Part shown: positions 1 through 64,000 of the stretch, in pieces
Position numbering within the stretch: the stretch's first letter is position 1
Layout: each line of letters begins with the position of its first letter
DNA from: Singulisphaera sp. GP187
GTDB taxonomy: Bacteria; Planctomycetota; Phycisphaerae; Phycisphaerales; SM1A02
Reading direction: 5' to 3'
DNA length: 64,000 bases
Assembly: GCA_945868805.1 (NCBI GenBank)
Contig: CAMBMO010000006.1
Span: 1-64,000 of the forward strand
The notes under the pieces: generated by a model
The model's input: the letters and a program-made list of their open reading frames with translations, nothing else
The model's database searches: none
Told to the model about the DNA's origin: nothing
Program-made: the position numbers and the translations under genes

Positions 1-37
1 CAGGCGCGAAGTGATCGCGTTCCTTCGCTTCAGTGCT

Positions 38-1237
38 TCAGTCGAGACCTTGCTTCAAGTCCGCGATCAGGTCTTGCGGGTTTTCGATTCCGATTGAAAG
101 TCGTACAAGCGAATCGAGGATCCCAAGCGCCTTCCGTTCGGCGATCGGAACGCTCGCATGGGTCATGATTGCTGGATGTTCGATCAAGCTCTCGACTCCG
201 CCGAGGCTCTCAGCGAGCGCGAAGAGTTTGACCCGCTCGAGGAATCTGCGACTCTCGGCCACCCCGCCGTGGAGGTGAATGGTGACCATGCCCCCAAAGC
301 TCGGTACGCCCTCAATGCGCATCTGTCTGGCAGCGAGTGCGTGCTGGGGATGGGTTGGTAGCCCGGGATAAATGACGCGATCGACTGCGGGGTGCGTGGA
401 AAGCCACCCTGCAATCTGCTGCGCAGACGCGCAGTGCCGCGCCATGCGAATGGCGAGCGTCTTGATGCCGCGAAGAGTGAGATATGCATCGAATGGTCCC
501 ATCACGCTACCGATCGCATTCTGCATGAATCGGAGTTTCTCTGCAATCTCGCGACGACTCGTGACGAGGCATCCACCCACGACATCGCTGTGCCCTCCGA
601 GGTATTTGGTTGTCGAGTGCATGACGATGTCGATGTTTCGCTCGAGCGGACGCTGAAGAATCGGCGAGGCAAAAGTATTGTCGACGACGGTGATCGCGCC
701 GCACGCTCGTCCGACTCGGGCGACAGCGTCGATATCAACCACCTTCAGGGTCGGATTCGTCGGTGTCTCCGTCCAAATCATCTTCGGTTTGCATTCGCTT
801 GCGACGCGTTCAAGGGTTGCCGTATCGCTCATGTCGACGAAGACGACCTTGAGCCCCTGCGATCGTTGTCGGACGCGTTGAAGAAGCCGATTCGTTCCGC
901 CATAGACATCATCCATGCACAAAATCGTCTGTCCAGCATCGAGCAGTTCAAAGCATGTCGCGCTCGCCGCGAGTCCGCTCGCGAATGCGAAGCCACCGTG
1001 CGTTCGGTCATCTTTTTCGCTGAGTCCGCTTGACTCGATATTCGCCAGGCACCGCTCCAGGGCGAATCGAGTCACATTGTGACTGCGCGAATACTCGAAC
1101 CCCTTGTGGACTCCAGGCGACTCCTGGATAAATGTCGACGAGGTGTAGATCGGAGGCATCACCGCCCCGGTTGTTGGATCGGGGTGCTGCCCACCATGAA
1201 TGCAACGACTCTCGAGATGCAGTGGTTTCTCGCTCAT
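38..1237 (-). CDS. metB: Cys/Met metabolism PLP-dependent enzyme (cystathionine gamma-synthase/lyase type)
   Basis: This 399-residue protein belongs to the trans-sulfuration PLP family, which forms or cleaves cystathionine in methionine and cysteine metabolism in the cytoplasm. Visible family marks are the N-terminal PPIYTSSTF segment, the VVDNTFASP segment near residues 185-192, and the PLP lysine in STTKYLGGHSD (Lys211). The C-terminal SLGGVESLIEHPAIMTH segment is also typical. The length matches the family. Gamma-synthase, gamma-lyase and related sulfhydrylases cannot be separated from sequence alone, so metB is a best guess. It lies downstream of ssb on the same strand, about 120 bases away, and may be a separate unit. 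Confidence 0.88.
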   Translation of the reverse strand: MSEKPLHLESRCIHGGQHPDPTTGAVMPPIYTSSTFIQESPGVHKGFEYSRSHNVTRFALERCLANIESSGLSEKDDRTHGGFAFASGLAASATCFELLDAGQTILCMDDVYGGTNRLLQRVRQRSQGLKVVFVDMSDTATLERVASECKPKMIWTETPTNPTLKVVDIDAVARVGRACGAITVVDNTFASPILQRPLERNIDIVMHSTTKYLGGHSDVVGGCLVTSRREIAEKLRFMQNAIGSVMGPFDAYLTLRGIKTLAIRMARHCASAQQIAGWLSTHPAVDRVIYPGLPTHPQHALAARQMRIEGVPSFGGMVTIHLHGGVAESRRFLERVKLFALAESLGGVESLIEHPAIMTHASVPIAERKALGILDSLVRLSIGIENPQDLIADLKQGLD

Positions 1238-1356
1238 CCCACAAGAGTAACGAGAGCGAGTCGCCTCTGCGAAAGCCGTCGATAGCTACCCACATCCGAC
1301 CCAGTCCGGACTCAGGCACGAGCGCGCCGAATTCGTCTGAAGCAGGTCATCCCAAT

Positions 1357-1830
1357 TCAGAATGGGATGTCTTCTTCGGGGGTAGGGACGTGTCCATCGC
1401 TCCCTCCGTCGCTACCACTGTTGCCCGGCCGAGACGTCGCACTCCCGTGGCTTGCGTTGCCCGGAGCAGATCCGCCATCGCCACTGCCACCGCCGCCGCC
1501 CGGACTTCCAATAAACTGGAAACTCTCAATGACGACGCGCATCTTCGAGCGCTTCTGACCATCCTTGTCGGTCCATTGGTCCAATTTCAGGCGACCTTCG
1601 ATAAAAACTGGTCGACCCTTCGAGAGGTACTGCTTCATCACTTCGGCAGTTCGACCCCAAGCCTCGCAGTCGACGAATGTCGTCTCTTCGCGATCCTCAC
1701 CTTCTTTGGTGCGGAATCGCCGGTTGACGGCAAGTCCGATCTCAGCGACGGACTGATTGCCCGCGATGTTCTTGAGTTCGACGTCCCGCGTGAGATTTCC
1801 CATCAATAAAACTTTGTTGTAACTCGCCAT
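1357..1830 (-). CDS. ssb: single-stranded DNA-binding protein
   Basis: SSB coats single-stranded DNA in replication, repair and recombination. The 157-residue protein begins MASYNKVLLMGNLTRD, the usual start of the OB fold. A Gly/Ser-rich linker follows and it ends in the acidic tip EEDIPF, which binds partner proteins in characterised SSBs. The ATG at 1830 is chosen because it has a good AGGAGG Shine-Dalgarno just upstream; a longer reading from 1881 would add unrelated residues. It follows rpsF, as in many bacteria, but a strong terminator-like hairpin (1888-1922) lies between them, so it probably also has its own promoter. Confidence 0.95.
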   Translation of the reverse strand: MASYNKVLLMGNLTRDVELKNIAGNQSVAEIGLAVNRRFRTKEGEDREETTFVDCEAWGRTAEVMKQYLSKGRPVFIEGRLKLDQWTDKDGQKRSKMRVVIESFQFIGSPGGGGGSGDGGSAPGNASHGSATSRPGNSGSDGGSDGHVPTPEEDIPF

Positions 1831-1887
1831 GGTGTGGCCTCCTGCACCCGATCCTATCGGCTCGCAAACACAATCTCGCAAAGCATG

Positions 1888-1922
1888 AAAAAATTCCCCA
1901 CCCGATTCTGACGGGTGGGGAA
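1888..1922 (-). terminator. rho-independent terminator after rpsF
   Basis: On the minus strand an 11-bp GC-rich stem (CCCCACCCG pairing with CGGGTGGGG, extended by two A-T pairs) with a 7-base loop is followed by a run of six T. It sits between the stop of rpsF (1971) and the start of ssb (1830). It should end the tRNA-Gln/glmU/prs/rplY/pth/rpsF transcript or attenuate read-through into ssb. Confidence 0.85.
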
Positions 1923-1970
1923 GGAGTGTCGTTGGGGTACTTGAAGCGGGATCGGCCCGCCCCGGGTCGA

Positions 1971-2414
1971 TCAGAACCGGTCGTCAGCCATCGGATTCGG
2001 AGCGCTTTCGCCTTCGCCTTCTGCGGCATCGCTCGTCTGCCGACGGAGCTTCGCCTCCATGATCAGACGCGCTTGTCCTTCGGCATCCTGCATCTGCTCC
2101 ATTGACAAGTGATCGGCCTTGACGATCATTGCGCGCAACATGCGCTCGGACAGGGTGCAATCGCGTTCAATCGAAACGATGGCCGATGTCGGAGCGGTGA
2201 AGTACGCGAGGAAGTAGACGCCACGCTTATTGCTCTTGATATCGAAGGCGAGCCGTCGCTCGTCCCACTTGACGAGGCTGACAATCTCGCCACCGTGGCG
2301 GGTGATTGATTCACGGACATGCTCGGTCGCAGCGGCAAGATCCGCAGTGACGGCTTGCGGGAAGAGGAACATGCCTTCGTATTGGCGAACGGTAATTTTC
2401 GTAGCAGTCGACAT
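1971..2414 (-). CDS. rpsF: 30S ribosomal protein S6
   Basis: S6 binds 16S rRNA in the platform of the small subunit together with S18. The 147-residue sequence shows the family fold from YEGMFLFPQA through GGEIVSLVKWDERRLAF to YFLAYFTAP. A C-terminal tail of about 35 residues, rich in charged and small residues, is longer than in E. coli S6 without its glutamate tail. An AAGGAG Shine-Dalgarno lies about 7 bases before the ATG. It follows pth by 43 bases in a translation-related operon and is itself followed by a terminator and then ssb. No rpsR (S18) is present beside it, unlike in many genomes. Confidence 0.96.
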   Translation of the reverse strand: MSTATKITVRQYEGMFLFPQAVTADLAAATEHVRESITRHGGEIVSLVKWDERRLAFDIKSNKRGVYFLAYFTAPTSAIVSIERDCTLSERMLRAMIVKADHLSMEQMQDAEGQARLIMEAKLRRQTSDAAEGEGESAPNPMADDRF

Positions 2415-2457
2415 TTGATACTCCTTGGGATTGATTCTTAATGAACTTTCAGAACTG

Positions 2458-3069
2458 TCATGATTGATTTGTGGGTGAATCTCCGACCTTTGAAATCACC
2501 TTCCGATTGAATTGATTCATCGTCGTTGCGAGTCCATCGCGACACCAGACTTCGCAGGCTTTACAAGCCTCCTCGATCCCCTCCTCCGCAAGCGGTTGCT
2601 GATCGGGAGTGAATCGGCCGAGCACATAGTCCGCCTGAGGAACCGACTCGGGCTTGTCGATTCCAATTCGACATCGATTCCACTCGGGAGTGCCGAGCGC
2701 GGAGAGAATGTCGGCGAGCCCGTTGTGGCCTCCAGCGCCGCCGTCGGCACGAACCCGAATCGTTCCGCAAGGAAGATCCAGGTCGTCGGCCACAACGATG
2801 AGATCGCTCGTCGCGTTCATCTTGAAGAATCCGATCGCTTCTGAGACAGCACGGCCCGATCGATTCATGAATGTCGTGGGCTTCAGCAACAAGACCCGTT
2901 GACCGCCGAGTTCGGCTTCAACGGTCAGTCCGCTGAATCGCGCGCGAGGGGAGCTCGCCGCCGAGTCGCCAAAGCGACGCGCCAGTCGATCGACCACCTC
3001 GTACCCGACATTGTGTCGGGTTCGAGCGTATTCGGGACCAGGATTGCCGAGACCAACGATCAACTTCAA
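2458..3069 (-). CDS. pth: peptidyl-tRNA hydrolase
   Basis: Pth releases peptides from prematurely dissociated peptidyl-tRNA and recycles the tRNA. The 203-residue protein starts MKLIVGLGNPGPEYARTRHN and carries the catalytic His19, the conserved Asn9, the DDLDLPCGTIRVR segment and the substrate-binding GGAGGHNGL motif. Length and motif order match the bacterial enzyme. It lies between rplY and rpsF in a same-strand cluster with prs and a GlmU-like gene; the order glmU-prs-rplY-pth is widely conserved in bacteria, which supports the calls of the neighbours. Confidence 0.97.
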   Translation of the reverse strand: MKLIVGLGNPGPEYARTRHNVGYEVVDRLARRFGDSAASSPRARFSGLTVEAELGGQRVLLLKPTTFMNRSGRAVSEAIGFFKMNATSDLIVVADDLDLPCGTIRVRADGGAGGHNGLADILSALGTPEWNRCRIGIDKPESVPQADYVLGRFTPDQQPLAEEGIEEACKACEVWCRDGLATTMNQFNRKVISKVGDSPTNQS

Positions 3070-3125
3070 GCGAAGCTCCTTCGGTAGGAATTTTGGATAG
3101 GAAGTGAACTGGGGCAGTAAGAGAA

Positions 3126-3809
3126 TTACTTCTTCTTGTCCGCCTTCTTGTCGTCGCCCCCACCCGGGGCAGTCGCAGGATCTTCCTTCTTTGCGGTCAG
3201 CACTTCTGGCTCGGCAAGGGTTGCGGCAGTCGTGGCTGCTTCACCGGTCGCTTCTTCAAGCACAACGACGACTCGAGCGAGTGCGGCATGAGGATTGCTC
3301 ACCGCGGTCAATCCCGCGGCCAATTTCAACTGCGCAACGGTCATGATGTCGCCGACCATATTGGTGAGGTCGACTCGGATCGACTCAGGAATGTCCCGCA
3401 CCTTGCAATGAAGTTCGAGCTCGGAGATGTCGTGCGTGAGCACGGCGCCGATGCGCTTCGCGGACTCTGGCGTGCCGATGAAGTTGATCGTGACGCTGAC
3501 CGTCACCATTTCGTCGAGATTGACGCGCGTCAGATCGACATGGACGACATTGTCGCCTTGCCATCCGAACTGCAGTTCCTTGACGAGGCAGGTCTCAGAC
3601 GCACCACCACTCACCTTGATTTCGAAGACATGCAGTCCGCGTCGGAGAGCCGACAGCATCAACTTTTCGTTGACACTGACGGGAGTCGGCTCGCTGCCGT
3701 GTCCATAGATCACCGCCGGGAGTTGTCCCTTCAATCTGAGGCGCTTGGCATAACGGGTTCCCAATCGCTCGCGTGGTTGGGCTTCAAGAACGGGTACTTC
3801 ATGACTCAT
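3126..3809 (-). CDS. rplY: 50S ribosomal protein L25 (TL5/CTC type)
   Basis: L25 of the long CTC type binds 5S rRNA. The 227-residue sequence has the N-terminal L25 domain (EAQPRERLGTRYAKRLR, then LPAVIYGHG) and the C-terminal TL5 domain with its DLTNMVGDIMTVAQLKL segment. The last 50 or so residues are a low-complexity Ala/Glu/Lys tail ending in DDKKADKKK, a common species-specific extension. A clear AGGAG lies about 7 bases before the ATG. It sits between prs and pth in the conserved cluster. Confidence 0.95.
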   Translation of the reverse strand: MSHEVPVLEAQPRERLGTRYAKRLRLKGQLPAVIYGHGSEPTPVSVNEKLMLSALRRGLHVFEIKVSGGASETCLVKELQFGWQGDNVVHVDLTRVNLDEMVTVSVTINFIGTPESAKRIGAVLTHDISELELHCKVRDIPESIRVDLTNMVGDIMTVAQLKLAAGLTAVSNPHAALARVVVVLEEATGEAATTAATLAEPEVLTAKKEDPATAPGGGDDKKADKKK

Positions 3810-3849
3810 GACATATCTCCTAGTTGCAAAGTGGAACTGACGCTAACGC

Positions 3850-4833
3850 TTAGCGCTTGACTCCCGCGCCATGTGTAAACAGCGCTGAAATCGACTGGTC
3901 GTGGTGAATGCGATGCACAGCTTCGCCCAAGAGCGAAGCAACGGACAAAACGGTCAATTTGGATTCGATCGACTTATGACGCTGGCCGGCTGGAATTGTG
4001 TCGGTCGAGATCACGCTGTCGATGGGTGATTCGAGGAGTCGTTCGCAGGCCATTCCGACGAAGAGACCGTGCGTGCAAGCGACATGAACCGCCTTCGCGC
4101 CATGCTCCATAACAACCCGGGCTGCTTCGCACACTGTGCCTGCCGTCGAAATCATGTCGTCGAACATCAGAACCGTTGTTCCATCGACCGAACCGATCAG
4201 GTTCTTGACCGAGACCTTCGATCCGCTATGACGTCGCTTGTCGATGATTGCGAGATCTGCCGCGAGCAAGTTTGCGTACATGTTGGCGACCTTGACATTC
4301 CCAACATCGGGCGAAACGATCGTCAATTCACCAAGCTCTCCGCGTATACGCCTGAAGTGATCGCTGATCACGGGCGCTGCGGTGAGATGGTCGACTGGGA
4401 TGTCGAAGAATCCCTGAATCTGTGCGGCATGCAGATCCATGCAGAGGATGCGCTGCGCTCCCGCGGTCGTAATAAGATTCGCAACGAGTTTGGCGGTGAT
4501 TGGAACGCGTCCTTCGTCCTTGCGATCTTGGCGGGCGTATCCAAAGTAGGGGATCACTGCTGTGATTCGTCGCGCACTCGCTCGACGAAGGCAATCAATG
4601 AACACCAGCAGTTCCATGATGTTGTGATTGACCGGATCGCTGCACGACTGCACGATGTAGCAGTCGCGACCACGCACATCTTCGTCGAGCTTGACGAGGA
4701 GTTCGCCGTCTGGAAAGATGATCGTTTGAGCGAGGCCAATCGGAAGTTCCAGGTGACTACACATCGACTGCGCTAAGGCGCGTCCAGTCGATCCAGCGAA
4801 GATCTTCAACTGTTCTCGGTCGGTTGCACTCAT
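3850..4833 (-). CDS. prs: ribose-phosphate pyrophosphokinase
   Basis: Prs makes PRPP from ribose 5-phosphate and ATP, the entry point to purine, pyrimidine, histidine and tryptophan synthesis. The 327-residue protein shows all the class I landmarks: FPDGELLVKL, AVIPYFGYARQDRK (ATP binding), DLHAAQIQGFFD (metal and ribose-phosphate site), VSPDVGNVKVANMYA and the PRPP loop VLMFDDMISTAGTV. Its start overlaps the stop of the upstream GlmU-like gene by four bases (ATGA), which implies translational coupling. rplY follows after about 40 bases. Confidence 0.97.
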   Translation of the reverse strand: MSATDREQLKIFAGSTGRALAQSMCSHLELPIGLAQTIIFPDGELLVKLDEDVRGRDCYIVQSCSDPVNHNIMELLVFIDCLRRASARRITAVIPYFGYARQDRKDEGRVPITAKLVANLITTAGAQRILCMDLHAAQIQGFFDIPVDHLTAAPVISDHFRRIRGELGELTIVSPDVGNVKVANMYANLLAADLAIIDKRRHSGSKVSVKNLIGSVDGTTVLMFDDMISTAGTVCEAARVVMEHGAKAVHVACTHGLFVGMACERLLESPIDSVISTDTIPAGQRHKSIESKLTVLSVASLLGEAVHRIHHDQSISALFTHGAGVKR

Positions 4834-5669
4834 CGTCGGGTCTCCGTTTGAGATTGCGTGGAACGGGATGCTGGCTCAGCTGCCAAACCCCTCGACCTGA
4901 GAATATCCGCGACTTCCGCTAACTGTTCGGGGGTGTTGACTGACAGCACCTCGTCTGCGGGGACTGCATCAACGACACGCACGATCCGCCCTGCGTTCTT
5001 GAGAATGTGGAAGACATCCGTGATGTAATACTCGCCCGCCGCATTCCGATTGTCGACCTGGGCCAGCGTGTCCATCAAAGCGCCAAGCTCAAAGCAGTAG
5101 TAGGAAGGATTGACTTCGTGGATGGCGAGCTGATCCCGCGTGCAATCCTTCTGTTCGACGATCGCTTTGAATTCCCCACGAGAATCTCGATCGATACGTC
5201 CATATCCAGTCGCATCGGGAATGATGCTCGTTGCAAGCGTTGCGGCGGCATGGGAATCCCGGTGAGATTTCAGCAAGGCGATCGCCGTCGCCGTCGTGAT
5301 CAATGGACCATCGCCACAGAGCACAAGGAGTTCGCTCGTTCGTGGAGTCTCCTGAAGGAGGGCGCGCGCTTGATCGACTGCGTGACCTGTTCCAAGTTGC
5401 GGAGATTGGGTTACGAATTCGATTTCCGACCTTTCCCGGAAGTGCGCACGGACGACTTCTTCTTGATGTCCCACGACGAGAATGACGCGCTTCGCGCCGG
5501 CCGCAACGGCGACATCAACGACCCACTCGACGAGTGGCTTTCCAAACGCGCAGTGCATGACCTTCGGCAGGTCGCTGTTCATCCGCGTGCCCTTGCCAGC
5601 AGCCAGGATGACCGCCGTCGTATCGTGGCCGAAGCTTTGCGAGCGTGAATTTATTGGGTTGCAGGTCAC
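4830..5669 (-). CDS. glmU: GlmU-like UDP-GlcNAc pyrophosphorylase, N-terminal domain only
   Basis: The protein has the nucleotidyltransferase signature AVILAAGKGTRMNSDLPKVM at its N-terminus, followed by VLCGDGPLI and NPSYYCF, as in the uridylyltransferase half of GlmU. That half makes UDP-GlcNAc from GlcNAc-1-phosphate and UTP for peptidoglycan and lipopolysaccharide. At about 279 residues it lacks the left-handed beta-helix acetyltransferase domain of full GlmU. An in-frame ATG at 5762 lies inside tRNA-Gln, so the GTG at 5669 is the likely start. It overlaps prs by four bases. It could instead act on a related sugar phosphate; the neighbourhood favours GlmU. Confidence 0.8.
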   Translation of the reverse strand: MTCNPINSRSQSFGHDTTAVILAAGKGTRMNSDLPKVMHCAFGKPLVEWVVDVAVAAGAKRVILVVGHQEEVVRAHFRERSEIEFVTQSPQLGTGHAVDQARALLQETPRTSELLVLCGDGPLITTATAIALLKSHRDSHAAATLATSIIPDATGYGRIDRDSRGEFKAIVEQKDCTRDQLAIHEVNPSYYCFELGALMDTLAQVDNRNAAGEYYITDVFHILKNAGRIVRVVDAVPADEVLSVNTPEQLAEVADILRSRGLAAEPASRSTQSQTETRR

Positions 5670-5739
5670 GATATCGATCCGATGTGGTTGGCGAAGCAGT
5701 TGGGATTTAGAACCACTCTGGATGTCGAACAATTCGAAG

Positions 5740-5810
5740 TTAGCCCACCTTGATTTGAACAAGGACTAAGAGAACCAAAATCTCCTGTGCTACCGTTACA
5801 CCATGGGCCA
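5740..5810 (-). tRNA. tRNA-Gln (anticodon UUG)
   Basis: A complete cloverleaf can be folded by eye on the minus strand. It has a 7-bp acceptor stem (TGGCCCA with TGGGCTA, one G-U pair), a D arm GTGT/GCAC, and an anticodon stem GGAGA/TCTCT with loop TTTTGGT giving anticodon TTG. The T arm is CCTTG/CAAGG with loop TTCAAAT, and the discriminator is A. It is 71 nt without an encoded CCA. It lies about 70 bases upstream of the GlmU-like gene in the same direction and could be processed from the same transcript. Confidence 0.93.
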
Positions 5811-6200
5811 ATTGCACTGCCGAAGTGATGAAATCATAACCTCGGCGCGAGATGATCTAATTGTTCGAACGAACCAGAATTCGAACCCCTCGAGAGGGAT
5901 TGAAACGCAAGGAAGTTCGGTACCACAGTGCGTTGGCTGGTGGCACCGCGCCGGATCAACCGACGACGGGAACGCTCGACGCGGGGTCGGGCGCCCATCG
6001 ATGGGACCCTTGCCGCGGCTTCCTCTAGGCTGGAGTGTCCCTTGGCCGCGCCAAGACACCCCTTGCGGCGCCGCTGTTCCCAAGCATTGCTTGGAAGCAT
6101 CCGTCACCGACGGCCCCTGTTTGAGGAGAAGAGAAGTTACTCCAAATGACGCAATTCGCAAGGGGTTTGGGGGCGGCCCTCGCGAAGTTTCTACGGCCAA
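5811..6200. other. intergenic stretch rich in short palindromes
   Basis: No convincing gene is seen in these roughly 390 bases between tRNA-Gln (minus) and aat (plus). Open frames on both strands have compositions unlike the neighbouring proteins. From 5994 to 6142 there is a series of short inverted repeats: CCCATCGATGGG (5994-6005), CTTGGC/GCCAAG within GTGT/ACAC (6035-6059), GCGGCGCCGC (6065-6074), CCAAGCATTGCTTGG (6081-6095), CCGTC/GACGG (6101-6113) and GGAG/CTCC (6124-6142). It could hold a structured RNA or the promoter regions of both flanking units. I did not find RNase P, tmRNA or SRP RNA signature motifs. Confidence 0.4.
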
Positions 6201-6221
6201 GTGGGACATGGGTTCAAAGCG

Positions 6222-6884
6222 ATGAGTCCGGCGGACCACATGCAGTTTGTCCTCGACGCCTATCGGGAAGGCGCATTCCCCATGGCAGACCCAGATTCTG
6301 GCGAAATCAGTCTGTTTTCATGCGATCCGCGCTGTGTCCTGCCACTTGAAGAGGGAGGTCTGAAAGAGGGAGGTCTGAAGATTTCGAAGTCGCTCAATCG
6401 GGTCTACCAGAGTGGAAAGTTCAAGATCGTTATCAATTCGGCGTTTGAAAGGGTCATCACGGAATGCGCGGTCGACCGTGCCCCCGAGAATCGATCATGG
6501 ATCTCGAGCGATCTCGCTCGGCTCTACCTCGAACTTCATCGCCGTGGCCATGCGCACAGCGTCGAAGCGTGGCTGGGCGATGCACTTGGCGGAGCACTTG
6601 GCCATGTACTCGTTGGGGGCCTCTACGGCGTCGCCATCGGCGGAGCGTTCTTTGGCGAAAGCATGTTTAGCCGACCTGCGTTGGGCGGGCGCGATGCGAG
6701 CAAAGTCTGCCTGGTCTCGCTGGTGACACGATTGCGCGCGCGCGGATTCACTTTGCTTGACTGCCAGTATTCAAATCCACACATGCTCTCGATGGGTGCT
6801 ATCGAGATTCCGGCGGACGAGTATCTCGCGAAGTTGTCCGCCGCAATCGACCGAAAGGGAGTTCGATCATTCGCGGATGAATGA
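6222..6884 (+). CDS. aat: leucyl/phenylalanyl-tRNA--protein transferase
   Basis: Aat adds Leu or Phe to N-terminal Lys/Arg of proteins, marking them for the ClpS/ClpAP N-degron pathway. Family marks include AYREGAFPMAD near the N-terminus, HSVEAWLGDALGGALGHVLVGGLYGVAIGG split over the middle, FFGESMFS, and the C-terminal DCQYSNPHMLSMGA segment. I chose ATG 6222 because the family normally starts shortly before this first motif; a GTG at 6201 would add seven residues. Residues from about 43 carry a duplicated EGGLK caused by a 15-bp tandem repeat (6351-6380) within a loop that normally holds a WxSP-like segment. Confidence 0.93.
   Translation: MSPADHMQFVLDAYREGAFPMADPDSGEISLFSCDPRCVLPLEEGGLKEGGLKISKSLNRVYQSGKFKIVINSAFERVITECAVDRAPENRSWISSDLARLYLELHRRGHAHSVEAWLGDALGGALGHVLVGGLYGVAIGGAFFGESMFSRPALGGRDASKVCLVSLVTRLRARGFTLLDCQYSNPHMLSMGAIEIPADEYLAKLSAAIDRKGVRSFADE
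6351..6380 (+). repeat. 15-bp tandem duplication inside aat
   Basis: Two copies of a 15-bp unit beginning GAGGGAGGTCTGAA stand head to tail (6351-6365 and 6366-6380) and encode EGGLK twice. The frame is kept. Confidence 0.85.
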
Positions 6885-6893
6885 GCGCGAAAT

Positions 6894-6933
6894 CCTTGAA
6901 GGTGCAACCTTGAAGGTGCAACCTTGAAGGTGG
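6894..6933 (+). repeat. 14-bp tandem repeat, about 2.9 copies
   Basis: The unit CCTTGAAGGTGCAA occurs at 6894-6907 and 6908-6921, followed by a partial third copy to 6933. CCTTGAAGG is itself an imperfect palindrome. It begins 9 bases after the aat stop codon. Confidence 0.85.
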
Positions 6934-6971
6934 GACGACGAGGACCCGAGCAGGACGCTGAAGAACCCCGG

Positions 6972-6996
6972 TTGTGCGCACAAGTTGTGCGCACAA
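6972..6996. promoter_or_regulatory. twin 12-bp palindromes, possible operator
   Basis: Two identical perfect palindromes TTGTGCGCACAA (6972-6983 and 6985-6996) are separated by one base, giving a 13-bp period. Such paired palindromes are typical of dimeric repressor sites. No promoter or regulated gene can be assigned: both flanking genes point toward the site. Confidence 0.4.
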
Positions 6997-7231
6997 ATCT
7001 CGTCGTCCGAGCGATCAAACGAGATGGACTTTTCAACGTCCCACACGGTCAGCGTGCGACGTTTTTCGCCGCCACGCCGCGCGTCGTCACGTGGCGAGTA
7101 GCCTGCACATTCGCACTCGGTTGGAGGTCGCGACATCCACATCAGCGAGAAACCCAGCCCGACCGCACGAACGTGACAGCAGTTCCTGACCCTTGCGAGA
7201 ATTCAGGGTCTTTCAGCAGCCTGCGAGCCTG

Positions 7232-8320
7232 CTACGGATTGAACAAGAAGTGCACAACATCCCCGTCGTGCATGACGTACGCCTTCCCTTCGCTGCGCAG
7301 TCGTCCGGCCTCGCGGATCGCTTTCTCACTCTTCAATTCGAGCAGGTCACTGACCTTGTAGACCTCTGCGCGGATGAACCCTTTTTCGAAGTCGGTGTGG
7401 ATCACTCCGGCGGCTTGGGGTGCGGTGGATCCCTTGCGGACGGTCCAAGCGCGTATCTCCTTCACGCCTGCGGTGAAATAGGACTGCAAGCCAAGTAACT
7501 CGTACGCGGCGCGCGCGACCGAATCGAGCGCTGGTTCCTTCATTCCGAGCGATTCCAGCATTTCTGCCCGATCGGCGGGTGGAAGCTCGGACAGTTCACT
7601 TTCGATGCGGGCGCAAACAACGCAGACAATGCCTCCATTGGCTTTCGCGTACTCGCGAACTTTTTCCACGAGGGGACCCTTTCCGGTCGGGTCAGCCTCG
7701 TCGACATTGGCAACGAACAGGACGCGCTTCGCGGAGATCATTCCCAATTGCTGCAGGAGAATTGCCTCTTCGGGGGTTGGATTGAGACTTCGCACCGGTC
7801 GCGACTCGTTGAGGACGACACTGCACCGTTCGAGGATTGTTTGGCGTGCAACCGCGTCCTTGTCGCCGTGCATCGCAGTTCGCCTCGCCTTGTCGACGAG
7901 GCTCTCCACGATCTGAAGATCGGCGAGCATCAGTTCGGTCTCGATCGTTGCGATGTCCCGAATCGGATCAACAGTGCCTTCGACATGCATGACGTCCGGG
8001 TCGGTGAAGCATCGAACGACATGCAGGATCGCGTCCACTTCCCGTATGTGCGAAAGGAACTTGTTTCCCAGCCCCTCACCCTCGCTCGCGCCTCGAACCA
8101 GCCCGGCGATATCAACCAAGCGCAGTGCAGCTGGAATGATCTTCTGACAGGGGATGAAGTCGTTGATCTGTGCGAGGCGTTGATCCGGAACGGGGACGAT
8201 TCCCACATTCGGCTCAATCGTGCAGAAGGGATAGTTCGCCGCCGCGGCACCGGCAGCGGTGAGGGCGTTGAAGAGTGTGCTCTTCCCGACATTTGGGAGT
8301 CCGACAATGCCACATTCCAT
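7232..8320 (-). CDS. ychF: redox-regulated ATPase/GTPase YchF (Obg family)
   Basis: YchF (OLA1 in eukaryotes) is a P-loop ATPase that associates with ribosomes and the oxidative stress response. The 362-residue protein begins [20 protein letters not shown] with the G1 loop at residues 6-16. The [22 protein letters not shown]3 region follows, and the C-terminal TGS-like domain carries [14 protein letters not shown]. The family starts at this ATG (8320); a longer upstream reading is unrelated sequence and runs into the divergent mrdA. No clear Shine-Dalgarno precedes it. Confidence 0.95.
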
Positions 8321-8432
8321 AGGGGGGCAGATACTAGCGATCTCACTGCCCGCTACACTTTTGTCGCTTGGAGCACGGATGCGCCAGGTCGATCGGCGAG
8401 GCTCGTTGGGGATCGCAGTCAAGGAGGACTGA

Positions 8433-10688
8433 GTGGCATACCAAAGCGTGCAGCGAGATTTGCGAAAGCGGATTTTTGTCCTTTTCATCCTGATCGCCGG
8501 AGCTACGGCAGTGCTGGTCGTTCGACTCTTCACGTTGACGGTTGTTCAAGGGTCTTCGTACTCGCAGGCAGCAGAGGATCGCCTCGACGTCGAAACGCTT
8601 CTTCCGACATGGCGCGGGCGGCTCTTGGACCGAAAGGGAAGAGTGCTTTCTCACGATGTCGCGAGTTATGACTTGGCGGTGAGTTACCCGCTCGCGAAGC
8701 GCGAGTGGGCACGCGAGCGAGCAATCGCATCGGTCAAAGGCGAATTGGGGAATGGTTGGCGAAAACTCCAGGCATCGGATCGAGAAAGTCGCATTGCCGT
8801 CGAACTTCCATCGTGGCTTTCCAAACAAGAGTCGCTGATTCAATTTCTCTCGACGCGCGCAGGGGTCGCGCAATCCGAGCTCGATGAGCGCCTCGCGGAG
8901 GTCGCCACCCGAATCGATGCGCAGGCGAGCGCCATCTTTCGACGACAACTCGAAACACGTCGAGTGCGAGGGCAATCGCTTGATGTCAAGCCAGAGCAGA
9001 TTCGTGAAATGCGCGAGACTCATGTGATCATGCGGGGAGTCTCAGATGAGACCGCCTTCGAATTGCGAAAATTGTCGGATGCGTTTCCCGGAGCGATCGA
9101 AGTCGTTGATTCTGCACTGCGCCACGAACCGTGGGAGACCGCTGAAGTGGAAGTGTCTCGGATCCACCTTCCTCGACCGATCCGCACTTCGATTCCGCTT
9201 GTTCTCAAGATGCAAGGGGCGCTCGATCAGGTTGTCGGATCTGTTCGAAACGAAGCCTGGAAAGAGGATTTGGAGCGCCGTCCATTCGAGCGAACGCGAG
9301 AGGATGGCACCCTCGAAATCGACCTCGGCGGATACCGATCCGGTCGTGACTCGGTCGGAGCGCGCGGAATGGAACGACAATTCGAAGATCAGCTTCGCGG
9401 GATTCGGGGGCGATCCACTCGGCATCTCGACTCTTCGACCATTGAAAGAATCGAGCCTGTTCCTGGCCACGATGTCACAGTTTCAATCGATGCGCAGTTG
9501 CAGCTTCGGGTACAGGCAGCACTCGATCCGCGTTGCGGATTGACGTCGGTGCAATCCTGGCACACCCATAGCGATGCGCTCCCCAATGGTGAGGCGTTGC
9601 CTGCCGCCGCTGTCATCGTCGATGTCCAAACTGGAGAAGTGCTTGCTGCAGCTTCGACACCGCTTCCTCAAGATGGGTTGCGCGCGGGGAAGGCGAGGAT
9701 GGGGAGTGATTCGGCGAGCATCAACCGTGCAATCGATGCTGCGTATCCACCAGGATCGTTGGTGAAGCCGCTCGTCTATCTGGCGGCGGTTGCAGAAGGG
9801 CTCGCGCCCGAAGGCGAATCGATCGAGTGCAATGGTCACTACTTCAAGGATCGCACGGACGCCGCGCGGTGCTGGATATACCGAGAGCGATACAAGTTTG
9901 CGACACACACCAAGTCGACTGGCGGTCCGCTCGGTGTCGAGGAGGCACTTGCTCGTTCGTGCAACATTTACTTCTACACGCTCGCGGATCGAGTCGGTGC
10001 GGCAAAGCTTTGCGCGTGGTATCGACGATTCGGACTTGGGATACTTGGGGGGACGATTCCATCTGCGGAGGCGGCGGCGAAGATGGAATCGAAGCAAGAC
10101 CACTTTTCAACTGTGGCACTTGGAATTGGACAGGGGAAAATGACGGTCACGCCGTTGGAGATTGCCAATGCGTACGCGATGATCGCTCGTGGCGGATCGG
10201 TCCGAACTCCTTCTTGGGTCGTGGGTGGTACTCAAACATCTGAGACATTTCAGTTCGCTCCCGCGGCGGTTGCGCATGTTCTTGATGGACTGGAAAAAGT
10301 CGTGAAGGCGAGTTACGGAACCGCTCATCACATGGACTTCGGCGATGGGTCGAGGGATCCGATCATCGAAGCTCCGGGAGTGCGGCTGTGGGCGAAGACT
10401 GGAACGGCTGAGGCGTCGGCTCTCAAGGTCGATCGTGACAACGATGGCACAGCCGAACGCATCGTGACAGACGCGGATCATGCATGGTGCGCAGCCCTGG
10501 TGGCAGATCAGGGAGAACGGGTTCCGCGTTACGCAATCGCGGTCATCGTCGAGCATGGCGGTGGTGGCGGTCGTACTGCGGGACCAGTGATGGGGGCGGT
10601 GATCCGTGCGCTTGTGAGCGAGGGATATTTGAGCGGGGATGGGCCGACGAGAGTCATCGGGGATGTGAGAGCCGGGGCGGTGCGTTGA
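8433..10688 (+). CDS. mrdA: penicillin-binding protein 2 (elongasome transpeptidase)
   Basis: PBP2 cross-links new peptidoglycan during lateral growth together with RodA. The 751-residue protein has one N-terminal membrane helix (about residues 12-37), a long dimerisation region, and a transpeptidase domain with the SxxK nucleophile in PPGSLVKPL (about residue 443). SxN follows in RSCNIYFY (about 508) and KTG in AKTGTAE (about 653). The GTG start at 8433 follows a perfect AAGGAGG (8421-8427). rodA follows with overlap, as in many bacteria, which favours PBP2 over the divisome enzyme FtsI. A soluble insertion of roughly 150 residues before the catalytic domain is longer than in E. coli PBP2. 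Confidence 0.93.
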
Positions 10689-11893
10689 GCGGATTTGTGC
10701 CAGGAGCTGCACGCTCGGTCGAGGCTGCACCGAATCGACCCGTTCTATCGAAAATTCTCGGCATTTCGTGGTGGAACATCGGTTGGATCCCGCTTGTTGG
10801 TGCTGCGCTATTGACGATCATCGGTATCGCGGCGATCGGGACAACCGAGCCTGACCTCGCGGCGCGTCAGTGGGTGTATGCGATCGTTGGCGTCGCCGCA
10901 GCGGCGGTGTTCGTCCTCCCGCTTCCGGCGATTATTGAAAAGTGGAGCCCCGGGGTCTTCATGTTGACACTCGGGTCGCTCGTCTTGCTCGTCGCCCCCG
11001 GCGTTCCGGAAGCAATCGTCCGTGCAAGGAATGGAAGTCGATGTTGGATCGACCTTGGTCCACTCGACATCCAGCCTGCCGAATTCGCGAAGATCGCGTG
11101 GATCCTTGCTTGCGCATGGTGGCTCAGGCGAGCCGCAGATCTTCGAACTCGCACCGGCGTTCTCTTGCCAATCATTCTGACTGCGGTCCCGGTCCTGCTG
11201 ATCCTGATGCAGCCGGACTTGGGGACGGCGCTCCTCTTCTTTCCGACACTGCTTGCAATGTTGCTGACTCAAGGTGCGCGACGATTGCACCTCGGGATCG
11301 TCGTCGTGAGCGCGTTGTTGCTCGCACCAGCGACCTATCCCATTTTGAAGCCCCATCAGCGAGCTCGAATTGACTCGCTCATCGCGCAGCTCACCGGAGA
11401 CGATCGTTACAACCGAACGATCGGATTCCAGGCGGATCGTGCACGAACGCTTGTTGGAGCAGGAGGGTTTTCTGGGAACGGATCGGAAGGAGCGCAAAAT
11501 CTCGTGCGATTCAATGCACTTCCCGAAGAGCACAATGACATGATCTTCGCGGTCGTCGCCTGTCGTTGGGGATTCCTCGGTGGACTGACGGTTATCGCCT
11601 TGGAGGTCGCCGTCGTTGCGGGAGCGATGTGGGTCGCGGTGACATCGCGAGATCACTTTGGAAAACTCGTTGGAACTGGTGTCGGCGCGATGCTTGGATT
11701 TCAAGCGTTCGTCAATATCGGAATGACCGTTGGAATCGTTCCGATCACTGGGTTGACACTGCCATTCGTCTCGTCCGGGGGATCCAGTATCGTCGCTTCG
11801 TGGATCGCCATCGGAATTTTATTCTCGATTGCGGCGAGAGATGCGCGGGGTCGCCCGATCATGGGTGGCAGTGCAGCCCGAGGAAGCGCATGA
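10685..11893 (+). CDS. rodA: rod-shape determining protein RodA (SEDS glycosyltransferase)
   Basis: RodA polymerises peptidoglycan glycan strands in the inner membrane, working with PBP2. The roughly 402-residue protein has about ten hydrophobic segments and the SEDS marks GSRCWIDLGPLDIQPAEFAK, QPDLGTALLF and, near the end, GLTLPFVSSGGSS. No ATG is available near the right place. A TTG at 10685 overlaps the mrdA stop as TTGA; a GTG at 10697 is the alternative. The C-terminal stop overlaps rsmG by ATGA. The loop around residues 240-270 (FQADRARTLVGAGGF) is the usual periplasmic region. Confidence 0.9.
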   Translation: MSGFVPGAARSVEAAPNRPVLSKILGISWWNIGWIPLVGAALLTIIGIAAIGTTEPDLAARQWVYAIVGVAAAAVFVLPLPAIIEKWSPGVFMLTLGSLVLLVAPGVPEAIVRARNGSRCWIDLGPLDIQPAEFAKIAWILACAWWLRRAADLRTRTGVLLPIILTAVPVLLILMQPDLGTALLFFPTLLAMLLTQGARRLHLGIVVVSALLLAPATYPILKPHQRARIDSLIAQLTGDDRYNRTIGFQADRARTLVGAGGFSGNGSEGAQNLVRFNALPEEHNDMIFAVVACRWGFLGGLTVIALEVAVVAGAMWVAVTSRDHFGKLVGTGVGAMLGFQAFVNIGMTVGIVPITGLTLPFVSSGGSSIVASWIAIGILFSIAARDARGRPIMGGSAARGSA

Positions 11894-12597
11894 GCGACCA
11901 GCACGGATCTACTGCCGAATTCACAACCGCGATCGGTGCGTATGGAGTCGAACTCGAACCGAGCGAGATCTCACAACTCTCGAAGTATCTCGATTTGCTT
12001 TACGTCGCGAACGAGCGCATGAATCTCACTGGCGTGCGGGACCGCGATCTGGCGTGGATGAGGCACATCTTCGATGCGCTGACGCTCGTCCCGATCCTGC
12101 AGCAGTCGCAGGCACGGTCGGTCGTCGATGTGGGGAGTGGAGGAGGGATTCCGGGATTGATACTGGCAATCGTCATGCCAGACGTCCAGTTCACGCTCGT
12201 CGAATCGACCGGGAAAAAGGCTCAATTTCTGCGGGAGGCTTCGGATGCACTGGAGCTGAAAAATGTTCGAGTTCTTGCGGAGCGAGCAGAAATTCTTGGC
12301 GCGGGCAACCTGCGCGAAGTAATCGATGTCGTCGTGAGTCGAGCGGTATCGCGATTGCCAAGTCTGCTGGAGTATTGCCTCCCCATGGTTCGGCAGGGGG
12401 GACACTTCGTCGCCATCAAGGGAGAGCAGGCGGGCGCGGAAGTCGCCGCATCGACCCATGCACTTGGAGAACTTCGCGGAGTCGTCGTCGAGCAGATTCG
12501 CACGCCAACGGGAACGTTAGTGGTGATCGAGAAAACCGGGAAAACTCCGAAGCGATATCCACGCGCTCCGGGTGAACCGGAACGCCAGCCGCTCTAG
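11890..12597 (+). CDS. rsmG: 16S rRNA (guanine-527-N7)-methyltransferase
   Basis: RsmG (GidB) methylates G527 of 16S rRNA using S-adenosylmethionine. The 235-residue protein shows NLTGVRD, HIFDALTL, the SAM motif DVGSGGGIPGLILAI, LVESTGKKAQFLREA and SRAVSRLPSLLEY, all in family order. The ATG overlaps the rodA stop (ATGA), so it is probably translated from the mrdA-rodA message. A Pro/Arg-rich C-terminal end overlaps the last bases of the convergent gene ending at 12594. Confidence 0.94.
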   Translation: MSDQHGSTAEFTTAIGAYGVELEPSEISQLSKYLDLLYVANERMNLTGVRDRDLAWMRHIFDALTLVPILQQSQARSVVDVGSGGGIPGLILAIVMPDVQFTLVESTGKKAQFLREASDALELKNVRVLAERAEILGAGNLREVIDVVVSRAVSRLPSLLEYCLPMVRQGGHFVAIKGEQAGAEVAASTHALGELRGVVVEQIRTPTGTLVVIEKTGKTPKRYPRAPGEPERQPL

Positions 12598-14615
12598 TTT
12601 TCAGGACGAGGTTCTGCTCCCTGACTGCGAAACCCCTTGTCCCTTGGGCGGGAGGCGCGCATCGAGTTTTCGCGCCCCGAGGAAGTAGATCCACTCGTCG
12701 CGTCGAGCTTTCGCTGCGCGTCGCGCCAGAGCAGGTAATCGCGGCGGCGATCGGTCGCAGCACCGCGGGCCACGAGCGTGGTGTTGAGCACGCGCGTCGT
12801 TGAACGTTGCTCGGTCAGTTCGGTCCAACCGCCGTCCGTCGCGCTTCGAAACCACTTGTCGTCACGCCGGGCGTACACCCGACCATCGAGGCCGACAAAG
12901 AGGTTTTCGTTCGACGAATCGGGTTGGAATGTGCTGTGAATCGGCGTCGTATTCGCATGTTCATCAAAAAGGCCGCCCAGTCGCGCCTCGCGCTTCGCGA
13001 CCGTTTCGCATCCGGACCACCACTGGCATGTCCAGGGATTCCACCAGATATTCGCACCGAAAATCATCGGAAGTTCATCGGCGAACTCGAGCGCGTTCCC
13101 AATCATCGGCCAGCCCGTCCCGTAGACGATCGTTCCATCGTCGACGAATCCTCCCTCGTATCGCGCCGCGACGTCGAAGGTAACTCCCGTTGGATCGATC
13201 GAACTTGTCGCCGACGGATTCGCGAACTTCAGTGGGAAAAGCGGCGATGCCGCATCGAGCGCCGCAAGTTCGACTGGCAGTGAACGCGCCGGTGTCCACG
13301 GTCCGTTCGGGTCGGCACTCGTCCACCACGCCCCGTGATCGCAGCAGTAGCACTGCTCGGCGATCTTGATGATGGGACTCGACGCCATCGCAGACCATGG
13401 AATGGTCGAGTCTTCGGTCGATCCAAACTTCGCCTTCTCCCAAGATTCGAGTCGAAGTTCGTTCCCTTGGACGATCGTGCGTAGGCTCGGCAACGAGTTT
13501 GCCTGAAGCGCTTCTCGATCGGCGAGTGTTCCAGGGACGTGAGCAAGGATTTCTGCGCAGGGCGAATTCGCTGGAATCAGCGAGAAGGACGCGGGAATCG
13601 AAGTCGGCGCAACGGGACTCCACCCGAATTCGCCAAGCGCCTCCGTCCGCCACCACCTCCCCGCCAAGAGCACGAAGAAGCCGCCCATGTTGGTTCGCAG
13701 GAGTGGCACGCTGGCATTTGCACAGTAGTGGAGTTGATCCTGCACGACCTCGACGAATCGGGGCGCACCATCGATCGCAATCAACTCTGAGGGGAAATGT
13801 CGCACAACGACCTCTTCGGGCTTCGGCTGGGGAGCCACATCGATTGCGGGGAGGGTGGTTGATGGAATGAATATGCAGCCAGTCGGGCTCTTCGATTCAG
13901 CCACGAGCGCCTCGGGTAGCCGCGACGACTTCGTCCAGGGCCCGTCAAAATGTGCTGCGCCCCACCAGATGCCTCCCGCGCAGAGAAACCACTTCTCACC
14001 GAGTCGAAACACTGGCCACTGCGAGTTGATGCACGACTGGATTTCGCTCCCAGGGCTGATCGATCGCAGTTTCGGAGCGCCCGCAAAGAGCAAGAGAACC
14101 GTGGGCGTGTTTCGAAAGACGACATCGAGTGTCGGGCGCATCACGGGATCATCCACCGGAACCGCAAACGCCGTCTCCGTCATAAGCGCGGTCAAATCAT
14201 CCCATGGAATCTCGATCGTTGCGGTCAGAATCGTCGTTGAAACGGCCTCCTGCAGCGGGGCGTTCTCTGCTTCGTTGGTCGGAAATCGAAGCCCTGGAAC
14301 TTCGAGGTTGGTCAATGACACGATGCGACGATTTCGATCGAGCGTCGATCGCGCTCGAAGCTGAAGCGTGCCGATGACGGGGGCGGTTGCGCTGCGCAAT
14401 CGGATCGACGCGGCACACTTGAGATTCACGATGCCATCGCGCCATTCATCGACCTGAGGTTGACTGATCGTCACGCGATCGCCGATAGCGGTTGTCGCAG
14501 TTCGCGGCCATCCCAAGCGATCATCGTTGGTGGCGATCGCGTTCGAGTGAGAGCTAGACTGCAAGATCGCGACGAGCGTCGCGATGAGCAAGATCGTGAC
14601 TGACTTTGGTCGCAT
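12594..14615 (-). CDS. secreted Trp-rich repeat protein of unknown function
   Basis: A 673-residue protein starting MRPKSVTILLIATLVAILQS, a plausible signal peptide. The mature part contains four loosely similar modules built around aromatic pairs and a final W: GIWWGAAHFDGPW (about residue 208), GRWWRTEALGEFGW (about 312), GAWWTSADPNGPW (about 423) and DKWFRSATDGGW (about 582). Between the third and fourth modules lies a Gly/Trp-rich stretch with IVYGTGWPMIG and NIWWNPWTCQWW. This arrangement resembles proteins often labelled autotransporter or carbohydrate-binding in databases, but I cannot assign a function. The N-terminal 150 residues form a separate beta-rich region. It is the last gene of a minus-strand series and ends overlapping rsmG by four bases. 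Confidence 0.75.
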   Translation of the reverse strand: MRPKSVTILLIATLVAILQSSSHSNAIATNDDRLGWPRTATTAIGDRVTISQPQVDEWRDGIVNLKCAASIRLRSATAPVIGTLQLRARSTLDRNRRIVSLTNLEVPGLRFPTNEAENAPLQEAVSTTILTATIEIPWDDLTALMTETAFAVPVDDPVMRPTLDVVFRNTPTVLLLFAGAPKLRSISPGSEIQSCINSQWPVFRLGEKWFLCAGGIWWGAAHFDGPWTKSSRLPEALVAESKSPTGCIFIPSTTLPAIDVAPQPKPEEVVVRHFPSELIAIDGAPRFVEVVQDQLHYCANASVPLLRTNMGGFFVLLAGRWWRTEALGEFGWSPVAPTSIPASFSLIPANSPCAEILAHVPGTLADREALQANSLPSLRTIVQGNELRLESWEKAKFGSTEDSTIPWSAMASSPIIKIAEQCYCCDHGAWWTSADPNGPWTPARSLPVELAALDAASPLFPLKFANPSATSSIDPTGVTFDVAARYEGGFVDDGTIVYGTGWPMIGNALEFADELPMIFGANIWWNPWTCQWWSGCETVAKREARLGGLFDEHANTTPIHSTFQPDSSNENLFVGLDGRVYARRDDKWFRSATDGGWTELTEQRSTTRVLNTTLVARGAATDRRRDYLLWRDAQRKLDATSGSTSSGRENSMRASRPRDKGFRSQGAEPRPEN

Positions 14616-14625
14616 CGCGCCGGAC

Positions 14626-14937
14626 TCAGTGTCGGGTGAGCACGAGTTCATCACCAGAATTGATATCGACAAATTTCCATTTGAGTGCGCGACCGATTCT
14701 TTCGATGACGAGCCACCCGATGTCCTCGTCGGTGACCTTCAGGATCATTTGAACAACGAGATCTTGATTGGGCGCAAGTTCAAACTCGATTCCGGGTCCG
14801 TAGAGGATGTCGCCGCTCTCCGACTCTGGGTGGGTGTTCATCGAACTGAGCAGTTTCTGGACAGACTTGCGGGATCCCAAAGATCCCGAACCCGGATCCC
14901 GACCGGACGCGACAGGAAGGACGACCAGCGTGCGCAT
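14626..14937 (-). CDS. small hypothetical protein
   Basis: A 103-residue protein that I do not recognise. It starts MRTLVVLPVASG, has a Gly/Ser/Arg-rich low-complexity stretch (residues 12-25) and then a compact, probably alpha/beta region with GPGIEFELAPNQDLVVQM and DIGWLVIERIG. Support comes from its position: its stop is 10 bases before the start of the Trp-rich secreted protein and its start is 54 bases after the desaturase stop on the same strand. Codon use resembles the neighbours. No strong Shine-Dalgarno is seen. Confidence 0.6.
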   Translation of the reverse strand: MRTLVVLPVASGRDPGSGSLGSRKSVQKLLSSMNTHPESESGDILYGPGIEFELAPNQDLVVQMILKVTDEDIGWLVIERIGRALKWKFVDINSGDELVLTRH

Positions 14938-14991
14938 GTGTGGATCGAGAATATGAGAAGTCCGAGCGCCTTGTACGACGGTCGCTCAGGG

Positions 14992-15978
14992 CTAGCGAAT
15001 CGGAGCAGAACTAGCGAGCTTCGATGGTTTGGCGACATTTGATGCGATGTTTGCAGCTTGCCGGACTCGCGCATCGCGCCGGGGGGTGATGTCGCTCGCG
15101 ATCCCGAGCCACTGAAGCCCTCGGACTTCCCAGTACGTCAGGTCGAATTCCCACCAGCGGTGCTGGACGGTGCAGCAGGACGGGTCTTGATGGTGATTAT
15201 TGTGCCATCCTTCTCCAGCGGCGATAAGTGCGACGAGCCAGTTGTTGCGACTGTTCTCTTCGGTGTCGTGATTTCGGTACCCAAACATGTGCGTCAGGCT
15301 GTTCACGCTCCACGTGATGTGCCACACAAGCACGGTTCGCAGGAACACTCCCCAGATTGTGACGCTTGTGCCCAACATCGCTGCTTCGGAAATCGAGGAT
15401 CCAGAGATCATCCCGATCCCGAACGGGATAGCGAAGTACGGAAAGCACTGTGCGACGTAGAAGAGGAGCGGTGTGATTGGGTGTCGCTCAAGCCAGAAGT
15501 AGAAGGGGTCTTGAAGGGTGTCGCGTGCGTACTTCGAATAACTCGACATATGTGTGAGATCGTGATTCCGAAGGAACAGCCAACCCATGTGTCCCCAGAG
15601 GAAGGTCACGAGGGGTGAATGCGGATCCTCGTCCTCGTCACTGTGGACATGGTGCATGCGGTGCGTTGCGACCCAACGAGCTGGCGAGTCTTGCAAACAG
15701 CAGAGCGCGAGTGTCACAAGCGTCCACTCGAACCATCGTGGCACGCGAAAACTTCGGTGTGTCAAGAGGCGGTGGTATCCCATTGTGATTGCCTGCCCGA
15801 AGAGATGAATCCCTACGACGCACGCAATGGCGCCGGTCCATGAGAAGAATTCTGGGAAGCACGCCAGCACCGCGATTGCGTGGACGAGGATCACCGGCAA
15901 CAAGTAGCGCAAGAAGAGCACCGTTGGAATCGTCGATGAAGGCCTTGTCAACACCGCAGGCGATGGATTAAGAGTCAT
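14992..15978 (-). CDS. membrane fatty-acid (acyl-CoA) delta-9-type desaturase
   Basis: This 328-residue integral membrane di-iron enzyme should introduce a cis double bond into saturated acyl chains, tuning membrane fluidity. The three histidine clusters are present in order: HRLLTH (near residue 69), HRMHHVHSD (near 106) and HNNHH (near 260), with hydrophobic segments between them. YWEVRGLQWLGIA near the C-terminus is typical of stearoyl-CoA desaturase-like proteins. It follows an LpxL-like acyltransferase on the same strand, so this cluster deals with acyl chains of the envelope. Whether the substrate is acyl-CoA, acyl-ACP or lipid is not visible. Confidence 0.9.
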   Translation of the reverse strand: MTLNPSPAVLTRPSSTIPTVLFLRYLLPVILVHAIAVLACFPEFFSWTGAIACVVGIHLFGQAITMGYHRLLTHRSFRVPRWFEWTLVTLALCCLQDSPARWVATHRMHHVHSDEDEDPHSPLVTFLWGHMGWLFLRNHDLTHMSSYSKYARDTLQDPFYFWLERHPITPLLFYVAQCFPYFAIPFGIGMISGSSISEAAMLGTSVTIWGVFLRTVLVWHITWSVNSLTHMFGYRNHDTEENSRNNWLVALIAAGEGWHNNHHQDPSCCTVQHRWWEFDLTYWEVRGLQWLGIASDITPRRDARVRQAANIASNVAKPSKLASSAPIR

Positions 15979-16117
15979 AGTGTGTTCATAGAGCGAAGCT
16001 CGAGGTCGACCGATCTTGACACCGTCCGTCCGTGGGCGGGTCGAAACCCTGAAGTGGCGTAGAGGGTAGCGACTCTCGCCCCAAGTAACGGCATCGAAAT
16101 GAAAGAGTACGAATCTG

Positions 16118-17152
16118 TTAAATGACGGGAGCGAGGGGTTCGATCCGCTGTTCGAGTCGAGCCATTTCCTCGTCCGTCATCCACGGCAAACTTCGCAGTT
16201 TGTCGCGCAACCGATCGGGCAGTGGTTTCCCCGCTCGCTCGTGCGCTGGGCGACTCTTCCACCTGCGATGAACCCACAAATATTGTTCGGGGGATCGACG
16301 GATCGCGTTTTCGATGGCACGGTTGAATCGAGCGGTGATATAGAACAGAGGATCGGGTTGATCACGCCAGTCTCGTGGCATGATGATGTCCGCGTGCGCG
16401 AGCTCATAAGAGAAGGTGCCGTCGCATCGTCGCGCACATCCGGTCACGATCGGAATTTCGTACCTCATCGCGAGAAGGCCGATGGACTTGTAGCTCGACG
16501 CGAGTCGTCCGAAGAACGGGACAAAGATGCCGTCGTCGCCTGCGTTCTGGTCGGCGATGAAACCAACTCGTCCGCCCGCTTCGATCAACTTCTGAACTTC
16601 GGTCGTCGCTCCCCACTTCGTCAAGACCTCAAGTCCGCGTGCTTCGCGGACATCACGGATCCATCGATCGAGCCATGGATTGTCGAGCGGACGGGCGAGT
16701 GCGGTCATCTTGAATCCGAGAAGCGCGAGGACGAATCCGAGCAGCTCCCAGTTGCCACAGTGACCGGTGACAAAGAGAACGGGGTCACGGCCCACGAGCA
16801 ACCGCAGTGAATCGTCTATTTTTTCAGGTCGTACATATTTCGGCCAGGCCGTCGGAGTGAGGAGGCGGGGGATCGCGACCGTTTCGACCATAAACATCTG
16901 GAAGAGGCTTTCGACCGACTTCTCAGCGAGGATTTTCACTTCCGCCGAAGCGAGTTCTGGAAAGCTCCGCGTGATGTGACCGAGTGCGCGCTCGCGGTGG
17001 CGCCGGACGGCACGAAAGTAGAGGCGTCCAGCACATGCGGCGGTCCGCATGTTCTGTGCGACCCCGAACATGTGGAATACCCCGAACAGCCCCCGAAGTG
17101 CGGCATATTGAGCGAGCGCGGTCGCGTGATGAAGAGCGCCATTCGGACGCAC
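16118..17152 (-). CDS. LpxL/HtrB-like lysophospholipid or lipid A acyltransferase
   Basis: The 344-residue protein matches the lipid A biosynthesis lauroyl acyltransferase family, inner-membrane enzymes that add secondary acyl chains to lipid A precursors. The catalytic HX4E motif is HCGNWE (about residue 131), followed by the family segments ALARPLDNPWLD, GGRVGFIADQNAG, VPFFGRLASS and the late YLWVHRRWKSRP. The start is a GTG at 17152, 10 bases after the stop of the preceding coiled-coil protein. Together with kdsD elsewhere in the window this supports a lipopolysaccharide-bearing outer membrane. Confidence 0.9.
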   Translation of the reverse strand: MRPNGALHHATALAQYAALRGLFGVFHMFGVAQNMRTAACAGRLYFRAVRRHRERALGHITRSFPELASAEVKILAEKSVESLFQMFMVETVAIPRLLTPTAWPKYVRPEKIDDSLRLLVGRDPVLFVTGHCGNWELLGFVLALLGFKMTALARPLDNPWLDRWIRDVREARGLEVLTKWGATTEVQKLIEAGGRVGFIADQNAGDDGIFVPFFGRLASSYKSIGLLAMRYEIPIVTGCARRCDGTFSYELAHADIIMPRDWRDQPDPLFYITARFNRAIENAIRRSPEQYLWVHRRWKSRPAHERAGKPLPDRLRDKLRSLPWMTDEEMARLEQRIEPLAPVI

Positions 17153-17162
17153 GTGGAGTCAA

Positions 17163-18533
17163 TCAGCGCTCTGCGGCGCCAGTCAGAATCTGGAATCGGT
17201 TCCAGTTCAGGATCGGAACTTGCGCGGCAGTCGCGCTCGCGACCAGAGCTTGGTACGAGTCATACGCACGACTCGCCGCGAGTGAAGCGGCGTACGCCGA
17301 ATCGTCCTCGCCAACGGATCGCAATTGGGCTCGCTGGGGAATTGAACCAACGACGACGAAGTCAACATCTGGAGTGATCTCGTCGCCATCAATGACGATG
17401 CCACCCCAATCTCGGATCTTCGCACGGATGTAGTCCGTTTCTGCGTCGGTGACCTTCCCGTCTGCGTCAACATCAAATTTCCCGTGGACAAGAAACTTGT
17501 ACTGGTAGGTCGGGCTGTACACCGCGTTGGCGATTACATCGCCCTGCGAAACCGACTTTCCTTGCTTCTTTCGGGTCACTCGGGCTGTACTGGTCGTGTC
17601 GCCAACCTTGATGATCTCGATGCTCGCATAGCCAGGGGTCTGGTGATCGGACTGCGGGTTGTAGAGGATGGCAGAAGCATCGGAATAGACTTCGAATGTC
17701 ATTCCGGGGCGCACCCGATCTTTGTTTCCCAGCGATATGTAGACCTGGTCTTTCGTGGCGGCAAGGTCGACGATTCGACCATCGACCAAGAGCGATGGAT
17801 CGCTCGGCTTAATCCTGAACTGGTCCAATTGTCTCTGCAGTTCGCCCACTCGGCCGGTCAAACTCTGATTCGCAGCAACGAGGCTCGCTTGCTTGTTCTT
17901 TTCTTCGGCAAGCTGGTTCGCGTATTCGGACTTCGCCTGATCGCGCGCTTGGATGAGTTCGGCCTTGAGCTCGCCGATTTCAGCGATCGCACGCTCGCTC
18001 GAATCTCGATAGGGGGCGATCGTCTCGGTGAGTTGCCGGGCCTTGTCGTCCGCGGCCTTTGACTGTGCGGCTGCCTCGGCTTGGACGGTCGCGACCTGCG
18101 CGGTCAATTGCTCGACGATCTTCTCTTGTGCGGTGACTTTGGACGCGGCATCGTTCACACTGCGACGAGCCGCATCGAGCGCCTGCTTGACCGATTCTTC
18201 GCCTTGGAGGGCGAGCGCAGAACGAACGGCTGCGGCATCGGTTGAGGATTCACCTGTCACGACAGTCGAGAGTTCGGCGTTTCGGGTGATGAGATACTCG
18301 ACGACGCTCTTGCTCTCTCCCTCGGCAGCCTGTCGAATGGAGGATCCGGGCTCCTGATCGAGGTAACCCGCAGGAGCGATATCGATCAGAGCTCGCTCGC
18401 TCGCTTTCGCGGCAGCATCGCTCTTATTTCCCTCGCTGTAGAAATAGATAGCTGTCGACATCGAGAGGACCGTCAGGATGACGAACACGACGACTGCAAT
18501 GAGGGGACCAGAAGATCCAGATCGAATAGCCAT
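17163..18533 (-). CDS. membrane-anchored coiled-coil protein with BRCT-like C-terminal region
   Basis: A 456-residue protein with a single N-terminal membrane helix (about residues 8-29), then some 220 residues of Ala/Glu/Lys/Gln-rich heptads that should form a long coiled coil. The C-terminal part has a small beta-rich segment (VYISLGNKDRVRPGMTFEVY). After it comes FLVHGKFDVDADG, then IRDWGGIVIDGDEITPDVDF and VVVGSIP, a pattern resembling a BRCT fold (my inference). The start at 18533 puts the membrane helix at the N-terminus. It heads the minus-strand group with the LpxL-like gene 10 bases downstream. Function unknown; such proteins occur in planctomycetes. Confidence 0.75.
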   Translation of the reverse strand: MAIRSGSSGPLIAVVVFVILTVLSMSTAIYFYSEGNKSDAAAKASERALIDIAPAGYLDQEPGSSIRQAAEGESKSVVEYLITRNAELSTVVTGESSTDAAAVRSALALQGEESVKQALDAARRSVNDAASKVTAQEKIVEQLTAQVATVQAEAAAQSKAADDKARQLTETIAPYRDSSERAIAEIGELKAELIQARDQAKSEYANQLAEEKNKQASLVAANQSLTGRVGELQRQLDQFRIKPSDPSLLVDGRIVDLAATKDQVYISLGNKDRVRPGMTFEVYSDASAILYNPQSDHQTPGYASIEIIKVGDTTSTARVTRKKQGKSVSQGDVIANAVYSPTYQYKFLVHGKFDVDADGKVTDAETDYIRAKIRDWGGIVIDGDEITPDVDFVVVGSIPQRAQLRSVGEDDSAYAASLAASRAYDSYQALVASATAAQVPILNWNRFQILTGAAER

Positions 18534-18682
18534 GAGCCGAGTAGTGTCTCCACAACCACCGACTCTCGTCAAGGGCTATTTGTGCTTGCACTTGCATAAT
18601 CAGCGCATTTCTGCGACAATGTTCCTCCGACGTTTTTCTGATCGCTTGAGCGATTGGCGTCGATCTTGCGAGGAACATCACA

Positions 18683-18961
18683 GTGCCAAATACTGAATCG
18701 GCGAAGAAACGAGTTCGACAAAACATAGACCGCAGTGCGCGCAATCGTTGGCGCCGGACGAAGGTCAAGGACGAGACGAAGGTGTTCCTGAAGGCTGTTC
18801 ACGATGGAGACAAGGGTGCTGCAGAAAAGTCTCTGCGCCTTCTCTCGGGAATGCTTGATCGATTCGCGCTGACGCCAACGATGCATCGCAATACTGCGGC
18901 GCGACGAAAGAGCCGACTCGCACTTCGAATGAACAAGTTGACCGCAGTCGTATCCGCCTGA
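18683..18961 (+). CDS. rpsT: 30S ribosomal protein S20
   Basis: S20 binds 16S rRNA helices in the body of the small subunit. The 92-residue basic protein begins MPNTESAKKRVRQNIDRSAR and has the three-helix pattern of the family, ending with RRKSRLALRMNKL. The start is GTG at 18683 with GAGGAA 7 bases upstream. It is divergent from the coiled-coil gene (150 bases between) and followed 19 bases later by a CPBP protease gene. The short upstream region contains the palindrome ATCGCTTGAGCGAT near 18650, which may be a leader structure. Confidence 0.95.
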   Translation: MPNTESAKKRVRQNIDRSARNRWRRTKVKDETKVFLKAVHDGDKGAAEKSLRLLSGMLDRFALTPTMHRNTAARRKSRLALRMNKLTAVVSA

Positions 18962-18980
18962 GCGAACTGGCGGAGACGAC

Positions 18981-19808
18981 ATGGGGATTGCACGATCCTC
19001 GGACCGATCCGCAAGTCGAAGTGCTCGACCAAGTGGCTCGTCGAAGTCGCGTCGAAGTGTCGCGACTGGTTACTACGAGCGTTCCAAGCAGCCACTCGAA
19101 ATCTTGGCGGTGATCGCACCGCTGGTCGTGATCTACGAGATCGGGTTGGTTCACGCGCTCAAGGGTGCGCAGGGGACGCTGACCAATGGCGCGCACGAAG
19201 GGTTGGTGCGCTTCTTTACGAATTTCGGTGTTGACCCGGCGCGACTCAATCTGCCAACGCTCGCGCTCCCGTCGATCGCGCTTGTCGTCGTCCTGCTCGT
19301 CTGGCAGCTGCTTGCTCGCAAGCCTTGGAAGATTCATTTTCCGACAGTGGGCGGGATGATGATCGAGAGCGTGCTCTTCGCATTGCCATTGCTGGTGATC
19401 GCGCAATTGATCTCCCGCGCATTTGTCCCGGTCGGACCCGAAGAGTTGCTGCAGCTGACGGAACTCACCACCTTCGGGAAAGTGTCCATGAGTATCGGTG
19501 CTGGACTCTACGAAGAGCTGATCTTTCGAATGGTCGCGCTCTCGCTCTTACACACTCTGCTGGTCGATCTCTTCCGACTGCCAGAGCGCTTCGGAGTTGG
19601 CATCGCGATCGCTCTTTCCGCGCTCCTGTTCGCGCTCTATCACCCGCTTCGAAGTGAAACTGGTGGGATCGACCCGAGACGTTTCACTTTCTTCGTTGTC
19701 GCGGGTCTCTTTTTCGGAACGCTTTACGTCACCCGTGGATTCGGAATTGTTGTTGGCGCGCACTCGCTCTACGACATCGCCACGGTGGTCTGGCTCGCAA
19801 ACGACTGA
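18981..19808 (+). CDS. CPBP family intramembrane metalloprotease
   Basis: The 275-residue protein has a basic Ser/Arg-rich N-terminus and about seven hydrophobic helices. The CPBP (Abi, Rce1-like) signature is complete: EELIFR in GLYEELIFRMV, ALYHPL, and GAHSLYD near the C-terminus, supplying the glutamates and histidines of the active site. Members cleave prenylated proteins or peptides inside the membrane, or process bacteriocins and anti-sigma factors; the substrate here is unknown. It follows rpsT by 19 bases and precedes the LptC-like gene by about 30. Confidence 0.88.
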   Translation: MGIARSSDRSASRSARPSGSSKSRRSVATGYYERSKQPLEILAVIAPLVVIYEIGLVHALKGAQGTLTNGAHEGLVRFFTNFGVDPARLNLPTLALPSIALVVVLLVWQLLARKPWKIHFPTVGGMMIESVLFALPLLVIAQLISRAFVPVGPEELLQLTELTTFGKVSMSIGAGLYEELIFRMVALSLLHTLLVDLFRLPERFGVGIAIALSALLFALYHPLRSETGGIDPRRFTFFVVAGLFFGTLYVTRGFGIVVGAHSLYDIATVVWLAND

Positions 19809-19839
19809 GTGGAGTGTCGGGATACACTTCGCAGTGCTG

Positions 19840-22587
19840 ATGCAGTCTTACGCCATACGAACAATTGTCTTGGCAGTCGCCACTGGTTTGGTTACGTCTG
19901 CGGTCATACTCGTCGGCGCGTGGTGGTTTGATCAGGGGCTTCCAGCATCGCGACGGGACAGTTCAGCACCAATCGAGGATCTTGTCGCGCCCAAGCCGAT
20001 GACCGACGCAGAGCTCGAAGCCGCCAAGGCGCGCAAGGGCACGGCGATGTCGATGCAACTCGATCAGGGTGCGTGGGTTCAAGTCGCGGGGAAGGACGGA
20101 AGAATTGCACAGCAGTACACGGCGGAGCGGATCAATCCGCAGCCCGGCGCGTTTCTGGGGATGACTGATCCGCGGACAGTCTTCTATCTCGATGATGGGC
20201 GCGTGGCGACGTTGCGAGCGAATTCCGGTCGCGTTCATGTTCCCAATCGCGCTCTCGAATCTGGAACATTCAGCGGCGATGTCGTCATTCGTGTCTATCG
20301 TCCGCTCGCTGGTGCATCGGTCAACTTGGCGAAAGATGCGCCCGCGCTGATCCTTGAGTCGGAGCAATTGGATTTCGACCAAATCATCGGGCAAATCACC
20401 TGCCCAACGGCGTTTCGGCTGACAACTGACATGTTGACATTCGACGGTGAAGGTCTCGACTTGCTTCTCGGTCGCGACAGTAGAACGATTGAGCGACTCA
20501 CTGTCGAGCGTCCGCTCAGTCCGATTGTGATCGATCGAGCTCGAGAAAGTCATGCTCGCTCGGGGGTCGATGCTCCATCTGGCCAGATGATCCAGATCAC
20601 TCCGGTGTCGTGGCGACCAAATGATCCGAAGGATCCGACTGACCCGACTGACCCGACTGACCCGAATGACCTAAATGACTTGAAGGATCAGGGCGACCCC
20701 AAAATTATTGCGGACGCCCAACGGTACTACCGCTTGGAACTCCATGACGATGTCGAAGTTCTGCGCTACTCCAGTCGTGATCGAGCTTGGACGAAGGGCG
20801 ACGAACTTGTCGCAATCTTCACGCTGAAGAACGATCTTGTGACAAAGGAGATCGCACTCGGATCGCCGAGCGAGGCAATGCCTGCCGCGGACTTTGTGCG
20901 TCCAGTTCACGCAGGGATCGCGACGAGCATTGCCACCCGCGTGATCGCCGCACAGCAGGAACCCGTCGGGGATCTGCTGGTGGTTCGCTTTTCGGGGCAA
21001 CTCAAGATGGTTCCAGTCACGGATCAGGAAAAGGTGCCCGAGACAGTGGGTGGAATGCATGTCAGGATCGATGGCGAAGAGGTCGAGTTGGCGAATTCGG
21101 CGGGACTGGCACTTCGAGCCAAAGATGTCGACATTGACCTCGTCAAAGATGCCCAAGGTCGCACTGCCCCTCAGACGCTGACCGCATCCGGATCGGTTGA
21201 AGCAACCGATGTCACGCAAACGATTTGGTGCGAAAACCTGCGCGCGCAATTCGAGAGTGTCATTGGCGAGGGATCAAGCAAGACCTCGGGCAAGGAATCA
21301 ACCGAGAGTGATCCCGCCCTCGGTCCATCCGAAGTCACCCGAGTTGACGCCGATCGCGGTGTGCAGATCCAACTGAAGGATGGGGCGAGAGTCTTCGCCG
21401 ATGGCATGGTTGCGTTTCCACCACTAGGACGGGCTGAACTTCGCGGACCTGGTCTTGCGATCGTTCGAGCGGGTGTCCTGATTGACGGGATACAAACTCT
21501 CACGGTCGACGACCGACATCGAACTGCGGAATCGCCGAGTGGCGGCCATGCGCGAAGTTGGGAAGAACCGATCGTTGCAGCTGATTTGCGCGGGAAGATC
21601 GCGATGCCGGCTTCGCCAGAGTCAATTCCGGAGATGGATGCGACTTGGCAGGGGGAGATGCGATACACGGATCTCGGGGCGAACGGGGCGAACTTGCACT
21701 TGTCGAGGGACGTCAAGATTCGTGCGCAACCACGACCGGAGGAGTTCGACGCGTTGGACGCGCAGAGCGTCCGGCTGGAGATGGATCGACGCCCATCGGA
21801 GGGTGGATCCCTTTCGGCGAGTGTTGCCGCGAGTTCGTTGACACCTTCGGGTGGCGACGTGCGACCGCGAAGGTTGGTTGCGACGGGCGACGCACGAATC
21901 GAAAACCAAGTGTGGCCCGACGCGACACGGACGGGCGAGCCACGGCTTTTTCAATTGCGAGGGCAGACGATTGACTACGACGCCGCCACAGGCGAGGCAT
22001 TCGTCCCGAGTGCTGGGAGTGTGCTCGTCAACATTCCAGAAGGAAGTTCGCACGATTCGAAGGCTGAACAAAGCCGTTCCCGGGACCTCGCGGTGGCTGG
22101 CGGTGGAGTAGAGGGAATCAGTCGATTCCGCTGGGGATCGGCGATGAATTTGAAGCGATTGGTCGATGGCAAGTACATGATGACGATGGATCAATCTGTC
22201 GAGCTTGTTCGAGCAGGACCGCAAAAGCTCGACACATTGACTCTGACATGCGATCGCCTTGAAGCGACTCTGGATCGTCACAGTGATGCGCCACCCATCA
22301 CGCAGACAGGACCTGCGCAACCATTCAACCTCGGTGGATCTGCCGAACTTCAACGGGTTCGTGGCATCGGTCGATGCTTTGTTCGGACTCCCGAGTACGA
22401 CGTCGAATGCGAGGAGTTTGACTACAACGTCGTGACTCAGATCGCGCAGTTGCGCGCACGTGCCGGGCGCTTGGTGAATGTTCTTCCGAAGGGGCAGGGC
22501 ACACCGCTCCGTGCGCAAGCGATGACGTGGGACCTAGAGTCAGGTCGAATTCAGATTCGGTCTGGGTCTGGGACGCTCGGTCAGTAG
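19840..22587 (+). CDS. very large LptC/LptA (OstA)-like periplasmic protein
   Basis: A 915-residue protein with one N-terminal membrane helix (about residues 8-29). The first segment (QVAGKDGRIAQQYTAERINP, then FYLDDGRVATLRANSGRV) resembles LptC of the lipopolysaccharide export bridge. Several later segments (GVQIQLKDGARVFADGMV; YDVECEEFDYNVVTQIAQL; LRAQAMTWDLESGRIQI) look like OstA/LptA beta-jellyroll repeats. LptC is normally about 190 residues, so this would be a multi-repeat relative. Residues around 262-282 are an Asp-Pro-Thr repeat. ATG 19840 is chosen for the membrane anchor. No other lpt gene lies nearby. The OstA assignment is inference from pattern. Confidence 0.7.
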   Translation: MQSYAIRTIVLAVATGLVTSAVILVGAWWFDQGLPASRRDSSAPIEDLVAPKPMTDAELEAAKARKGTAMSMQLDQGAWVQVAGKDGRIAQQYTAERINPQPGAFLGMTDPRTVFYLDDGRVATLRANSGRVHVPNRALESGTFSGDVVIRVYRPLAGASVNLAKDAPALILESEQLDFDQIIGQITCPTAFRLTTDMLTFDGEGLDLLLGRDSRTIERLTVERPLSPIVIDRARESHARSGVDAPSGQMIQITPVSWRPNDPKDPTDPTDPTDPNDLNDLKDQGDPKIIADAQRYYRLELHDDVEVLRYSSRDRAWTKGDELVAIFTLKNDLVTKEIALGSPSEAMPAADFVRPVHAGIATSIATRVIAAQQEPVGDLLVVRFSGQLKMVPVTDQEKVPETVGGMHVRIDGEEVELANSAGLALRAKDVDIDLVKDAQGRTAPQTLTASGSVEATDVTQTIWCENLRAQFESVIGEGSSKTSGKESTESDPALGPSEVTRVDADRGVQIQLKDGARVFADGMVAFPPLGRAELRGPGLAIVRAGVLIDGIQTLTVDDRHRTAESPSGGHARSWEEPIVAADLRGKIAMPASPESIPEMDATWQGEMRYTDLGANGANLHLSRDVKIRAQPRPEEFDALDAQSVRLEMDRRPSEGGSLSASVAASSLTPSGGDVRPRRLVATGDARIENQVWPDATRTGEPRLFQLRGQTIDYDAATGEAFVPSAGSVLVNIPEGSSHDSKAEQSRSRDLAVAGGGVEGISRFRWGSAMNLKRLVDGKYMMTMDQSVELVRAGPQKLDTLTLTCDRLEATLDRHSDAPPITQTGPAQPFNLGGSAELQRVRGIGRCFVRTPEYDVECEEFDYNVVTQIAQLRARAGRLVNVLPKGQGTPLRAQAMTWDLESGRIQIRSGSGTLGQ
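20623..20690 (+). repeat. 9-bp tandem repeat coding DPT/DPN/DLN
   Basis: Degenerate 9-bp units of the type GACCCGACT are repeated about seven times within the LptC-like gene and encode an Asp-Pro-Lys/Thr/Asn and Asp-Leu-Asn/Lys series. The frame is kept. It probably forms an extended linker. Confidence 0.85.
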
Positions 22588-22609
22588 CCGGTCGTCGAAA
22601 CTTCGCGCG

Positions 22610-23386
22610 TCAGATTCGATCGCGAATCGACCAGAGATCTTCGAAGAGCGGAGTGAAAAGAGTTGCACGGAGATAGGCGGCGCCAGGCGATCCACCTGTC
22701 CCCATCCGTGCGCCGATGGTGCGTTCGACCATCTTGACATGTCGGTATCGCCACTCTTGAATTCCCTCGTCAAGATCCACCATCAGTTCGCAAAGCATTC
22801 GCGTGTGGGGATGGTTGTGATAAATATCGAGCAGGACCTTTTGGACGATCTCGTTCGACTCCGGGAGTGCCCTCAGTGGTTGAGAGACGAGTGCTTCGGG
22901 AACGGGATGCCCATCGCGTTGTAGTCGCTTCAGGAAAGACTGCCAAAGAGTGATCTCACCCATGCGCTTGACGAGCGATGCGCGCTCGGCGGATCCCTCG
23001 GGGTATCGCTCGATGGCCGCCGCACGCCGATTGCCGAGAATGAATTCGAACTCGCGGAATTGGCAGGACTGAAATCCACTGGCATTCGAAAGCAGCGATC
23101 GAAACGAAAGAAACGAGACAGGACTCATCGTTTCAAGCACATCGATCTGTCCCACCATCGTCTTGAGAATCGTCAGCATCCGCTTGAGAGTGGCGAGCGA
23201 CGTTGGATCGTCGCCGGCTTCGAGCATGCGCTGCAGAAAAACTGCCTCGTGGATCTGCTGCTTGAACCACAATTCGTACACCTGATGAATCACAATGAAA
23301 AGAGTCTCATCGTGTTCGCGTCCTTCCGAAAGCGGGCGTTGAAGGGAGAGCAGTTCCGGAATCTTGAGATAGTCGCCGTAAGTCAT
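22610..23386 (-). CDS. kynA: tryptophan 2,3-dioxygenase
   Basis: TDO is a heme enzyme that opens the indole ring of tryptophan to N-formylkynurenine, the first step of the kynurenine pathway. The 258-residue protein shows MTYGDYLKIPELLSLQ, the distal-site histidine in IHQVYELWFKQ, SGFQSCQFREFEFILGN, the proximal heme histidine in WRYRHVKMVERTIG, and GTGGSPGAAYL. It is a little shorter than typical TDO because it lacks the leader before TYGDYL. The ATG at 23386 lies only two bases after the crtN-like stop, so the two are probably translated from one message. No kynurenine formamidase or kynureninase gene is nearby, which makes the context unusual. Confidence 0.92.
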   Translation of the reverse strand: MTYGDYLKIPELLSLQRPLSEGREHDETLFIVIHQVYELWFKQQIHEAVFLQRMLEAGDDPTSLATLKRMLTILKTMVGQIDVLETMSPVSFLSFRSLLSNASGFQSCQFREFEFILGNRRAAAIERYPEGSAERASLVKRMGEITLWQSFLKRLQRDGHPVPEALVSQPLRALPESNEIVQKVLLDIYHNHPHTRMLCELMVDLDEGIQEWRYRHVKMVERTIGARMGTGGSPGAAYLRATLFTPLFEDLWSIRDRI

Positions 23387-23388
23387 CG

Positions 23389-24981
23389 TCACGAAGACGA
23401 GGATACGGGGATGTTGTCGACACGGTACGAGTCGCTGAATGGGTGATCGATGCCCGCGAGTTCGCAGATGTGCCGCGTCGTGATCGTAGAACTGAGAAAA
23501 ATGACCGGAAGCCCAGATCCAGGGTGGGTCGCGCCGCCAACGAAGTGAAGACCATCCACTCCTGGGTATGTGTGTGGAATCCTGCGGTGGAGCAGTTGGT
23601 CGAAACTGTGCGCGAGGTTGAATGTCGCGCCGTGGTTGATCCGTTCTTTCTGCCAATCGAGGGGTGAGACAAGGCGTTCCACCTCGATCCTGGAACGAAT
23701 GTCGGTGATTCCGAAGACCTCCTCGAGTTGTCCCATCGCATCTTCGCGAAGGCGTGGCATTTCGTGATCCCAATTCAGCGAGCACTGTCCGGGCCGGTTG
23801 TTCGTCACCGGGAGGAGAACGTAGAGCGAACTCTTCCCTGGTGGCGCGAGCGAAGCGTCGAGCGGGGATGGATTGTGGACATAGGCGGATGGATCGTCGC
23901 TGAGTCGACCATCGTGGGAGATATCGCGAAACCGCTCCTCGTACCGACCGGACATGTAAATCGTGTGGTGCGGAAGATCGACTCGGCCTTTCAGCCCCAG
24001 ATAGAGCATGAACGTCGAGCACGAATAACGCCGTGCGTCGATCGCGTCGTTGGTATCGCGTGGTCGCAGATGCGCAGGCACGAGATTCTTGAGCGCCCAG
24101 GTTCCATCCGCATTCACGACGACTCGGTCATGTCCGTAGTGACGCCCGCCAATGAGGACGCCGGTGACACGATTGCCATCGAATGTGATCTGCTCGACCG
24201 GGGAGTTGGTGACGATCTCGACGCCCATTTGTTCGCACGCTTTCGCCATCGCGCCGACAATCGAATTGCACCCTCCACGGGGATGCCAGATTCCGTACTC
24301 GTACTCGATGAACGGCAGAATGCTGAAAAGGCCGGGGCACTCGTAAGGACTCATCCCGAGATACTTCGCCTGGAAGCAGAGGGCGAGGCGCACTTTGGGA
24401 TCTTTGAAAAATCTCCCCATGAGGGAATAGATCGACTCCCACGGTCGAACATGCGCACCGGCGCGAAGTCCATCGAGCGTGATCATGTCGAGCATGCTGG
24501 TGACGCGAGTTCTGAGTAGGGGAGTCAGCCGTTCAAGTTTCGTCCTGTTCGAGTTCATGAACCGCTCAAACGCGGGTCCGTCGTTCGGATCGATCAGCGA
24601 GAGCCGCCGGACCATCTCGTCGACATTCTGAGTCGTGTCGAGAACGGTAGGGCGCCCATTCGCATCGCCGATGATGAGTCGATACATTGGATCGAGTCGA
24701 TGAAGTTCGACGAAGTCAGAGAGCCGGAACCCACAACTGCTAAAGATTTCCTCTAACACATAGGGCATGAGGAAAAAGGTCGGCCCGCAATCGAAAGAGA
24801 AATCGCCGAGCGTGATCCGCCGCGAACGTCCTCCCACGACTGGCTGTGCCTCGTAGACGCGAACAGACATTCCCGCGGCCGCCAGTTGCATCGCGGCGGC
24901 GAGACCACCAGGACCTGCGCCAATCACCGCGACGGATCGACCAGGAGTTAGATTTCGCGGTACGTGATCTCGGCTCGCCAT
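23389..24981 (-). CDS. crtN: CrtN-like C30 carotenoid desaturase (phytoene desaturase family)
   Basis: A 530-residue FAD oxidoreductase. The N-terminal dinucleotide fold is VAVIGAGPGGLAAAMQL; the C-terminal FAD segment is LHFVGGATHPGSGLPVIFLS. Over its length it resembles staphylococcal 4,4'-diapophytoene desaturase more than plant-type CrtI: compare FQAKYLGMSPYECPGLFSI, YSCSTFMLYLGL and LAPPGKSSLYVLLP. It should dehydrogenate a C30 precursor (hydroxysqualene, squalene or dehydrosqualene) to a conjugated polyene at the membrane. I chose ATG 24981; 25050 is possible. It diverges from the aldehyde dehydrogenase operon and leads into kynA. Confidence 0.85.
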   Translation of the reverse strand: MASRDHVPRNLTPGRSVAVIGAGPGGLAAAMQLAAAGMSVRVYEAQPVVGGRSRRITLGDFSFDCGPTFFLMPYVLEEIFSSCGFRLSDFVELHRLDPMYRLIIGDANGRPTVLDTTQNVDEMVRRLSLIDPNDGPAFERFMNSNRTKLERLTPLLRTRVTSMLDMITLDGLRAGAHVRPWESIYSLMGRFFKDPKVRLALCFQAKYLGMSPYECPGLFSILPFIEYEYGIWHPRGGCNSIVGAMAKACEQMGVEIVTNSPVEQITFDGNRVTGVLIGGRHYGHDRVVVNADGTWALKNLVPAHLRPRDTNDAIDARRYSCSTFMLYLGLKGRVDLPHHTIYMSGRYEERFRDISHDGRLSDDPSAYVHNPSPLDASLAPPGKSSLYVLLPVTNNRPGQCSLNWDHEMPRLREDAMGQLEEVFGITDIRSRIEVERLVSPLDWQKERINHGATFNLAHSFDQLLHRRIPHTYPGVDGLHFVGGATHPGSGLPVIFLSSTITTRHICELAGIDHPFSDSYRVDNIPVSSSS

Positions 24982-25048
24982 TGTTGGCTTGAGTGTAGGC
25001 TCGATCGCGAAAGTGTTTGACGATATGCGCTCAATGAGCGGAGAGATC

Positions 25049-26470
25049 ATGGACGAATCAATCGAGAGGATACACGATCGAGCAGTGCGTTCATCGAGCC
25101 ATCAGTCGTCAATCGATTGGATGCGCATTGACGAGCGACTCTCTTGGCTTGAGCGCTTCGGCGCAGCGATCGATCGACATTGCGACGATCTGGTCGCGCT
25201 CATCCGAGATGAAACTGGAAAGTGTTCGTGGGAAGCGCTCGCGAGCGAGATCCTGCCACTCCGTGCGAGCATCCAGTGGCATCTCAGGCACGCGCCAAGT
25301 GTGCTCGCGTCCCAAAGGATTCCTGGAAAACCTTGGTGGTTGCTTGGGCAGTCTCACCGAGTCGTTCGCGTTCCCGTCGGTCGAGTGGCAATCATCGCGA
25401 CTTGGAACTATCCAGTGCAGCTCTTGGGGATTCAAATCGTGCAGTCGGTGATCGCCGGAAACACCACGGTTGTGAAGCCATCGGAGCATGCACCGCGGTC
25501 GCAGGGCTTGCTGCTTCGGATCGCGGCGCAGGACATCGGAGCAGGGGCACTGACGCGAACAGCAGCGACACGTGTTGCTGGCGAACGACTTCTCGATTCG
25601 GAGCGATTCGACCATGTGATCTTCACCGGTTCGACCGAAGTTGGTCGGAGTGTCGCGCGTCGCGCGGCAGAAACGCTGACACCGACGACACTGGAACTTT
25701 CGGGTTGCGATAGTGCGTTCGTTCTTGCCGGCGCCGATCTCAGTTTGGCAGCGAAGAGCATTTGGCAGGCCGTCGTACTCAACGCGGGGCAGACCTGTAT
25801 GGCACCACGGCGAATCATCGTCGAGTCCGCGGTCTATCGAGCATTCCTTGCGCACTTAGCACCATTGGTCGCGGGTGCGAAACCGATGCGGCTGATCTCG
25901 GTCGCGGCTGCGGAGCGAATGGATGCGTGTGTTCAGAGTGCGATCGCGCAGGGCGGTCACTCGCTGAGTGGTGTCGCAGAATCCGCGGTTGCGGATCGTG
26001 TTCGTCCCATTGCAGTCTTCGACTGCCCCCTCACGTGCGATCTCGCAGTCGGAAATCACTTTTCACCGGCGGTCGCAATCGTTCGTGCCGAAGACTTGAC
26101 AAGTGCATCGGCGATTCATTGCAGTTACGCGAAGCACCTGTGCGTCTCGGTCTATGCGAGTCGCTCACAAACGAATCAACTAGCAGCTGACTGCGCTTTC
26201 ATCGCGCAGCTGCGTGCAGGATCAGTGACATTCAATGACTCGATCATTCCAACGGCACATCCGGGCGCGTCGATATCGGGTACGGGCGAGAGCGGATGGG
26301 GATCGACGCGAGGAACCGCGGGACTCCTCGCGTTGACTCGCCCCGTGACAGTCTCGCGCACCAACCGTTGGATTCGAATTCCCGTCGGCGAACCCGATCC
26401 GGGGGCTCAGCGATTTCTCGCGAGAATCCTCGGCGTCCCGATGTCGAGGAAGGCTTGGTCCAAAGGATGA
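25049..26470 (+). CDS. aldehyde dehydrogenase, probable C30 carotenoid aldehyde oxidation
   Basis: The 473-residue NAD(P)-dependent aldehyde dehydrogenase has the cofactor segment IIATWNYPVQL, VVKPSEHAP, FTGSTEVGRS, the general-base glutamate in TLELSGCD (about residue 215) and the catalytic cysteine in NAGQTCMAP (about 250). The C-terminal end includes FNDSIIPTAHPGASISGTGESG. In staphyloxanthin-type pathways an AldH of this kind oxidises 4,4'-diaponeurosporenal to the acid; the adjacent crtP-like gene, overlapping by ATGA, supports that role. ATG 25049 has a GGAG 5 bases upstream; 25025 and 25034 are alternatives. Confidence 0.85.
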   Translation: MDESIERIHDRAVRSSSHQSSIDWMRIDERLSWLERFGAAIDRHCDDLVALIRDETGKCSWEALASEILPLRASIQWHLRHAPSVLASQRIPGKPWWLLGQSHRVVRVPVGRVAIIATWNYPVQLLGIQIVQSVIAGNTTVVKPSEHAPRSQGLLLRIAAQDIGAGALTRTAATRVAGERLLDSERFDHVIFTGSTEVGRSVARRAAETLTPTTLELSGCDSAFVLAGADLSLAAKSIWQAVVLNAGQTCMAPRRIIVESAVYRAFLAHLAPLVAGAKPMRLISVAAAERMDACVQSAIAQGGHSLSGVAESAVADRVRPIAVFDCPLTCDLAVGNHFSPAVAIVRAEDLTSASAIHCSYAKHLCVSVYASRSQTNQLAADCAFIAQLRAGSVTFNDSIIPTAHPGASISGTGESGWGSTRGTAGLLALTRPVTVSRTNRWIRIPVGEPDPGAQRFLARILGVPMSRKAWSKG

Positions 26471-28071
26471 GCTTCGCGAGCACTCCAACAGATCGTCCAT
26501 CGGCGATCATCATCGGTGGCGGACTTGCGGGACTCGCCAGCGCAGTCGAACTGACGACACATGGATTTGCGACGACGATTGTCGAGCGTGGCAATCATCT
26601 TGGCGGGAAGATGAATGTCCTCGAACAAGCAGGATTCAGCTTCGACATGGGTCCGACGATTCTGACGTTGCCCGAGGTCGTGCGGGGAATCATCGCACGA
26701 AGCGGTCGTCGGCCGAATGACTATCTCGATCTGGTGCGCCTCGACCCTCAGTGGCGGTGCTTTTATGACGATGGAACGATCATCGATCTCCGCGACGGTG
26801 TCGATGCAATGGCGAATGCGATGGATCTGCAATTTCCTGGCACGCGGGCGGCTGCTGGTTGGCGCGACTTTCTTGCGTACAGCCGCCGGATGTTTGGATT
26901 GAGCGAGAAAGTCTTTTTCTTCAAGGATCTGGAGAGTGTGATCGATCTCATGCGCCAGTCACCGACGCGCCAACCAGGAGTGCTTCGGGATGTCCTCGCG
27001 ATGCGCGCTTACTCGACCGTTGGTCGGACCGTCCACAAGCATGTTCAAGAACCGCACCTCGCGCAACTCTGCGAGCACTTCCTTCAATATGTCGGATCGA
27101 GCCCGTTTCTTGCGCCTGCAATTCTCTCCTTGATCGCTGCGGCGCAACTCGACCACGGATGTTGGTACGCGATGGGCGGTACTCGATCGGTCGCACGTGC
27201 GCTCGAGCGAATCTTGCGCGAAGATCGTGCCACGATCATCCTTGGTCAGGGGGTCAAACGCATTCTCCATGCGGACAAGCGCGCGACTGGGATCGAATTG
27301 GACGATGGCCGCACATTGAACGCCGATGTCGTTGTGTCGAACTGCGATGTGCAGCGAACCTATCGAGACTTGGTCGGTGGCAAGATCGGTGCGAAGGCAC
27401 ACCGCGCGATCGCATCGAGATACAAGCCCGCGTGTAGCGGATTGGTCATGTATCTCGGACTCGATCGGCAGTACGACCACTTGCTCCATCACGATTTTCT
27501 CTTCAGTGCAGATTCGCGACGGGAGTTCGACGACATCTACCGGCGTGCAATTCCTGCGACCGATCCATCAATCTATCTGTGCGTGCCGAGTCGGACTGAT
27601 TCAGCGCAAGCGCCAACCGGTTGCGAGGCGCTCTACGCGCTCATACACACGCCTCCGCTTCAGCCAGGACAGCGATGGGAGGGCGAGGGTGGAATACTTG
27701 AACAGTACCGGCCAACCGTGATCGAGAAGTTGAAGCGATGTGGCATGCCAGATTTAGAAGAACACATAATCGTCGAGCGTCATCTGACCCCGCAGTCGAT
27801 CGAGCGGTTGTACAACGCCGAAGGTGGAGCGATCTATGGATTGGCATCGCATGGTCGATTGCAGGGTGGATTCAAACCGCGCAATCGAAGCGGCGCGCTT
27901 TCTCGGTTGTACATCGCAGGCGGAAGTGCGAATCCTGGACCAGGAGTGCCGATGGTTCTGATGAGCGGTGTCACGGCGGCGCGCGCTGCATGCGAGGACT
28001 TGTCGATTCCGCTGCGCGGATCGGTCCAAGCAGGAAACCAGCTATGCCCAGATCCGATGCCGACGAGCTGA
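26467..28071 (+). CDS. crtP: CrtP-like C30 carotenoid terminal oxidase (diaponeurosporene oxygenase)
   Basis: A 534-residue FAD protein of the carotenoid desaturase superfamily: IIIGGGLAGLASAVEL near residue 14 and RLYIAGGSANPGPGVPMVLM near the end. Several stretches resemble staphylococcal CrtP rather than CrtN: FLQYVGSSPFLAPAILSL, DPSIYLCVPSRTD followed by APTGCEALYALIHTPP, EGGAIYGLAS. CrtP oxidises the terminal methyl of 4,4'-diaponeurosporene to the aldehyde. The start overlaps the aldehyde dehydrogenase stop (ATGA) and its end overlaps the acyltransferase start by 28 bases. The crtN/crtP labels rest on remembered similarity, not an alignment. Confidence 0.83.
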   Translation: MSFASTPTDRPSAIIIGGGLAGLASAVELTTHGFATTIVERGNHLGGKMNVLEQAGFSFDMGPTILTLPEVVRGIIARSGRRPNDYLDLVRLDPQWRCFYDDGTIIDLRDGVDAMANAMDLQFPGTRAAAGWRDFLAYSRRMFGLSEKVFFFKDLESVIDLMRQSPTRQPGVLRDVLAMRAYSTVGRTVHKHVQEPHLAQLCEHFLQYVGSSPFLAPAILSLIAAAQLDHGCWYAMGGTRSVARALERILREDRATIILGQGVKRILHADKRATGIELDDGRTLNADVVVSNCDVQRTYRDLVGGKIGAKAHRAIASRYKPACSGLVMYLGLDRQYDHLLHHDFLFSADSRREFDDIYRRAIPATDPSIYLCVPSRTDSAQAPTGCEALYALIHTPPLQPGQRWEGEGGILEQYRPTVIEKLKRCGMPDLEEHIIVERHLTPQSIERLYNAEGGAIYGLASHGRLQGGFKPRNRSGALSRLYIAGGSANPGPGVPMVLMSGVTAARAACEDLSIPLRGSVQAGNQLCPDPMPTS

Positions 28072-28877
28072 TCCTTCCGGCTCGGTGGAATCGGCGATTC
28101 ATGTCCTGGTTCTTTTGGTACACGCGTCGACTCTTCGCGAAGAAGTTTCACGCTGTGTTGATGGAGCGAGCGAGCGTCGATGTATCGGCGAGCCTCGAAG
28201 AGTCGCCCGGACCCTTGATCATCGTGATGAATCACTGCGCCTGGTGGGATGTGCTCGTCTTCGTGTGCCTGCACGGCATGTTCGCGTCGACTCGGCGGGT
28301 GATCGCACCAATGGACCGCGCACAACTCAAGCGATTCTCGATCTTTCGCAGAATGGGGGTTTTCGGAATTGACCCCGACGATCCAAGTTCACTTCCAGCA
28401 ATGATTCGTTATGTCGATGGAGAAGTTCGAGTCGATTCTCGTGCGCTCATCTTGCTCAATCCGCAAGGAAAATTTGTCGATGTGCGGAGCACGATCGAAG
28501 TAAGACCCGGAGCCGCGATGATCGCGTCTCGCCACCCGGGTGTTCGGGTCGTCGCAGTCGCCGTCGAGTATGGATTCTGGACCGACGCGAAACCAGAGGT
28601 GTTTCTTCGAATGCGCGAGGTCGCTCCGCCGGTCGATCCTTCCACCCCAGGATGGCAACGTGCGATCATTCAGGCAATGCAGTTGAATGCGACCGAACTT
28701 GCATCATGCGTGATGACAAGAGACCCTTCAGTCTTCGAACGGATCGCAGGAAAGGGCGTAGCACAGATCAATCCGATTTACGACCTTTGGCTCCGCGTGA
28801 CAGGTCGTGGCGTCGCGATCGACTTGTCCAACCGTCGCTTGAATCGGGTCGATCTCTCACCGAGGGATTCGACTTGA
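28044..28877 (+). CDS. PlsC-like acyltransferase, probable carotenoid tailoring
   Basis: The 277-residue protein has the HX4D acyltransferase motif in MNHCAWWD (about residue 63) and the later LLNPQGKF, in the position of the PlsC EGTR block, plus hydrophobic N-terminal residues that suggest membrane association. The family esterifies hydroxyls of glycerophosphates or sugars. Its place between crtP-like and crtQ-like genes suggests it acylates the glycosylated C30 carotenoid, a role taken by the unrelated CrtO in Staphylococcus. ATG 28044 has AGGAAA upstream. Its stop overlaps the next start as TTGA. Confidence 0.82.
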   Translation: MPRSDADELILPARWNRRFMSWFFWYTRRLFAKKFHAVLMERASVDVSASLEESPGPLIIVMNHCAWWDVLVFVCLHGMFASTRRVIAPMDRAQLKRFSIFRRMGVFGIDPDDPSSLPAMIRYVDGEVRVDSRALILLNPQGKFVDVRSTIEVRPGAAMIASRHPGVRVVAVAVEYGFWTDAKPEVFLRMREVAPPVDPSTPGWQRAIIQAMQLNATELASCVMTRDPSVFERIAGKGVAQINPIYDLWLRVTGRGVAIDLSNRRLNRVDLSPRDST

Positions 28878-30025
28878 TCGACATCGCGGTGATCGCTCTC
28901 TCGGTATCGGTCGCCTGCTGTGGAGGCGCCGCAGTCATGGCGACCGCGAATCTGGTGCGTTACCGACGACCGCGAGCAACGATTCAGGAGCCCAGCGAAT
29001 CCGTGTCGCAATTCGCCACTGTCACGGTCTGCATTCCGGCGCGCAACGAAGTGGCGAATATTGAAGAGTGCGTTCGGTCGGTGCTTTCGAGTCGAGGGAT
29101 CGATCTCGAAGTGATTGTGCATGACGATCAGTCGGTCGACGGGACTGGTGCCATCGTTGATCGAATCGCGCTCGAAGATCCGCGTGTTCGTCGATTGGAA
29201 TGTGAGCCACTTCCGCCAGGATGGAACGGCAAACAGTGGGGTTGCGATCGAATGGGTCGCGCCGCGATTGGGAAGTGGGTTCTCTTTACGGATGCTGATG
29301 TGCGTCTCTCGCCTGAGTGCGTTCGCTTGACTCTCGAGACGGCGATCCATGCGAAGTGTGATCTCATCTCGACCATTCCGAGGCAGATCACGGGGACCTG
29401 TATGGAAGATGCGGTCATTCCATTGATTCACTTCATGCTGCTTTCGTACTTGCCGATGGGATCGATGCGCAAGACGACGACTCCCGCCGCGAGCGCAGGA
29501 TGCGGACAGTTCTTGTTCGTGAGTAAAGACGCTTGGGAGAAATCCGGCGGACATGAGTCCTTCCGAAGTTCAATGCACGATGGAATTCAATTACCTCGGT
29601 CGATCAGGCGCGCCGGGGGGAGAACCGATCTCTTTGATGGCACCGAATTGGTCTCGTGCCGAATGTATCGATCGTTTTCACAGGTTTGGCAGGGATTCGC
29701 AAAGAACGCATTCGAAGGATTAGGCTCGATCGCACTGTTGATCTTCATCACTTTCATTCATCTGACGGGACATGTGTTGCCTTGGGTGTGGTTGTTGATC
29801 GCGTGGCCTCTGGATCAACTGTGGACCCTTCCATCGCTCTTGGCAGTGGTGGCGATCGGAATTGCCATCGGTGAACGTGTCGCGCTCGCGCGCCGATTCC
29901 ATCAACGACCTCGAAGTGTCGTGCTTCATCCAATCGGAATACTGTTGATGACCGCGATTCAGTGGCACAGTCTGTGGATCACCATGGCGGGAAGGCGCCA
30001 GTGGAAGGGGCGGGTTCAAGGCTGA
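28874..30025 (+). CDS. crtQ: CrtQ-like family 2 glycosyltransferase
   Basis: A 383-residue membrane glycosyltransferase. It has an N-terminal membrane helix, the GT-A start VTVCIPARNEVANIEECVRS, VIVHDDQSVDGT, LPPGWNGKQWGC, the metal-binding DAD in VLFTDADV (about residue 141), and three or four C-terminal hydrophobic segments. This architecture and the PPGWNGK block match staphylococcal CrtQ, which glucosylates the C30 carotenoid carboxylate. The only suitable start is TTG 28874, overlapping the previous stop as TTGA with GAGGG upstream. It ends 25 bases before the convergent ABC exporter. Confidence 0.83.
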   Translation: MIDIAVIALSVSVACCGGAAVMATANLVRYRRPRATIQEPSESVSQFATVTVCIPARNEVANIEECVRSVLSSRGIDLEVIVHDDQSVDGTGAIVDRIALEDPRVRRLECEPLPPGWNGKQWGCDRMGRAAIGKWVLFTDADVRLSPECVRLTLETAIHAKCDLISTIPRQITGTCMEDAVIPLIHFMLLSYLPMGSMRKTTTPAASAGCGQFLFVSKDAWEKSGGHESFRSSMHDGIQLPRSIRRAGGRTDLFDGTELVSCRMYRSFSQVWQGFAKNAFEGLGSIALLIFITFIHLTGHVLPWVWLLIAWPLDQLWTLPSLLAVVAIGIAIGERVALARRFHQRPRSVVLHPIGILLMTAIQWHSLWITMAGRRQWKGRVQG

Positions 30026-30050
30026 TCCGATCAACCCGCATCAACCTGCA

Positions 30051-32021
30051 TCAACCCACAGGTGGGGTTTGTGTTGCGGAAACTCGCGGTGGCGCCGGAA
30101 TCGCGGTCTGCATCAGAACCATCTGCTGGTACTTCGCACTTCGTTCCATCAGTTCGTGATGGGTTCCTGCGGCGGTGATCCGGCCCTGTTCGAGCACGAG
30201 GATCAAGTCGGCATGCTGGATCGTGCTCAGTCGGTGGGCGATGACGAATGTCGTGCGATCCTGTACAAGCGTGAAGAGCGCCTGTTGGATGAGCCGTTCG
30301 CTCTCCGAGTCCAGACTGCTTGTTGCTTCGTCAAGTATCAAAACTCGAGGATCGGCGAGGATCGCGCGCGCGATCGCGAGGCGCTGGCGCTGGCCGCCCG
30401 AGAGTCGCACGCCACGCTCTCCGATCCTTGTGTCATATCCAGATGGGAGATGATCGATGAATTCAGACGCATTCGCAAGTTCCGCGGCGCTGCGTGCTCG
30501 TGCATCGCTTGCAGAGCGATCCCCGTAGCGAATGTTGTCCATGATGGTGCCATCGAAGAGAAAGATGTCTTGCTCGACGATGCCGAGGGCACTTCGCCAT
30601 GAATCCAGTCGGATATCTCGCAAGTCTCGACCGTCGACGGTGATCGATCCGTTCGTGGGATCGAAGAATCGTGCCACCAAATTGCAGAGCGTCGTCTTTC
30701 CGCTCCCGGATGGTCCGACGAGCGCGATCGTCTGGCCCGGCCTTGCGACGAACGAAATGTCGTGCAAGACATCCTCGTTCGCGCCTGGATATCGATACCC
30801 GACTGCATTGGCATGGATCTCCCCTTCGATCGTGTGCTTCGCCACACGGGGCGCACCGATTCGATCTGGCATTTCAGGCGCTTCATGCAGGAGATCGAGG
30901 ATGCGGTCGAGTCCCGCGAGATTCGTCTGGAGGGCCGTCGCACTTGACGCGAGCATTTGAATTGGCATCAACAGCATCACGACATACGTGAGGAAAAGCA
31001 CCAGATCGCCCGCGCTGAGCGATCCTTGCAGAACTTGCGTGCCGCCGTACCAGAGCAGTGCTGCCGATGCGACCGGGATGAACAATGCCCATGCAAGGTC
31101 GATTCCTCGCGACCACCACCAGACATACAGTTCCTGTCGCCCCATCAAGTGACTGCCTTCCGCATAGCGAAGGCTCTCCGTGCGTGTCCGAGCAAAGCCA
31201 CGAACGACTCGCATGCCACCGAAGACCTCGGTCGCGTGCGCGTCGATCGAGTCGCGTGACATCTTGATGTCGCGGAAGATCGGTCGGATGCGACCGATCC
31301 AGGTCTTGTGAGTCATGTACACGACGGGAAGGAGGACGAGGGCGCCCAGGAGCAATCGCCAATCGGTCACCGCGAGGATCAGCAGACTTCCGATCAGTTG
31401 GATGACCGCACGCCACGGGTTGTAGAGCATGCTGAAGACCAATTCTCCGACTCCACCCGCGTCCTCGCGCAGAGTGGCGACGAAACCACCCGTGCGCATC
31501 TGATGAACGCGCGAAATCGGCAGCCGCATCGCATGCGAGAAGACCAATCGGCGAACTCGGTTCTGCACACGTTTGACATTGCGGGTGGCGAGCCAGCGTC
31601 CACTGATGCCAAAGATCACTCCAACGAAAGCGAGGATCACGACGGCGACCGCGAGTGCCGCGAGTAATCCCGACGGTTCATCGATGAATGTCCACGACGC
31701 AGGGATCCACCGCCTCACACCAGCGGAGAGTGGCGCGCGATTGAAGACATTGTCGATCGCGATCTTCGTTGCGGCGGGGGGGATGAGTTCGACTGCTGCT
31801 GAAAACGACGCAAAGAGAAGAGATGCAATAATTGTTCGTTTGTCCGCTCGCAGAAATCCACCGAATGCGTGCAGGAGTGTCCAGATATTTCTTGAGCGCC
31901 TCGCGCTAATTTCAGTTCCCTGTCGCGAAATCAGTGTTTTATTGGCAAGTCGCTTTGTCCGCTTGGCCGCCGAATCGATGAGGTATTCGCGGTAGCGCTG
32001 TCGACTCGACCAAGAAGGCAT
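30051..32021 (-). CDS. ABC exporter, fused membrane and ATPase domains (MsbA-like)
   Basis: A 656-residue half-transporter with six hydrophobic helices (about residues 45-370) and a nucleotide-binding domain: Walker A GPSGSGKTTLC (about 440), signature LSGGQRQRLAIARA (about 545), Walker B VLILDEATSSLD (about 562) and the switch VIAHRLSTI. It would work as a homodimer exporting lipid, glycolipid or drug substrates. The basic N-terminus (SSRQRYREYLIDSAAKRTKR) is unusually long. ATG 32021 is the first plausible start. It lies tail to tail with the carotenoid glycosyltransferase; export of a carotenoid glycolipid is possible but speculative. Confidence 0.9.
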   Translation of the reverse strand: MPSWSSRQRYREYLIDSAAKRTKRLANKTLISRQGTEISARRSRNIWTLLHAFGGFLRADKRTIIASLLFASFSAAVELIPPAATKIAIDNVFNRAPLSAGVRRWIPASWTFIDEPSGLLAALAVAVVILAFVGVIFGISGRWLATRNVKRVQNRVRRLVFSHAMRLPISRVHQMRTGGFVATLREDAGGVGELVFSMLYNPWRAVIQLIGSLLILAVTDWRLLLGALVLLPVVYMTHKTWIGRIRPIFRDIKMSRDSIDAHATEVFGGMRVVRGFARTRTESLRYAEGSHLMGRQELYVWWWSRGIDLAWALFIPVASAALLWYGGTQVLQGSLSAGDLVLFLTYVVMLLMPIQMLASSATALQTNLAGLDRILDLLHEAPEMPDRIGAPRVAKHTIEGEIHANAVGYRYPGANEDVLHDISFVARPGQTIALVGPSGSGKTTLCNLVARFFDPTNGSITVDGRDLRDIRLDSWRSALGIVEQDIFLFDGTIMDNIRYGDRSASDARARSAAELANASEFIDHLPSGYDTRIGERGVRLSGGQRQRLAIARAILADPRVLILDEATSSLDSESERLIQQALFTLVQDRTTFVIAHRLSTIQHADLILVLEQGRITAAGTHHELMERSAKYQQMVLMQTAIPAPPRVSATQTPPVG

Positions 32022-32051
32022 TTCCCGATGGTAGGGAGTTACTATGCCATC

Positions 32052-33218
32052 ATGATGTCCTTTCGCTTGATTCCTATCGTTTGTATGGCTCTCGGGCTTT
32101 GCGTGCCGGTGGCACATTCGCAAGACGCTGCTCCTTCCACCACTGCGAAAGAGAAGCGGGGTCCTGGTCTTCGGTACGGCATCGCAGATGCGCCAAAGAA
32201 GTCTCGCGCCATTCGATTGGCTGCGTACAACCTTCAGAATCTCTTTGATCGGGTGGACGATCCAACGCTCGATAACAAGTGGGAAGAAGTGGCGCTCCAA
32301 GTTTCCGAAGATCGGGCTCAGGCGCTCTCAAAGGCGATTCGTCGATTGGATGCCGATGTATTGTTTCTCGAGGAAATCGAATCGAAGGAGGCGCTCACGT
32401 GGTTTCGCGACACCTATTTGAAGGACATGGGATATGTGCATCTTGAGAGCCTCGATGCGGGCTACTACCGAGGAGTCGAGCAGTCCGTCCTTTCTCGCTA
32501 TCCGATCAAGAACGCTCGGGTCTTTCTGGACACGAAACTGGCGACATCTGCAAAGCAAGACGCGGCCGCCACGGACAAGAAGGCGCCCGCTTCAGGCGAC
32601 TCGTCGTCCAGTGCTCCAGAAGACAGTTCGAAGTTTCAGCGCAGTCCCCTCGCAGTCGACATCGAGTTTAAGGATGGATACATCCTGACCGCATATTGCA
32701 TTCATCACAAAGCTGGTGGCGAAAAGTTCAACGACCACCGCGAGGCGGAGGCGGCCAAGATCATCGAATTCGTAAAGGCGCATCTCGCGAAAAATCCCAG
32801 TGCAAACATCGTGCTCCTCGGAGATTTCAATTCAACCCCGCGCTCGACTTGTCGTGAGCTCTACAGGGATGCTGGATTGATCAACGGATACGACTATCGA
32901 TCGGAGGCCGATCGCCTCAAAGAGAAGGAGGAGCTTTCCGAATCTGATCGCGCGGCACTACGAGAGAAGTACACGACGCACGAGTCGGGTCGACCTATCG
33001 ACTACATCATGCTCTCCGAAGGATTCGCAAAGGATATTGTTCCAGGTTCGTTCTTCGTTCTCTCAACGCTCCATCCTGGCGATGCGTACGACTGGAAGAA
33101 GGACGAGCCTCCCGCGGGATACGCAAGCGATCACTATCCAATGGCGATCGAATTCACTCCCAATGACCAGCCCTCGAAGGCCAAGGCGCCCAAGGCGCCC
33201 AAGGCCGAGTCGAAGTAG
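32052..33218 (+). CDS. secreted endonuclease/exonuclease/phosphatase family protein
   Basis: A 388-residue protein with a signal peptide (MMSFRLIPIVCMALGLCVPV, cleavage expected near AHSQ). The EEP fold motifs are present: AAYNLQNLFD, FLEEIESKEAL, LLGDFNST and SDHYPM at the end, giving the metal-binding and catalytic Asn, Glu, Asp and His residues. Members cleave DNA, RNA or phospholipid/inositol head groups; the substrate here is unknown, though secretion suggests an extracellular nuclease or phosphodiesterase. A Ser/Lys/Ala-rich insertion (about residues 175-200) and a Lys/Ala/Pro repeat tail are low complexity. ATG 32028 would add eight residues before the signal peptide. Confidence 0.85.
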   Translation: MMSFRLIPIVCMALGLCVPVAHSQDAAPSTTAKEKRGPGLRYGIADAPKKSRAIRLAAYNLQNLFDRVDDPTLDNKWEEVALQVSEDRAQALSKAIRRLDADVLFLEEIESKEALTWFRDTYLKDMGYVHLESLDAGYYRGVEQSVLSRYPIKNARVFLDTKLATSAKQDAAATDKKAPASGDSSSSAPEDSSKFQRSPLAVDIEFKDGYILTAYCIHHKAGGEKFNDHREAEAAKIIEFVKAHLAKNPSANIVLLGDFNSTPRSTCRELYRDAGLINGYDYRSEADRLKEKEELSESDRAALREKYTTHESGRPIDYIMLSEGFAKDIVPGSFFVLSTLHPGDAYDWKKDEPPAGYASDHYPMAIEFTPNDQPSKAKAPKAPKAESK

Positions 33219-33248
33219 TCGCGGAGAGCGCGAGGGGCTCGCCGATCG

Positions 33249-34172
33249 TTACGAAACGGGGTTGTGGTCGGCCGGCTGTGAACCCTTCTTGCCGAAGAAT
33301 TGCTGGAAGGGGCCCGACAAGGCATAGACCGTGAAAGTCAACGCGAGCGCGACTTGGAACCACCAAACGGCAAACGCGATCGGCAACATGAGCCACGCGA
33401 CGAAGGCGAACGACTGTCGCCCTCGGAAGTATCGATTGACGACATGGGCGTAGGGAACGCGAGAGATCATCGCTGCTGAGACGAGCAGTGTGGCGAGCGG
33501 GAGCAGGAGGGCAGAGGTCCTCTCGAAGCCCTCTGGCGGAAGCTCATGAAACCGAATCACGACCAAGTGCTGATGGAGCAGCGTGAGACTCGCAATCGTT
33601 CCGGCAGCTCCAGGCGATGGGAGTCCACGAAAATAGCGATGATCGGATTCTTCGGTCGAGACGACTTCCGCGTTGAATCGAGCAAGTCGAAGGGCTGTGC
33701 AGCAGATGTAGAAAGCCGCGACTCCCCACATGAACTTTCCGTAGAAATTGTCGGCGTCGGGTCCGAGGATGCCGGTGTAGTGATCTGGTCCGCCGTAGTA
33801 ATAGCTGACGAGTCGCAGCACCATGAACGCCGGTGCGACGCCGAACGTGACCATGTCCGCCATCGAGTCAAGCTGCGCGCCTAGCTCATTGGCGCTCCGC
33901 GTCAACCTTGCGGCGAATCCATCCAGTCCATCAAAGAGCATCCCAAAGAAGACAAGTCCTCCGGCGATCGTCAGCGTGCTCCATCCCATCACATTGCTTG
34001 GCCCAATCGGCTTGCTCGCATAATGAATCGCCGCGAATCCGCAGACGAGATTGCCAAGCGTGAGAAGCGTCGGAATCACTGCGACGGTAATCATTCTCCG
34101 ACGGTGACGCGAAGGACGCGGATCGTTTGGAAACGTCGGAGGCTGAACGGGAGTGGAGGCGTGGGATGTCAT
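33249..34172 (-). CDS. pssA: CDP-diacylglycerol--serine O-phosphatidyltransferase
   Basis: PssA makes phosphatidylserine, precursor of phosphatidylethanolamine, in the inner membrane. The 307-residue protein has about eight hydrophobic helices and a perfect CDP-alcohol phosphotransferase motif: Asp84, Gly85, Ala88, Arg89, Gly98, Asp102 and Asp106 in the spacing D-G-x2-A-R-x8-G-x3-D-x3-D. RYFRGLPSPGAAG is the usual PssA segment. It overlaps the lipoprotein gene upstream by ATGA and ends a four-gene operon that starts with the AsmA-like giant. Confidence 0.92.
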   Translation of the reverse strand: MTSHASTPVQPPTFPNDPRPSRHRRRMITVAVIPTLLTLGNLVCGFAAIHYASKPIGPSNVMGWSTLTIAGGLVFFGMLFDGLDGFAARLTRSANELGAQLDSMADMVTFGVAPAFMVLRLVSYYYGGPDHYTGILGPDADNFYGKFMWGVAAFYICCTALRLARFNAEVVSTEESDHRYFRGLPSPGAAGTIASLTLLHQHLVVIRFHELPPEGFERTSALLLPLATLLVSAAMISRVPYAHVVNRYFRGRQSFAFVAWLMLPIAFAVWWFQVALALTFTVYALSGPFQQFFGKKGSQPADHNPVS

Positions 34173-35140
34173 GGCGGCGATGGTTTCGAATTCGATTCTA
34201 CGAAGGGAGCGTCGAGAAAGTTGCTCGCGGGGATCATTGGAATGACAACGATGCAGGGACGCTGTGGCAGTGGATCCGCTTCATTGTTCGATCGTGTGAG
34301 GAGAAGTTCGCCAATCGTTGGAGGTGGTGCGACCGGGGGGCCCGCTGATGATCCAGCTGAGGTTCCAGTTGACCCAGTTGATCCAGCCGCTCCTGGCGCC
34401 GAAGATCGCGCGCCCGAATTCGGGATCATCCCTGTCAAGAGGAGTGCGCTCCCTCGTTTGAGAGAGACGAAGAATCCTGCGGAGGGAAACGATTCTCGCT
34501 GAGTCGCGCGGGCGCCCGGCACGGCCGCACCAGCGAGGAAAGCGGGGAGTATCTCAACATCTGTGACTGCCCCCGATTCGAGTGGAACGGTCCACCCGCG
34601 GAGCAAGAGTTGCAGCGTCCCTCGGCCGAATCTTCGCGTCGCACCATCGACGACAGTCGCGCACGATCCGCGAACTTGATACTCCGAAAGTTGGTGCCAT
34701 GTCGTCGCCTGGCCAAGCCACGCCCGAATGTTTGCGTAAGTTCCGCCGAGGTCGTCGAGGGCTTTCGGGAGATCTGAAAGCGGGACTTCCGCGACCAAGA
34801 TTCCATTGGAAGCAAGTCGCCGCAGAATTTCCGGCGAAATCCCACTGGGAGGATGTCTTTTGAAAAAGGTCGCGAGCACTGATGGATTGTCGAAGAGTTG
34901 CCACCGAACAACCGCGATTCCATCGCTCGCGCCATCGTCGACTGGAAGCGTGATTCGTTTCATCGGGGAATTCGAAGGCGCGTCGTCCGCCGCAGCGTTT
35001 TCCCACTCAGGGCGTTGCGCTACCGAGTTCGCCGTACCGGTCATTCGTGGATTGCTCGATGGAGTAACCGCCTCGCATCCCAATGCGACTGCAATGAGCA
35101 GGGCGACGGTTCCGAAGGAGCAAGTGTTCGATGGATTCAT
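34169..35140 (-). CDS. predicted lipoprotein of unknown function
   Basis: A 323-residue protein whose N-terminus MNPSNTCSFGTVALLIAVALGC is a lipoprotein signal with a lipobox ending at Cys22. The mature part has a globular region with WQLFDNPSVLATFFKRHPPS, a segment GILVAEVPLSDLPKALDDLG and later LQLLLRGWTVPLESG. A Gly/Ser/Ala/Pro-rich stretch (about residues 255-280) precedes a short hydrophobic C-terminus. I do not recognise a family. The ATG at 35140 puts the lipobox in place. It sits 11 bases after the LOG-family gene and overlaps pssA. Confidence 0.7.
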   Translation of the reverse strand: MNPSNTCSFGTVALLIAVALGCEAVTPSSNPRMTGTANSVAQRPEWENAAADDAPSNSPMKRITLPVDDGASDGIAVVRWQLFDNPSVLATFFKRHPPSGISPEILRRLASNGILVAEVPLSDLPKALDDLGGTYANIRAWLGQATTWHQLSEYQVRGSCATVVDGATRRFGRGTLQLLLRGWTVPLESGAVTDVEILPAFLAGAAVPGARATQRESFPSAGFFVSLKRGSALLLTGMIPNSGARSSAPGAAGSTGSTGTSAGSSAGPPVAPPPTIGELLLTRSNNEADPLPQRPCIVVIPMIPASNFLDAPFVESNSKPSPP

Positions 35141-35151
35141 CGCTGTGCGAT

Positions 35152-36228
35152 CTATGTCGAGGCGGTCGCGGGGCAATCGTTGATGCGGTCGATCAATCGT
35201 CGAACCAAGCCGAAGTACCTGCGATTGTGACGAAACCAAAGTCGAGGAGTGCCCGCAGGCGCATCATCGCCGTCGAGGTGGGATCCTTGCGTAAATCCAC
35301 CCGACGCGAGAAGATCCTTGAACTCTCTCTCGAACGCGGTACACATTGACGGTTCGAGTGGCGCGTCGAGGCGAATCACGAAGAGGTCGTCGACGTACCG
35401 ACTGGATTGATAGCGACGATAGAAATTCGTGACGATGTCCGCCGCCTCCATTGGCGATGCCGCGATGCGGTACAGGTCTTCGTCTTCGGGGCTAATCCAA
35501 CCATTTTCGTGCATTGATCCTCTGACGAAACGCTCCCAGGCGGTCCAGTAGCCACTCGTATGTCGATCTGCGGTCTCTCCTTCGACGAGGACGATCGGCA
35601 CGATTGCATTGCGACCGCATTGCACAAGTGTGAGCGCTTCAAAGAGTTCGTCCTGAGTTCCGAATCCTCCCGGGAATGCCGCCACCGCATCGGCGCTTCC
35701 CATGAATGCCAGTTTGCGAGTGAAGTAGTAGCGAAATTTGAGCAACTTCGGGTCGTTTGCGATCACAGGATTGGGCTTGTCTTCAAATGGCAATCGAATG
35801 GAGAGTCCAAACGATTGTTCAGGGGTCGGTCCCTCGATTCCAGCTTGCATGATCCCAGGTCCTGCTCCGGTGATGGCCATCCACCCTCGCGCGGCCAGGA
35901 GTCGCGAGAAATCGAACGCGGCGCAATAGTCGGGGTGCTCTCGTGGTGTCCGCGCGCTTCCAAAGATCGCGATCTTGCGTAATGATCGGAAGCGATTGAA
36001 CATCGTAAATCCGGCGCGCATCTCACGCAGTGCCTGACGAACCAGTCTCAGTTCACCCGTCGTCAAGTCGTCGTCGAAGAGCCGAAGCGAAGTGGCAACC
36101 ATCTCGGCGACGAGCAAGCGTCTGTGCTCGTGGTCTAAGTCGTCCGGGCGCGCCAGCGTGGAAAGTTCGATCAGCGAGTCGATCGCGGTGCGGATGTGCG
36201 GCGCGACTCGTGGCAATCTTTCCTTCAT
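35152..36228 (-). CDS. LOG family protein (TIGR00730-like)
   Basis: The 358-residue protein carries the LOG motif PGGFGTQDELFEALT together with the Rossmann-like IAIFGSARTPREHPDY and GAGPGIMQAG. LOG proteins are cytokinin-activating phosphoribohydrolases in plants; bacterial relatives are nucleotide 5'-monophosphate nucleosidases, often mislabelled lysine decarboxylase. An N-terminal helical region of about 80 residues and a C-terminal region of about 90 with FYRRYQSSRYVDDLFVIRL place it in the longer subfamily. The ATG at 36228 overlaps the AsmA-like stop (ATGA), so expression is coupled to an envelope protein. Confidence 0.87.
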   Translation of the reverse strand: MKERLPRVAPHIRTAIDSLIELSTLARPDDLDHEHRRLLVAEMVATSLRLFDDDLTTGELRLVRQALREMRAGFTMFNRFRSLRKIAIFGSARTPREHPDYCAAFDFSRLLAARGWMAITGAGPGIMQAGIEGPTPEQSFGLSIRLPFEDKPNPVIANDPKLLKFRYYFTRKLAFMGSADAVAAFPGGFGTQDELFEALTLVQCGRNAIVPIVLVEGETADRHTSGYWTAWERFVRGSMHENGWISPEDEDLYRIAASPMEAADIVTNFYRRYQSSRYVDDLFVIRLDAPLEPSMCTAFEREFKDLLASGGFTQGSHLDGDDAPAGTPRLWFRHNRRYFGLVRRLIDRINDCPATAST

Positions 36229-39200
36229 CGAAGGGTGCTCGCGACTGGACCACTCGGCTTCAATTGGGGAGGTGGAATGAGACCGGGAAGGGGGGCAATC
36301 GATCCGACAGGTTCGGCAATCGTTCCGCGGACATCGATCTGGAAGAGTTGATTCGTGATGCCACCGAGAATATCGCTGATGATCGGCATTTTTCCACGGT
36401 TTTTCAGGCGAAGCGCCAGTTCGGTCGACTCGGTGTTGAGCCATCCTTCGCCCGCAAGAGAGAGCTCATTGCAGCTCAGATTGAATTCCTGAAATTGCAA
36501 CCGATCCTGATCGATTGTGAAGGCGAAATCTCCCCGCTGCACGACTGGGTTCAGACTCAAGCTCAGTTGCGTGATCTGAAGGATCGCGATTCCGATTGGA
36601 AGTTTCGCTAGTTCGGCTTGCTGGATCGTCGCGCAACCGCGCCCGCGCCGAGTCAAAAGTCCATCGCCATCGCCACTCATGCCGATGCGTGCGTCCACGA
36701 GTCCGGGGTCGAGTGCGGGCGCGGCGCTTGTCATGTCGACGCCGTCGCCTTCGATAATAAGCGCTTCGAGCGGCACCCCGGAGAGAATGATGTCCGTCTC
36801 GTAGGCAAATGGAGGCTTCGTCTCGATCGTCGCGCTCGCCACGATGACTCCGGTGCTGAGGGATCCGTGAAAGTCCGTGATGAGCAGAAATGAATCTTCG
36901 GACTGTTTGCCGAGCCGAGCCGTGATGTCGTCGATCGATCGACCTGCGATGTTGACTCGTGCGTCCGTCACCTCAGCAGAGAAGGAAGTCGACTCGGCAT
37001 CGGTCGAGACTCGCATGTCCATCTCTGCCGTGAAGCGCGAGACGTCCGGCCCGACATTGATCGAGGCGTCGTGAAGAGAGACATTTGCATCGATATCCAG
37101 GTGCGTCAAATCGCCGCGCGTTCCCATTCTCATGTTGACATTCGCCTTGAGGATGTCCCTGCATGCGAAGCCGATCGCGACGAGCGGATCGCGTGCCGCG
37201 ATTGGAAGCGCTCCGATGACATGCTCGCCCGTCCCGATTGCGTGCAATTTCAGATCGAATTCGCCATCGTCGATCTTGCCATCCTCGTCCGTCGACATCC
37301 ATCCGTGCGCGTTGATCGATCCACCTGGAAAGACAGCACGAAAGGGGGAAACCTTTAGTGAATCTCCACGGGCGTTGATGTAGGCGGGCACGGGGAATCC
37401 AAGCGAGAGCCGCGCGTTGGAGCTCCCGAGCGAAAGGTCGAGTAGCCACGCATCGATTTCAAACGACCCCGCGCTCGACCCGGCAGCGATGGAGTAGGCG
37501 AGCTGTGCGTTGTACCGACCCTCGGGACGAAACTCTTCGAGAAAGGACTTCGCCCCCTCAGCATCAATGCGTTCGAAGATCTCATCGATGAGCGGGCCGT
37601 GGATCAGTCCATTCTCGACCCACGCGCTGAGATCCAGCTCGCCGGTGTCTGTTCCGTAACTTCCATCGACACAGATTTGACTTGTCGTACCGCCTGACGA
37701 TCCAATTGTCCCGCTGAGCGAATCGCACCGAATGTGTTCGCCTTCAACGGTCAATGTGCCCGTGTCGAATTTCACTTCGACTTTGCCGGCGGGCAACGTG
37801 ATGCCAAAGACCTTCGGCTCAACCTTGACCGTTGCGAAAGGATCGCCACCACTCGGTGGCGTTTCGATCAAAATTTCGGCGTCGAATCGCCCGGTTGGTT
37901 CGTAGCGATCCCAGAGCTCAGTTGAATTGCCGCGCTTGTCGAACGGAAGCAGATTGATCGCGTAGTCCGCGAGATCGATCGCACTGAGGCGAATCGACAA
38001 GTCCGTCGAATTACCGTCGAGCGAAAGTCGTCCGCTTGCGTCAAGTTTCCCATCCCGACGAAATCCTGTGAATGATCGAACAAAGACAGAGTTCTCCGCG
38101 AGTCTGAAAGAGCCCGAGCAATCATCGAGTCCGAATCCAATCGGCCAGACGATTCCTTCGTCTGCGATGATCTCTTCAGTCGGTACGCTCGGATGAATCG
38201 AGCCTCCCCGCAGTTCGATATCGCAGACCACATCCAGATTGCCGTTCTTTGTGATCTCGATCTCACCGTTGAGGCTGAGGACGCCGAGCGGACTGAGCTG
38301 GGAGATAATCGTCCCCCCGCGCGAGAGCGTCTTTCCAGGCCAACCCATTGCGTTTTCATCTGGTCCAGGCGGGATTGCCATGTACAAGAGCGGATTCAGT
38401 CGATCGTCCTTCAGCGAGAAGTGCAGTTGCGGGCGAACGACCTTGTTCCTGGCGGCGTCGACGAGATCGATTCGACCGTCGAACGTCCCCTTGGCGCCAT
38501 CGAAGGTCTCAAAAGTGATTCCATCTCCGAAGTCGATCCGATCCTCGTAAAGCACTATCTGCCCGCCCTTCGCACGAATTGGATATGGGAAAGTCGTCGC
38601 TAAGAGATCCGCGTGCAAGATGCGAATCGTTCCGGTGATGTCGACATCAACTTCGTTGCTCTCAGCTTGAGCGATATGGAGGTCGAGCGAGAGTCGTCCA
38701 CCTGGAGTGAAGGCACCGTGATTGATGATTCGGCGCAAGTGGCCTGCCCGAGTCGAAAGGTCCGCGATTTCATCAGGGTCAACTGGTGCTCCGGGAGCGG
38801 TCAGTGTCGCGAGACGCGTCTCTGCATTGGAGAGCTCGGAGACAGCCTCGTCAATCTGCTTCGAGTCGAAAAGGACGCCTGCGTTCTGGAGCGATTCAAA
38901 CCCGGCTTGCCAGAAAAGATCAGAGAGCAGTTTTTGTTCGACTTCGGGAAAGCTGTTGAAAAGCGTGTGATCGATAGGAAGAGACTCTGCGCTGATCGAG
39001 AGGTCGACTCCAAGCTCGGGACCCATGTTGGTGATGGATCCGTTGATGATGACGGTCTCACCACCAGGTCCGAATCCTCGGAGATCTGAAATGTGCGCAT
39101 TCGAACCAGCGAAGTCGATATCGGCTTGGATGCCGCGGATCGGATAGGGAAAGTCATCAAATGCTCCCTCGCCGTCGGTGATAATCAGTTTGCCCGAACT

Positions 39201-40568
39201 CGCGAGCGGTTGAGCGATCAGTTCGCCGTTGGAATCTGTTGAAGGAGGCGCACGCGACGCTTCGAGCTCGACTGCGAATGCGAGTTCTTTCACCGTGAAT
39301 GTTCGCATGATCTCTGCGACAGACCGAGGAACTTCGATCGCATTGTTGTGCGTCGCCTTCCCAAGCGAAAACTTCGGAACGGAGAGGTTGAGTTTGAATG
39401 GGGCGACCGCGCGAACTCGCTCGGCCCATTGCATGCGATCCTTCCATTGGAAATCCGATCCCATCAGTGCTCCGAAATCGAGGCTTAGCGATGCACGTAC
39501 GGGAAGAGTCGCGACGCCTTCCGCCCCCGCGGTATTGACGAGCTCGAAGTCCAACCCACGGCACTCAAGCCGAGTTCCGAGCAATTCGAAAGTGCCCGTA
39601 CGCAATCGGATCTGCGGATAACCCCGAGCCGCTGAAATCGCGCCGTTCTCGTAGTGCACCCAAGTCTCGAAAGTATCTAATGGCAGTGTCGCGCGAAAAT
39701 CCGCGAGTTCCAAGAGACAGCGGATTGGTTTGCCCGGTGCCATCGCAAGTGTCGCAGACTTGACCGACCCTGCGGCATCCGCTTGTTCCACGAGTGCACG
39801 AAGTGCTCGCGGCATCGCGAGTCCGAGATTGTCGTCCACGCTCAGTCCCTTCGCCGAGAGTTCGAATGCCAGTGTCGTTTGGTTCCACCATCCTTCAAGA
39901 TGGAACTCCCCATCGGGCTGACGCACATCGATCATGGATACTGATGGATCGACGGGAGACGGTATCAATTCGGCGGTCGTCGTGATTCGGTACATCTCGC
40001 GCACCTGATCCGCCTTCACGCGCTGAAACGAAACTCCACAGTCAACGATGGAGGCGTGTTCGATCATGATCGAATCTCCGCTCGTCTCATTCGACGCGGC
40101 GGGGCGGAGTTTCTGAAAGTTGTAGGTACCTCCGTGATCAGGATCCTCTGTCACCTTCAACAGCAGTCCACTCATTTGAATCCTGCGAATCGTGGTGCGC
40201 CCCCAAACGATAGAGAGCAAGTCGAGTTCGACGTGCAGACGATCGATATGCGCGACTTCACTGCCGGGTCCTTTCCAGTCTGGCGCAAGGAGTCGAACTC
40301 CCTTGATCTCGGCGGCGGCCCAGCCGGTCCATGCGAATGATTCGATCGTGACTGTTCCGCCGGCGGTCTGACCGATCTGAGCAGCGAGATACGAACCGAC
40401 GATTCGTGGGTTCAGTACGACGACGATCAAGGTGCAGAGAACTGCCGCACTACCGCATCCAGTCAGGATGATCGCTCTTCTCCACCGGCGCTTGGTCGGC
40501 ACGGACTTCCCGACCGACTTTGCGTTGGCTTTGGGTGGGCATTTCGGTGAGGAAAAACCATCGTCCAT
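36225..40568 (-). CDS. giant AsmA-like (TamB/DUF3971 type) envelope protein
   Basis: A 1447-residue protein with one N-terminal membrane helix (about residues 31-53) and a very long beta-rich periplasmic part. The early segment IESFAWTGWAAAEIKGVRLL and the late AsmA C-terminal pattern, with LSCNELSLAGEGWLNTE and then IDVRGTIAEPVGSIAPLP, fit the AsmA/TamB/YhdP group. Those proteins form hydrophobic grooves that bridge inner and outer membrane and move phospholipids. Repeated GxxxxHGWMSxD-like and LxxSGRLSLDGNSTDLSIRL-like stretches agree with a repeating beta-taco. Its operon ends with phosphatidylserine synthase, consistent with lipid traffic. Function is inferred from family resemblance. Confidence 0.8.
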   Translation of the reverse strand: MDDGFSSPKCPPKANAKSVGKSVPTKRRWRRAIILTGCGSAAVLCTLIVVVLNPRIVGSYLAAQIGQTAGGTVTIESFAWTGWAAAEIKGVRLLAPDWKGPGSEVAHIDRLHVELDLLSIVWGRTTIRRIQMSGLLLKVTEDPDHGGTYNFQKLRPAASNETSGDSIMIEHASIVDCGVSFQRVKADQVREMYRITTTAELIPSPVDPSVSMIDVRQPDGEFHLEGWWNQTTLAFELSAKGLSVDDNLGLAMPRALRALVEQADAAGSVKSATLAMAPGKPIRCLLELADFRATLPLDTFETWVHYENGAISAARGYPQIRLRTGTFELLGTRLECRGLDFELVNTAGAEGVATLPVRASLSLDFGALMGSDFQWKDRMQWAERVRAVAPFKLNLSVPKFSLGKATHNNAIEVPRSVAEIMRTFTVKELAFAVELEASRAPPSTDSNGELIAQPLASSGKLIITDGEGAFDDFPYPIRGIQADIDFAGSNAHISDLRGFGPGGETVIINGSITNMGPELGVDLSISAESLPIDHTLFNSFPEVEQKLLSDLFWQAGFESLQNAGVLFDSKQIDEAVSELSNAETRLATLTAPGAPVDPDEIADLSTRAGHLRRIINHGAFTPGGRLSLDLHIAQAESNEVDVDITGTIRILHADLLATTFPYPIRAKGGQIVLYEDRIDFGDGITFETFDGAKGTFDGRIDLVDAARNKVVRPQLHFSLKDDRLNPLLYMAIPPGPDENAMGWPGKTLSRGGTIISQLSPLGVLSLNGEIEITKNGNLDVVCDIELRGGSIHPSVPTEEIIADEGIVWPIGFGLDDCSGSFRLAENSVFVRSFTGFRRDGKLDASGRLSLDGNSTDLSIRLSAIDLADYAINLLPFDKRGNSTELWDRYEPTGRFDAEILIETPPSGGDPFATVKVEPKVFGITLPAGKVEVKFDTGTLTVEGEHIRCDSLSGTIGSSGGTTSQICVDGSYGTDTGELDLSAWVENGLIHGPLIDEIFERIDAEGAKSFLEEFRPEGRYNAQLAYSIAAGSSAGSFEIDAWLLDLSLGSSNARLSLGFPVPAYINARGDSLKVSPFRAVFPGGSINAHGWMSTDEDGKIDDGEFDLKLHAIGTGEHVIGALPIAARDPLVAIGFACRDILKANVNMRMGTRGDLTHLDIDANVSLHDASINVGPDVSRFTAEMDMRVSTDAESTSFSAEVTDARVNIAGRSIDDITARLGKQSEDSFLLITDFHGSLSTGVIVASATIETKPPFAYETDIILSGVPLEALIIEGDGVDMTSAAPALDPGLVDARIGMSGDGDGLLTRRGRGCATIQQAELAKLPIGIAILQITQLSLSLNPVVQRGDFAFTIDQDRLQFQEFNLSCNELSLAGEGWLNTESTELALRLKNRGKMPIISDILGGITNQLFQIDVRGTIAEPVGSIAPLPGLIPPPQLKPSGPVASTLR

Positions 40569-40597
40569 AGTTCGCGAGTGATGGTAATACTCATCGC

Positions 40598-40861
40598 ATG
40601 ATTCCTGTGATTCCTGTGATTCCTGTGGATTCCGCCACGCCCGCGACTTCGCTCTTGAGTTCGATCTGGGTGATCATCGAATTCGTAGGGGTTTCTGCCA
40701 TCCTCTTGTTCGTGATATGCATCGCTTTGAATTCGGTCTTGGTTCGTCGCTCGGCCAATCGTTCCGAGCGGCCCATCACGCGTGTCGATCATTCCAGTCG
40801 ACCGCAAGGATGGACAGAGTCAGGTCGACGGGCACGCATCGGTCCAGAGGACCCGTCATGA
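40598..40861 (+). CDS. small single-pass membrane protein
   Basis: An 87-residue protein with a hydrophobic segment of about 25 residues (about 22-46: IWVIIEFVGVSAILLFVICI) and a basic, Arg-rich tail. The first residues MIPVIPVIPVDS come from a 9-bp tandem repeat (40601-40627). Its stop overlaps the ATG of the SDR gene (ATGA at 40858-40861), the main reason to believe it is translated. No family recognised. It diverges from the AsmA-like gene with 29 bases between, so promoters must overlap. Confidence 0.5.
   Translation: MIPVIPVIPVDSATPATSLLSSIWVIIEFVGVSAILLFVICIALNSVLVRRSANRSERPITRVDHSSRPQGWTESGRRARIGPEDPS
40601..40627 (+). repeat. 9-bp tandem repeat, three copies
   Basis: ATTCCTGTG occurs three times in a row at the 5' end of the small membrane protein gene, coding Ile-Pro-Val. 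Confidence 0.9.
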
Positions 40862-41628
40862 ACTCGACGCCTCGGCGCGCAAGAACTCTCGTGACTGGAG
40901 CCGCAGTTCGAGTTGGTCGGGCGATAGCGATCGAGTTCGCCCAACGAGGTCACGATGTTGTTCTCGCGGTGAGGACCATCAACGATGATGCGGTGGCGTC
41001 AGTGGATCTCGTCCGTAGAGCCGCGGCAGAGTCTGGGCACGTTGACGCGAAAATCGAACTTCGCGCTGCGGATCTCGATGATCCATCGGCGGTGTGCGGG
41101 CTTGGAGCGACATTTACCGGTGAATCGCTTGATGTCGTCGTGCACTGCGCAAGCCGCTACGAGTCGCAGCCTCTTGGGTCGATCGAGGCGGAACACGCGC
41201 TCTCTCACTTTCGGGTCAATGCCCTTGCGCCGCTCCTCTTGACTCAAGCAGTGAAGCAACAGTTGGCGAAAAGCGTTCTTCCAGCGGGAGGTGCCGTCGT
41301 CTGCTTCACCGACATGCACGCAGAAGGTCGGATGTACACCGGATATTCGTCATACTTCGCGTCCAAGGGTGCGCTCGGGGCACTCGTCGGAGCCCTCGCG
41401 GTCGAACTCGCGCCGACGATTCGTGTGAATGGGATCGCGCCCGGCGTGGTCGAGTTTCCCGTGAGGTCGGACCCCGGGTTTCAAGCGAGGTACATCGAGC
41501 GCACGCCAATGAAGCGCGCGGGCACCGCGATTGAAGCCGCGAAATGTGTCGCATGGCTGGCGCTCGAAGCATCGTTTATGACTGGGGCGATCGTCCGGCT
41601 CGATGGCGGGCGATGGTTGCAGGCGTGA
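40858..41628 (+). CDS. SDR family NAD(P)-dependent oxidoreductase
   Basis: A 256-residue short-chain dehydrogenase/reductase. It has the cofactor fold RTLVTGAAVRVGRAIAIEFA (a TGxxxxxG variant), VVHCAS in place of NNAG, the catalytic YxxxK in YSSYFASKGALGALV, and the C-terminal VNGIAPGVV and TGAIVRLDGGRW. The ARVGRAIA form resembles pteridine reductase and FolM-like enzymes, so dihydropteridine reduction is one possibility; the substrate is not determined. AGAGGA precedes the ATG and the start overlaps the upstream small gene. Confidence 0.85.
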   Translation: MNSTPRRARTLVTGAAVRVGRAIAIEFAQRGHDVVLAVRTINDDAVASVDLVRRAAAESGHVDAKIELRAADLDDPSAVCGLGATFTGESLDVVVHCASRYESQPLGSIEAEHALSHFRVNALAPLLLTQAVKQQLAKSVLPAGGAVVCFTDMHAEGRMYTGYSSYFASKGALGALVGALAVELAPTIRVNGIAPGVVEFPVRSDPGFQARYIERTPMKRAGTAIEAAKCVAWLALEASFMTGAIVRLDGGRWLQA

Positions 41629-41803
41629 GCGCATTCGGGTGAACGCGACCACTCCATGCAACACCAGCCGTTCGGCGACGGTGGTAAGCACTCCGCGGGT
41701 GCCACGATCCAGGTTGCCCGCGGCGTTTTAGCGATCTGTGTTGGACCGACGCGCGCGGCACAACAACCCACATGAAACCGTTGGGTTGCATTTGCTTCGG
41801 CAC

Positions 41804-42802
41804 TTACTTTTTGGTTGGCTCTGAACTCGAGTGCGCGCTTCCGCTCCATCCGCGTTGTCGCGCGACTTGTCGCCAAGAATGAGCCTGAATCGGATCGCCC
41901 GCTTCATCCCACTTCTGCGCCGATTCAACCGCTGACTGCGCTGAACCGCAGACCTCGGACCACCGTCCCCAAGTCTTCGCCGAGGCGACCTTGTCACCCA
42001 TCGAGAATTGCGCTGCAGAAATCTCCCACGCAATCGCTTCCGTCAGTCTTGCCTGTTCCGGGAGAGCAAGAAGCAGAGTGAGTACTTCTTGATGGCGTGC
42101 GAGTTTGCGAAGTGCCTTCGCCTCTGGAACGCGTAGTTCGTCGACTCGTGGATCGAGCCTGCGTGCTTCGCGTGCGAGATCCAGGGCACCTTGAAAATCG
42201 CCGGTGCTCAGAGCGAGTCCCGAGAGCGCGCTGACCGGCCATGGCGACTTTGGATCGAGCGCTCGTGCAGACGAGAGTCCTACCCGCGCCTCGTCGACTC
42301 GTCCGGCACTGAGCAGTGCGAGCCCCGCAAAGAGTTGATGCTGCGGATTGGCTGGATCAAGTTTGGCAGCACGTTCAAAGAGAACGATCGCGGCGGTCAG
42401 ATCGCCGGCACTCTGCGCTGCGACTCCGGCCGCGTTGTGCAATCCCGCGCTCGGCGGACTCAATTCAACCGCACGGGCATACGCCTTCGCAGCAGCGATG
42501 CGCGAAGCCATTTGTTGCGCGGGGTCGGTGGCCGCAAGTCCACACGCAATCTCGACACGGCCGAGCAATTCGAAGGCATCTCCGCTTTCGGGTGCGACTT
42601 CTGCAAGTCGAGTGGCAATCCTTCGAGCCTCGTCGATACGAGCGTTTCGAAGCGAAGTTTCGACCGCGCCAATAGCCGTGCGCATGGCAGCTGGATCATC
42701 TGGGTTCTCGAGCGGCTGGTCCTGCGATCCGTCGCATCCGCAGGGCGCACCCGTGACGAGCGCGCACGCGAGGAGGAGCATCATGGCTGTTGGGTAGGCC
42801 AT
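41804..42802 (-). CDS. TPR-repeat protein, probable lipoprotein or secreted
   Basis: A 332-residue protein with a hydrophobic signal (MAYPTAMMLLLACALVTGAP followed by CGC, a possible lipobox). The body consists of tetratricopeptide-like helix pairs, for example AYARAVELSPPSAGLHNAAG, IVLFERAAKLDPANPQHQLF and ALDLAREARRLDPRVDELR. TPR solenoids mediate protein contacts; the partner is unknown. ATG 42802 places the signal first; 42844 would add 14 residues. It diverges from valS with a gap of only 28 bases. A CAACCCA/TGGGTTG inverted repeat near 41763-41787 lies between its stop and the convergent SDR. Confidence 0.8.
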   Translation of the reverse strand: MAYPTAMMLLLACALVTGAPCGCDGSQDQPLENPDDPAAMRTAIGAVETSLRNARIDEARRIATRLAEVAPESGDAFELLGRVEIACGLAATDPAQQMASRIAAAKAYARAVELSPPSAGLHNAAGVAAQSAGDLTAAIVLFERAAKLDPANPQHQLFAGLALLSAGRVDEARVGLSSARALDPKSPWPVSALSGLALSTGDFQGALDLAREARRLDPRVDELRVPEAKALRKLARHQEVLTLLLALPEQARLTEAIAWEISAAQFSMGDKVASAKTWGRWSEVCGSAQSAVESAQKWDEAGDPIQAHSWRQVARQRGWSGSAHSSSEPTKK

Positions 42803-42830
42803 TATGGCTGATCTGTAGACTTGGTTTGAT

Positions 42831-45800
42831 ATGTCCGAGATCACGCTTGCGAAATCGTACTCGCCCAGCGAGCACGAACCATCTGTTCTCGCCCGCTGGT
42901 CCAGTGCGAATTGTTTTCATGCATCGCCGACTGATTCTGGCGAGCCCTACTCCATCTTTATTCCGCCGCCAAATGTGACGGCGGCACTTCATCTCGGCCA
43001 CGCGCTCAATAATACTTTGCAAGATGTGTTGATTCGCGTGGCACGCATGCGCGGGATGAACGCGATGTGGATGCCAGGTACAGACCATGCAGGCATCGCC
43101 ACGCAATCGGTCGTCGAGAAGCGCTTGGCGGCGCAGGGCAAGCGTCGGACCGATTTTTCGCGTGAGGAATTTGTGGCAAAGGTGCAAGAGTGGAAGGACG
43201 AGTACGAGTCGACGATTCTCGCGCAGTTGAAAGAGATGGGTGCATCCTGCGACGAAAAGCGCACTCGTTTTACGATGGATCCAGTCTGCACAGCAGCAGT
43301 GCGTGAAGCGTTTTTTCTGCTCTTTCAGGATGGGCTGATCGAACGCGGCAAGCGCATCGTCAATTGGGATCCCGTCTCGCAAACCGCCATTGCCGACGAC
43401 GAAGTCGAAATGGAAGAGGTCGACGGCTTCTTCTATTACTTGCGCTATCCACTCGAAGATGGATCGGGTCATGTCACGGTTGCGACGACTCGACCCGAGA
43501 CGATGCTTGGTGATACAGCGGTCGGCGTGAATCCGCGCGATCCTCGCGCGGCGGGATTACGTGGCAAGCGGGTGCGCCTGCCGATCGTCGACCGAATCAT
43601 TCCGATCGTCGAAGACGATTATGTCGTGATGCCAGTCGCGCTTGGTGGTGATCCAGCAGACGGAAAGTCGTTGTTTGCAAGTGGATTCCTGAAGGTCACG
43701 CCAGCGCACGACCCCAACGACTGGGAACTCGGTCGCCGCCACGGACTTCCTGCGATCAATGTGATGGCACCCGATGCATCGATGAGCGATCGCCATGGTT
43801 GGACGGATGTTTCGCCGGCGGCGCAGGCATTTGTGGGACTCTCGCGTGAAGCCGCGCGCATCGCGATCGTCGAGTGGTTCAAGAAGGCTGGCTTGCTGGA
43901 ATCTGTGAAACCATATCGACATAGTGTGGGTCATGGTTCGCGCAGTCATGTTCCGATCGAGCCGTATCTCTCGGACCAGTGGTATGTGCGAGTCACAGAT
44001 GCACGATTGAGCACAAGTGCGCTTCGTGCGATGGATCCAGCTCAGTTCGATGGCTCGAGGAGTGGACTTGCGGGCGAAGCGCGCGATGGCGACGGAGGAT
44101 TGAAGTTCTTTCCGACGCGCTATGCGAAGACATTTCAGCACTGGCACGAGGGGATTCGTGACTGGTGCATCTCGCGTCAATTGTGGTGGGGGCATCGCAT
44201 TCCCGTCTGGTCGAAGTCGTTCGATGCGGCGACTGCGCCTGCTGCGGGGACGTGGAGTGCGCAGGGTGCGGCGGAGATGCGCCGGACGCTTCCCGATGGA
44301 CAACTTGAACTCTTCGTCTGTTTGCCAGAGTCACTCGATGCCACGCTTGCGCCCGCACTGGCTGCCATTGGATTCGTGCAGGATGCAGATGTGCTCGATA
44401 CGTGGTTTTCTAGCGCACTCTGGCCGATGAGCACGCTCGGTTGGCCGAATTCAGGTCGGTTCGAAATGGACGGGATGCTCGACACATTCAATCCGAGTGC
44501 GGTGCTCTCGACGGCGCGCGAAATCATCACGCTCTGGGTGAGTCGCATGGTGATGTTCAACCGCTACTTCTTGAATGGTCGCTTACCCTTTCGCCACGTC
44601 TTCATTCACTGCATCGTGCAGGATGGATTTGGACAGAAGATGTCCAAGTCGCTCGCCAACGGCGTCGATCCTCGCGACATCATCGCGACCCATGGTGCCG
44701 ATGCGATGCGATTCGTGTTGACGCAGATGTCGACCGCGACGCAAGACGTTCGATTGCCGGTGGATGTGCTCTGTCCTTTCACGCAGGAATCGTTCGCGCC
44801 GAAGACGATCACGACGGATGTCGGTCATGTGGTCGCGGCGCCAGTGCAATCCTGCCCGACTGATCTAGGCAGAGGGGATTTGGGCAGAAAAATGGTGAGC
44901 GCGTATGGATACGCATCGGGAAGTGCAGTGCCGACTGCGGACATGCCACTTGCGCGCAATACTTCAAGCCGATTCGACGCGGGTAGAAACTTCGCCACGA
45001 AATTGTGGAATGCATCGCGATTCGCGCTCGCGCAATTGGGGACGGCGACGCCGTCGAGTGATTCGCCGCCTGCGGTTGTGCCAGTTGCGCTTGCAGACCG
45101 TTGGATACTCGCGCGATTTGCACGTGCGGTCGATGGGATCAACGGATCACTCGCCGAGTACCAGTTCAATCCAGTCGCGGATGCGCTCTACGACTTTGTC
45201 TGGCGCGACTTCTGCGATTGGTATCTCGAAGCGATCAAGCCGACAGTGAAGAACGACCCGGTTCAACAGGCGGTGTTGCGCGGCGTGCTTGACGGCATCT
45301 TGCGCATCATGCATCCAGTGATGCCATTCGTTACCGAAGTGCTCTGGACCCCAGTGAGTGCGATCGCGACCGCGCCAGTTCGCGGACTTGAATTGCCGAC
45401 TTCGCCGTTGGCGGCGACTTCGCGTTGGCCGACGCCTGATGCGTCGCTGAATGACGCACGCGCGATCGAATCATTCGAGCGCGTTCAATCGCTCGTCATT
45501 GCGATTCGCAATGTTCGTGGTGAGCGACAAGTGAACGATCGCAGAAAGATCGTCCTCCACGCGCCGAAAGAGGTTCTCGCCATCGTTGCCGAAGGTGGCG
45601 GAGCCGTCGAGACACTCGCGGGGATCGATCGAGTCGAAGCCATCGGTGCCTCGCCTCGTCCAGCCGATGCCGTTGCCTTCCCGTTCATGGGATCAGAACT
45701 TTGCGCGTCCGCACTTGTCGATGCCGTCGATGTCGGTGCGGAACGCAAACGCCTCGAACAGACGATCGTCGACCGAGTGCGGGTGATTGGTGGTTTCGAA

Positions 45801-45938
45801 GGAAAGCTATCGAATGCCGGTTATCTCGCGAAGGCGAGACCCGAAGTCATCGAGCAAACGAGGCAGATGCTTGGCGAAGCGCAAGCAGATCTCGTCGCCG
45901 CACGGCGGGCGCTCGATGTGCTGTCGACGATGGTGTGA
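42831..45938 (+). CDS. valS: valyl-tRNA synthetase
   Basis: ValS charges tRNA-Val. The 1035-residue class I synthetase has the HIGH-type motif HLGH (residues 54-57), the editing-domain segment TVATTRPETMLGDTAVGVNP, the CISRQLWWGHRIPVW block, KMSKS at about 603-607, and the anticodon domain with NFATKLWNASRF. A short C-terminal coiled coil ends the protein. Between KMSKS and the anticodon domain there is an insertion of about 60 residues (about 640-700) not present in E. coli-type ValS. It is longer than most bacterial ValS (about 880-950). Confidence 0.96.
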   Translation: MSEITLAKSYSPSEHEPSVLARWSSANCFHASPTDSGEPYSIFIPPPNVTAALHLGHALNNTLQDVLIRVARMRGMNAMWMPGTDHAGIATQSVVEKRLAAQGKRRTDFSREEFVAKVQEWKDEYESTILAQLKEMGASCDEKRTRFTMDPVCTAAVREAFFLLFQDGLIERGKRIVNWDPVSQTAIADDEVEMEEVDGFFYYLRYPLEDGSGHVTVATTRPETMLGDTAVGVNPRDPRAAGLRGKRVRLPIVDRIIPIVEDDYVVMPVALGGDPADGKSLFASGFLKVTPAHDPNDWELGRRHGLPAINVMAPDASMSDRHGWTDVSPAAQAFVGLSREAARIAIVEWFKKAGLLESVKPYRHSVGHGSRSHVPIEPYLSDQWYVRVTDARLSTSALRAMDPAQFDGSRSGLAGEARDGDGGLKFFPTRYAKTFQHWHEGIRDWCISRQLWWGHRIPVWSKSFDAATAPAAGTWSAQGAAEMRRTLPDGQLELFVCLPESLDATLAPALAAIGFVQDADVLDTWFSSALWPMSTLGWPNSGRFEMDGMLDTFNPSAVLSTAREIITLWVSRMVMFNRYFLNGRLPFRHVFIHCIVQDGFGQKMSKSLANGVDPRDIIATHGADAMRFVLTQMSTATQDVRLPVDVLCPFTQESFAPKTITTDVGHVVAAPVQSCPTDLGRGDLGRKMVSAYGYASGSAVPTADMPLARNTSSRFDAGRNFATKLWNASRFALAQLGTATPSSDSPPAVVPVALADRWILARFARAVDGINGSLAEYQFNPVADALYDFVWRDFCDWYLEAIKPTVKNDPVQQAVLRGVLDGILRIMHPVMPFVTEVLWTPVSAIATAPVRGLELPTSPLAATSRWPTPDASLNDARAIESFERVQSLVIAIRNVRGERQVNDRRKIVLHAPKEVLAIVAEGGGAVETLAGIDRVEAIGASPRPADAVAFPFMGSELCASALVDAVDVGAERKRLEQTIVDRVRVIGGFEGKLSNAGYLAKARPEVIEQTRQMLGEAQADLVAARRALDVLSTMV

Positions 45939-46100
45939 GGTCTCGCCTTACTTTGATTTGCGTGCCCCCTCCGGTTAGGGCAGAATCGAGTGCTCCAGCG
46001 TTCGGTTTTGCCCGTAACGTGGGAGGTGACGAATCGCTCCTCGCGATTGCGATCTGAACTCTTGTACCTTCTCTCGAAGGCTTTCGAACCCGAGACGTCA

Positions 46101-47306
46101 ATGAACCAGGCATCGCTCTTCACTCCGCATCACTGCTCACACAAGATTGACGCCGCACGCTGGCGCGTGGCGTGCTCGTTGGCGACTTTGCTCGCGGTCT
46201 CGCTCGCGTTTGCCGTGGGCTGCGCGGTATCGCAGCCTGCACCCGCAGCAACCTCGGCTCTCGTCAGTGCGCCTGTTGGATCGGTAAGCAGATCGGCGAC
46301 GGGAGACGGTGGTCGCAACTTGACTGTTCGCGCGCCGTCTGCTGCGACAGCTCCGCTCGTTCAACCTTGGAAGAGCGCGACGCGTGATGGACACGAGATC
46401 ATCACCGATCATTCCCGAATTCGCACGACGATCAAGAATGGCGATCTTCGCAAATTTCTTCCGATCTTCACCGAAAACGCGCTCGTTCAGTACACCAGCG
46501 CCCTCGTCGATCTGCCTGCTCCAACGAATCGGCTTGAAACGTACATCTTTGGAAGTCGCGACGAATGGGTCGCGTTCACTCGTGATCGACTCGGTGAAGA
46601 CGCGCAGACATACCTCGGCCTCGGTCGTGGCGGGTACACATCGAATTCTGTGGCGATTCTGTACGACATCGGTCCGACTGACACGCTGACGATTCTCGCG
46701 CACGAAGGGTGGCACCAGTACTCGCAGTCGGTCTTTCGGCAAGAACTTCCTGTTTGGCTCGAAGAAGGAATCTCGACATATATGGAGGGCTATCGAGTCG
46801 ATTCCGCCGGTCAGCCAGTCTTCGCTGCGTGGCGAAACTTCGAACGTTTCGGCGAACTTCGAGACGCCGTTCGTCGCGAGCGGTTGATCCCTCTGGAGAA
46901 GTTGCTCGACCACACCCCACAGCAATTCCTCAACGAAGGTCGTGAACAATTGCTCATCTACTACGCACAGGTCTGGGCGTTGACGCACTTTCTGGCTGAG
47001 GGCGACGGGGGGAAGTATCGAGAGGCGCTCAAAGAGATGTTGAACGACGCGGTGGCTGGGAAGGTTGGATCGTCGCTCGCGGAGCGCATGGGAACGGATG
47101 AAGATCGACGCTCAGTCCAACGGGGAATCTCGCGGGGCGGGCTTCGATCGCTTCCAGGAACTCTCGTCGTTCGCGGGTACTTCTCGCAAAATCTTTCGAC
47201 GCTCGCCGCCGAGTACGACGCGTTTCTTCGACAGATTTGCGCACGTGGTTCGGGCGACGCAATCTGGAAGGGCGTCAGCCCGATTCCGGCTGAATTGCCA
47301 AAATAA
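46101..47306 (+). CDS. DUF1570-like putative zinc metallopeptidase, lipoprotein
   Basis: A 401-residue protein with a lipoprotein-type signal (ACSLATLLAVSLAFAVGC) and a gluzincin-like HExxH motif in ILAHEGWHQYSQ, followed by LPVWLEEGISTYMEGY, where the downstream glutamate would be the third zinc ligand. This arrangement is that of the DUF1570 group common in planctomycetes. It should face the periplasm. ATG 46101 puts the signal near the N-terminus after a polar stretch of about 17 residues. The region between valS and this gene (about 160 bases) shows nothing else clear. Confidence 0.8.
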   Translation: MNQASLFTPHHCSHKIDAARWRVACSLATLLAVSLAFAVGCAVSQPAPAATSALVSAPVGSVSRSATGDGGRNLTVRAPSAATAPLVQPWKSATRDGHEIITDHSRIRTTIKNGDLRKFLPIFTENALVQYTSALVDLPAPTNRLETYIFGSRDEWVAFTRDRLGEDAQTYLGLGRGGYTSNSVAILYDIGPTDTLTILAHEGWHQYSQSVFRQELPVWLEEGISTYMEGYRVDSAGQPVFAAWRNFERFGELRDAVRRERLIPLEKLLDHTPQQFLNEGREQLLIYYAQVWALTHFLAEGDGGKYREALKEMLNDAVAGKVGSSLAERMGTDEDRRSVQRGISRGGLRSLPGTLVVRGYFSQNLSTLAAEYDAFLRQICARGSGDAIWKGVSPIPAELPK

Positions 47307-47356
47307 AGCGACACAAATGTCCACTAAACGCCAATTGCATGGTGTCGTAGACAGAA

Positions 47357-47938
47357 GTGGCGCGGCTCGCCGCCCACCGACGGCTGCTCAACCTGACGCG
47401 AGCAGAACTTGGAAAACAAGCTGGTGTCTCGAAACGAACGATCGCACGGCTTGAAGTCGACGAGTTTGGCCGATTTGGCGGAACCGATATCAAGTTCAAC
47501 TTCGTGAATTTCCCTGTGGACAAGTGGGGCACTGCGGCGAATCCAGTCGTCGACGCTGCCATCGCGGCGGATCCGGCGCTCTCATACATCATCTGCATCT
47601 ATGACAGCATGGCCGGGTATGTGGTGCCGGCACTCGCGGCCGCGAAACTCGATGGCAGGGTGAAAGTCGTTGGCTTCAATGGAACACCGTTCGTGCTTGA
47701 TCTCATTCGAGCCGGCAAGTTTGAGATGACCGTCGGCGAGAGTCTTGAGTGGGTGAGCTACGCGATCGCGGACGCGGAGATGCGACTGATCGGTGGAATG
47801 GGAGCGGTATCGAACATGCACATTCCGCTTCGTATCTTCACCACGGAAAATGCAGCGGAAGCGGGAGTGCCGGCGACCTTCACGAAGGGTTACGGCGATG
47901 CGTTCAAGTCCGACTACGCGAAACTCTGGGGGTTGTGA
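47357..47938 (+). pseudogene. chimeric fragment: HTH head joined to sugar-binding protein C-terminus
   Basis: A 193-codon open frame that looks like two broken genes joined. Residues 1-34 (HRRLLNLTRAELGKQAGVSK then RTIARLE) read as the helix-turn-helix of an XRE-type regulator. From about residue 45 on (INFVNFPVDKWG-like start, then YIICIYDSMAGYVVPALAAA, VKVVGFNGTPFVLDLI, IPLRIFTTENAAEAG) it matches the C-terminal half of a periplasmic sugar-binding protein of an ABC importer. There is no signal peptide and the N-terminal lobe is missing, so it cannot work as a binding protein. No permease or ATPase gene is nearby. A deletion fusing two genes is the simplest reading. Confidence 0.65.
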
Positions 47939-47962
47939 GCCGAGGCGCTGCGCAGTGCCCTG

Positions 47963-48736
47963 TCAGTCCCCTACCCACCGCTTTACAAAATCCGTCCCTC
48001 GTTCCTTCGCATCGAGTGCCATCTTGCCGAAACCCATGTGCTCGTGCGGCGCGCCGGTCGCGGGATATGCGTGCAATTCGATCGTGTCGGGGCGCGACGA
48101 CCGTGCGCGCAGCGCATCCATGAATTGGCGCTGACCTTCGATCGCGACCCACTCGTCTAGTTCAGAGTGCAGCGCGAGCACCGGAATGTCCCGCCACGCC
48201 GAAAGGTGTTCAATCGGATTCAGGCGTGAAACAACCGCAGGCTGGTACATCGCACGTGCGCGCTGACTCTCCCAATCGCCGGTCGTTGATTCGAGCAACA
48301 TTCCCCGAAATGGATGCGGAGTGCATCCGCGGAGCATCGCAGCCATGCCTCCAGCGCTCATGCCACCAATCATCGCGCGCTTTGTGTCGAGACCGAGCGC
48401 TGGCAGTTCGTTCATGATCGCGTCGACCTCGCTCGCCGCTTGCACCACCACATCGAGCGTGCGCGCTCCGTCGTGCAGGTCGAGATCGAGTCGTTCGCCG
48501 TGACCGGGCAAATCGACTGCAACGCATGCAATTCCAGCGCGAACGAGTCGCAGGTAGCGCCCTGGGTCGAGTTCCTTCGTCACCGTTCGTCCATGAAACC
48601 ACAGAAGAAACGGCAGGGGACCGCTCGTCACAACATCCGGCCGCATCACCACAACAGGCACAGTGCCACCGACAAGCCTGCACCATTGACTCGCGCGCTG
48701 CAGAGATGACGGGAACTGCCCGTGACGATTTGTCAT
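47963..48736 (-). CDS. alpha/beta hydrolase (prolyl oligopeptidase-like or dienelactone hydrolase-like)
   Basis: A 257-residue serine hydrolase. LWFHGRTVTKELD supplies the oxyanion region, GMSAGG the nucleophile elbow (Ser about 126), HSELDEWV the acid and APHEHMGF the histidine, giving a full catalytic triad. Substrate unknown. It starts three bases after the rsmD stop on the same strand and so is probably co-transcribed with it. No signal peptide is visible, so it is likely cytoplasmic. Confidence 0.83.
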   Translation of the reverse strand: MTNRHGQFPSSLQRASQWCRLVGGTVPVVVMRPDVVTSGPLPFLLWFHGRTVTKELDPGRYLRLVRAGIACVAVDLPGHGERLDLDLHDGARTLDVVVQAASEVDAIMNELPALGLDTKRAMIGGMSAGGMAAMLRGCTPHPFRGMLLESTTGDWESQRARAMYQPAVVSRLNPIEHLSAWRDIPVLALHSELDEWVAIEGQRQFMDALRARSSRPDTIELHAYPATGAPHEHMGFGKMALDAKERGTDFVKRWVGD

Positions 48737-48739
48737 CGG

Positions 48740-49357
48740 CTAGTTCGCCGCCGTGTCGCCCGCTTCGATGCTCTTGGCGGACCCCCGCTGTGGCGCGTAG
48801 AGGAAGACATGCTGCTGCGCACCATATTCATGGGCTTCCGGACCGACGAAACCTGGGATCGAATAGTCGACTTCTTTCAAGTATTCGGGCGAACGCAAGA
48901 CGACGAATGCTTTCTCCGCAAGGACTGGCCTCAGATTCGCGATGTGGCTGAGCACGCGCTGGCGTGTCTCCTCGTTGGTCATCATCTCGTATGGCGGATC
49001 GACGAAGACAATGTCGACGGGCTGTGGCGCCGCTGCAATACAACCTGGACCGAGCGCATCCGTCTGGACCCACTGCACACGATCACCGCAACCAAGCGTG
49101 TGGATATTGGCGCGCAAGTACTCGCCAACTTGCCGATTCTGCTCGACGCAGACGACTTTGCTGGCTCCGCGGCTCGCGGCTTCAAGGCCCATCGTTCCGA
49201 CACCTGCAAAGACATCAAGTACCCGCGCGCCCTCAAACCATCCGCGCAGTATGTTGAAGATTGCTTCCTTGGTGCGCGAACCCATTGGCCGAGTCTGCGT
49301 GCCATCTGGAATCTGAAGTGTCCGCGATCGATATTCGCCACTGAGTATCTGGAGCAT
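48740..49357 (-). CDS. rsmD: 16S rRNA (guanine-966-N2)-methyltransferase
   Basis: RsmD methylates G966 of 16S rRNA. The 205-residue protein has the N-terminal ILSGEYRSRTLQIP, RPMGSRTKEAIFNIL, the SAM loop VLDVFAGVGTMGLEAASRGA, and the catalytic DPPY in VFVDPPYEM. All are in family order. The ATG at 49357 precedes the family's first strand directly; a longer upstream reading overlaps the divergent gene. An alpha/beta hydrolase follows at once. Confidence 0.93.
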   Translation of the reverse strand: MLQILSGEYRSRTLQIPDGTQTRPMGSRTKEAIFNILRGWFEGARVLDVFAGVGTMGLEAASRGASKVVCVEQNRQVGEYLRANIHTLGCGDRVQWVQTDALGPGCIAAAPQPVDIVFVDPPYEMMTNEETRQRVLSHIANLRPVLAEKAFVVLRSPEYLKEVDYSIPGFVGPEAHEYGAQQHVFLYAPQRGSAKSIEAGDTAAN

Positions 49358-49436
49358 GAGGGGCAATCGTATGGATTTCCAGTCAGATCGGACATGCGGT
49401 CGCATCTGCTGTCGCACTGCGAGTAACTTCAAGTTC

Positions 49437-50555
49437 ATGTCCATATCACTCTTGATCGCGCTCTTTTTTATCGTTCGTCCGCCTCCCAGTTCAACCGCAC
49501 TCGCCGAGTCCGTGGACACCGCAATCGCAAAGATCGTCGAGATGCAAGAAGGACCCAACAAGGGCGAGTGGCCATACGAGGGGGTCTATAGAGTTCGTGG
49601 CGGAATCCCGTTCGGGTATCGCATTGGTGGCACATCAATCGTTGGCGAGGCGATTCTGCGAGCACCCAGTTATGCGTCGCACCCGGAGCGCATCGCTGCC
49701 ATCGCACGTGCAACGGAATTCGTATGCGCCGGGATCGACGAACCTCTGCTTCAAGTGACAACCTATGAGGGTGGCTATGACGTGCGTCCCTGGGCATCGT
49801 GTTACGGCGCACGGTTCCTGCTCGCGCTTGAAGCACACCATGCCGTTCCCGCCGGGATGGAATCGAGCGTGAAGAAGGCGCTCAACTGGTATCTGGATTC
49901 CTTGCAGAAATTCGAAATTCCGCAGGTCGGCGGATGGAATTACGCTCGCGAACCTGGGGCAGAGACGCCAAGTGCGACAAGCGGATTTATGACCCCTGCG
50001 TGCCTGCAGACGCTATTCGAGGCGAAGGCGCAGGGGTACGCGGTGGATGATGGCGTCGTGAAGCGTGCGCTCGACGCGATGGAACTCTGCCGGACTTCCG
50101 ATGGCAATTTCACTTACTCCACGAAAACGCAGGCGAAGATGCAGTCAAGGATGATTCCAGGGGCAGTGGGGCGGATGTGCGCGAGCGAAGCGGCGCTCTA
50201 CCTCGCTGGTCGAAGCGATCAAGCGCAACTCAAGGTCGCCGTCGTAGATTTCATCCGTTACTGGGGAGAATTGGAAAAGCGTCGTGCGAAGAATGGGACG
50301 CACGCGGCGCCTTACGGCGTCGCTCCCTACTACTTCTGGTACGCGCACTATCACGCGGCACAGGCGGCGGAGTTGCTCGAGGAATCTGACCGAGCGAGCC
50401 TGCGCCAACAACTGAACTGGCTTCTCTGGCAAACACGGTCGCCCGAGGGAACGTGGAACGACCGAGTCTTCCCTCGGTCGGCGGCATATGGGTCCGCCAT
50501 GGCGGTGATGTCGGTGCTGATGCCAGAGACCGCCACGCCAGCTCAGTGGAAGTGA
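49437..50555 (+). CDS. secreted alpha-alpha toroid protein (terpene cyclase/prenyltransferase-like fold)
   Basis: A 372-residue protein with a signal peptide (MSISLLIALFFIV then PPPSSTALAES). The mature part shows repeated helical pairs with QW-like elements (IVEMQEGPNKGEW, LQKFEIPQVGGW, LCRTSDGNF, WQTRSPEGTW), the pattern of squalene-hopene cyclase and prenyltransferase folds. The cyclase DxDD motif is absent and the protein is secreted, so it is not a hopene cyclase; similar secreted proteins are common and uncharacterised in planctomycetes. It diverges from rsmD, with speA about 50 bases downstream on the same strand. Confidence 0.75.
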   Translation: MSISLLIALFFIVRPPPSSTALAESVDTAIAKIVEMQEGPNKGEWPYEGVYRVRGGIPFGYRIGGTSIVGEAILRAPSYASHPERIAAIARATEFVCAGIDEPLLQVTTYEGGYDVRPWASCYGARFLLALEAHHAVPAGMESSVKKALNWYLDSLQKFEIPQVGGWNYAREPGAETPSATSGFMTPACLQTLFEAKAQGYAVDDGVVKRALDAMELCRTSDGNFTYSTKTQAKMQSRMIPGAVGRMCASEAALYLAGRSDQAQLKVAVVDFIRYWGELEKRRAKNGTHAAPYGVAPYYFWYAHYHAAQAAELLEESDRASLRQQLNWLLWQTRSPEGTWNDRVFPRSAAYGSAMAVMSVLMPETATPAQWK

Positions 50556-50606
50556 GAGAATTTTTCGACGGTCCGGGAGCGAACATGTATAGCATTCCCA
50601 CCAACT

Positions 50607-52661
50607 ATGCCCCCAACCAAGACTCCTGAAGCTCCAACAATCACGCCTCCCGCCATCAGTGGAAGTGCTGCAGTTTCGACCGAGCCGATTCGTACCAAGC
50701 CCGGACAAGCATCGCTCGAAGGCGGATGGACCATCGACGATTCGGCAGAGATGTATCAAACTCGCTTGTGGGGTAAGGGATTCTTCGACATCAACGCGAA
50801 GGGGCACACGGTTGTTCGTCCGACGCGTACCCTCGGTCATGAGATTGACCTGTTCGATGTCGTCAGCGGCATGCGCGAACGAGGTCTCAATACGCCGGTC
50901 CTTCTTCACTTCAGCGATTTGCTCGAGCGTCGCATGCGAGATATGCGCGAAGCGTTTACAAACGCGATCACTGAGAACAATTACAAGGGCTCTTATCTTG
51001 GCGTCTATCCGATCAAGGTGAATCAGCAGCGACGCGTCGTCGAAGAGGTCCGAAAGTACGGAGTAGAACTCGGATTCGGTCTCGAAGTTGGATCGAAACC
51101 AGAACTGCTCGCGGTGATGGGACTGACGACCGATTCTCCAGATCGCCTGATCATCTGCAACGGCTTCAAGGAAGAGAAGTACATCGAATTCGTGACACTT
51201 GCGGCGAAACTCGGTCGCAACATCATTCCAGTCATCGAAAACATGGGCGAATTGAAGTTGATCGTCGAGTATGCAGACCGACTCGGCGTGCGCCCCAAGA
51301 TCGGCGTGCGGATGAATCTCGCGACGCCTGGTGCGGGTCGCTGGCGCCATTCGTCTGGCGTGAAGGCAAAGTTCGGCCTCTCGCTTACGGAGGCCCTCGA
51401 AACGCTGGACTATCTGAAGGAACGCGGCATGGCCGATTGCCTACAGCTACTCCACTGCCACATGGGATCGCAGATCCACGACATCCGCCAAGTAAATTCA
51501 GGTGTGAACGAGCTCGCGCGCATTTATGTCGAGCTCGTCAAGCTGGGTGCGGGAATGAAATACCTCGATGTCGGCGGTGGCATGGGTATCGACTATGACG
51601 GCAGTCAGACCGCGTTTGAGTTTTCGACAAATTATTCGCTTGCCGAATACGCAAGCTCGATCGTCTACAAGGCGATGAGTGTTTGCGACGAGGAAGGTGT
51701 TGAGCATCCAATCATCGTCACCGAATCTGGCCGTGCGATGGTCGCACAGCAATCAGTACTCATCTTCGATGTCCTTGGGTCGAATCGACCGGATCGATCG
51801 GCACCGCCAGCAACGCTGACGGGGCTTCCGCTTGTCGACGGCGAACTGCCGCGACCGTTGATCGATCTTTGGGAACTTCACCAGTCCATCAGTGAACGTC
51901 GGTTGCTCGAGCAGTACCACGACGCGCTCGAAGCCCGCGAAGAGGCGATGCGACTCTTCTCGGTTGGATACCTGCCGCTGCAGCACCGTGCGATCATTGA
52001 TCAGCTCTTTTGGTCGATTTGCGCGAAGATCCGAGACAAGGCCAAGGATATGGGCGCGCATATGCCCGAGGAATTGTCCGACCTCGATTCGACGCTCAGC
52101 GACACGTATTTCTGCAATTTGTCGATCTTCCAGAGTCTGCCTGATATCTGGGCGATCAATCAGCTCTTTCCAATCATGCCGATTCATCGGCTCGATGAAA
52201 AGCCGACTCGCAAGGCGACTCTCGCAGATATCACCTGCGACTCCGATGGCAAGATCGATCGATTTGTCGACGACCACGACATCAAGAAGTTCGTCGAATT
52301 GCACGAGTACAAGGATGGATCGACTTACTTGCTCGGGGCATTCCTCGTGGGTGCGTACCAGGAAACCCTCGGCGACCTTCATAACCTCTTTGGTGATACG
52401 CATGTCGCACACATCAAGCTCGACGAGAATGGACAGTGGTGGGTTGACGAAATCATCGAAGGCGATTCGATCGCAGAAGTCCTGAAGTACGTTCAGTTCG
52501 ACGCGACGCAGCTCGGCGCGCAGATTCGGCGCGAGTGCGAACGTGCGGTTCGCAAGAAGCAACTTAGCCCCAAAGAGAGCAAGTTGTTTATGAAGATCTA
52601 CGAAGGTGGTCTCGCGGGATACACCTATCTCGAACCGAATCGCACGCTCACGGACGGGTAA
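50607..52661 (+). CDS. speA: biosynthetic arginine decarboxylase
   Basis: SpeA converts arginine to agmatine, the first step of one polyamine route. The 684-residue protein has the PLP lysine in GVYPIKVNQQR (about residue 136), GFGLEVGSKPELL, the LLHCHMGSQIHDI and YLDVGGGMGIDYDG segments, and the active-site VTESGRAM. The length agrees with the biosynthetic family (about 630-680). The first 40 residues are a Pro/Thr-rich extension; a later start is possible. No agmatinase or agmatine deiminase gene is in the window. Confidence 0.95.
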   Translation: MPPTKTPEAPTITPPAISGSAAVSTEPIRTKPGQASLEGGWTIDDSAEMYQTRLWGKGFFDINAKGHTVVRPTRTLGHEIDLFDVVSGMRERGLNTPVLLHFSDLLERRMRDMREAFTNAITENNYKGSYLGVYPIKVNQQRRVVEEVRKYGVELGFGLEVGSKPELLAVMGLTTDSPDRLIICNGFKEEKYIEFVTLAAKLGRNIIPVIENMGELKLIVEYADRLGVRPKIGVRMNLATPGAGRWRHSSGVKAKFGLSLTEALETLDYLKERGMADCLQLLHCHMGSQIHDIRQVNSGVNELARIYVELVKLGAGMKYLDVGGGMGIDYDGSQTAFEFSTNYSLAEYASSIVYKAMSVCDEEGVEHPIIVTESGRAMVAQQSVLIFDVLGSNRPDRSAPPATLTGLPLVDGELPRPLIDLWELHQSISERRLLEQYHDALEAREEAMRLFSVGYLPLQHRAIIDQLFWSICAKIRDKAKDMGAHMPEELSDLDSTLSDTYFCNLSIFQSLPDIWAINQLFPIMPIHRLDEKPTRKATLADITCDSDGKIDRFVDDHDIKKFVELHEYKDGSTYLLGAFLVGAYQETLGDLHNLFGDTHVAHIKLDENGQWWVDEIIEGDSIAEVLKYVQFDATQLGAQIRRECERAVRKKQLSPKESKLFMKIYEGGLAGYTYLEPNRTLTDG

Positions 52662-52786
52662 GCACGGGGGCGAGGATTCAACCCGGAAGGCAGGGTGATC
52701 GCCGAGAGAGTGCAGCACGTTTGCTCCAGAGTTGCCAGTTAAATCGCGCTTAGTATTTCTACACTTTGGTGTATGCCGCTTGGGTT

Positions 52787-53304
52787 TCAGATGTGTGATT
52801 CAAGCAGTTGGCATGGGTCGCATACTCTCAATCCAATTCCCCAGCCCATCACTCGGCGCCGAAGCGCAATCGATGCGGCGTCCGACGAGAAAAACCGTCG
52901 TCGCCAGAACCACGCGCTGAGCACCATCATTCCCGCACTCTGAAATCCCCACATCGGCCAAGAGAGAACGGCGATGATCCAGTTCACCGTGCGAAACACA
53001 AGCCGATCGACCCACGGTCCATCTTGCGCCGAGACGCGCTCGGCGTTCGTCCAGATCTCGGATCCGGGGTTGAATCCAGCCGCGATGAGCGCGTCGAGCC
53101 GAGGACACAGGCAAACAACAATGGAGTGACCCCGAGCATGATGACCGCAGTCCACTTGAGCGCGCGGTCGCTCAGTCGATGCGTCGCAACGACAATCCAG
53201 CCCACGATTGCGTAGATGAACAGAATGTCCCCGTACCAGATGAGAACCGCGTGTAGGACTCCGAATCCCGCGAGCGTCGCGAGCCTTCGAGTCGCGAACT
53301 TCCA
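52787..53304 (-). pseudogene. degraded DUF418 family membrane protein
   Basis: Two reading frames on the minus strand together resemble the C-terminal half of a DUF418 protein. From 53304 down, one frame reads RRLATLAGFGVLHAVLIWYG, DILFIYAIVGW and ALKWTAVIMLGVTPLLFACV. Near 53100 the match moves to another frame with SEIWTNAERVSAQDGPWVD, then FRTVNWIIAVLSWPMWGF and RVMGWGIGL. A stop codon directly precedes the first fragment (53305-53307), so the N-terminal half is gone, and the C-terminus is also cut. At least one frameshift plus truncation mark it as a pseudogene. The rest of the 690-base gap between speA and scpA shows no gene. Confidence 0.65.
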
Positions 53305-53351
53305 TCATGATCGTCCGTGCGCAGCGACCCGACCGAGCGAACCCTCGTCGG

Positions 53352-54200
53352 TCACGATGTCGAGTCTGGCGAATGAACCGCAGAGACGGGTGTACTGCCC
53401 GTTGGCATCTCGGTCCCTGGTTCCGGGCTCAATTGCAGAAGTTCGATTTCGATGTCCGCATCGCCGTCGTCCTGTCGAACCGCGACTTGTTGCTGCCGGG
53501 CGAGTTCGAGGAGCGCGAGGAAGAGTCCAATCATCTCGCCTCGCGACCTTCCCGAAAAAATCTGCCCCATGGTCATTCGACGACGCTCGGAATGCGCGAG
53601 TCGATCCACGAGATCAGCCTGATGCAGACTGATGGGAGTGTCGTCGTACTCGACGCGGTGGTCGCCGAGCCGCGAGATGTCGACGGACTGCATGATGCGC
53701 TCAAACGACTCGACTAGATCGAGCACGTGTGCATCCTCGATCTCGACCGAGAACTCATGATCCGCCAGCTCAGCTGGATCTGGTGCCATACCGCCGCCGT
53801 GCGAACCTGCGCCGTATCGACGCGCACTCTCGAGGCGAAGTCGGTCAAGCGTTCCCGCAGCGGTCCGGAACTGCTGATACGCCAGCAACTGCTGCACAAG
53901 TTCGAAGCGGGGATCGGCGGATTCCCGTCGCTCGACTGACGGCATGTCATCGATGGCACGTCGCGGTGCAAGTGTTCTGCTCTTGATCTCGACGAGAGTC
54001 GCAGCCATCACCAAGAATTCGCCGGCGAGTTCAACATCGACCCGGTGAATGTTCTTCAGAAACCCGAAGTATTGTTCGGTGATCATCGCGATCGGAATGT
54101 CAGAGATGTCGACTTCGGATCGGCGCACGAGGAAGAGCAGAAGATCGAGTGGCCCCTGAAAACTGGAGAGCCGAACTTCGTAGTCATCTTGCAGTGCCAT
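53352..54200 (-). CDS. scpA: segregation and condensation protein A
   Basis: ScpA is the kleisin that joins SMC with ScpB in chromosome condensation. The 282-residue protein has the N-terminal FQGPLDLLLFLVRRSEVDI and ITEQYFGFL, the AATLVEIKSRTL segment, a variable middle with RFELVQQLLAYQQFRTAAGT, and a C-terminal winged-helix-like region with MIGLFLALLELARQQQVAV. The ATG at 54200 matches the family start. It diverges from kdsD (31 bases between), so promoters must be compact. scpB is not in the window. Confidence 0.92.
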   Translation of the reverse strand: MALQDDYEVRLSSFQGPLDLLLFLVRRSEVDISDIPIAMITEQYFGFLKNIHRVDVELAGEFLVMAATLVEIKSRTLAPRRAIDDMPSVERRESADPRFELVQQLLAYQQFRTAAGTLDRLRLESARRYGAGSHGGGMAPDPAELADHEFSVEIEDAHVLDLVESFERIMQSVDISRLGDHRVEYDDTPISLHQADLVDRLAHSERRRMTMGQIFSGRSRGEMIGLFLALLELARQQQVAVRQDDGDADIEIELLQLSPEPGTEMPTGSTPVSAVHSPDSTS

Positions 54201-54230
54201 CCGTGCAAGGTATCCGCTAACCTTGAGCGA

Positions 54231-55274
54231 ATGAAAGCCCCAGTAGGCACATCCGAACTTGCTTTCTTGGCAGAGGTCATCGAAGCAGAATCCACCGCAC
54301 TCGCTTCGATGTCGCGGGTGCTTCGATCGGGCGCTGTCGAGTGCAGTGGATGGACGCGCGCGCTCGACCTGCTTGAAGGATGCTCGGGCCATGTGGTCGT
54401 CGCCGGCCTCGGTAAGTCGGGCTTGATCGGCGCCAAAATCTCCGCCACTCTGGCAAGTTTGGGGCAGCCGTCGCATGTCATACATCCATCGGAAGCGGTT
54501 CACGGCGACCTCGGTCGCATGCGCGAGGGTGATGTCGCACTCTTGCTCTCGTACAGCGGAGAAACGGCGGAAGTGGTCGATCTGGCGCTGCACTTGAAGG
54601 CGGACGGGGTCGGGCGGATCGGGCTCTCGTGCCGATCGACAACGACGCTCGCTCGGCTTTGCGATGCACATCTGGCGATTGGCGACATCGTCGAGGCTTG
54701 TCCTCTGAATCTTGCGCCGACTGCTAGCACGACCGCAATGCTGGCGGCGGGGGATGCGCTCGCACTCGCTCTTGCACGGCGCCGAAATTTTCAGGCGGAC
54801 GATTTTCACCGCCACCATCCTGGGGGAATGCTTGGTGCTGGGCTTCGCCAGATCACTGAAGCATTGCGCTTTAAAGTCGGTCAGAATCTGACCGTGAGCA
54901 GGGATTCCGCAACGGTTCGGGACGCGCTCGCGTCGGCAGGCGAAGGTCGTCGTGCTGGTGCGATCATGCTCGTGGATGGCGATGGGAGACTCTCGGGCAT
55001 CTTCACCGACGGCGACTTGCGACGATTGGTAAATAAGAGTGGAGCGGGCAAGATTGGATTGGGCACAGGCGGTCTCGACGTGCTCGATGTCGCCATCTCA
55101 TCGGTCATGACCGTACGTCCAACCTGTTTGCAAGTCGAGTCGCTCGTACGCGACGCGGTTCGACTCGTCCAGGAGAAGCGCCTCGACGAGATTCCAGTCG
55201 TCGATGCCGATGGCAAGCCAGTCGGGCTTGTTGATGTTCAGGATCTTGTCGCAATGCGCGTTATCGAAGGTTGA
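54231..55274 (+). CDS. kdsD: arabinose-5-phosphate isomerase (KdsD/KpsF)
   Basis: KdsD interconverts ribulose 5-phosphate and arabinose 5-phosphate, the first step to the lipopolysaccharide sugar KDO. The 347-residue protein has a SIS domain (VVVAGLGKSGLIGAKISATL, then LLSYSGETAEV, NLAPTASTTAMLAAGDALA, DDFHRHHPGGMLG) and two CBS domains (about residues 215-345). The full-length architecture matches KdsD rather than the CBS-less forms. It is followed seven bases later by a STAS protein gene. Its presence supports a KDO-containing outer membrane. Confidence 0.94.
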   Translation: MKAPVGTSELAFLAEVIEAESTALASMSRVLRSGAVECSGWTRALDLLEGCSGHVVVAGLGKSGLIGAKISATLASLGQPSHVIHPSEAVHGDLGRMREGDVALLLSYSGETAEVVDLALHLKADGVGRIGLSCRSTTTLARLCDAHLAIGDIVEACPLNLAPTASTTAMLAAGDALALALARRRNFQADDFHRHHPGGMLGAGLRQITEALRFKVGQNLTVSRDSATVRDALASAGEGRRAGAIMLVDGDGRLSGIFTDGDLRRLVNKSGAGKIGLGTGGLDVLDVAISSVMTVRPTCLQVESLVRDAVRLVQEKRLDEIPVVDADGKPVGLVDVQDLVAMRVIEG

Positions 55275-55281
55275 TCCACAG

Positions 55282-55635
55282 ATGGAGACCTACGCGATCG
55301 AAGTTGTCGGCGACCTGATGATTCTTCGGGCGGATGGCGGATTGAATTCCGGGACGGGAACTCAGCTCTCCGACCACATTGCAGATCTCGTCAAGGGAGG
55401 AGTTCGCAACATCATCGTCGACTGTTCCAAGCTGGAGATTGTCTCAAGCATGGGGCTGGGTTCGCTCCTTCTGCTGCATACCCGCATCAAACGCGTTGGC
55501 GGCGAGGTGAAATTGTGCGGTGTCAAGGGCGCGGTGGTGCAGCTGATTCGAATGACTAGGTTGGAGGGCATCTTCGGAATCTACGGAGATGTCGAAGAGG
55601 CGAGACTTGCATGCCGTGCGATCTCTCCGAAGTGA
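55282..55635 (+). CDS. STAS-domain protein (anti-sigma factor antagonist type)
   Basis: A 117-residue single-domain STAS protein. It has VVGDLMILRADGG, IIVDCSKLEIVSSMGLGSLL, where one of the serines before MGLGSL is the expected phosphorylation site, and the late GVKGAVVQLIRMTRLEGIFGIY. Relatives such as SpoIIAA and RsbV release sigma factors in a partner-switching system. No kinase or phosphatase partner gene is adjacent. It is probably co-transcribed with kdsD, seven bases upstream. Confidence 0.88.
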   Translation: METYAIEVVGDLMILRADGGLNSGTGTQLSDHIADLVKGGVRNIIVDCSKLEIVSSMGLGSLLLLHTRIKRVGGEVKLCGVKGAVVQLIRMTRLEGIFGIYGDVEEARLACRAISPK

Positions 55636-55663
55636 TTTCGCCTGTGGCGATCGCTGTGACGCC

Positions 55664-57229
55664 TCACCCACCCAGCGCGGGCTTCGGTCGCGTCGCAAGC
55701 GAATCCGCGAGAACTTTCGCAACACGGTCCTGAAGCTTTTTCGCCTTGCCGACGGAATTGGCTTCGCTGAGATTGTTCGCAAGCACGCTGAATGCGTACT
55801 GAGTTCCGTCGGGTGCGGTCACGAATCCGCTCAGACAGCAGACCTTGTCGATGTATCCCGTCTTGCACTGCACGGTGGCGATGTCAGGGTTGATGTCTTT
55901 CATTCGCTTGCGCACGGTGCCCGATTTGCCGCCGACGGCGAGGCTGTCGACAAATGTTGCCCCAACGGTTGGATGATTGGCGAGTGCGGTCAGCCAAGCC
56001 GTCATTCCATCGGCAGTCACACGGTTGCCGCGAGAAAGCCCGGATCCATCCGATATGACGAATGGATTCGCCTCTGCGCCAATGTTGGCCGCGACTGATT
56101 GCTTGACCGTGGTTGCTCCGCTTGCCCACGAACCCGGCGCATTCGTCGTCTTGGCGGCAACGCGTTTCAGCAGGCTCTCGGCATACAGGTTCTGGCTTTC
56201 GACATTGCAGCGCGTGATCACGGTCGCGATGGGAGTCTGCAAAACAGGACCGACCGGTGTTCCGGTGGGTGCGGGGTCGGTCGGACCGGCGAGTCGCGCG
56301 CGCCCAACCGGGATTCCTGCATCGATCAGGCGATTGGCGATGCACTGCGCCAGAAACGCAGCAGGATCGCCGATTCCAACAGTGATTGGCGAGATATAGG
56401 GAACCTTCACGTTTCCGTAAATCGTCAAGTCGCCACTCTCGGGTTGCCGAGCGATCCACATCGTGTTGCGGTCGTTCTTGCCCGTGCGACTCGTGCCCTT
56501 GTTGATGATGGTCAGCCAAGGTGCTGATGGACTGAGCGATGTGATCTTGGGCGGATGTCCTGGATGGGGTTCCGCCGTGACACGCAGTCCATTGCCGTGA
56601 AAATTCACTCCAGAGGGTGGTGTGCAGTATCCCTCATCGAGTTGGTCCTTTGGCCAGAGTGGGTGGGCTCCTTCGCGGGCGAAGATGCGGTCGTCAACGA
56701 CCAATTCGCTCACTCGTTTCATGCCAGTCGCTTGGATGGCAGTCGTCCACGCTTGCAGTAAGTCGTCGATGGTCAATCCATGGTGTGCGACACCGGTCGC
56801 ATCGATATAGCTCGACTCGGCGAGGAGATCGGGATCACCCAGTGCGGGATCGCCGTCCCCGACAATGATCAGGCGATCGCCATCTCGCAAGAGCCGCGTT
56901 CGGAAGACGAAATCTGGACCCAGGCCAAGGAGTGCCGCACCCGTCGTGAGCAATTTCATGTTGCTCGCGGGTGTCATCGGATCGCTGCCATGGATCGATA
57001 CGACTGAATAACCCGTCGCAACCTCGCGAACGCTGACGGCGATCACCGCCTTCTTCAGCCCAAGCGCATTCACTTCGGCGCGAATGGCGGATGAAATGTC
57101 GGGCTTGCTCGAGCTCGCAGGAGCAGTGCTCGAGAGAATTGTCGTGACAGCCACGACTGCGGTCGTCGCGAGGGTCTTCAAGTATGTCAAGTTGCGGGCA
57201 AGGAAATCGCGGGAGACTTTGGCGTACAT
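55664..57229 (-). CDS. dacB: D-alanyl-D-alanine carboxypeptidase/endopeptidase (PBP4)
   Basis: PBP4 is a periplasmic serine peptidase that trims or opens peptidoglycan cross-links. The 521-residue protein has an N-terminal hydrophobic signal (about residues 16-40), the SxxK motif in PASNMKLLTT, SxN-region DGSGLSRGN, and KTG in QCKTGYIDKVC. The order and spacing match class C penicillin-binding proteins with the inserted domains between motifs. It is convergent with the STAS gene (28 bases between). An alternative start a few codons in would still keep the signal. Confidence 0.92.
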   Translation of the reverse strand: MYAKVSRDFLARNLTYLKTLATTAVVAVTTILSSTAPASSSKPDISSAIRAEVNALGLKKAVIAVSVREVATGYSVVSIHGSDPMTPASNMKLLTTGAALLGLGPDFVFRTRLLRDGDRLIIVGDGDPALGDPDLLAESSYIDATGVAHHGLTIDDLLQAWTTAIQATGMKRVSELVVDDRIFAREGAHPLWPKDQLDEGYCTPPSGVNFHGNGLRVTAEPHPGHPPKITSLSPSAPWLTIINKGTSRTGKNDRNTMWIARQPESGDLTIYGNVKVPYISPITVGIGDPAAFLAQCIANRLIDAGIPVGRARLAGPTDPAPTGTPVGPVLQTPIATVITRCNVESQNLYAESLLKRVAAKTTNAPGSWASGATTVKQSVAANIGAEANPFVISDGSGLSRGNRVTADGMTAWLTALANHPTVGATFVDSLAVGGKSGTVRKRMKDINPDIATVQCKTGYIDKVCCLSGFVTAPDGTQYAFSVLANNLSEANSVGKAKKLQDRVAKVLADSLATRPKPALGG

Positions 57230-57340
57230 CAGAATGGTTTTATCGGCGCAACGACCGCGAAGTGTTGGAAAAATGTCCAGTCGTTCCGCTTCGAAAGGAC
57301 CGAGGCGGGTAGCGCACCAATCGCCGACAAACTGGCGACA

Positions 57341-57435
57341 TCAAGAGGGGACGGATCCCCAGCGAGCGAGGATCACCGCGAGGTCGGCGGCGTCGATGAT
57401 CCCGTCGCCGGGATGGGCGTGCGCGATGACGGCAA
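57341..57435 (-). pseudogene. dockerin-like C-terminal remnant
   Basis: On the minus strand a short in-frame stretch reads AHAHPGDGIIDAADLAVILA then RWGSVPS and a stop at 57341-57343. GDGIIDAADLAVILARWG is a type I dockerin/EF-hand-like calcium loop and helix, the usual last residues of many secreted planctomycete proteins. Upstream the frame runs straight into the tsf terminator, so only about 30 codons remain. The rest of 57230-57513 holds nothing else recognisable. Confidence 0.5.
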
Positions 57436-57456
57436 GCTTTAAAAAGGGGAGCGCAT

Positions 57457-57487
57457 AAAAAAAGCGCCACGCAATTCGCGCGGCGCT
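57457..57487 (-). terminator. rho-independent terminator after tsf
   Basis: On the minus strand a stem AGCGCCGCGC/GCGTGGCGCT (one mismatch, small AATT-containing loop) is followed by seven T. It begins 27 bases after the tsf stop and should end the rpsB-tsf transcript. Confidence 0.88.
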
Positions 57488-57513
57488 TGGATTGCAAATC
57501 GTTGGAGTGTGAC

Positions 57514-58317
57514 TCAGCCCCCGACGCGCATGCGCACGAAGGCCTTGAGTGTTACTCCCTTGGGAAGTAAATCGCGGATGCTCTTCTTGTCATCCTTCAC
57601 ATACTTCTGACCCATCAACGTGGTCTCTTCGAAGTACTTGCGGACTCTGCCTTCAGCGATTTTTTCGGCGATCTGAGGAGGCTTGCCCGAGGCTTCAGCT
57701 TCCTTCTTGGCTTCCTCGCGTTTCGCCACTACGAGATCCGCCGGGAGGCCGCTCTCGTCAACTGCCATCGGTGTCGGAACGACCGCCGCGATGTGTTGGC
57801 AAATTCCCGTGGCGAGTTCTTGTGGCAATTCGCCTTCGAACTGCAAGAGGACTCCCAACTTCCCATCGTGATGCAGGTAGCACCCAAATGATCCGCCATC
57901 GAGTCGAGTACCGCGAGCGAACGAGATGTTCTCGCCAGTCTTGATGCGGGTCGTATCGAGGCGCGCCGTCATCGCTGGAGTCATTGAGACTGTACCGGCG
58001 GCACTTCCGAGCGACATCTTCGAGAGTTCCTGCGCGAGTGCACGAAACTCTTCGTTCTTGGCAGTGAAGTCGGTTTCGGAACGGACTTCGAGGATTGCAC
58101 TCTTCGATCCATCCGTGACGATTGAGATGCAACCTTCGCCCGCGGCTCGATCGGAGCGAGAATCCATCTTGCCCTTGAGGCGCTCACGAAGCAACGCTTC
58201 GGCCTTTGCCAGATCTCCGCCCGATTCGACGAGGGCACTACGGCAGTCGCCGAATCCAAGACCCGTCGAATTGCGAAGTGCCATGACGACCTTGGCATCA
58301 ATGTTTACAGTTTCCAT
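57514..58317 (-). CDS. tsf: translation elongation factor Ts
   Basis: EF-Ts exchanges GDP for GTP on EF-Tu. The 267-residue protein starts METVNIDAKVVMALRNSTGL, and has the core motif VRSETDFTAKNEEFRALAQE with the Thr-Asp-Phe contact to EF-Tu. The C-terminal IAEGRVRKYFEETTLMGQKY block is conserved. The N-terminal UBA-like region (residues 8-45) shows the variant LGFGDCRSALVESGGDLAKA. ATG 58317 is preferred to an upstream in-frame start. It follows rpsB by 36 bases and is closed by a clear terminator. Confidence 0.96.
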   Translation of the reverse strand: METVNIDAKVVMALRNSTGLGFGDCRSALVESGGDLAKAEALLRERLKGKMDSRSDRAAGEGCISIVTDGSKSAILEVRSETDFTAKNEEFRALAQELSKMSLGSAAGTVSMTPAMTARLDTTRIKTGENISFARGTRLDGGSFGCYLHHDGKLGVLLQFEGELPQELATGICQHIAAVVPTPMAVDESGLPADLVVAKREEAKKEAEASGKPPQIAEKIAEGRVRKYFEETTLMGQKYVKDDKKSIRDLLPKGVTLKAFVRMRVGG

Positions 58318-58353
58318 GGGTTGTCTCTTTCTTTGTGAGCTCAAGCTTCGAGA

Positions 58354-59223
58354 TCAGGCTGGATCGGCACTGGCAGGAGCTGCGGTCGCCGTTGGTGCAA
58401 CGCTCGCGGATTCCATCTGGTTGCCACCTTCGAGCCCGCCACCGACTTCATCGACTCGGAATCGACTTCGAACGCTGCGACGTCGTGGCACGGCGGCGTC
58501 GGACGTCTCGTCAGTCGGGGCAGCTCCTTCGGGAGCCGCCGTCTGTCGCTGAGTTTTTCCGTCGTTCACCGAAGTCGTGAGTTCGCGAATGATCAAGTCG
58601 ATCGACCTCATCGAGTCGTCGTTGCCAGGGATCGGAATGTCGGAGTAATCGGGATCGCCGTCGGTATCGATTAAGCAAATCGTCGGGATTCCGAGGTTTT
58701 TCGCTTCGCGCACTGCATTCATCTCTCGGTTCACATCAACGACGACCAAAGCCGCTGGCAGCTTGGTCATCGATCGCACGCCGTTGAGATTTCGATAAAT
58801 CTTCTTCAGCTCGCGTGTCAGTTGCGATTCCATCTTCTTCGAATAGCTCTTCATGCCACCACCCTCGACGAGTGCTTCGAGTTCTTCGAGACGCTTCAGT
58901 CGGTCACGGACTGTGCGGAAATTGGTCAGGAGTCCGCCGAGCCAACGCTCTGTGATGTACGGCATCTGGCATGCGGCACAGTGTGTCTCGATCGCTCCGC
59001 GCGCTTGTCGCTTGGTTCCGACGAAGAGGACATCTTTGCCTTCGCTGACCGTCTTCGAGATGAACTTCTTCGCCAAGAGCAGACCCTTGATGGTCTCGCG
59101 GATGTCGATGATGTGGATTTGGTTCTTGACTCCCTGGATGTAGGGGGCCATCTTGGGGTTCCAATTTGATCGGCGTTGACCGAAGTGGATTCCTGCTTCA
59201 ATGAGTTCGTTGACAAGTGACAT
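58354..59223 (-). CDS. rpsB: 30S ribosomal protein S2
   Basis: S2 sits at the head-body junction of the small subunit. The 289-residue protein begins MSLVNELIEAGIHFGQRRSN and contains MAPYIQGVKNQIHIIDIRET, RWLGGLLTNFRTV, and LVVVDVNREMNAVREAKNLG in order. The last 65 or so residues are an extension rich in Ala, Pro, Thr and Arg that E. coli S2 lacks. It is followed by tsf, the classic pairing. The 5' region contains a UUCG-loop hairpin that may serve as an autoregulatory leader. Confidence 0.96.
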   Translation of the reverse strand: MSLVNELIEAGIHFGQRRSNWNPKMAPYIQGVKNQIHIIDIRETIKGLLLAKKFISKTVSEGKDVLFVGTKRQARGAIETHCAACQMPYITERWLGGLLTNFRTVRDRLKRLEELEALVEGGGMKSYSKKMESQLTRELKKIYRNLNGVRSMTKLPAALVVVDVNREMNAVREAKNLGIPTICLIDTDGDPDYSDIPIPGNDDSMRSIDLIIRELTTSVNDGKTQRQTAAPEGAAPTDETSDAAVPRRRSVRSRFRVDEVGGGLEGGNQMESASVAPTATAAPASADPA

Positions 59224-59249
59224 AGTGCGATTCTTTCTTTGAACACCAC

Positions 59250-59281
59250 TGTCTCATGTCATTCGTGACATGCTGAAACAG
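59250..59281 (-). promoter_or_regulatory. UUCG-type hairpin in the rpsB leader
   Basis: CATGTCA-TTCG-TGACATG forms a perfect 7-bp stem with a four-base loop (59255-59272); the flanks CTGT/ACAG extend it with mismatches. It lies about 30-60 bases upstream of rpsB, inside the presumed 5' untranslated region. On the minus-strand RNA the loop reads CGAA, on the plus strand UUCG. A role in S2 feedback control is inference. Confidence 0.4.
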
Positions 59282-59365
59282 AGGCAGCGACACCCGAACG
59301 GTCGGCCGGTGAGCCTTATGGCGCCGCACGCTCGATGAGGGCGCTTTGCGGGGGGGGAGAAACAG

Positions 59366-60913
59366 ATGGAAGTTCCAAACTCACCGAATCTGGAACCTGT
59401 GCCATCCCCGTCGAATACAACTTCGAGCGGGAAGTGGCGGATGGACAATGTAGCACGCCCGCCGATCGCCCGCAACCTTACTATCCGACCTATGTCGCAA
59501 GAGGATTTCGATACGGTTCTTGGAAAAGTTTTCAAGGCTTACGACGTTCGCGCGACCTATCCATCGCCGCTGGACGAAATCGTCGCCTGGCGAATCGGAT
59601 ACGCGACCGCGCGGTGGTTGACCGAGCGCGCCGCGAAGGATGGCGTCGATCACCCGAAGATGCGTCACATCGTCGTCGGACGCGATATGCGCAAGAGCTC
59701 GCCATCGTTGGCGAACGCGCTCAAGAGGGGCATTCGAGATTTTGGGGCACATGTGATCGATGTTGGAATGGTCGACACGCCGATGACTTACTTCGCGATC
59801 AATCACTTCAACTGCGCTGGTGGGATCGAAGTGACCGCGAGTCACAATCCGGCGCAGTACAACGGATTTAAGGTCAGTCGGGTTCTCGCCAAACCCGTGG
59901 GAACGGGAAGCGGTTTGGAAGTGATCCGCGACTATGCAGCGGAGTGCGACGAATCGAGGGTCGAACGGCGCGCCGGTCGCGAAGAGCATGTGAATTTGTG
60001 GAGCGCGTATCGAGACCATCTGCTTCGACTCCTTCACCCATCGGTGCTCGATGGGACATCCCGACTGTGCGTCGCCATTGACGCAAGCAACGGGATGGCG
60101 GGAACGATGGCACCGAAGGTCCTCGATGGCGTCGCGGGAATCGAATATCAAGCGATCAATTTCGACAACAGTTCTGGCGAGTTTGTGCACGAGCCGAACC
60201 CACTCGTCGAATCGAATCTCGCATCGGTTCGCGCGGTGGTGCTCGCGGGCAAGATGGACTTTGGAGTCTGCTTCGACGGCGACGCGGATCGATGCGTGAT
60301 CGTGGATGAGAGCGCCCAGCCAATCGGGTGCGATCTGCTCCTTGCGGCACTGGCGAGCGAGGCGCTGAAGACCGCGCCGGGCGCCGCCGTTGTTTACGAC
60401 TTGCGTTCATCGCGAAGTGTGCGCGAGGCGATCATCGAGGCGGGAGGGGTTCCCGTCGAGAGCCGAGTTGGACATGTCTTCATGAAGGCACGACTCGCCG
60501 AAACCTGTGCCCCGATTGGGGGAGAATTGTCCGGGCACTTCTACTTCGCGGACATGTTCAACGCGGACAGTGGCATTCGAGCGTTTCTCGCCGTCGCGAG
60601 TCTTCTTGCGTCGAAGAAGCTGCCCTTGTCGAAAATTATCGAGCCCTACCAGCGATACCAACAGTCGGGCGAGGTAAATTTTGAGAACTCAGACAAGATG
60701 GGGGCACTCGCGGCGTTGCGCGCGGCATATCCGAGTGGGAAATTCACGGAGTTGGATGGATTGAGTCTCGATGCGGGGGAGTGGTGGTGCAACGTTCGAC
60801 TGAGCAACACCGAGCCACTGCTGCGGTTGAATCTTGAAGCACGGGATCGCGCGACAGTCGATCGACAGGTTGCGGCACTGACGCCGATCCTTGGCAAGCG
60901 AGTCGAGCACTGA
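59366..60913 (+). CDS. phosphomannomutase/phosphoglucomutase (alpha-D-phosphohexomutase)
   Basis: A 515-residue phosphohexomutase that interconverts hexose 6- and 1-phosphates for sugar nucleotide synthesis. It has the entry VFKAYDVRATYP, the phosphoserine loop TASHNP (about residue 158), the metal loop DGDADR (about 305), the sugar-binding GGELSGHFYF and the phosphate-binding RLSNTEPLLRLN. These match the bifunctional AlgC/ManB group; GlmM and PGM proper differ at GEMSGH and the last loop. The ATG at 59366 has GGAG upstream; a start at an inner Met (about residue 43) is also plausible since the first 40 residues are unstructured. It diverges from rpsB. Confidence 0.9.
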   Translation: MEVPNSPNLEPVPSPSNTTSSGKWRMDNVARPPIARNLTIRPMSQEDFDTVLGKVFKAYDVRATYPSPLDEIVAWRIGYATARWLTERAAKDGVDHPKMRHIVVGRDMRKSSPSLANALKRGIRDFGAHVIDVGMVDTPMTYFAINHFNCAGGIEVTASHNPAQYNGFKVSRVLAKPVGTGSGLEVIRDYAAECDESRVERRAGREEHVNLWSAYRDHLLRLLHPSVLDGTSRLCVAIDASNGMAGTMAPKVLDGVAGIEYQAINFDNSSGEFVHEPNPLVESNLASVRAVVLAGKMDFGVCFDGDADRCVIVDESAQPIGCDLLLAALASEALKTAPGAAVVYDLRSSRSVREAIIEAGGVPVESRVGHVFMKARLAETCAPIGGELSGHFYFADMFNADSGIRAFLAVASLLASKKLPLSKIIEPYQRYQQSGEVNFENSDKMGALAALRAAYPSGKFTELDGLSLDAGEWWCNVRLSNTEPLLRLNLEARDRATVDRQVAALTPILGKRVEH

Positions 60914-60938
60914 TTCGAGCACTGATTCGAGCACTGAG
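60903..60938 (+). repeat. 12-bp tandem repeat, three copies, covering the mutase stop codon
   Basis: TCGAGCACTGAT occurs at 60903-60914 and 60915-60926, with a third copy ending in G at 60927-60938. The mutase stop TGA (60911-60913) lies in the first copy. Confidence 0.9.
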
Positions 60939-60965
60939 TGGAGCAACGAGTTCCAGAATTGAGAT

Positions 60966-61059
60966 GGCCGCGAAAGGACCTCCCGGCGCTCAAACATGCT
61001 CGCTGGCTGCGCGGACGCTTGCCAGCTCCGCAACTCGGGCGGGAGGTCTTTCGACGGCC
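60966..61059. ncRNA. candidate structured RNA, hairpin 1
   Basis: The arms 60966-60985 and 61040-61059 are near-perfect inverted repeats: GGCCG, CGAAAG and ACCTCCCG blocks each pair with their complements, about 19 pairs with single-base bulges. Inside, GCTGGC (61002-61007) pairs with GCCAGC (61021-61026). The structure is far longer than a terminator and lacks a T-run. Strand and function are unknown; it may be an RNA gene, part of a leader of the downstream gene, or a palindromic mobile repeat. Confidence 0.4.
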
Positions 61060-61078
61060 TACACGGTTTGCGTGTGTC

Positions 61079-61200
61079 GCCGCGGAACCAGGTCCCAGGC
61101 GAGTTCCGCAGGCGACCGACGGAGCGTGTCGTCGAATGAAGTTGCGCAGATCGTGTCGGTCGCCGAGGATGTCTGAGCCCTGGGACCTGCGTTGCGTGGC
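61079..61200. ncRNA. candidate structured RNA, hairpin 2 (nested stems)
   Basis: AGGTCCCAGG (61090-61099) pairs perfectly with CCTGGGACCT (61179-61188), and GGCGACCGAC (61111-61120) pairs perfectly with GTCGGTCGCC (61155-61164). The flanks 61079-61089 and 61189-61200 extend the outer stem by about nine more pairs with one bulge and one mismatch. Between the stems is an open internal loop of 11 and 14 bases. This rod with a central bubble recalls 6S-type RNA in outline, but at 122 bases it is short and no sequence signature was recognised. Confidence 0.4.
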
Positions 61201-61295
61201 GCTCTCGCCTGCTCCGATTCGGAGTACCAACTCGGCTGGCAGCAAGCGTTCCGCAGCGATCGCCCCCGTTTCTCGCCCTGCTATTCTTGGAGTGC

Positions 61296-61736
61296 ATGCA
61301 ACACACAGAATCGGATACTGCGACCGTGGTACTGGAGTCACTCACCGAAGGGCGAATCCATGTTTCCATTCCGAAGACGAACTACTCGCTCGACTTTGTT
61401 GATGCGAACCCCGCCGCTCGTGCTGGTCTCGCGGGTCAGGTCGGTCGCCACATTCACGGAGTTGTGCACGCTCGTGCGCTCAAGATGCACCTTGCCACCG
61501 GTGGTGGAGTTTTCATTGAACCAGTGCAAGGTCACCCGCGGAGTGTTCAGGGGCGCGTTCTCGCGACTGACATGGTTCACAACAAGATTCTTGCCCATGT
61601 GGTGATTCCGATGTGGATCGCGGTGCCCGCAGGGCAAGCCGCGTCAGATTTTTCCACTGGAGAATTGCTCAACTTCTATGTTGAGAGCGGGGCAAGCTTT
61701 CGTGCAGTCTCGGTCGCCGTCGCGAACGATCACTGA
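61296..61736 (+). CDS. hypothetical protein
   Basis: A 146-residue protein that I do not recognise. It starts MQHTESDTATVVLESLTEGR and is rich in beta-strand-like segments: RIHVSIPKTNYSLDFV, RHIHGVVHARALKMHLATGG, HPRSVQGRVLATDM and VVIPMWIAVP. It has no signal peptide, membrane helix or Cys/His cluster. A short GGAG lies just before the ATG; a TTG at 61287 is possible. It is downstream of the structured region, which could be its leader, and its end overlaps the convergent gene by 7 bases. Confidence 0.65.
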   Translation: MQHTESDTATVVLESLTEGRIHVSIPKTNYSLDFVDANPAARAGLAGQVGRHIHGVVHARALKMHLATGGGVFIEPVQGHPRSVQGRVLATDMVHNKILAHVVIPMWIAVPAGQAASDFSTGELLNFYVESGASFRAVSVAVANDH

Positions 61737-62878
61737 TCCGTCAGGATTGCGCTCAAGACACGCTTTCGGGTACCCGGGCCGTCATAGACCGCCACTTCGC
61801 CAGCGCCGAGTCGATCGACTCCGACACGGACAAGTTGCGAACCCGATCCGCTGCGAACGCTGATTGCGCCGCCATCGGCATCGCTGGCAGCTCCTGCCAC
61901 GATGACTGCTTTCCCATCGGGCTTGGCAAGATTCAACAATCCTCCGGTCGTGGAAGATCCCAATCCTGCGACTCGAAATCCACCTTGTAGGAATGCGATG
62001 ATCGCCGAATCGCCCAACCCGGCTTCCAAAACTGCGAGAGGCTGATGCTGCGATCCAAAGAGCGTCACTCGCGCACCTGATTCCGTTTGCGCGACTGCCG
62101 TGATTCCATCTCCACCATCGGGTGCGAAGAGACTCATCGTTCCACCCGATTGCTCGGATGTCGATTCAAGGACTGCGGCGCGCGAGCCTGCTCGATTCGC
62201 GCAACCGACCGAACCGCCCGTTGGCAACGCGATCACCTGCGCCGCGATCGTTCCGTCGTTCTGTGAAACTCGAACGATTCCGCCGCTGCCGTCGCTTGCA
62301 CCCATGGCCACAAGCTCATGACTCTCCGCGCTTCGAACGCTGATACCAGTCGATGGCCCCGACATCGTCGCGACAATTCGCGGGCGATTCTGTCCGTCTG
62401 CGACAACGAGAGCAGGACCACTTCCTTCCGCTCGGAGCACGGCGGATCCACTGCCATCGGGCATCACCGCTTCGACCCGACTGCCCTGAGCGGTGGCGTA
62501 GAGGCTGGCAACGCCAACGCCCGCGGTATTCCAGATCGCAAGATCACCGCCGTCATTGTTCGATCCGAGACGCAGAACATTCGTTCCATTATTCGCCCAC
62601 ACATCGATCTGGCCACCACTTTGCCCGATCCCCGCCAAGAGCACGACCTTGTCATTTTGGTCGACGACTTCGAATCGTCGCGCTCGGATCACATCCGGAG
62701 TCCGCGCTGATTGAGTCGCGGCAATTCCGGTCAGAGCGACGACCGCAATGCCGGCGAGAATCGCCGTCGTCTTCCAACTCCGCGCGCGTTGATGCGCTGA
62801 TTTCAATTCGGTCAGTCTTGACTCGAGTTCGTCAATGCGCTGCGAGATTGTTTCGTTGGTCGTGGTTGAGTCGGTCAT
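61730..62878 (-). CDS. membrane-anchored repetitive beta-rich protein
   Basis: A 382-residue protein with a short N-terminal coiled coil (ISQRIDELESRLTELKSAHQ), one membrane helix (about residues 38-57) and an exported part. That part opens with VIRARRFEVVDQNDKVVLLA and continues with roughly 25-residue beta units such as GGQIDVWANNGTNVLRLGSN, GGDLAIWNTAGVGVASLYAT and GGLLNLAKPDGKAVIVAGAA. FEVVD-GK-VLLA followed by such units is seen in various uncharacterised secreted proteins. Gly, Ser, Ala and Val dominate. Probably a stalk or beta-solenoid; function unknown. Confidence 0.72.
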   Translation of the reverse strand: MTDSTTTNETISQRIDELESRLTELKSAHQRARSWKTTAILAGIAVVALTGIAATQSARTPDVIRARRFEVVDQNDKVVLLAGIGQSGGQIDVWANNGTNVLRLGSNNDGGDLAIWNTAGVGVASLYATAQGSRVEAVMPDGSGSAVLRAEGSGPALVVADGQNRPRIVATMSGPSTGISVRSAESHELVAMGASDGSGGIVRVSQNDGTIAAQVIALPTGGSVGCANRAGSRAAVLESTSEQSGGTMSLFAPDGGDGITAVAQTESGARVTLFGSQHQPLAVLEAGLGDSAIIAFLQGGFRVAGLGSSTTGGLLNLAKPDGKAVIVAGAASDADGGAISVRSGSGSQLVRVGVDRLGAGEVAVYDGPGTRKRVLSAILTDQ

Positions 62879-62913
62879 CGGGGGAAACTCCTTCTAATGG
62901 TTAGGATACGAAG

Positions 62914-64000
62914 ATGGCAAAAAATCGCACCGTGAAGGCTTCTTCGATGCGCGCAAAGGGTGATCCAATCGGTCGCTTGCGCGATTCGCTTGGAGTCGCG
63001 CTCTTGGGAACGAAGTTTATGGGGCGTGCGCACTCGATTGCTTGGGCAAATGCGCCGAAGTTCTTCGACTTGCCGTTGAAAGTGGAGATGGCGTGGGCTG
63101 CCGGTCGCGATCCATCCGACACCCATGAGTTCGGACGAAACTGGGGATGGCGCGGTTCCACCGTTGATTGGAAGGAGACTCTGAAGGATCCATCGGTCCA
63201 GCTGATCGACATTGCGACTCCAAATGATGTACATCGAGAGATGGCGATCGCGTCCCTCGAAGCCGGACGCCATGTCGCATGCGAGAAACCTTTGGCGGGA
63301 ACGTTAAAAGACGCTCGTGAAATGCGGGTCGCCGCAAAGAAAGCCGCCAAGCGAGGCGTGCAAACCTTTGTCTGGTTCAACTATCGACGCGCGCCTGCGG
63401 TCGCACTCGCTCAGAGGCTTGTGAGCGAAGGTCACATTGGCAGAATTTTTCATGTCCGCGCCGCGTACTTGCAGGATTGGGGTGGTCCTGCGACACCACT
63501 CGTGTGGAGATTTCAATCAGCGATCGCAGGATCGGGAGCGCATGGCGATCTCAACGCGCACATCATCGACATGGCACGGTTTATCACCGGACAGGAAGTC
63601 GATGAGGTCGTCGGGGCGATTGAAGAGACATTCATCAAGGAGCGCGCCATCGTCGCGGATGCGAAGGTCGCGCTCAGCGGTCGAGGGCGGCGCGCTCAGT
63701 CGACGCGGATGGGGAAGTCGACAGTCGATGACTGCGTGATGTTCTTGGCACGGATGTCGGGCGGAGCGGTTGCATCGTTTGAAGCGACACGGCTGGCTAC
63801 TGGAAACAAGAATCGCAACTGCATCGAAATCAATGGTGAAAGGGGTTCGATCCGATTCAATTTCGAGCGAATGAACGAACTGGAGTTCTGGGACGACACA
63901 CGGAGCGCCGCGGTCAAGGGGTGGACGAACATCCTCTGCACCGAAGCGGTTCATCCATACATGAAGCACTATTGGCCACCGGGGCACTTGATTGGTTACG
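62914..64000 (+). CDS. Gfo/Idh/MocA family oxidoreductase, partial
   Basis: The gene starts at ATG 62914 and is still open at the window end, giving 362 residues without the C-terminus. The N-terminal Rossmann part has LGVALLGTKFMGRAHSIAWA and IDIATPNDVHREMA, then the family's EKPLA in HVACEKPLAGTLKDA. The second domain includes FNYRRAPAVALA, VRAAYLQDWG and the catalytic-type HGDLNAHIIDMARF. Members oxidise or reduce sugars and inositols with NAD(P). LQDW and GxGAHGDLxxH resemble inositol dehydrogenase-like subgroups. Divergent from the repetitive membrane protein. Confidence 0.9.
   Translation, partial: MAKNRTVKASSMRAKGDPIGRLRDSLGVALLGTKFMGRAHSIAWANAPKFFDLPLKVEMAWAAGRDPSDTHEFGRNWGWRGSTVDWKETLKDPSVQLIDIATPNDVHREMAIASLEAGRHVACEKPLAGTLKDAREMRVAAKKAAKRGVQTFVWFNYRRAPAVALAQRLVSEGHIGRIFHVRAAYLQDWGGPATPLVWRFQSAIAGSGAHGDLNAHIIDMARFITGQEVDEVVGAIEETFIKERAIVADAKVALSGRGRRAQSTRMGKSTVDDCVMFLARMSGGAVASFEATRLATGNKNRNCIEINGERGSIRFNFERMNELEFWDDTRSAAVKGWTNILCTEAVHPYMKHYWPPGHLIGY

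Follow-up and report, generated by a model that had tools for sequence, protein, structure and literature searches.

The formation of C30 carotenoids has been described for Methylobacterium (Methylorubrum) extorquens AM1, in which the genes META1p3663-3665, META1p3670 and hpnCDE take part and in which no CrtO was found (PMC10448405). The glycosyltransferase and the acyltransferase corresponding to those described below act there on diapolycopenedioic acid, as deletion and complementation revealed, and according to the same report the enzyme oxidizing the aldehyde to the acid was not found. For Methylomonas sp. 16a, an aldehyde dehydrogenase gene, ald, has been reported (PMC10745290). Among the planctomycetes, Planctopirus limnophila makes an HpnD-dependent C30 carotenoid via squalene (cited in PMC11958385, PMC12078418 and PMC10448405). 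According to a 2025 review, members of the class Planctomycetia are the source of all the compound classes that planctomycetes have been reported to make (PMC12078418). A report on a C30 carotenoid from Phycisphaerae was not found in our literature search, although one may have been published.

In the stretch of 64,000 nucleotides analysed in this study (the window), a group of genes was detected which, with a probability of about 0.88, serves C30 carotenoid formation by the squalene route in a planctomycete, probably a member of the Phycisphaerales, following the scheme CrtN-CrtP-aldehyde dehydrogenase-glycosyltransferase-acyltransferase. The genes of this region are:

22610..23386, minus strand: tryptophan 2,3-dioxygenase (TDO) gene (PF03301, 198 bits; TIGR03036, 241 bits, model cut-off 391)
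23389..24981, minus strand: crtN, putative C30 desaturase (squalene/dehydrosqualene desaturase; TIGR02734, 437.6 bits, cut-off 238.1; CrtN group of the tree)
25049..26470, plus strand: aldH, aldehyde dehydrogenase (PF00171, 232 bits)
26467..28071, plus strand: crtP, putative C30 carotenoid terminal oxidase (TIGR02734, 376.4 bits, cut-off 238.1; CrtP group of the tree)
28044..28877, plus strand: gene of a PlsC/lysophospholipid-type acyltransferase (PF01553, 31.6 bits, cut-off 23; motif HCAWWD)
28874..30025, plus strand: gene of a GT2 glycosyltransferase (PF00535, 68.7 bits; DAD motif; TTG start)

Gene content and gene overlaps were read directly from the DNA. At 23389-30025, crtN on the minus strand is divergent from aldH, crtP, the acyltransferase gene and the glycosyltransferase gene on the plus strand, which overlap by 4 bases (aldH/crtP, ATGA), 28 bases (crtP/acyltransferase) and 4 bases (acyltransferase/glycosyltransferase, TTGA, where the TTG start overlaps the acyltransferase stop codon). 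Gene starts were chosen among in-frame codons; for crtN the ATG at 24981 was taken, and a further in-frame ATG is present upstream at 25050. The original prediction, a crtN-like gene divergent from aldH, crtP, an acyltransferase gene and a glycosyltransferase gene, was confirmed for all five genes in order and strand. Its start at 22610, however, has to be corrected, because 22610-23386 is a separate TDO gene outside the desaturase, and the cluster proper extends from 23389 to 30025. In the acyltransferase, the HX4D motif occurs as HCAWWD at residue 64, and Cys250 and Glu216 of AldH (numbering of the window protein) are invariant in an alignment of 8 cluster aldehyde dehydrogenases. The cluster is not due to chance, as the desaturase profiles were matched with 438 and 376 bits (cut-off 238) and the gene order is conserved in titled genome records. 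Promoter-like and terminator-like sites were no commoner than in shuffled sequences.

The ATG of the TDO gene lies 2 bases past the crtN stop codon, and six related loci (five titled as planctomycetes and one as an uncultured bacterium) unexpectedly share such a tight spacing of both genes. The dioxygenase aligned end to end (E 1e-47) with 2nw7, the TDO of Xanthomonas, and it has kept two histidines and the GTGGS segment. Furthermore, a kynureninase was found above its cut-off in the same genome. These observations argue against the assumption that the protein is not a true TDO; it probably functions as an ordinary enzyme of the kynurenine pathway and is not by itself a carotenoid enzyme. It is quite improbable that the arrangement of both genes is functional, either because carotenoid formation and tryptophan oxidation make up a co-expressed oxygen- or light-stress unit or because the dioxygenase-like haem protein acts on a carotenoid intermediate.

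Genes for the supply of squalene were observed elsewhere in the genome (95.8% complete). The only two SQS_PSY genes found genome-wide are adjacent and encode HpnC (265 bits, cut-off 250) and HpnD (230 bits, its best family, under the curated cut-off of 279). The next gene encodes HpnE (383 bits, cut-off 283), so that hpnC, hpnD and hpnE are located side by side on contig C5, away from the cluster. Neither crtM nor crtB was found in the SQS_PSY search of this 95.8% complete genome, both matches belonging to the hpn set. Since hpnC, hpnD and hpnE are present and no further synthase gene was found, the precursor of the C30 skeleton is, by gene content, most likely squalene. This agrees with the squalene-route origin proposed before, and a genome devoid of any squalene or dehydrosqualene synthase, which would have spoken against it, was looked for and is not the case. 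In addition, a squalene-hopene cyclase gene is present on the same contig as the cluster (C6:64172-66250).

To assign the two desaturases, a tree was calculated from 53 desaturase-like proteins, including staphylococcal, methylobacterial and Azospirillum relatives as well as CrtI and CrtD references. As no further HpnE was found among the loci searched at E 1e-15, the outgroup HpnE consisted of a single row, the branch of which is very long (7.63). As observed in this tree, the window CrtN belongs to the CrtN group; a set of 19 proteins of this group without CrtN of S. xylosus has a support of 100/100, and the latter joins on a long branch with a modest support of 92/71. With a support of 100/99, the window CrtP falls into the CrtP group together with CrtP of S. 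xylosus. Separate groups outside of both are made up of the CrtI references (99/99) and of the CrtD references (100/100). Most rows of this tree owe their CrtN or CrtP label to similarity with the window proteins; the few independent anchors are S. xylosus (gene order and accompanying annotation) and Methylorubrum (resemblance to the published cassette). The earlier assignments as CrtN and CrtP were retained, and a placement within C40 CrtI/CrtD clades was looked for and did not occur.

This placement bears on the alternative of a C40 pathway in which both desaturases would be CrtI/CrtD-like enzymes with phytoene as their substrate. Both proteins match the broad crtI family, CrtP additionally matches two CrtD models (323 and 257 bits, well under the cut-offs of 580 and 500), and among solved structures CrtN is best matched by a phytoene dehydrogenase (4dgk). 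In pairwise comparison, the window CrtN is about equally close to CrtI of Pantoea (32%, 239 bits) and to CrtN of S. xylosus (30%, 256 bits). Against this stand the separate CrtI and CrtD groups and the genome content: no SQS_PSY genes besides hpnC and hpnD were found, and only two genes genome-wide exceed the crtI-family cut-off, both of them in the cluster. A C40 pathway is therefore largely refuted by tree and genome content, and its probability is very low. A third crtI-like gene (contig C40, 2289-3857) was rejected as CrtI; it reached 82 bits with the crtI-family model (cut-off 238) and 153 bits with that of the CrtO ketolase (cut-off 1000) and thus encodes a distant flavoprotein.

The cluster had originally been termed staphyloxanthin-type. 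CrtP and the glycosyltransferase of the window are 49-51% and 39-45% identical, respectively, to the cluster enzymes of Methylorubrum, Methylobacterium and Azospirillum, but only 34% and 25% to CrtP and CrtQ of S. xylosus; the acyltransferase shares 30-32% identity with those of the former three. As the cassette is Methylobacterium-like and CrtP and the glycosyltransferase are nearer to those enzymes, staphyloxanthin is the wrong reference. A true staphyloxanthin-like product, formed in the staphylococcal manner by one-sided oxidation to diaponeurosporenoic acid and subsequent conversion to an acylated glycosyl ester, would be in line with the reaction types encoded and with the distant relationship of the glycosyltransferase to CrtQ (E 1e-21). 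Nevertheless, such a product is unlikely in view of the closer relatives named above, and the M. extorquens product is a diapolycopenedioic acid derivative (PMC10448405). A staphyloxanthin pathway in the strict sense was not found either, no crtM having been detected genome-wide and the cluster acyltransferase not being visibly CrtO-like: blastp with E values up to 10 did not match the latter to the S. xylosus gene annotated as CrtO (annotated length only 129 aa), and CrtO-type identity was thus rejected.

In the window, crtP, the gene of the PlsC-type acyltransferase with its HX4D motif and the GT2 gene are adjacent on the same strand, as in the Methylobacterium-type cassette. This cassette was found in records of Alphaproteobacteria, Acidobacteria, Verrucomicrobia and Planctomycetota. 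In 73 of 80 titled loci the acyltransferase gene is the next one downstream of crtP, the glycosyltransferase gene is present in order in 63 of the 69 with enough sequence, crtN is at most 7 kb away in 53/59, and an aldehyde dehydrogenase gene at most 5 kb away in 30/53. A PlsC-like acyltransferase in place of CrtO is consequently no novelty, as the cassette is widespread and both tailoring steps are known from M. extorquens AM1. Of the corresponding earlier claim, the missing relation to CrtO stands, but not the notion of an unusual gene set.

The conservation of the cassette also concerns the possibility that the acyltransferase and the glycosyltransferase serve membrane lipids or hopanoids, the latter as an HpnB-like enzyme, and are mere neighbours of the carotenoid genes. 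The glycosyltransferase does match HpnB (155 bits, cut-off 379), the acyltransferase is PlsC-like, and the squalene-hopene cyclase gene is located on the same contig. However, the reading frames overlap with crtP, the cassette stays with crtP in several phyla, and gene deletions were published for M. extorquens (PMC10448405), which makes this possibility highly improbable.

For the C30 carotenoid cluster, the catalytic steps, their order and the product can be proposed by analogy to characterised relatives. Farnesyl diphosphate would be converted to squalene by HpnC, HpnD and HpnE, with a squalene pool common to the squalene-hopene cyclase, and CrtN would form a diapolycopene-type chromophore from squalene. 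CrtP would then oxidize the terminal methyl group(s), and the resulting C30 aldehyde would be converted by AldH to the carboxylic acid. A sugar would be attached to the carotenoid carboxyl group by the GT2 enzyme and would in turn be acylated with a fatty acid by the PlsC-type acyltransferase. An acyl-glycosyl 4,4'-diapolycopene (di)oate like that of Methylobacterium is the most likely product, and staphyloxanthin is a less likely one. The acyl donor and position may differ from those of the methylobacterial enzymes, because the acyltransferases are only about 30% identical. The previous statement that every step after the C30 precursor is covered holds for the gene families, but not beyond this level.

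No aldehyde dehydrogenase is known to take part in the formation of the acid in M. extorquens, so that AldH can be given only a putative role. When cluster aldehyde dehydrogenases were compared to four methylobacterial genomes, only 174-192 bits were reached, in comparison to 395 bits in Botrimarina and 572 bits in Granulicella, which is itself a row of the query alignment. An enzyme of the cluster type as the missing enzyme of Methylobacterium was rejected, as these matches are within the range of further aldehyde dehydrogenases of the seven genomes, among which Microvirga alone has a somewhat better match (248 bits). The cluster aldehyde dehydrogenases are concrete candidates for the aldehyde-to-acid step, the enzyme for which was not found in M. 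extorquens.

In this Phycisphaerales-like genome, the genes for a C30 glycoside-ester carotenoid of the squalene route form a compact cluster that includes an aldehyde dehydrogenase gene of its own. The pathway type is already known from other bacteria and, apart from this setting and the aldehyde dehydrogenase candidates, the cluster confirms a known type. The staphylococcal crtOPQMN genes (S. xylosus plasmid) provide the same kinds of reactions after the C30 precursor (CrtN 30% and CrtP 34% identical), but differ in the CrtM/dehydrosqualene route, in a CrtO without visible similarity and in a glycosyltransferase of only 25% identity. Methylomonas shares crtN and the oxygenase gene crtNb of its crtN-crtNb-crtNc genes, but its squalene derives from SQS, and hpnCDE was not detected there (PMC10745290). 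P. limnophila, likened by description, belongs to the same phylum and uses the squalene route to its C30 carotenoid, but is a member of the class Planctomycetia. On plasmid ABSP7_p3 of Azospirillum brasilense Sp7, the same five kinds of genes are present (CrtP 51%, glycosyltransferase 45% identical); there, the aldehyde dehydrogenase gene is divergent from crtN-crtP-acyltransferase-glycosyltransferase, whereas in the window crtN is the divergent gene. As in M. extorquens AM1, the HpnCDE route is combined with crtN and with crtP beside genes of a lysophospholipid-type acyltransferase and a glycosyltransferase (PMC10448405), and in Methylorubrum rhodesianum, compared in place of AM1, CrtP is 50%, the glycosyltransferase 42%, the acyltransferase 30% and CrtN 43% identical to the window proteins. 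Unlike in AM1, crtN of the window is adjacent and divergent, and the aldehyde dehydrogenase gene is part of the crtP operon.

Six genes lie between 22610 and 30025. All five genes named in the original prediction for 22610-30025 were confirmed, and a tryptophan 2,3-dioxygenase gene has to be added to them:

22610-23386/23391, minus strand: tryptophan 2,3-dioxygenase (TDO)
23389-24981, minus strand: crtN
25049-26470, plus strand: aldehyde dehydrogenase
26467-28071, plus strand: crtP
28044-28877, plus strand: PlsC-type acyltransferase
28874-30025, plus strand: GT2 glycosyltransferase
from 30051, convergent, beyond the GT2 gene: MsbA-like ABC transporter, scoring below the MsbA cut-off

On the plus strand each of the four genes from aldehyde dehydrogenase to GT2 runs into the next, with shared stretches of 4, 28 and 4 bases.

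The identity of the two desaturase-like proteins was analysed in a maximum-likelihood tree of 53 proteins (CrtN 18 rows, CrtP 18, CrtI 5, CrtD 2, HpnE 1, ungrouped 9). The staphylococcal references were two genes of a Staphylococcus xylosus plasmid with the order acyltransferase, oxidoreductase, GT2, phytoene/squalene synthase and crtI-family desaturase, a series which we read as crtO-P-Q-M-N. Annotated phytoene desaturases of Pantoea, Roseobacter, Sulfitobacter, Paracoccus and Thermus represented CrtI, annotated genes of Roseobacter and Sulfitobacter represented CrtD, and both crtI-family genes of Azospirillum brasilense as well as Methylorubrum and Methylobacterium loci were included. The CrtN, CrtP, CrtI and CrtD groups were each separated by one branch; as the labels of the non-reference proteins derive from similarity to the window proteins, the inference is borne by the references. 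The window CrtN lies inside a starred set of 19 members (support 100/100), to which the S. xylosus CrtN attaches at 92/71, and the window CrtP groups with the S. xylosus CrtP (100/99). Thus, neither protein falls within CrtI or CrtD, and the proposed CrtN and CrtP assignments were upheld. Consistent with the tree, CrtP scored 318 bits against S. xylosus CrtP and 232 against Pantoea CrtI; the corresponding values for CrtN, 256 and 239 bits, would not by themselves settle its identity.

Precursor supply was examined in the source genome (2.50 Mb, 47 contigs, completeness 95.8%). On contig C5, two neighbouring SQS_PSY genes were detected, with a third gene behind them in the same orientation. NCBIfam identifies the three as hpnC (265 bits, cut-off 250), hpnD (230 bits, below the cut-off of 279, compared with 164 for the best CrtB model) and hpnE (383 bits against a cut-off of 283). 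Divergent from this trio is a gene which, from its translation, we take to be ispH-like. No further SQS_PSY gene was found in the genome, with a small chance of one missed at this completeness, and therefore neither crtM nor crtB is evident. Together with the desaturase tree, the hpn genes support the reading as a C30 carotenoid pathway. A lack of any squalene synthase in the genome, which would have spoken against this reading, is not what we see. A squalene-hopene cyclase (570 bits, cut-off 431) is encoded just beyond the window end on the same contig (C6 64172-66250), so that squalene is probably drawn on for hopanoids as well as for carotenoids. Also past the window end, C6 carries an L-aspartate oxidase gene (67984-69735). 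Elsewhere in this genome, a distant carotenoid-oxidoreductase-like flavoprotein (C40 2289-3857) reached 153 bits with the CrtO ketolase model, far below the cut-off.

The dioxygenase aligned end to end with 2nw7. In the window and in six relatives (L054, L056, L058, L060, L062 and L121), its possible starts lie between -28 and +24 bases relative to the crtN stop, and crtN and the dioxygenase gene are likely co-transcribed. Among the best 80 of at least 592 confirmed CrtP relatives, it stands behind a divergent crtN at 6 of the 13 titled loci with at least 4.5 kb on that side, and is absent from the other 7; at the 65 loci that lack a divergent crtN (no length filter) it was not found. Nor was it found in the divergent crtN-aldehyde dehydrogenase stretches of three genomes of the order (L036, L052, L053). 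The source genome also encodes a kynureninase (387 bits, cut-off 246).

The crtP-acyltransferase-glycosyltransferase cassette is widespread. In the 80 titled loci fetched by CrtP alignment, the best 80 of at least 592 confirmed relatives (gene calls: tblastn matches of at least 45 bits), the acyltransferase gene directly follows crtP in 73 of 80. Of 69 loci with sufficient sequence, 63 have a glycosyltransferase gene no more than 2.5 kb away. For crtN, 53 of 59 loci have the gene within 7 kb, on the same strand in 39 and divergent in 14, and 30 of 53 have an aldehyde dehydrogenase gene, in some cases possibly an unrelated neighbour, at a distance of up to 5 kb. Among these loci are Methylobacterium, Microvirga, Acetobacteraceae, Granulicella, Verrucomicrobia and several planctomycete groups. 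The closest titled CrtP relatives among the matches listed are planctomycete metagenome genomes ('Planctomycetia bacterium', 75%; Phycisphaerales bacterium UBA966, 73%; other Phycisphaerales, 68%), which marks the source organism as a planctomycete, probably one of the Phycisphaerales. A contig titled Limnohabitans sp. (L069) with a divergent planctomycete-type cluster (CrtP 62% identical) may have come from a planctomycete and been mis-binned.

An evenly drawn set of 119 genomes of the phylum, the source genome included, contained 11 with a CrtP match of at least 289 bits; 96 matched at E ≤ 0.001, but in many of these the match is short and confined to the flavin-binding N-terminal residues. 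The set held five further genomes of the order, of which G002, G034 and G095 (62-63% identity) and G111 (46%) had strong matches, and G077 had none. In G002 and G034 the crtN-aldehyde dehydrogenase pair is located apart from the crtP-acyltransferase-glycosyltransferase cassette. G034 additionally has a desaturase inside the CrtI group followed by an HpnD-matching gene (L051 9111-11179), possibly a separate C40 route alongside the C30 genes. The single-contig genome G095 carries, besides the full cluster, a second CrtP-like gene (L037 9268-10695, 51% identical to the window CrtP) without acyltransferase or glycosyltransferase matches in the 20-kb stretch.

In the eight aligned cluster aldehyde dehydrogenases, the cysteine and the glutamate expected in such enzymes are invariant (C250 and E216 in the window protein). 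Used as a query against seven genomes, the eight-row alignment yielded 572 bits for Granulicella (itself a row), 395 for Botrimarina (outside the alignment), 248 for Microvirga and 174-192 as best scores of four methylobacterial genomes. These low methylobacterial values are in line with the failure to find a homologue in Methylobacterium extorquens AM1, where the enzyme was not identified and two candidate deletions had no effect (PMC10448405).

The study also describes a cassette of glycosyltransferase META1p3663, lysophospholipid-type acyltransferase META1p3664 and crtP META1p3665, reports no CrtO homologue, and shows by deletion and complementation that META1p3663 and META1p3664 convert 4,4'-diapolycopenedioic acid to its octadecenoyl-glucosyl ester (PMC10448405). 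With this step known and the cassette common, the suggestion that the acyltransferase sets this gene set apart finds no support. Methylorubrum rhodesianum (L073) shows the order crtP-acyltransferase-glycosyltransferase with crtN upstream. The window acyltransferase is 30-32% identical to those of Methylorubrum, Methylobacterium and Azospirillum; the S. xylosus gene whose annotation is CrtO-type acyltransferase (129 amino acids as annotated) was not matched by it. On the basis of these resemblances and the AM1 deletions, the best prediction for the product is a diapolycopene (di)oic acid esterified with an acylated sugar; the window glycosyltransferase, likewise, is closer to the enzymes of Methylorubrum (42%), Methylobacterium (39%) and Azospirillum (45%) than to S. 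xylosus CrtQ (25%).
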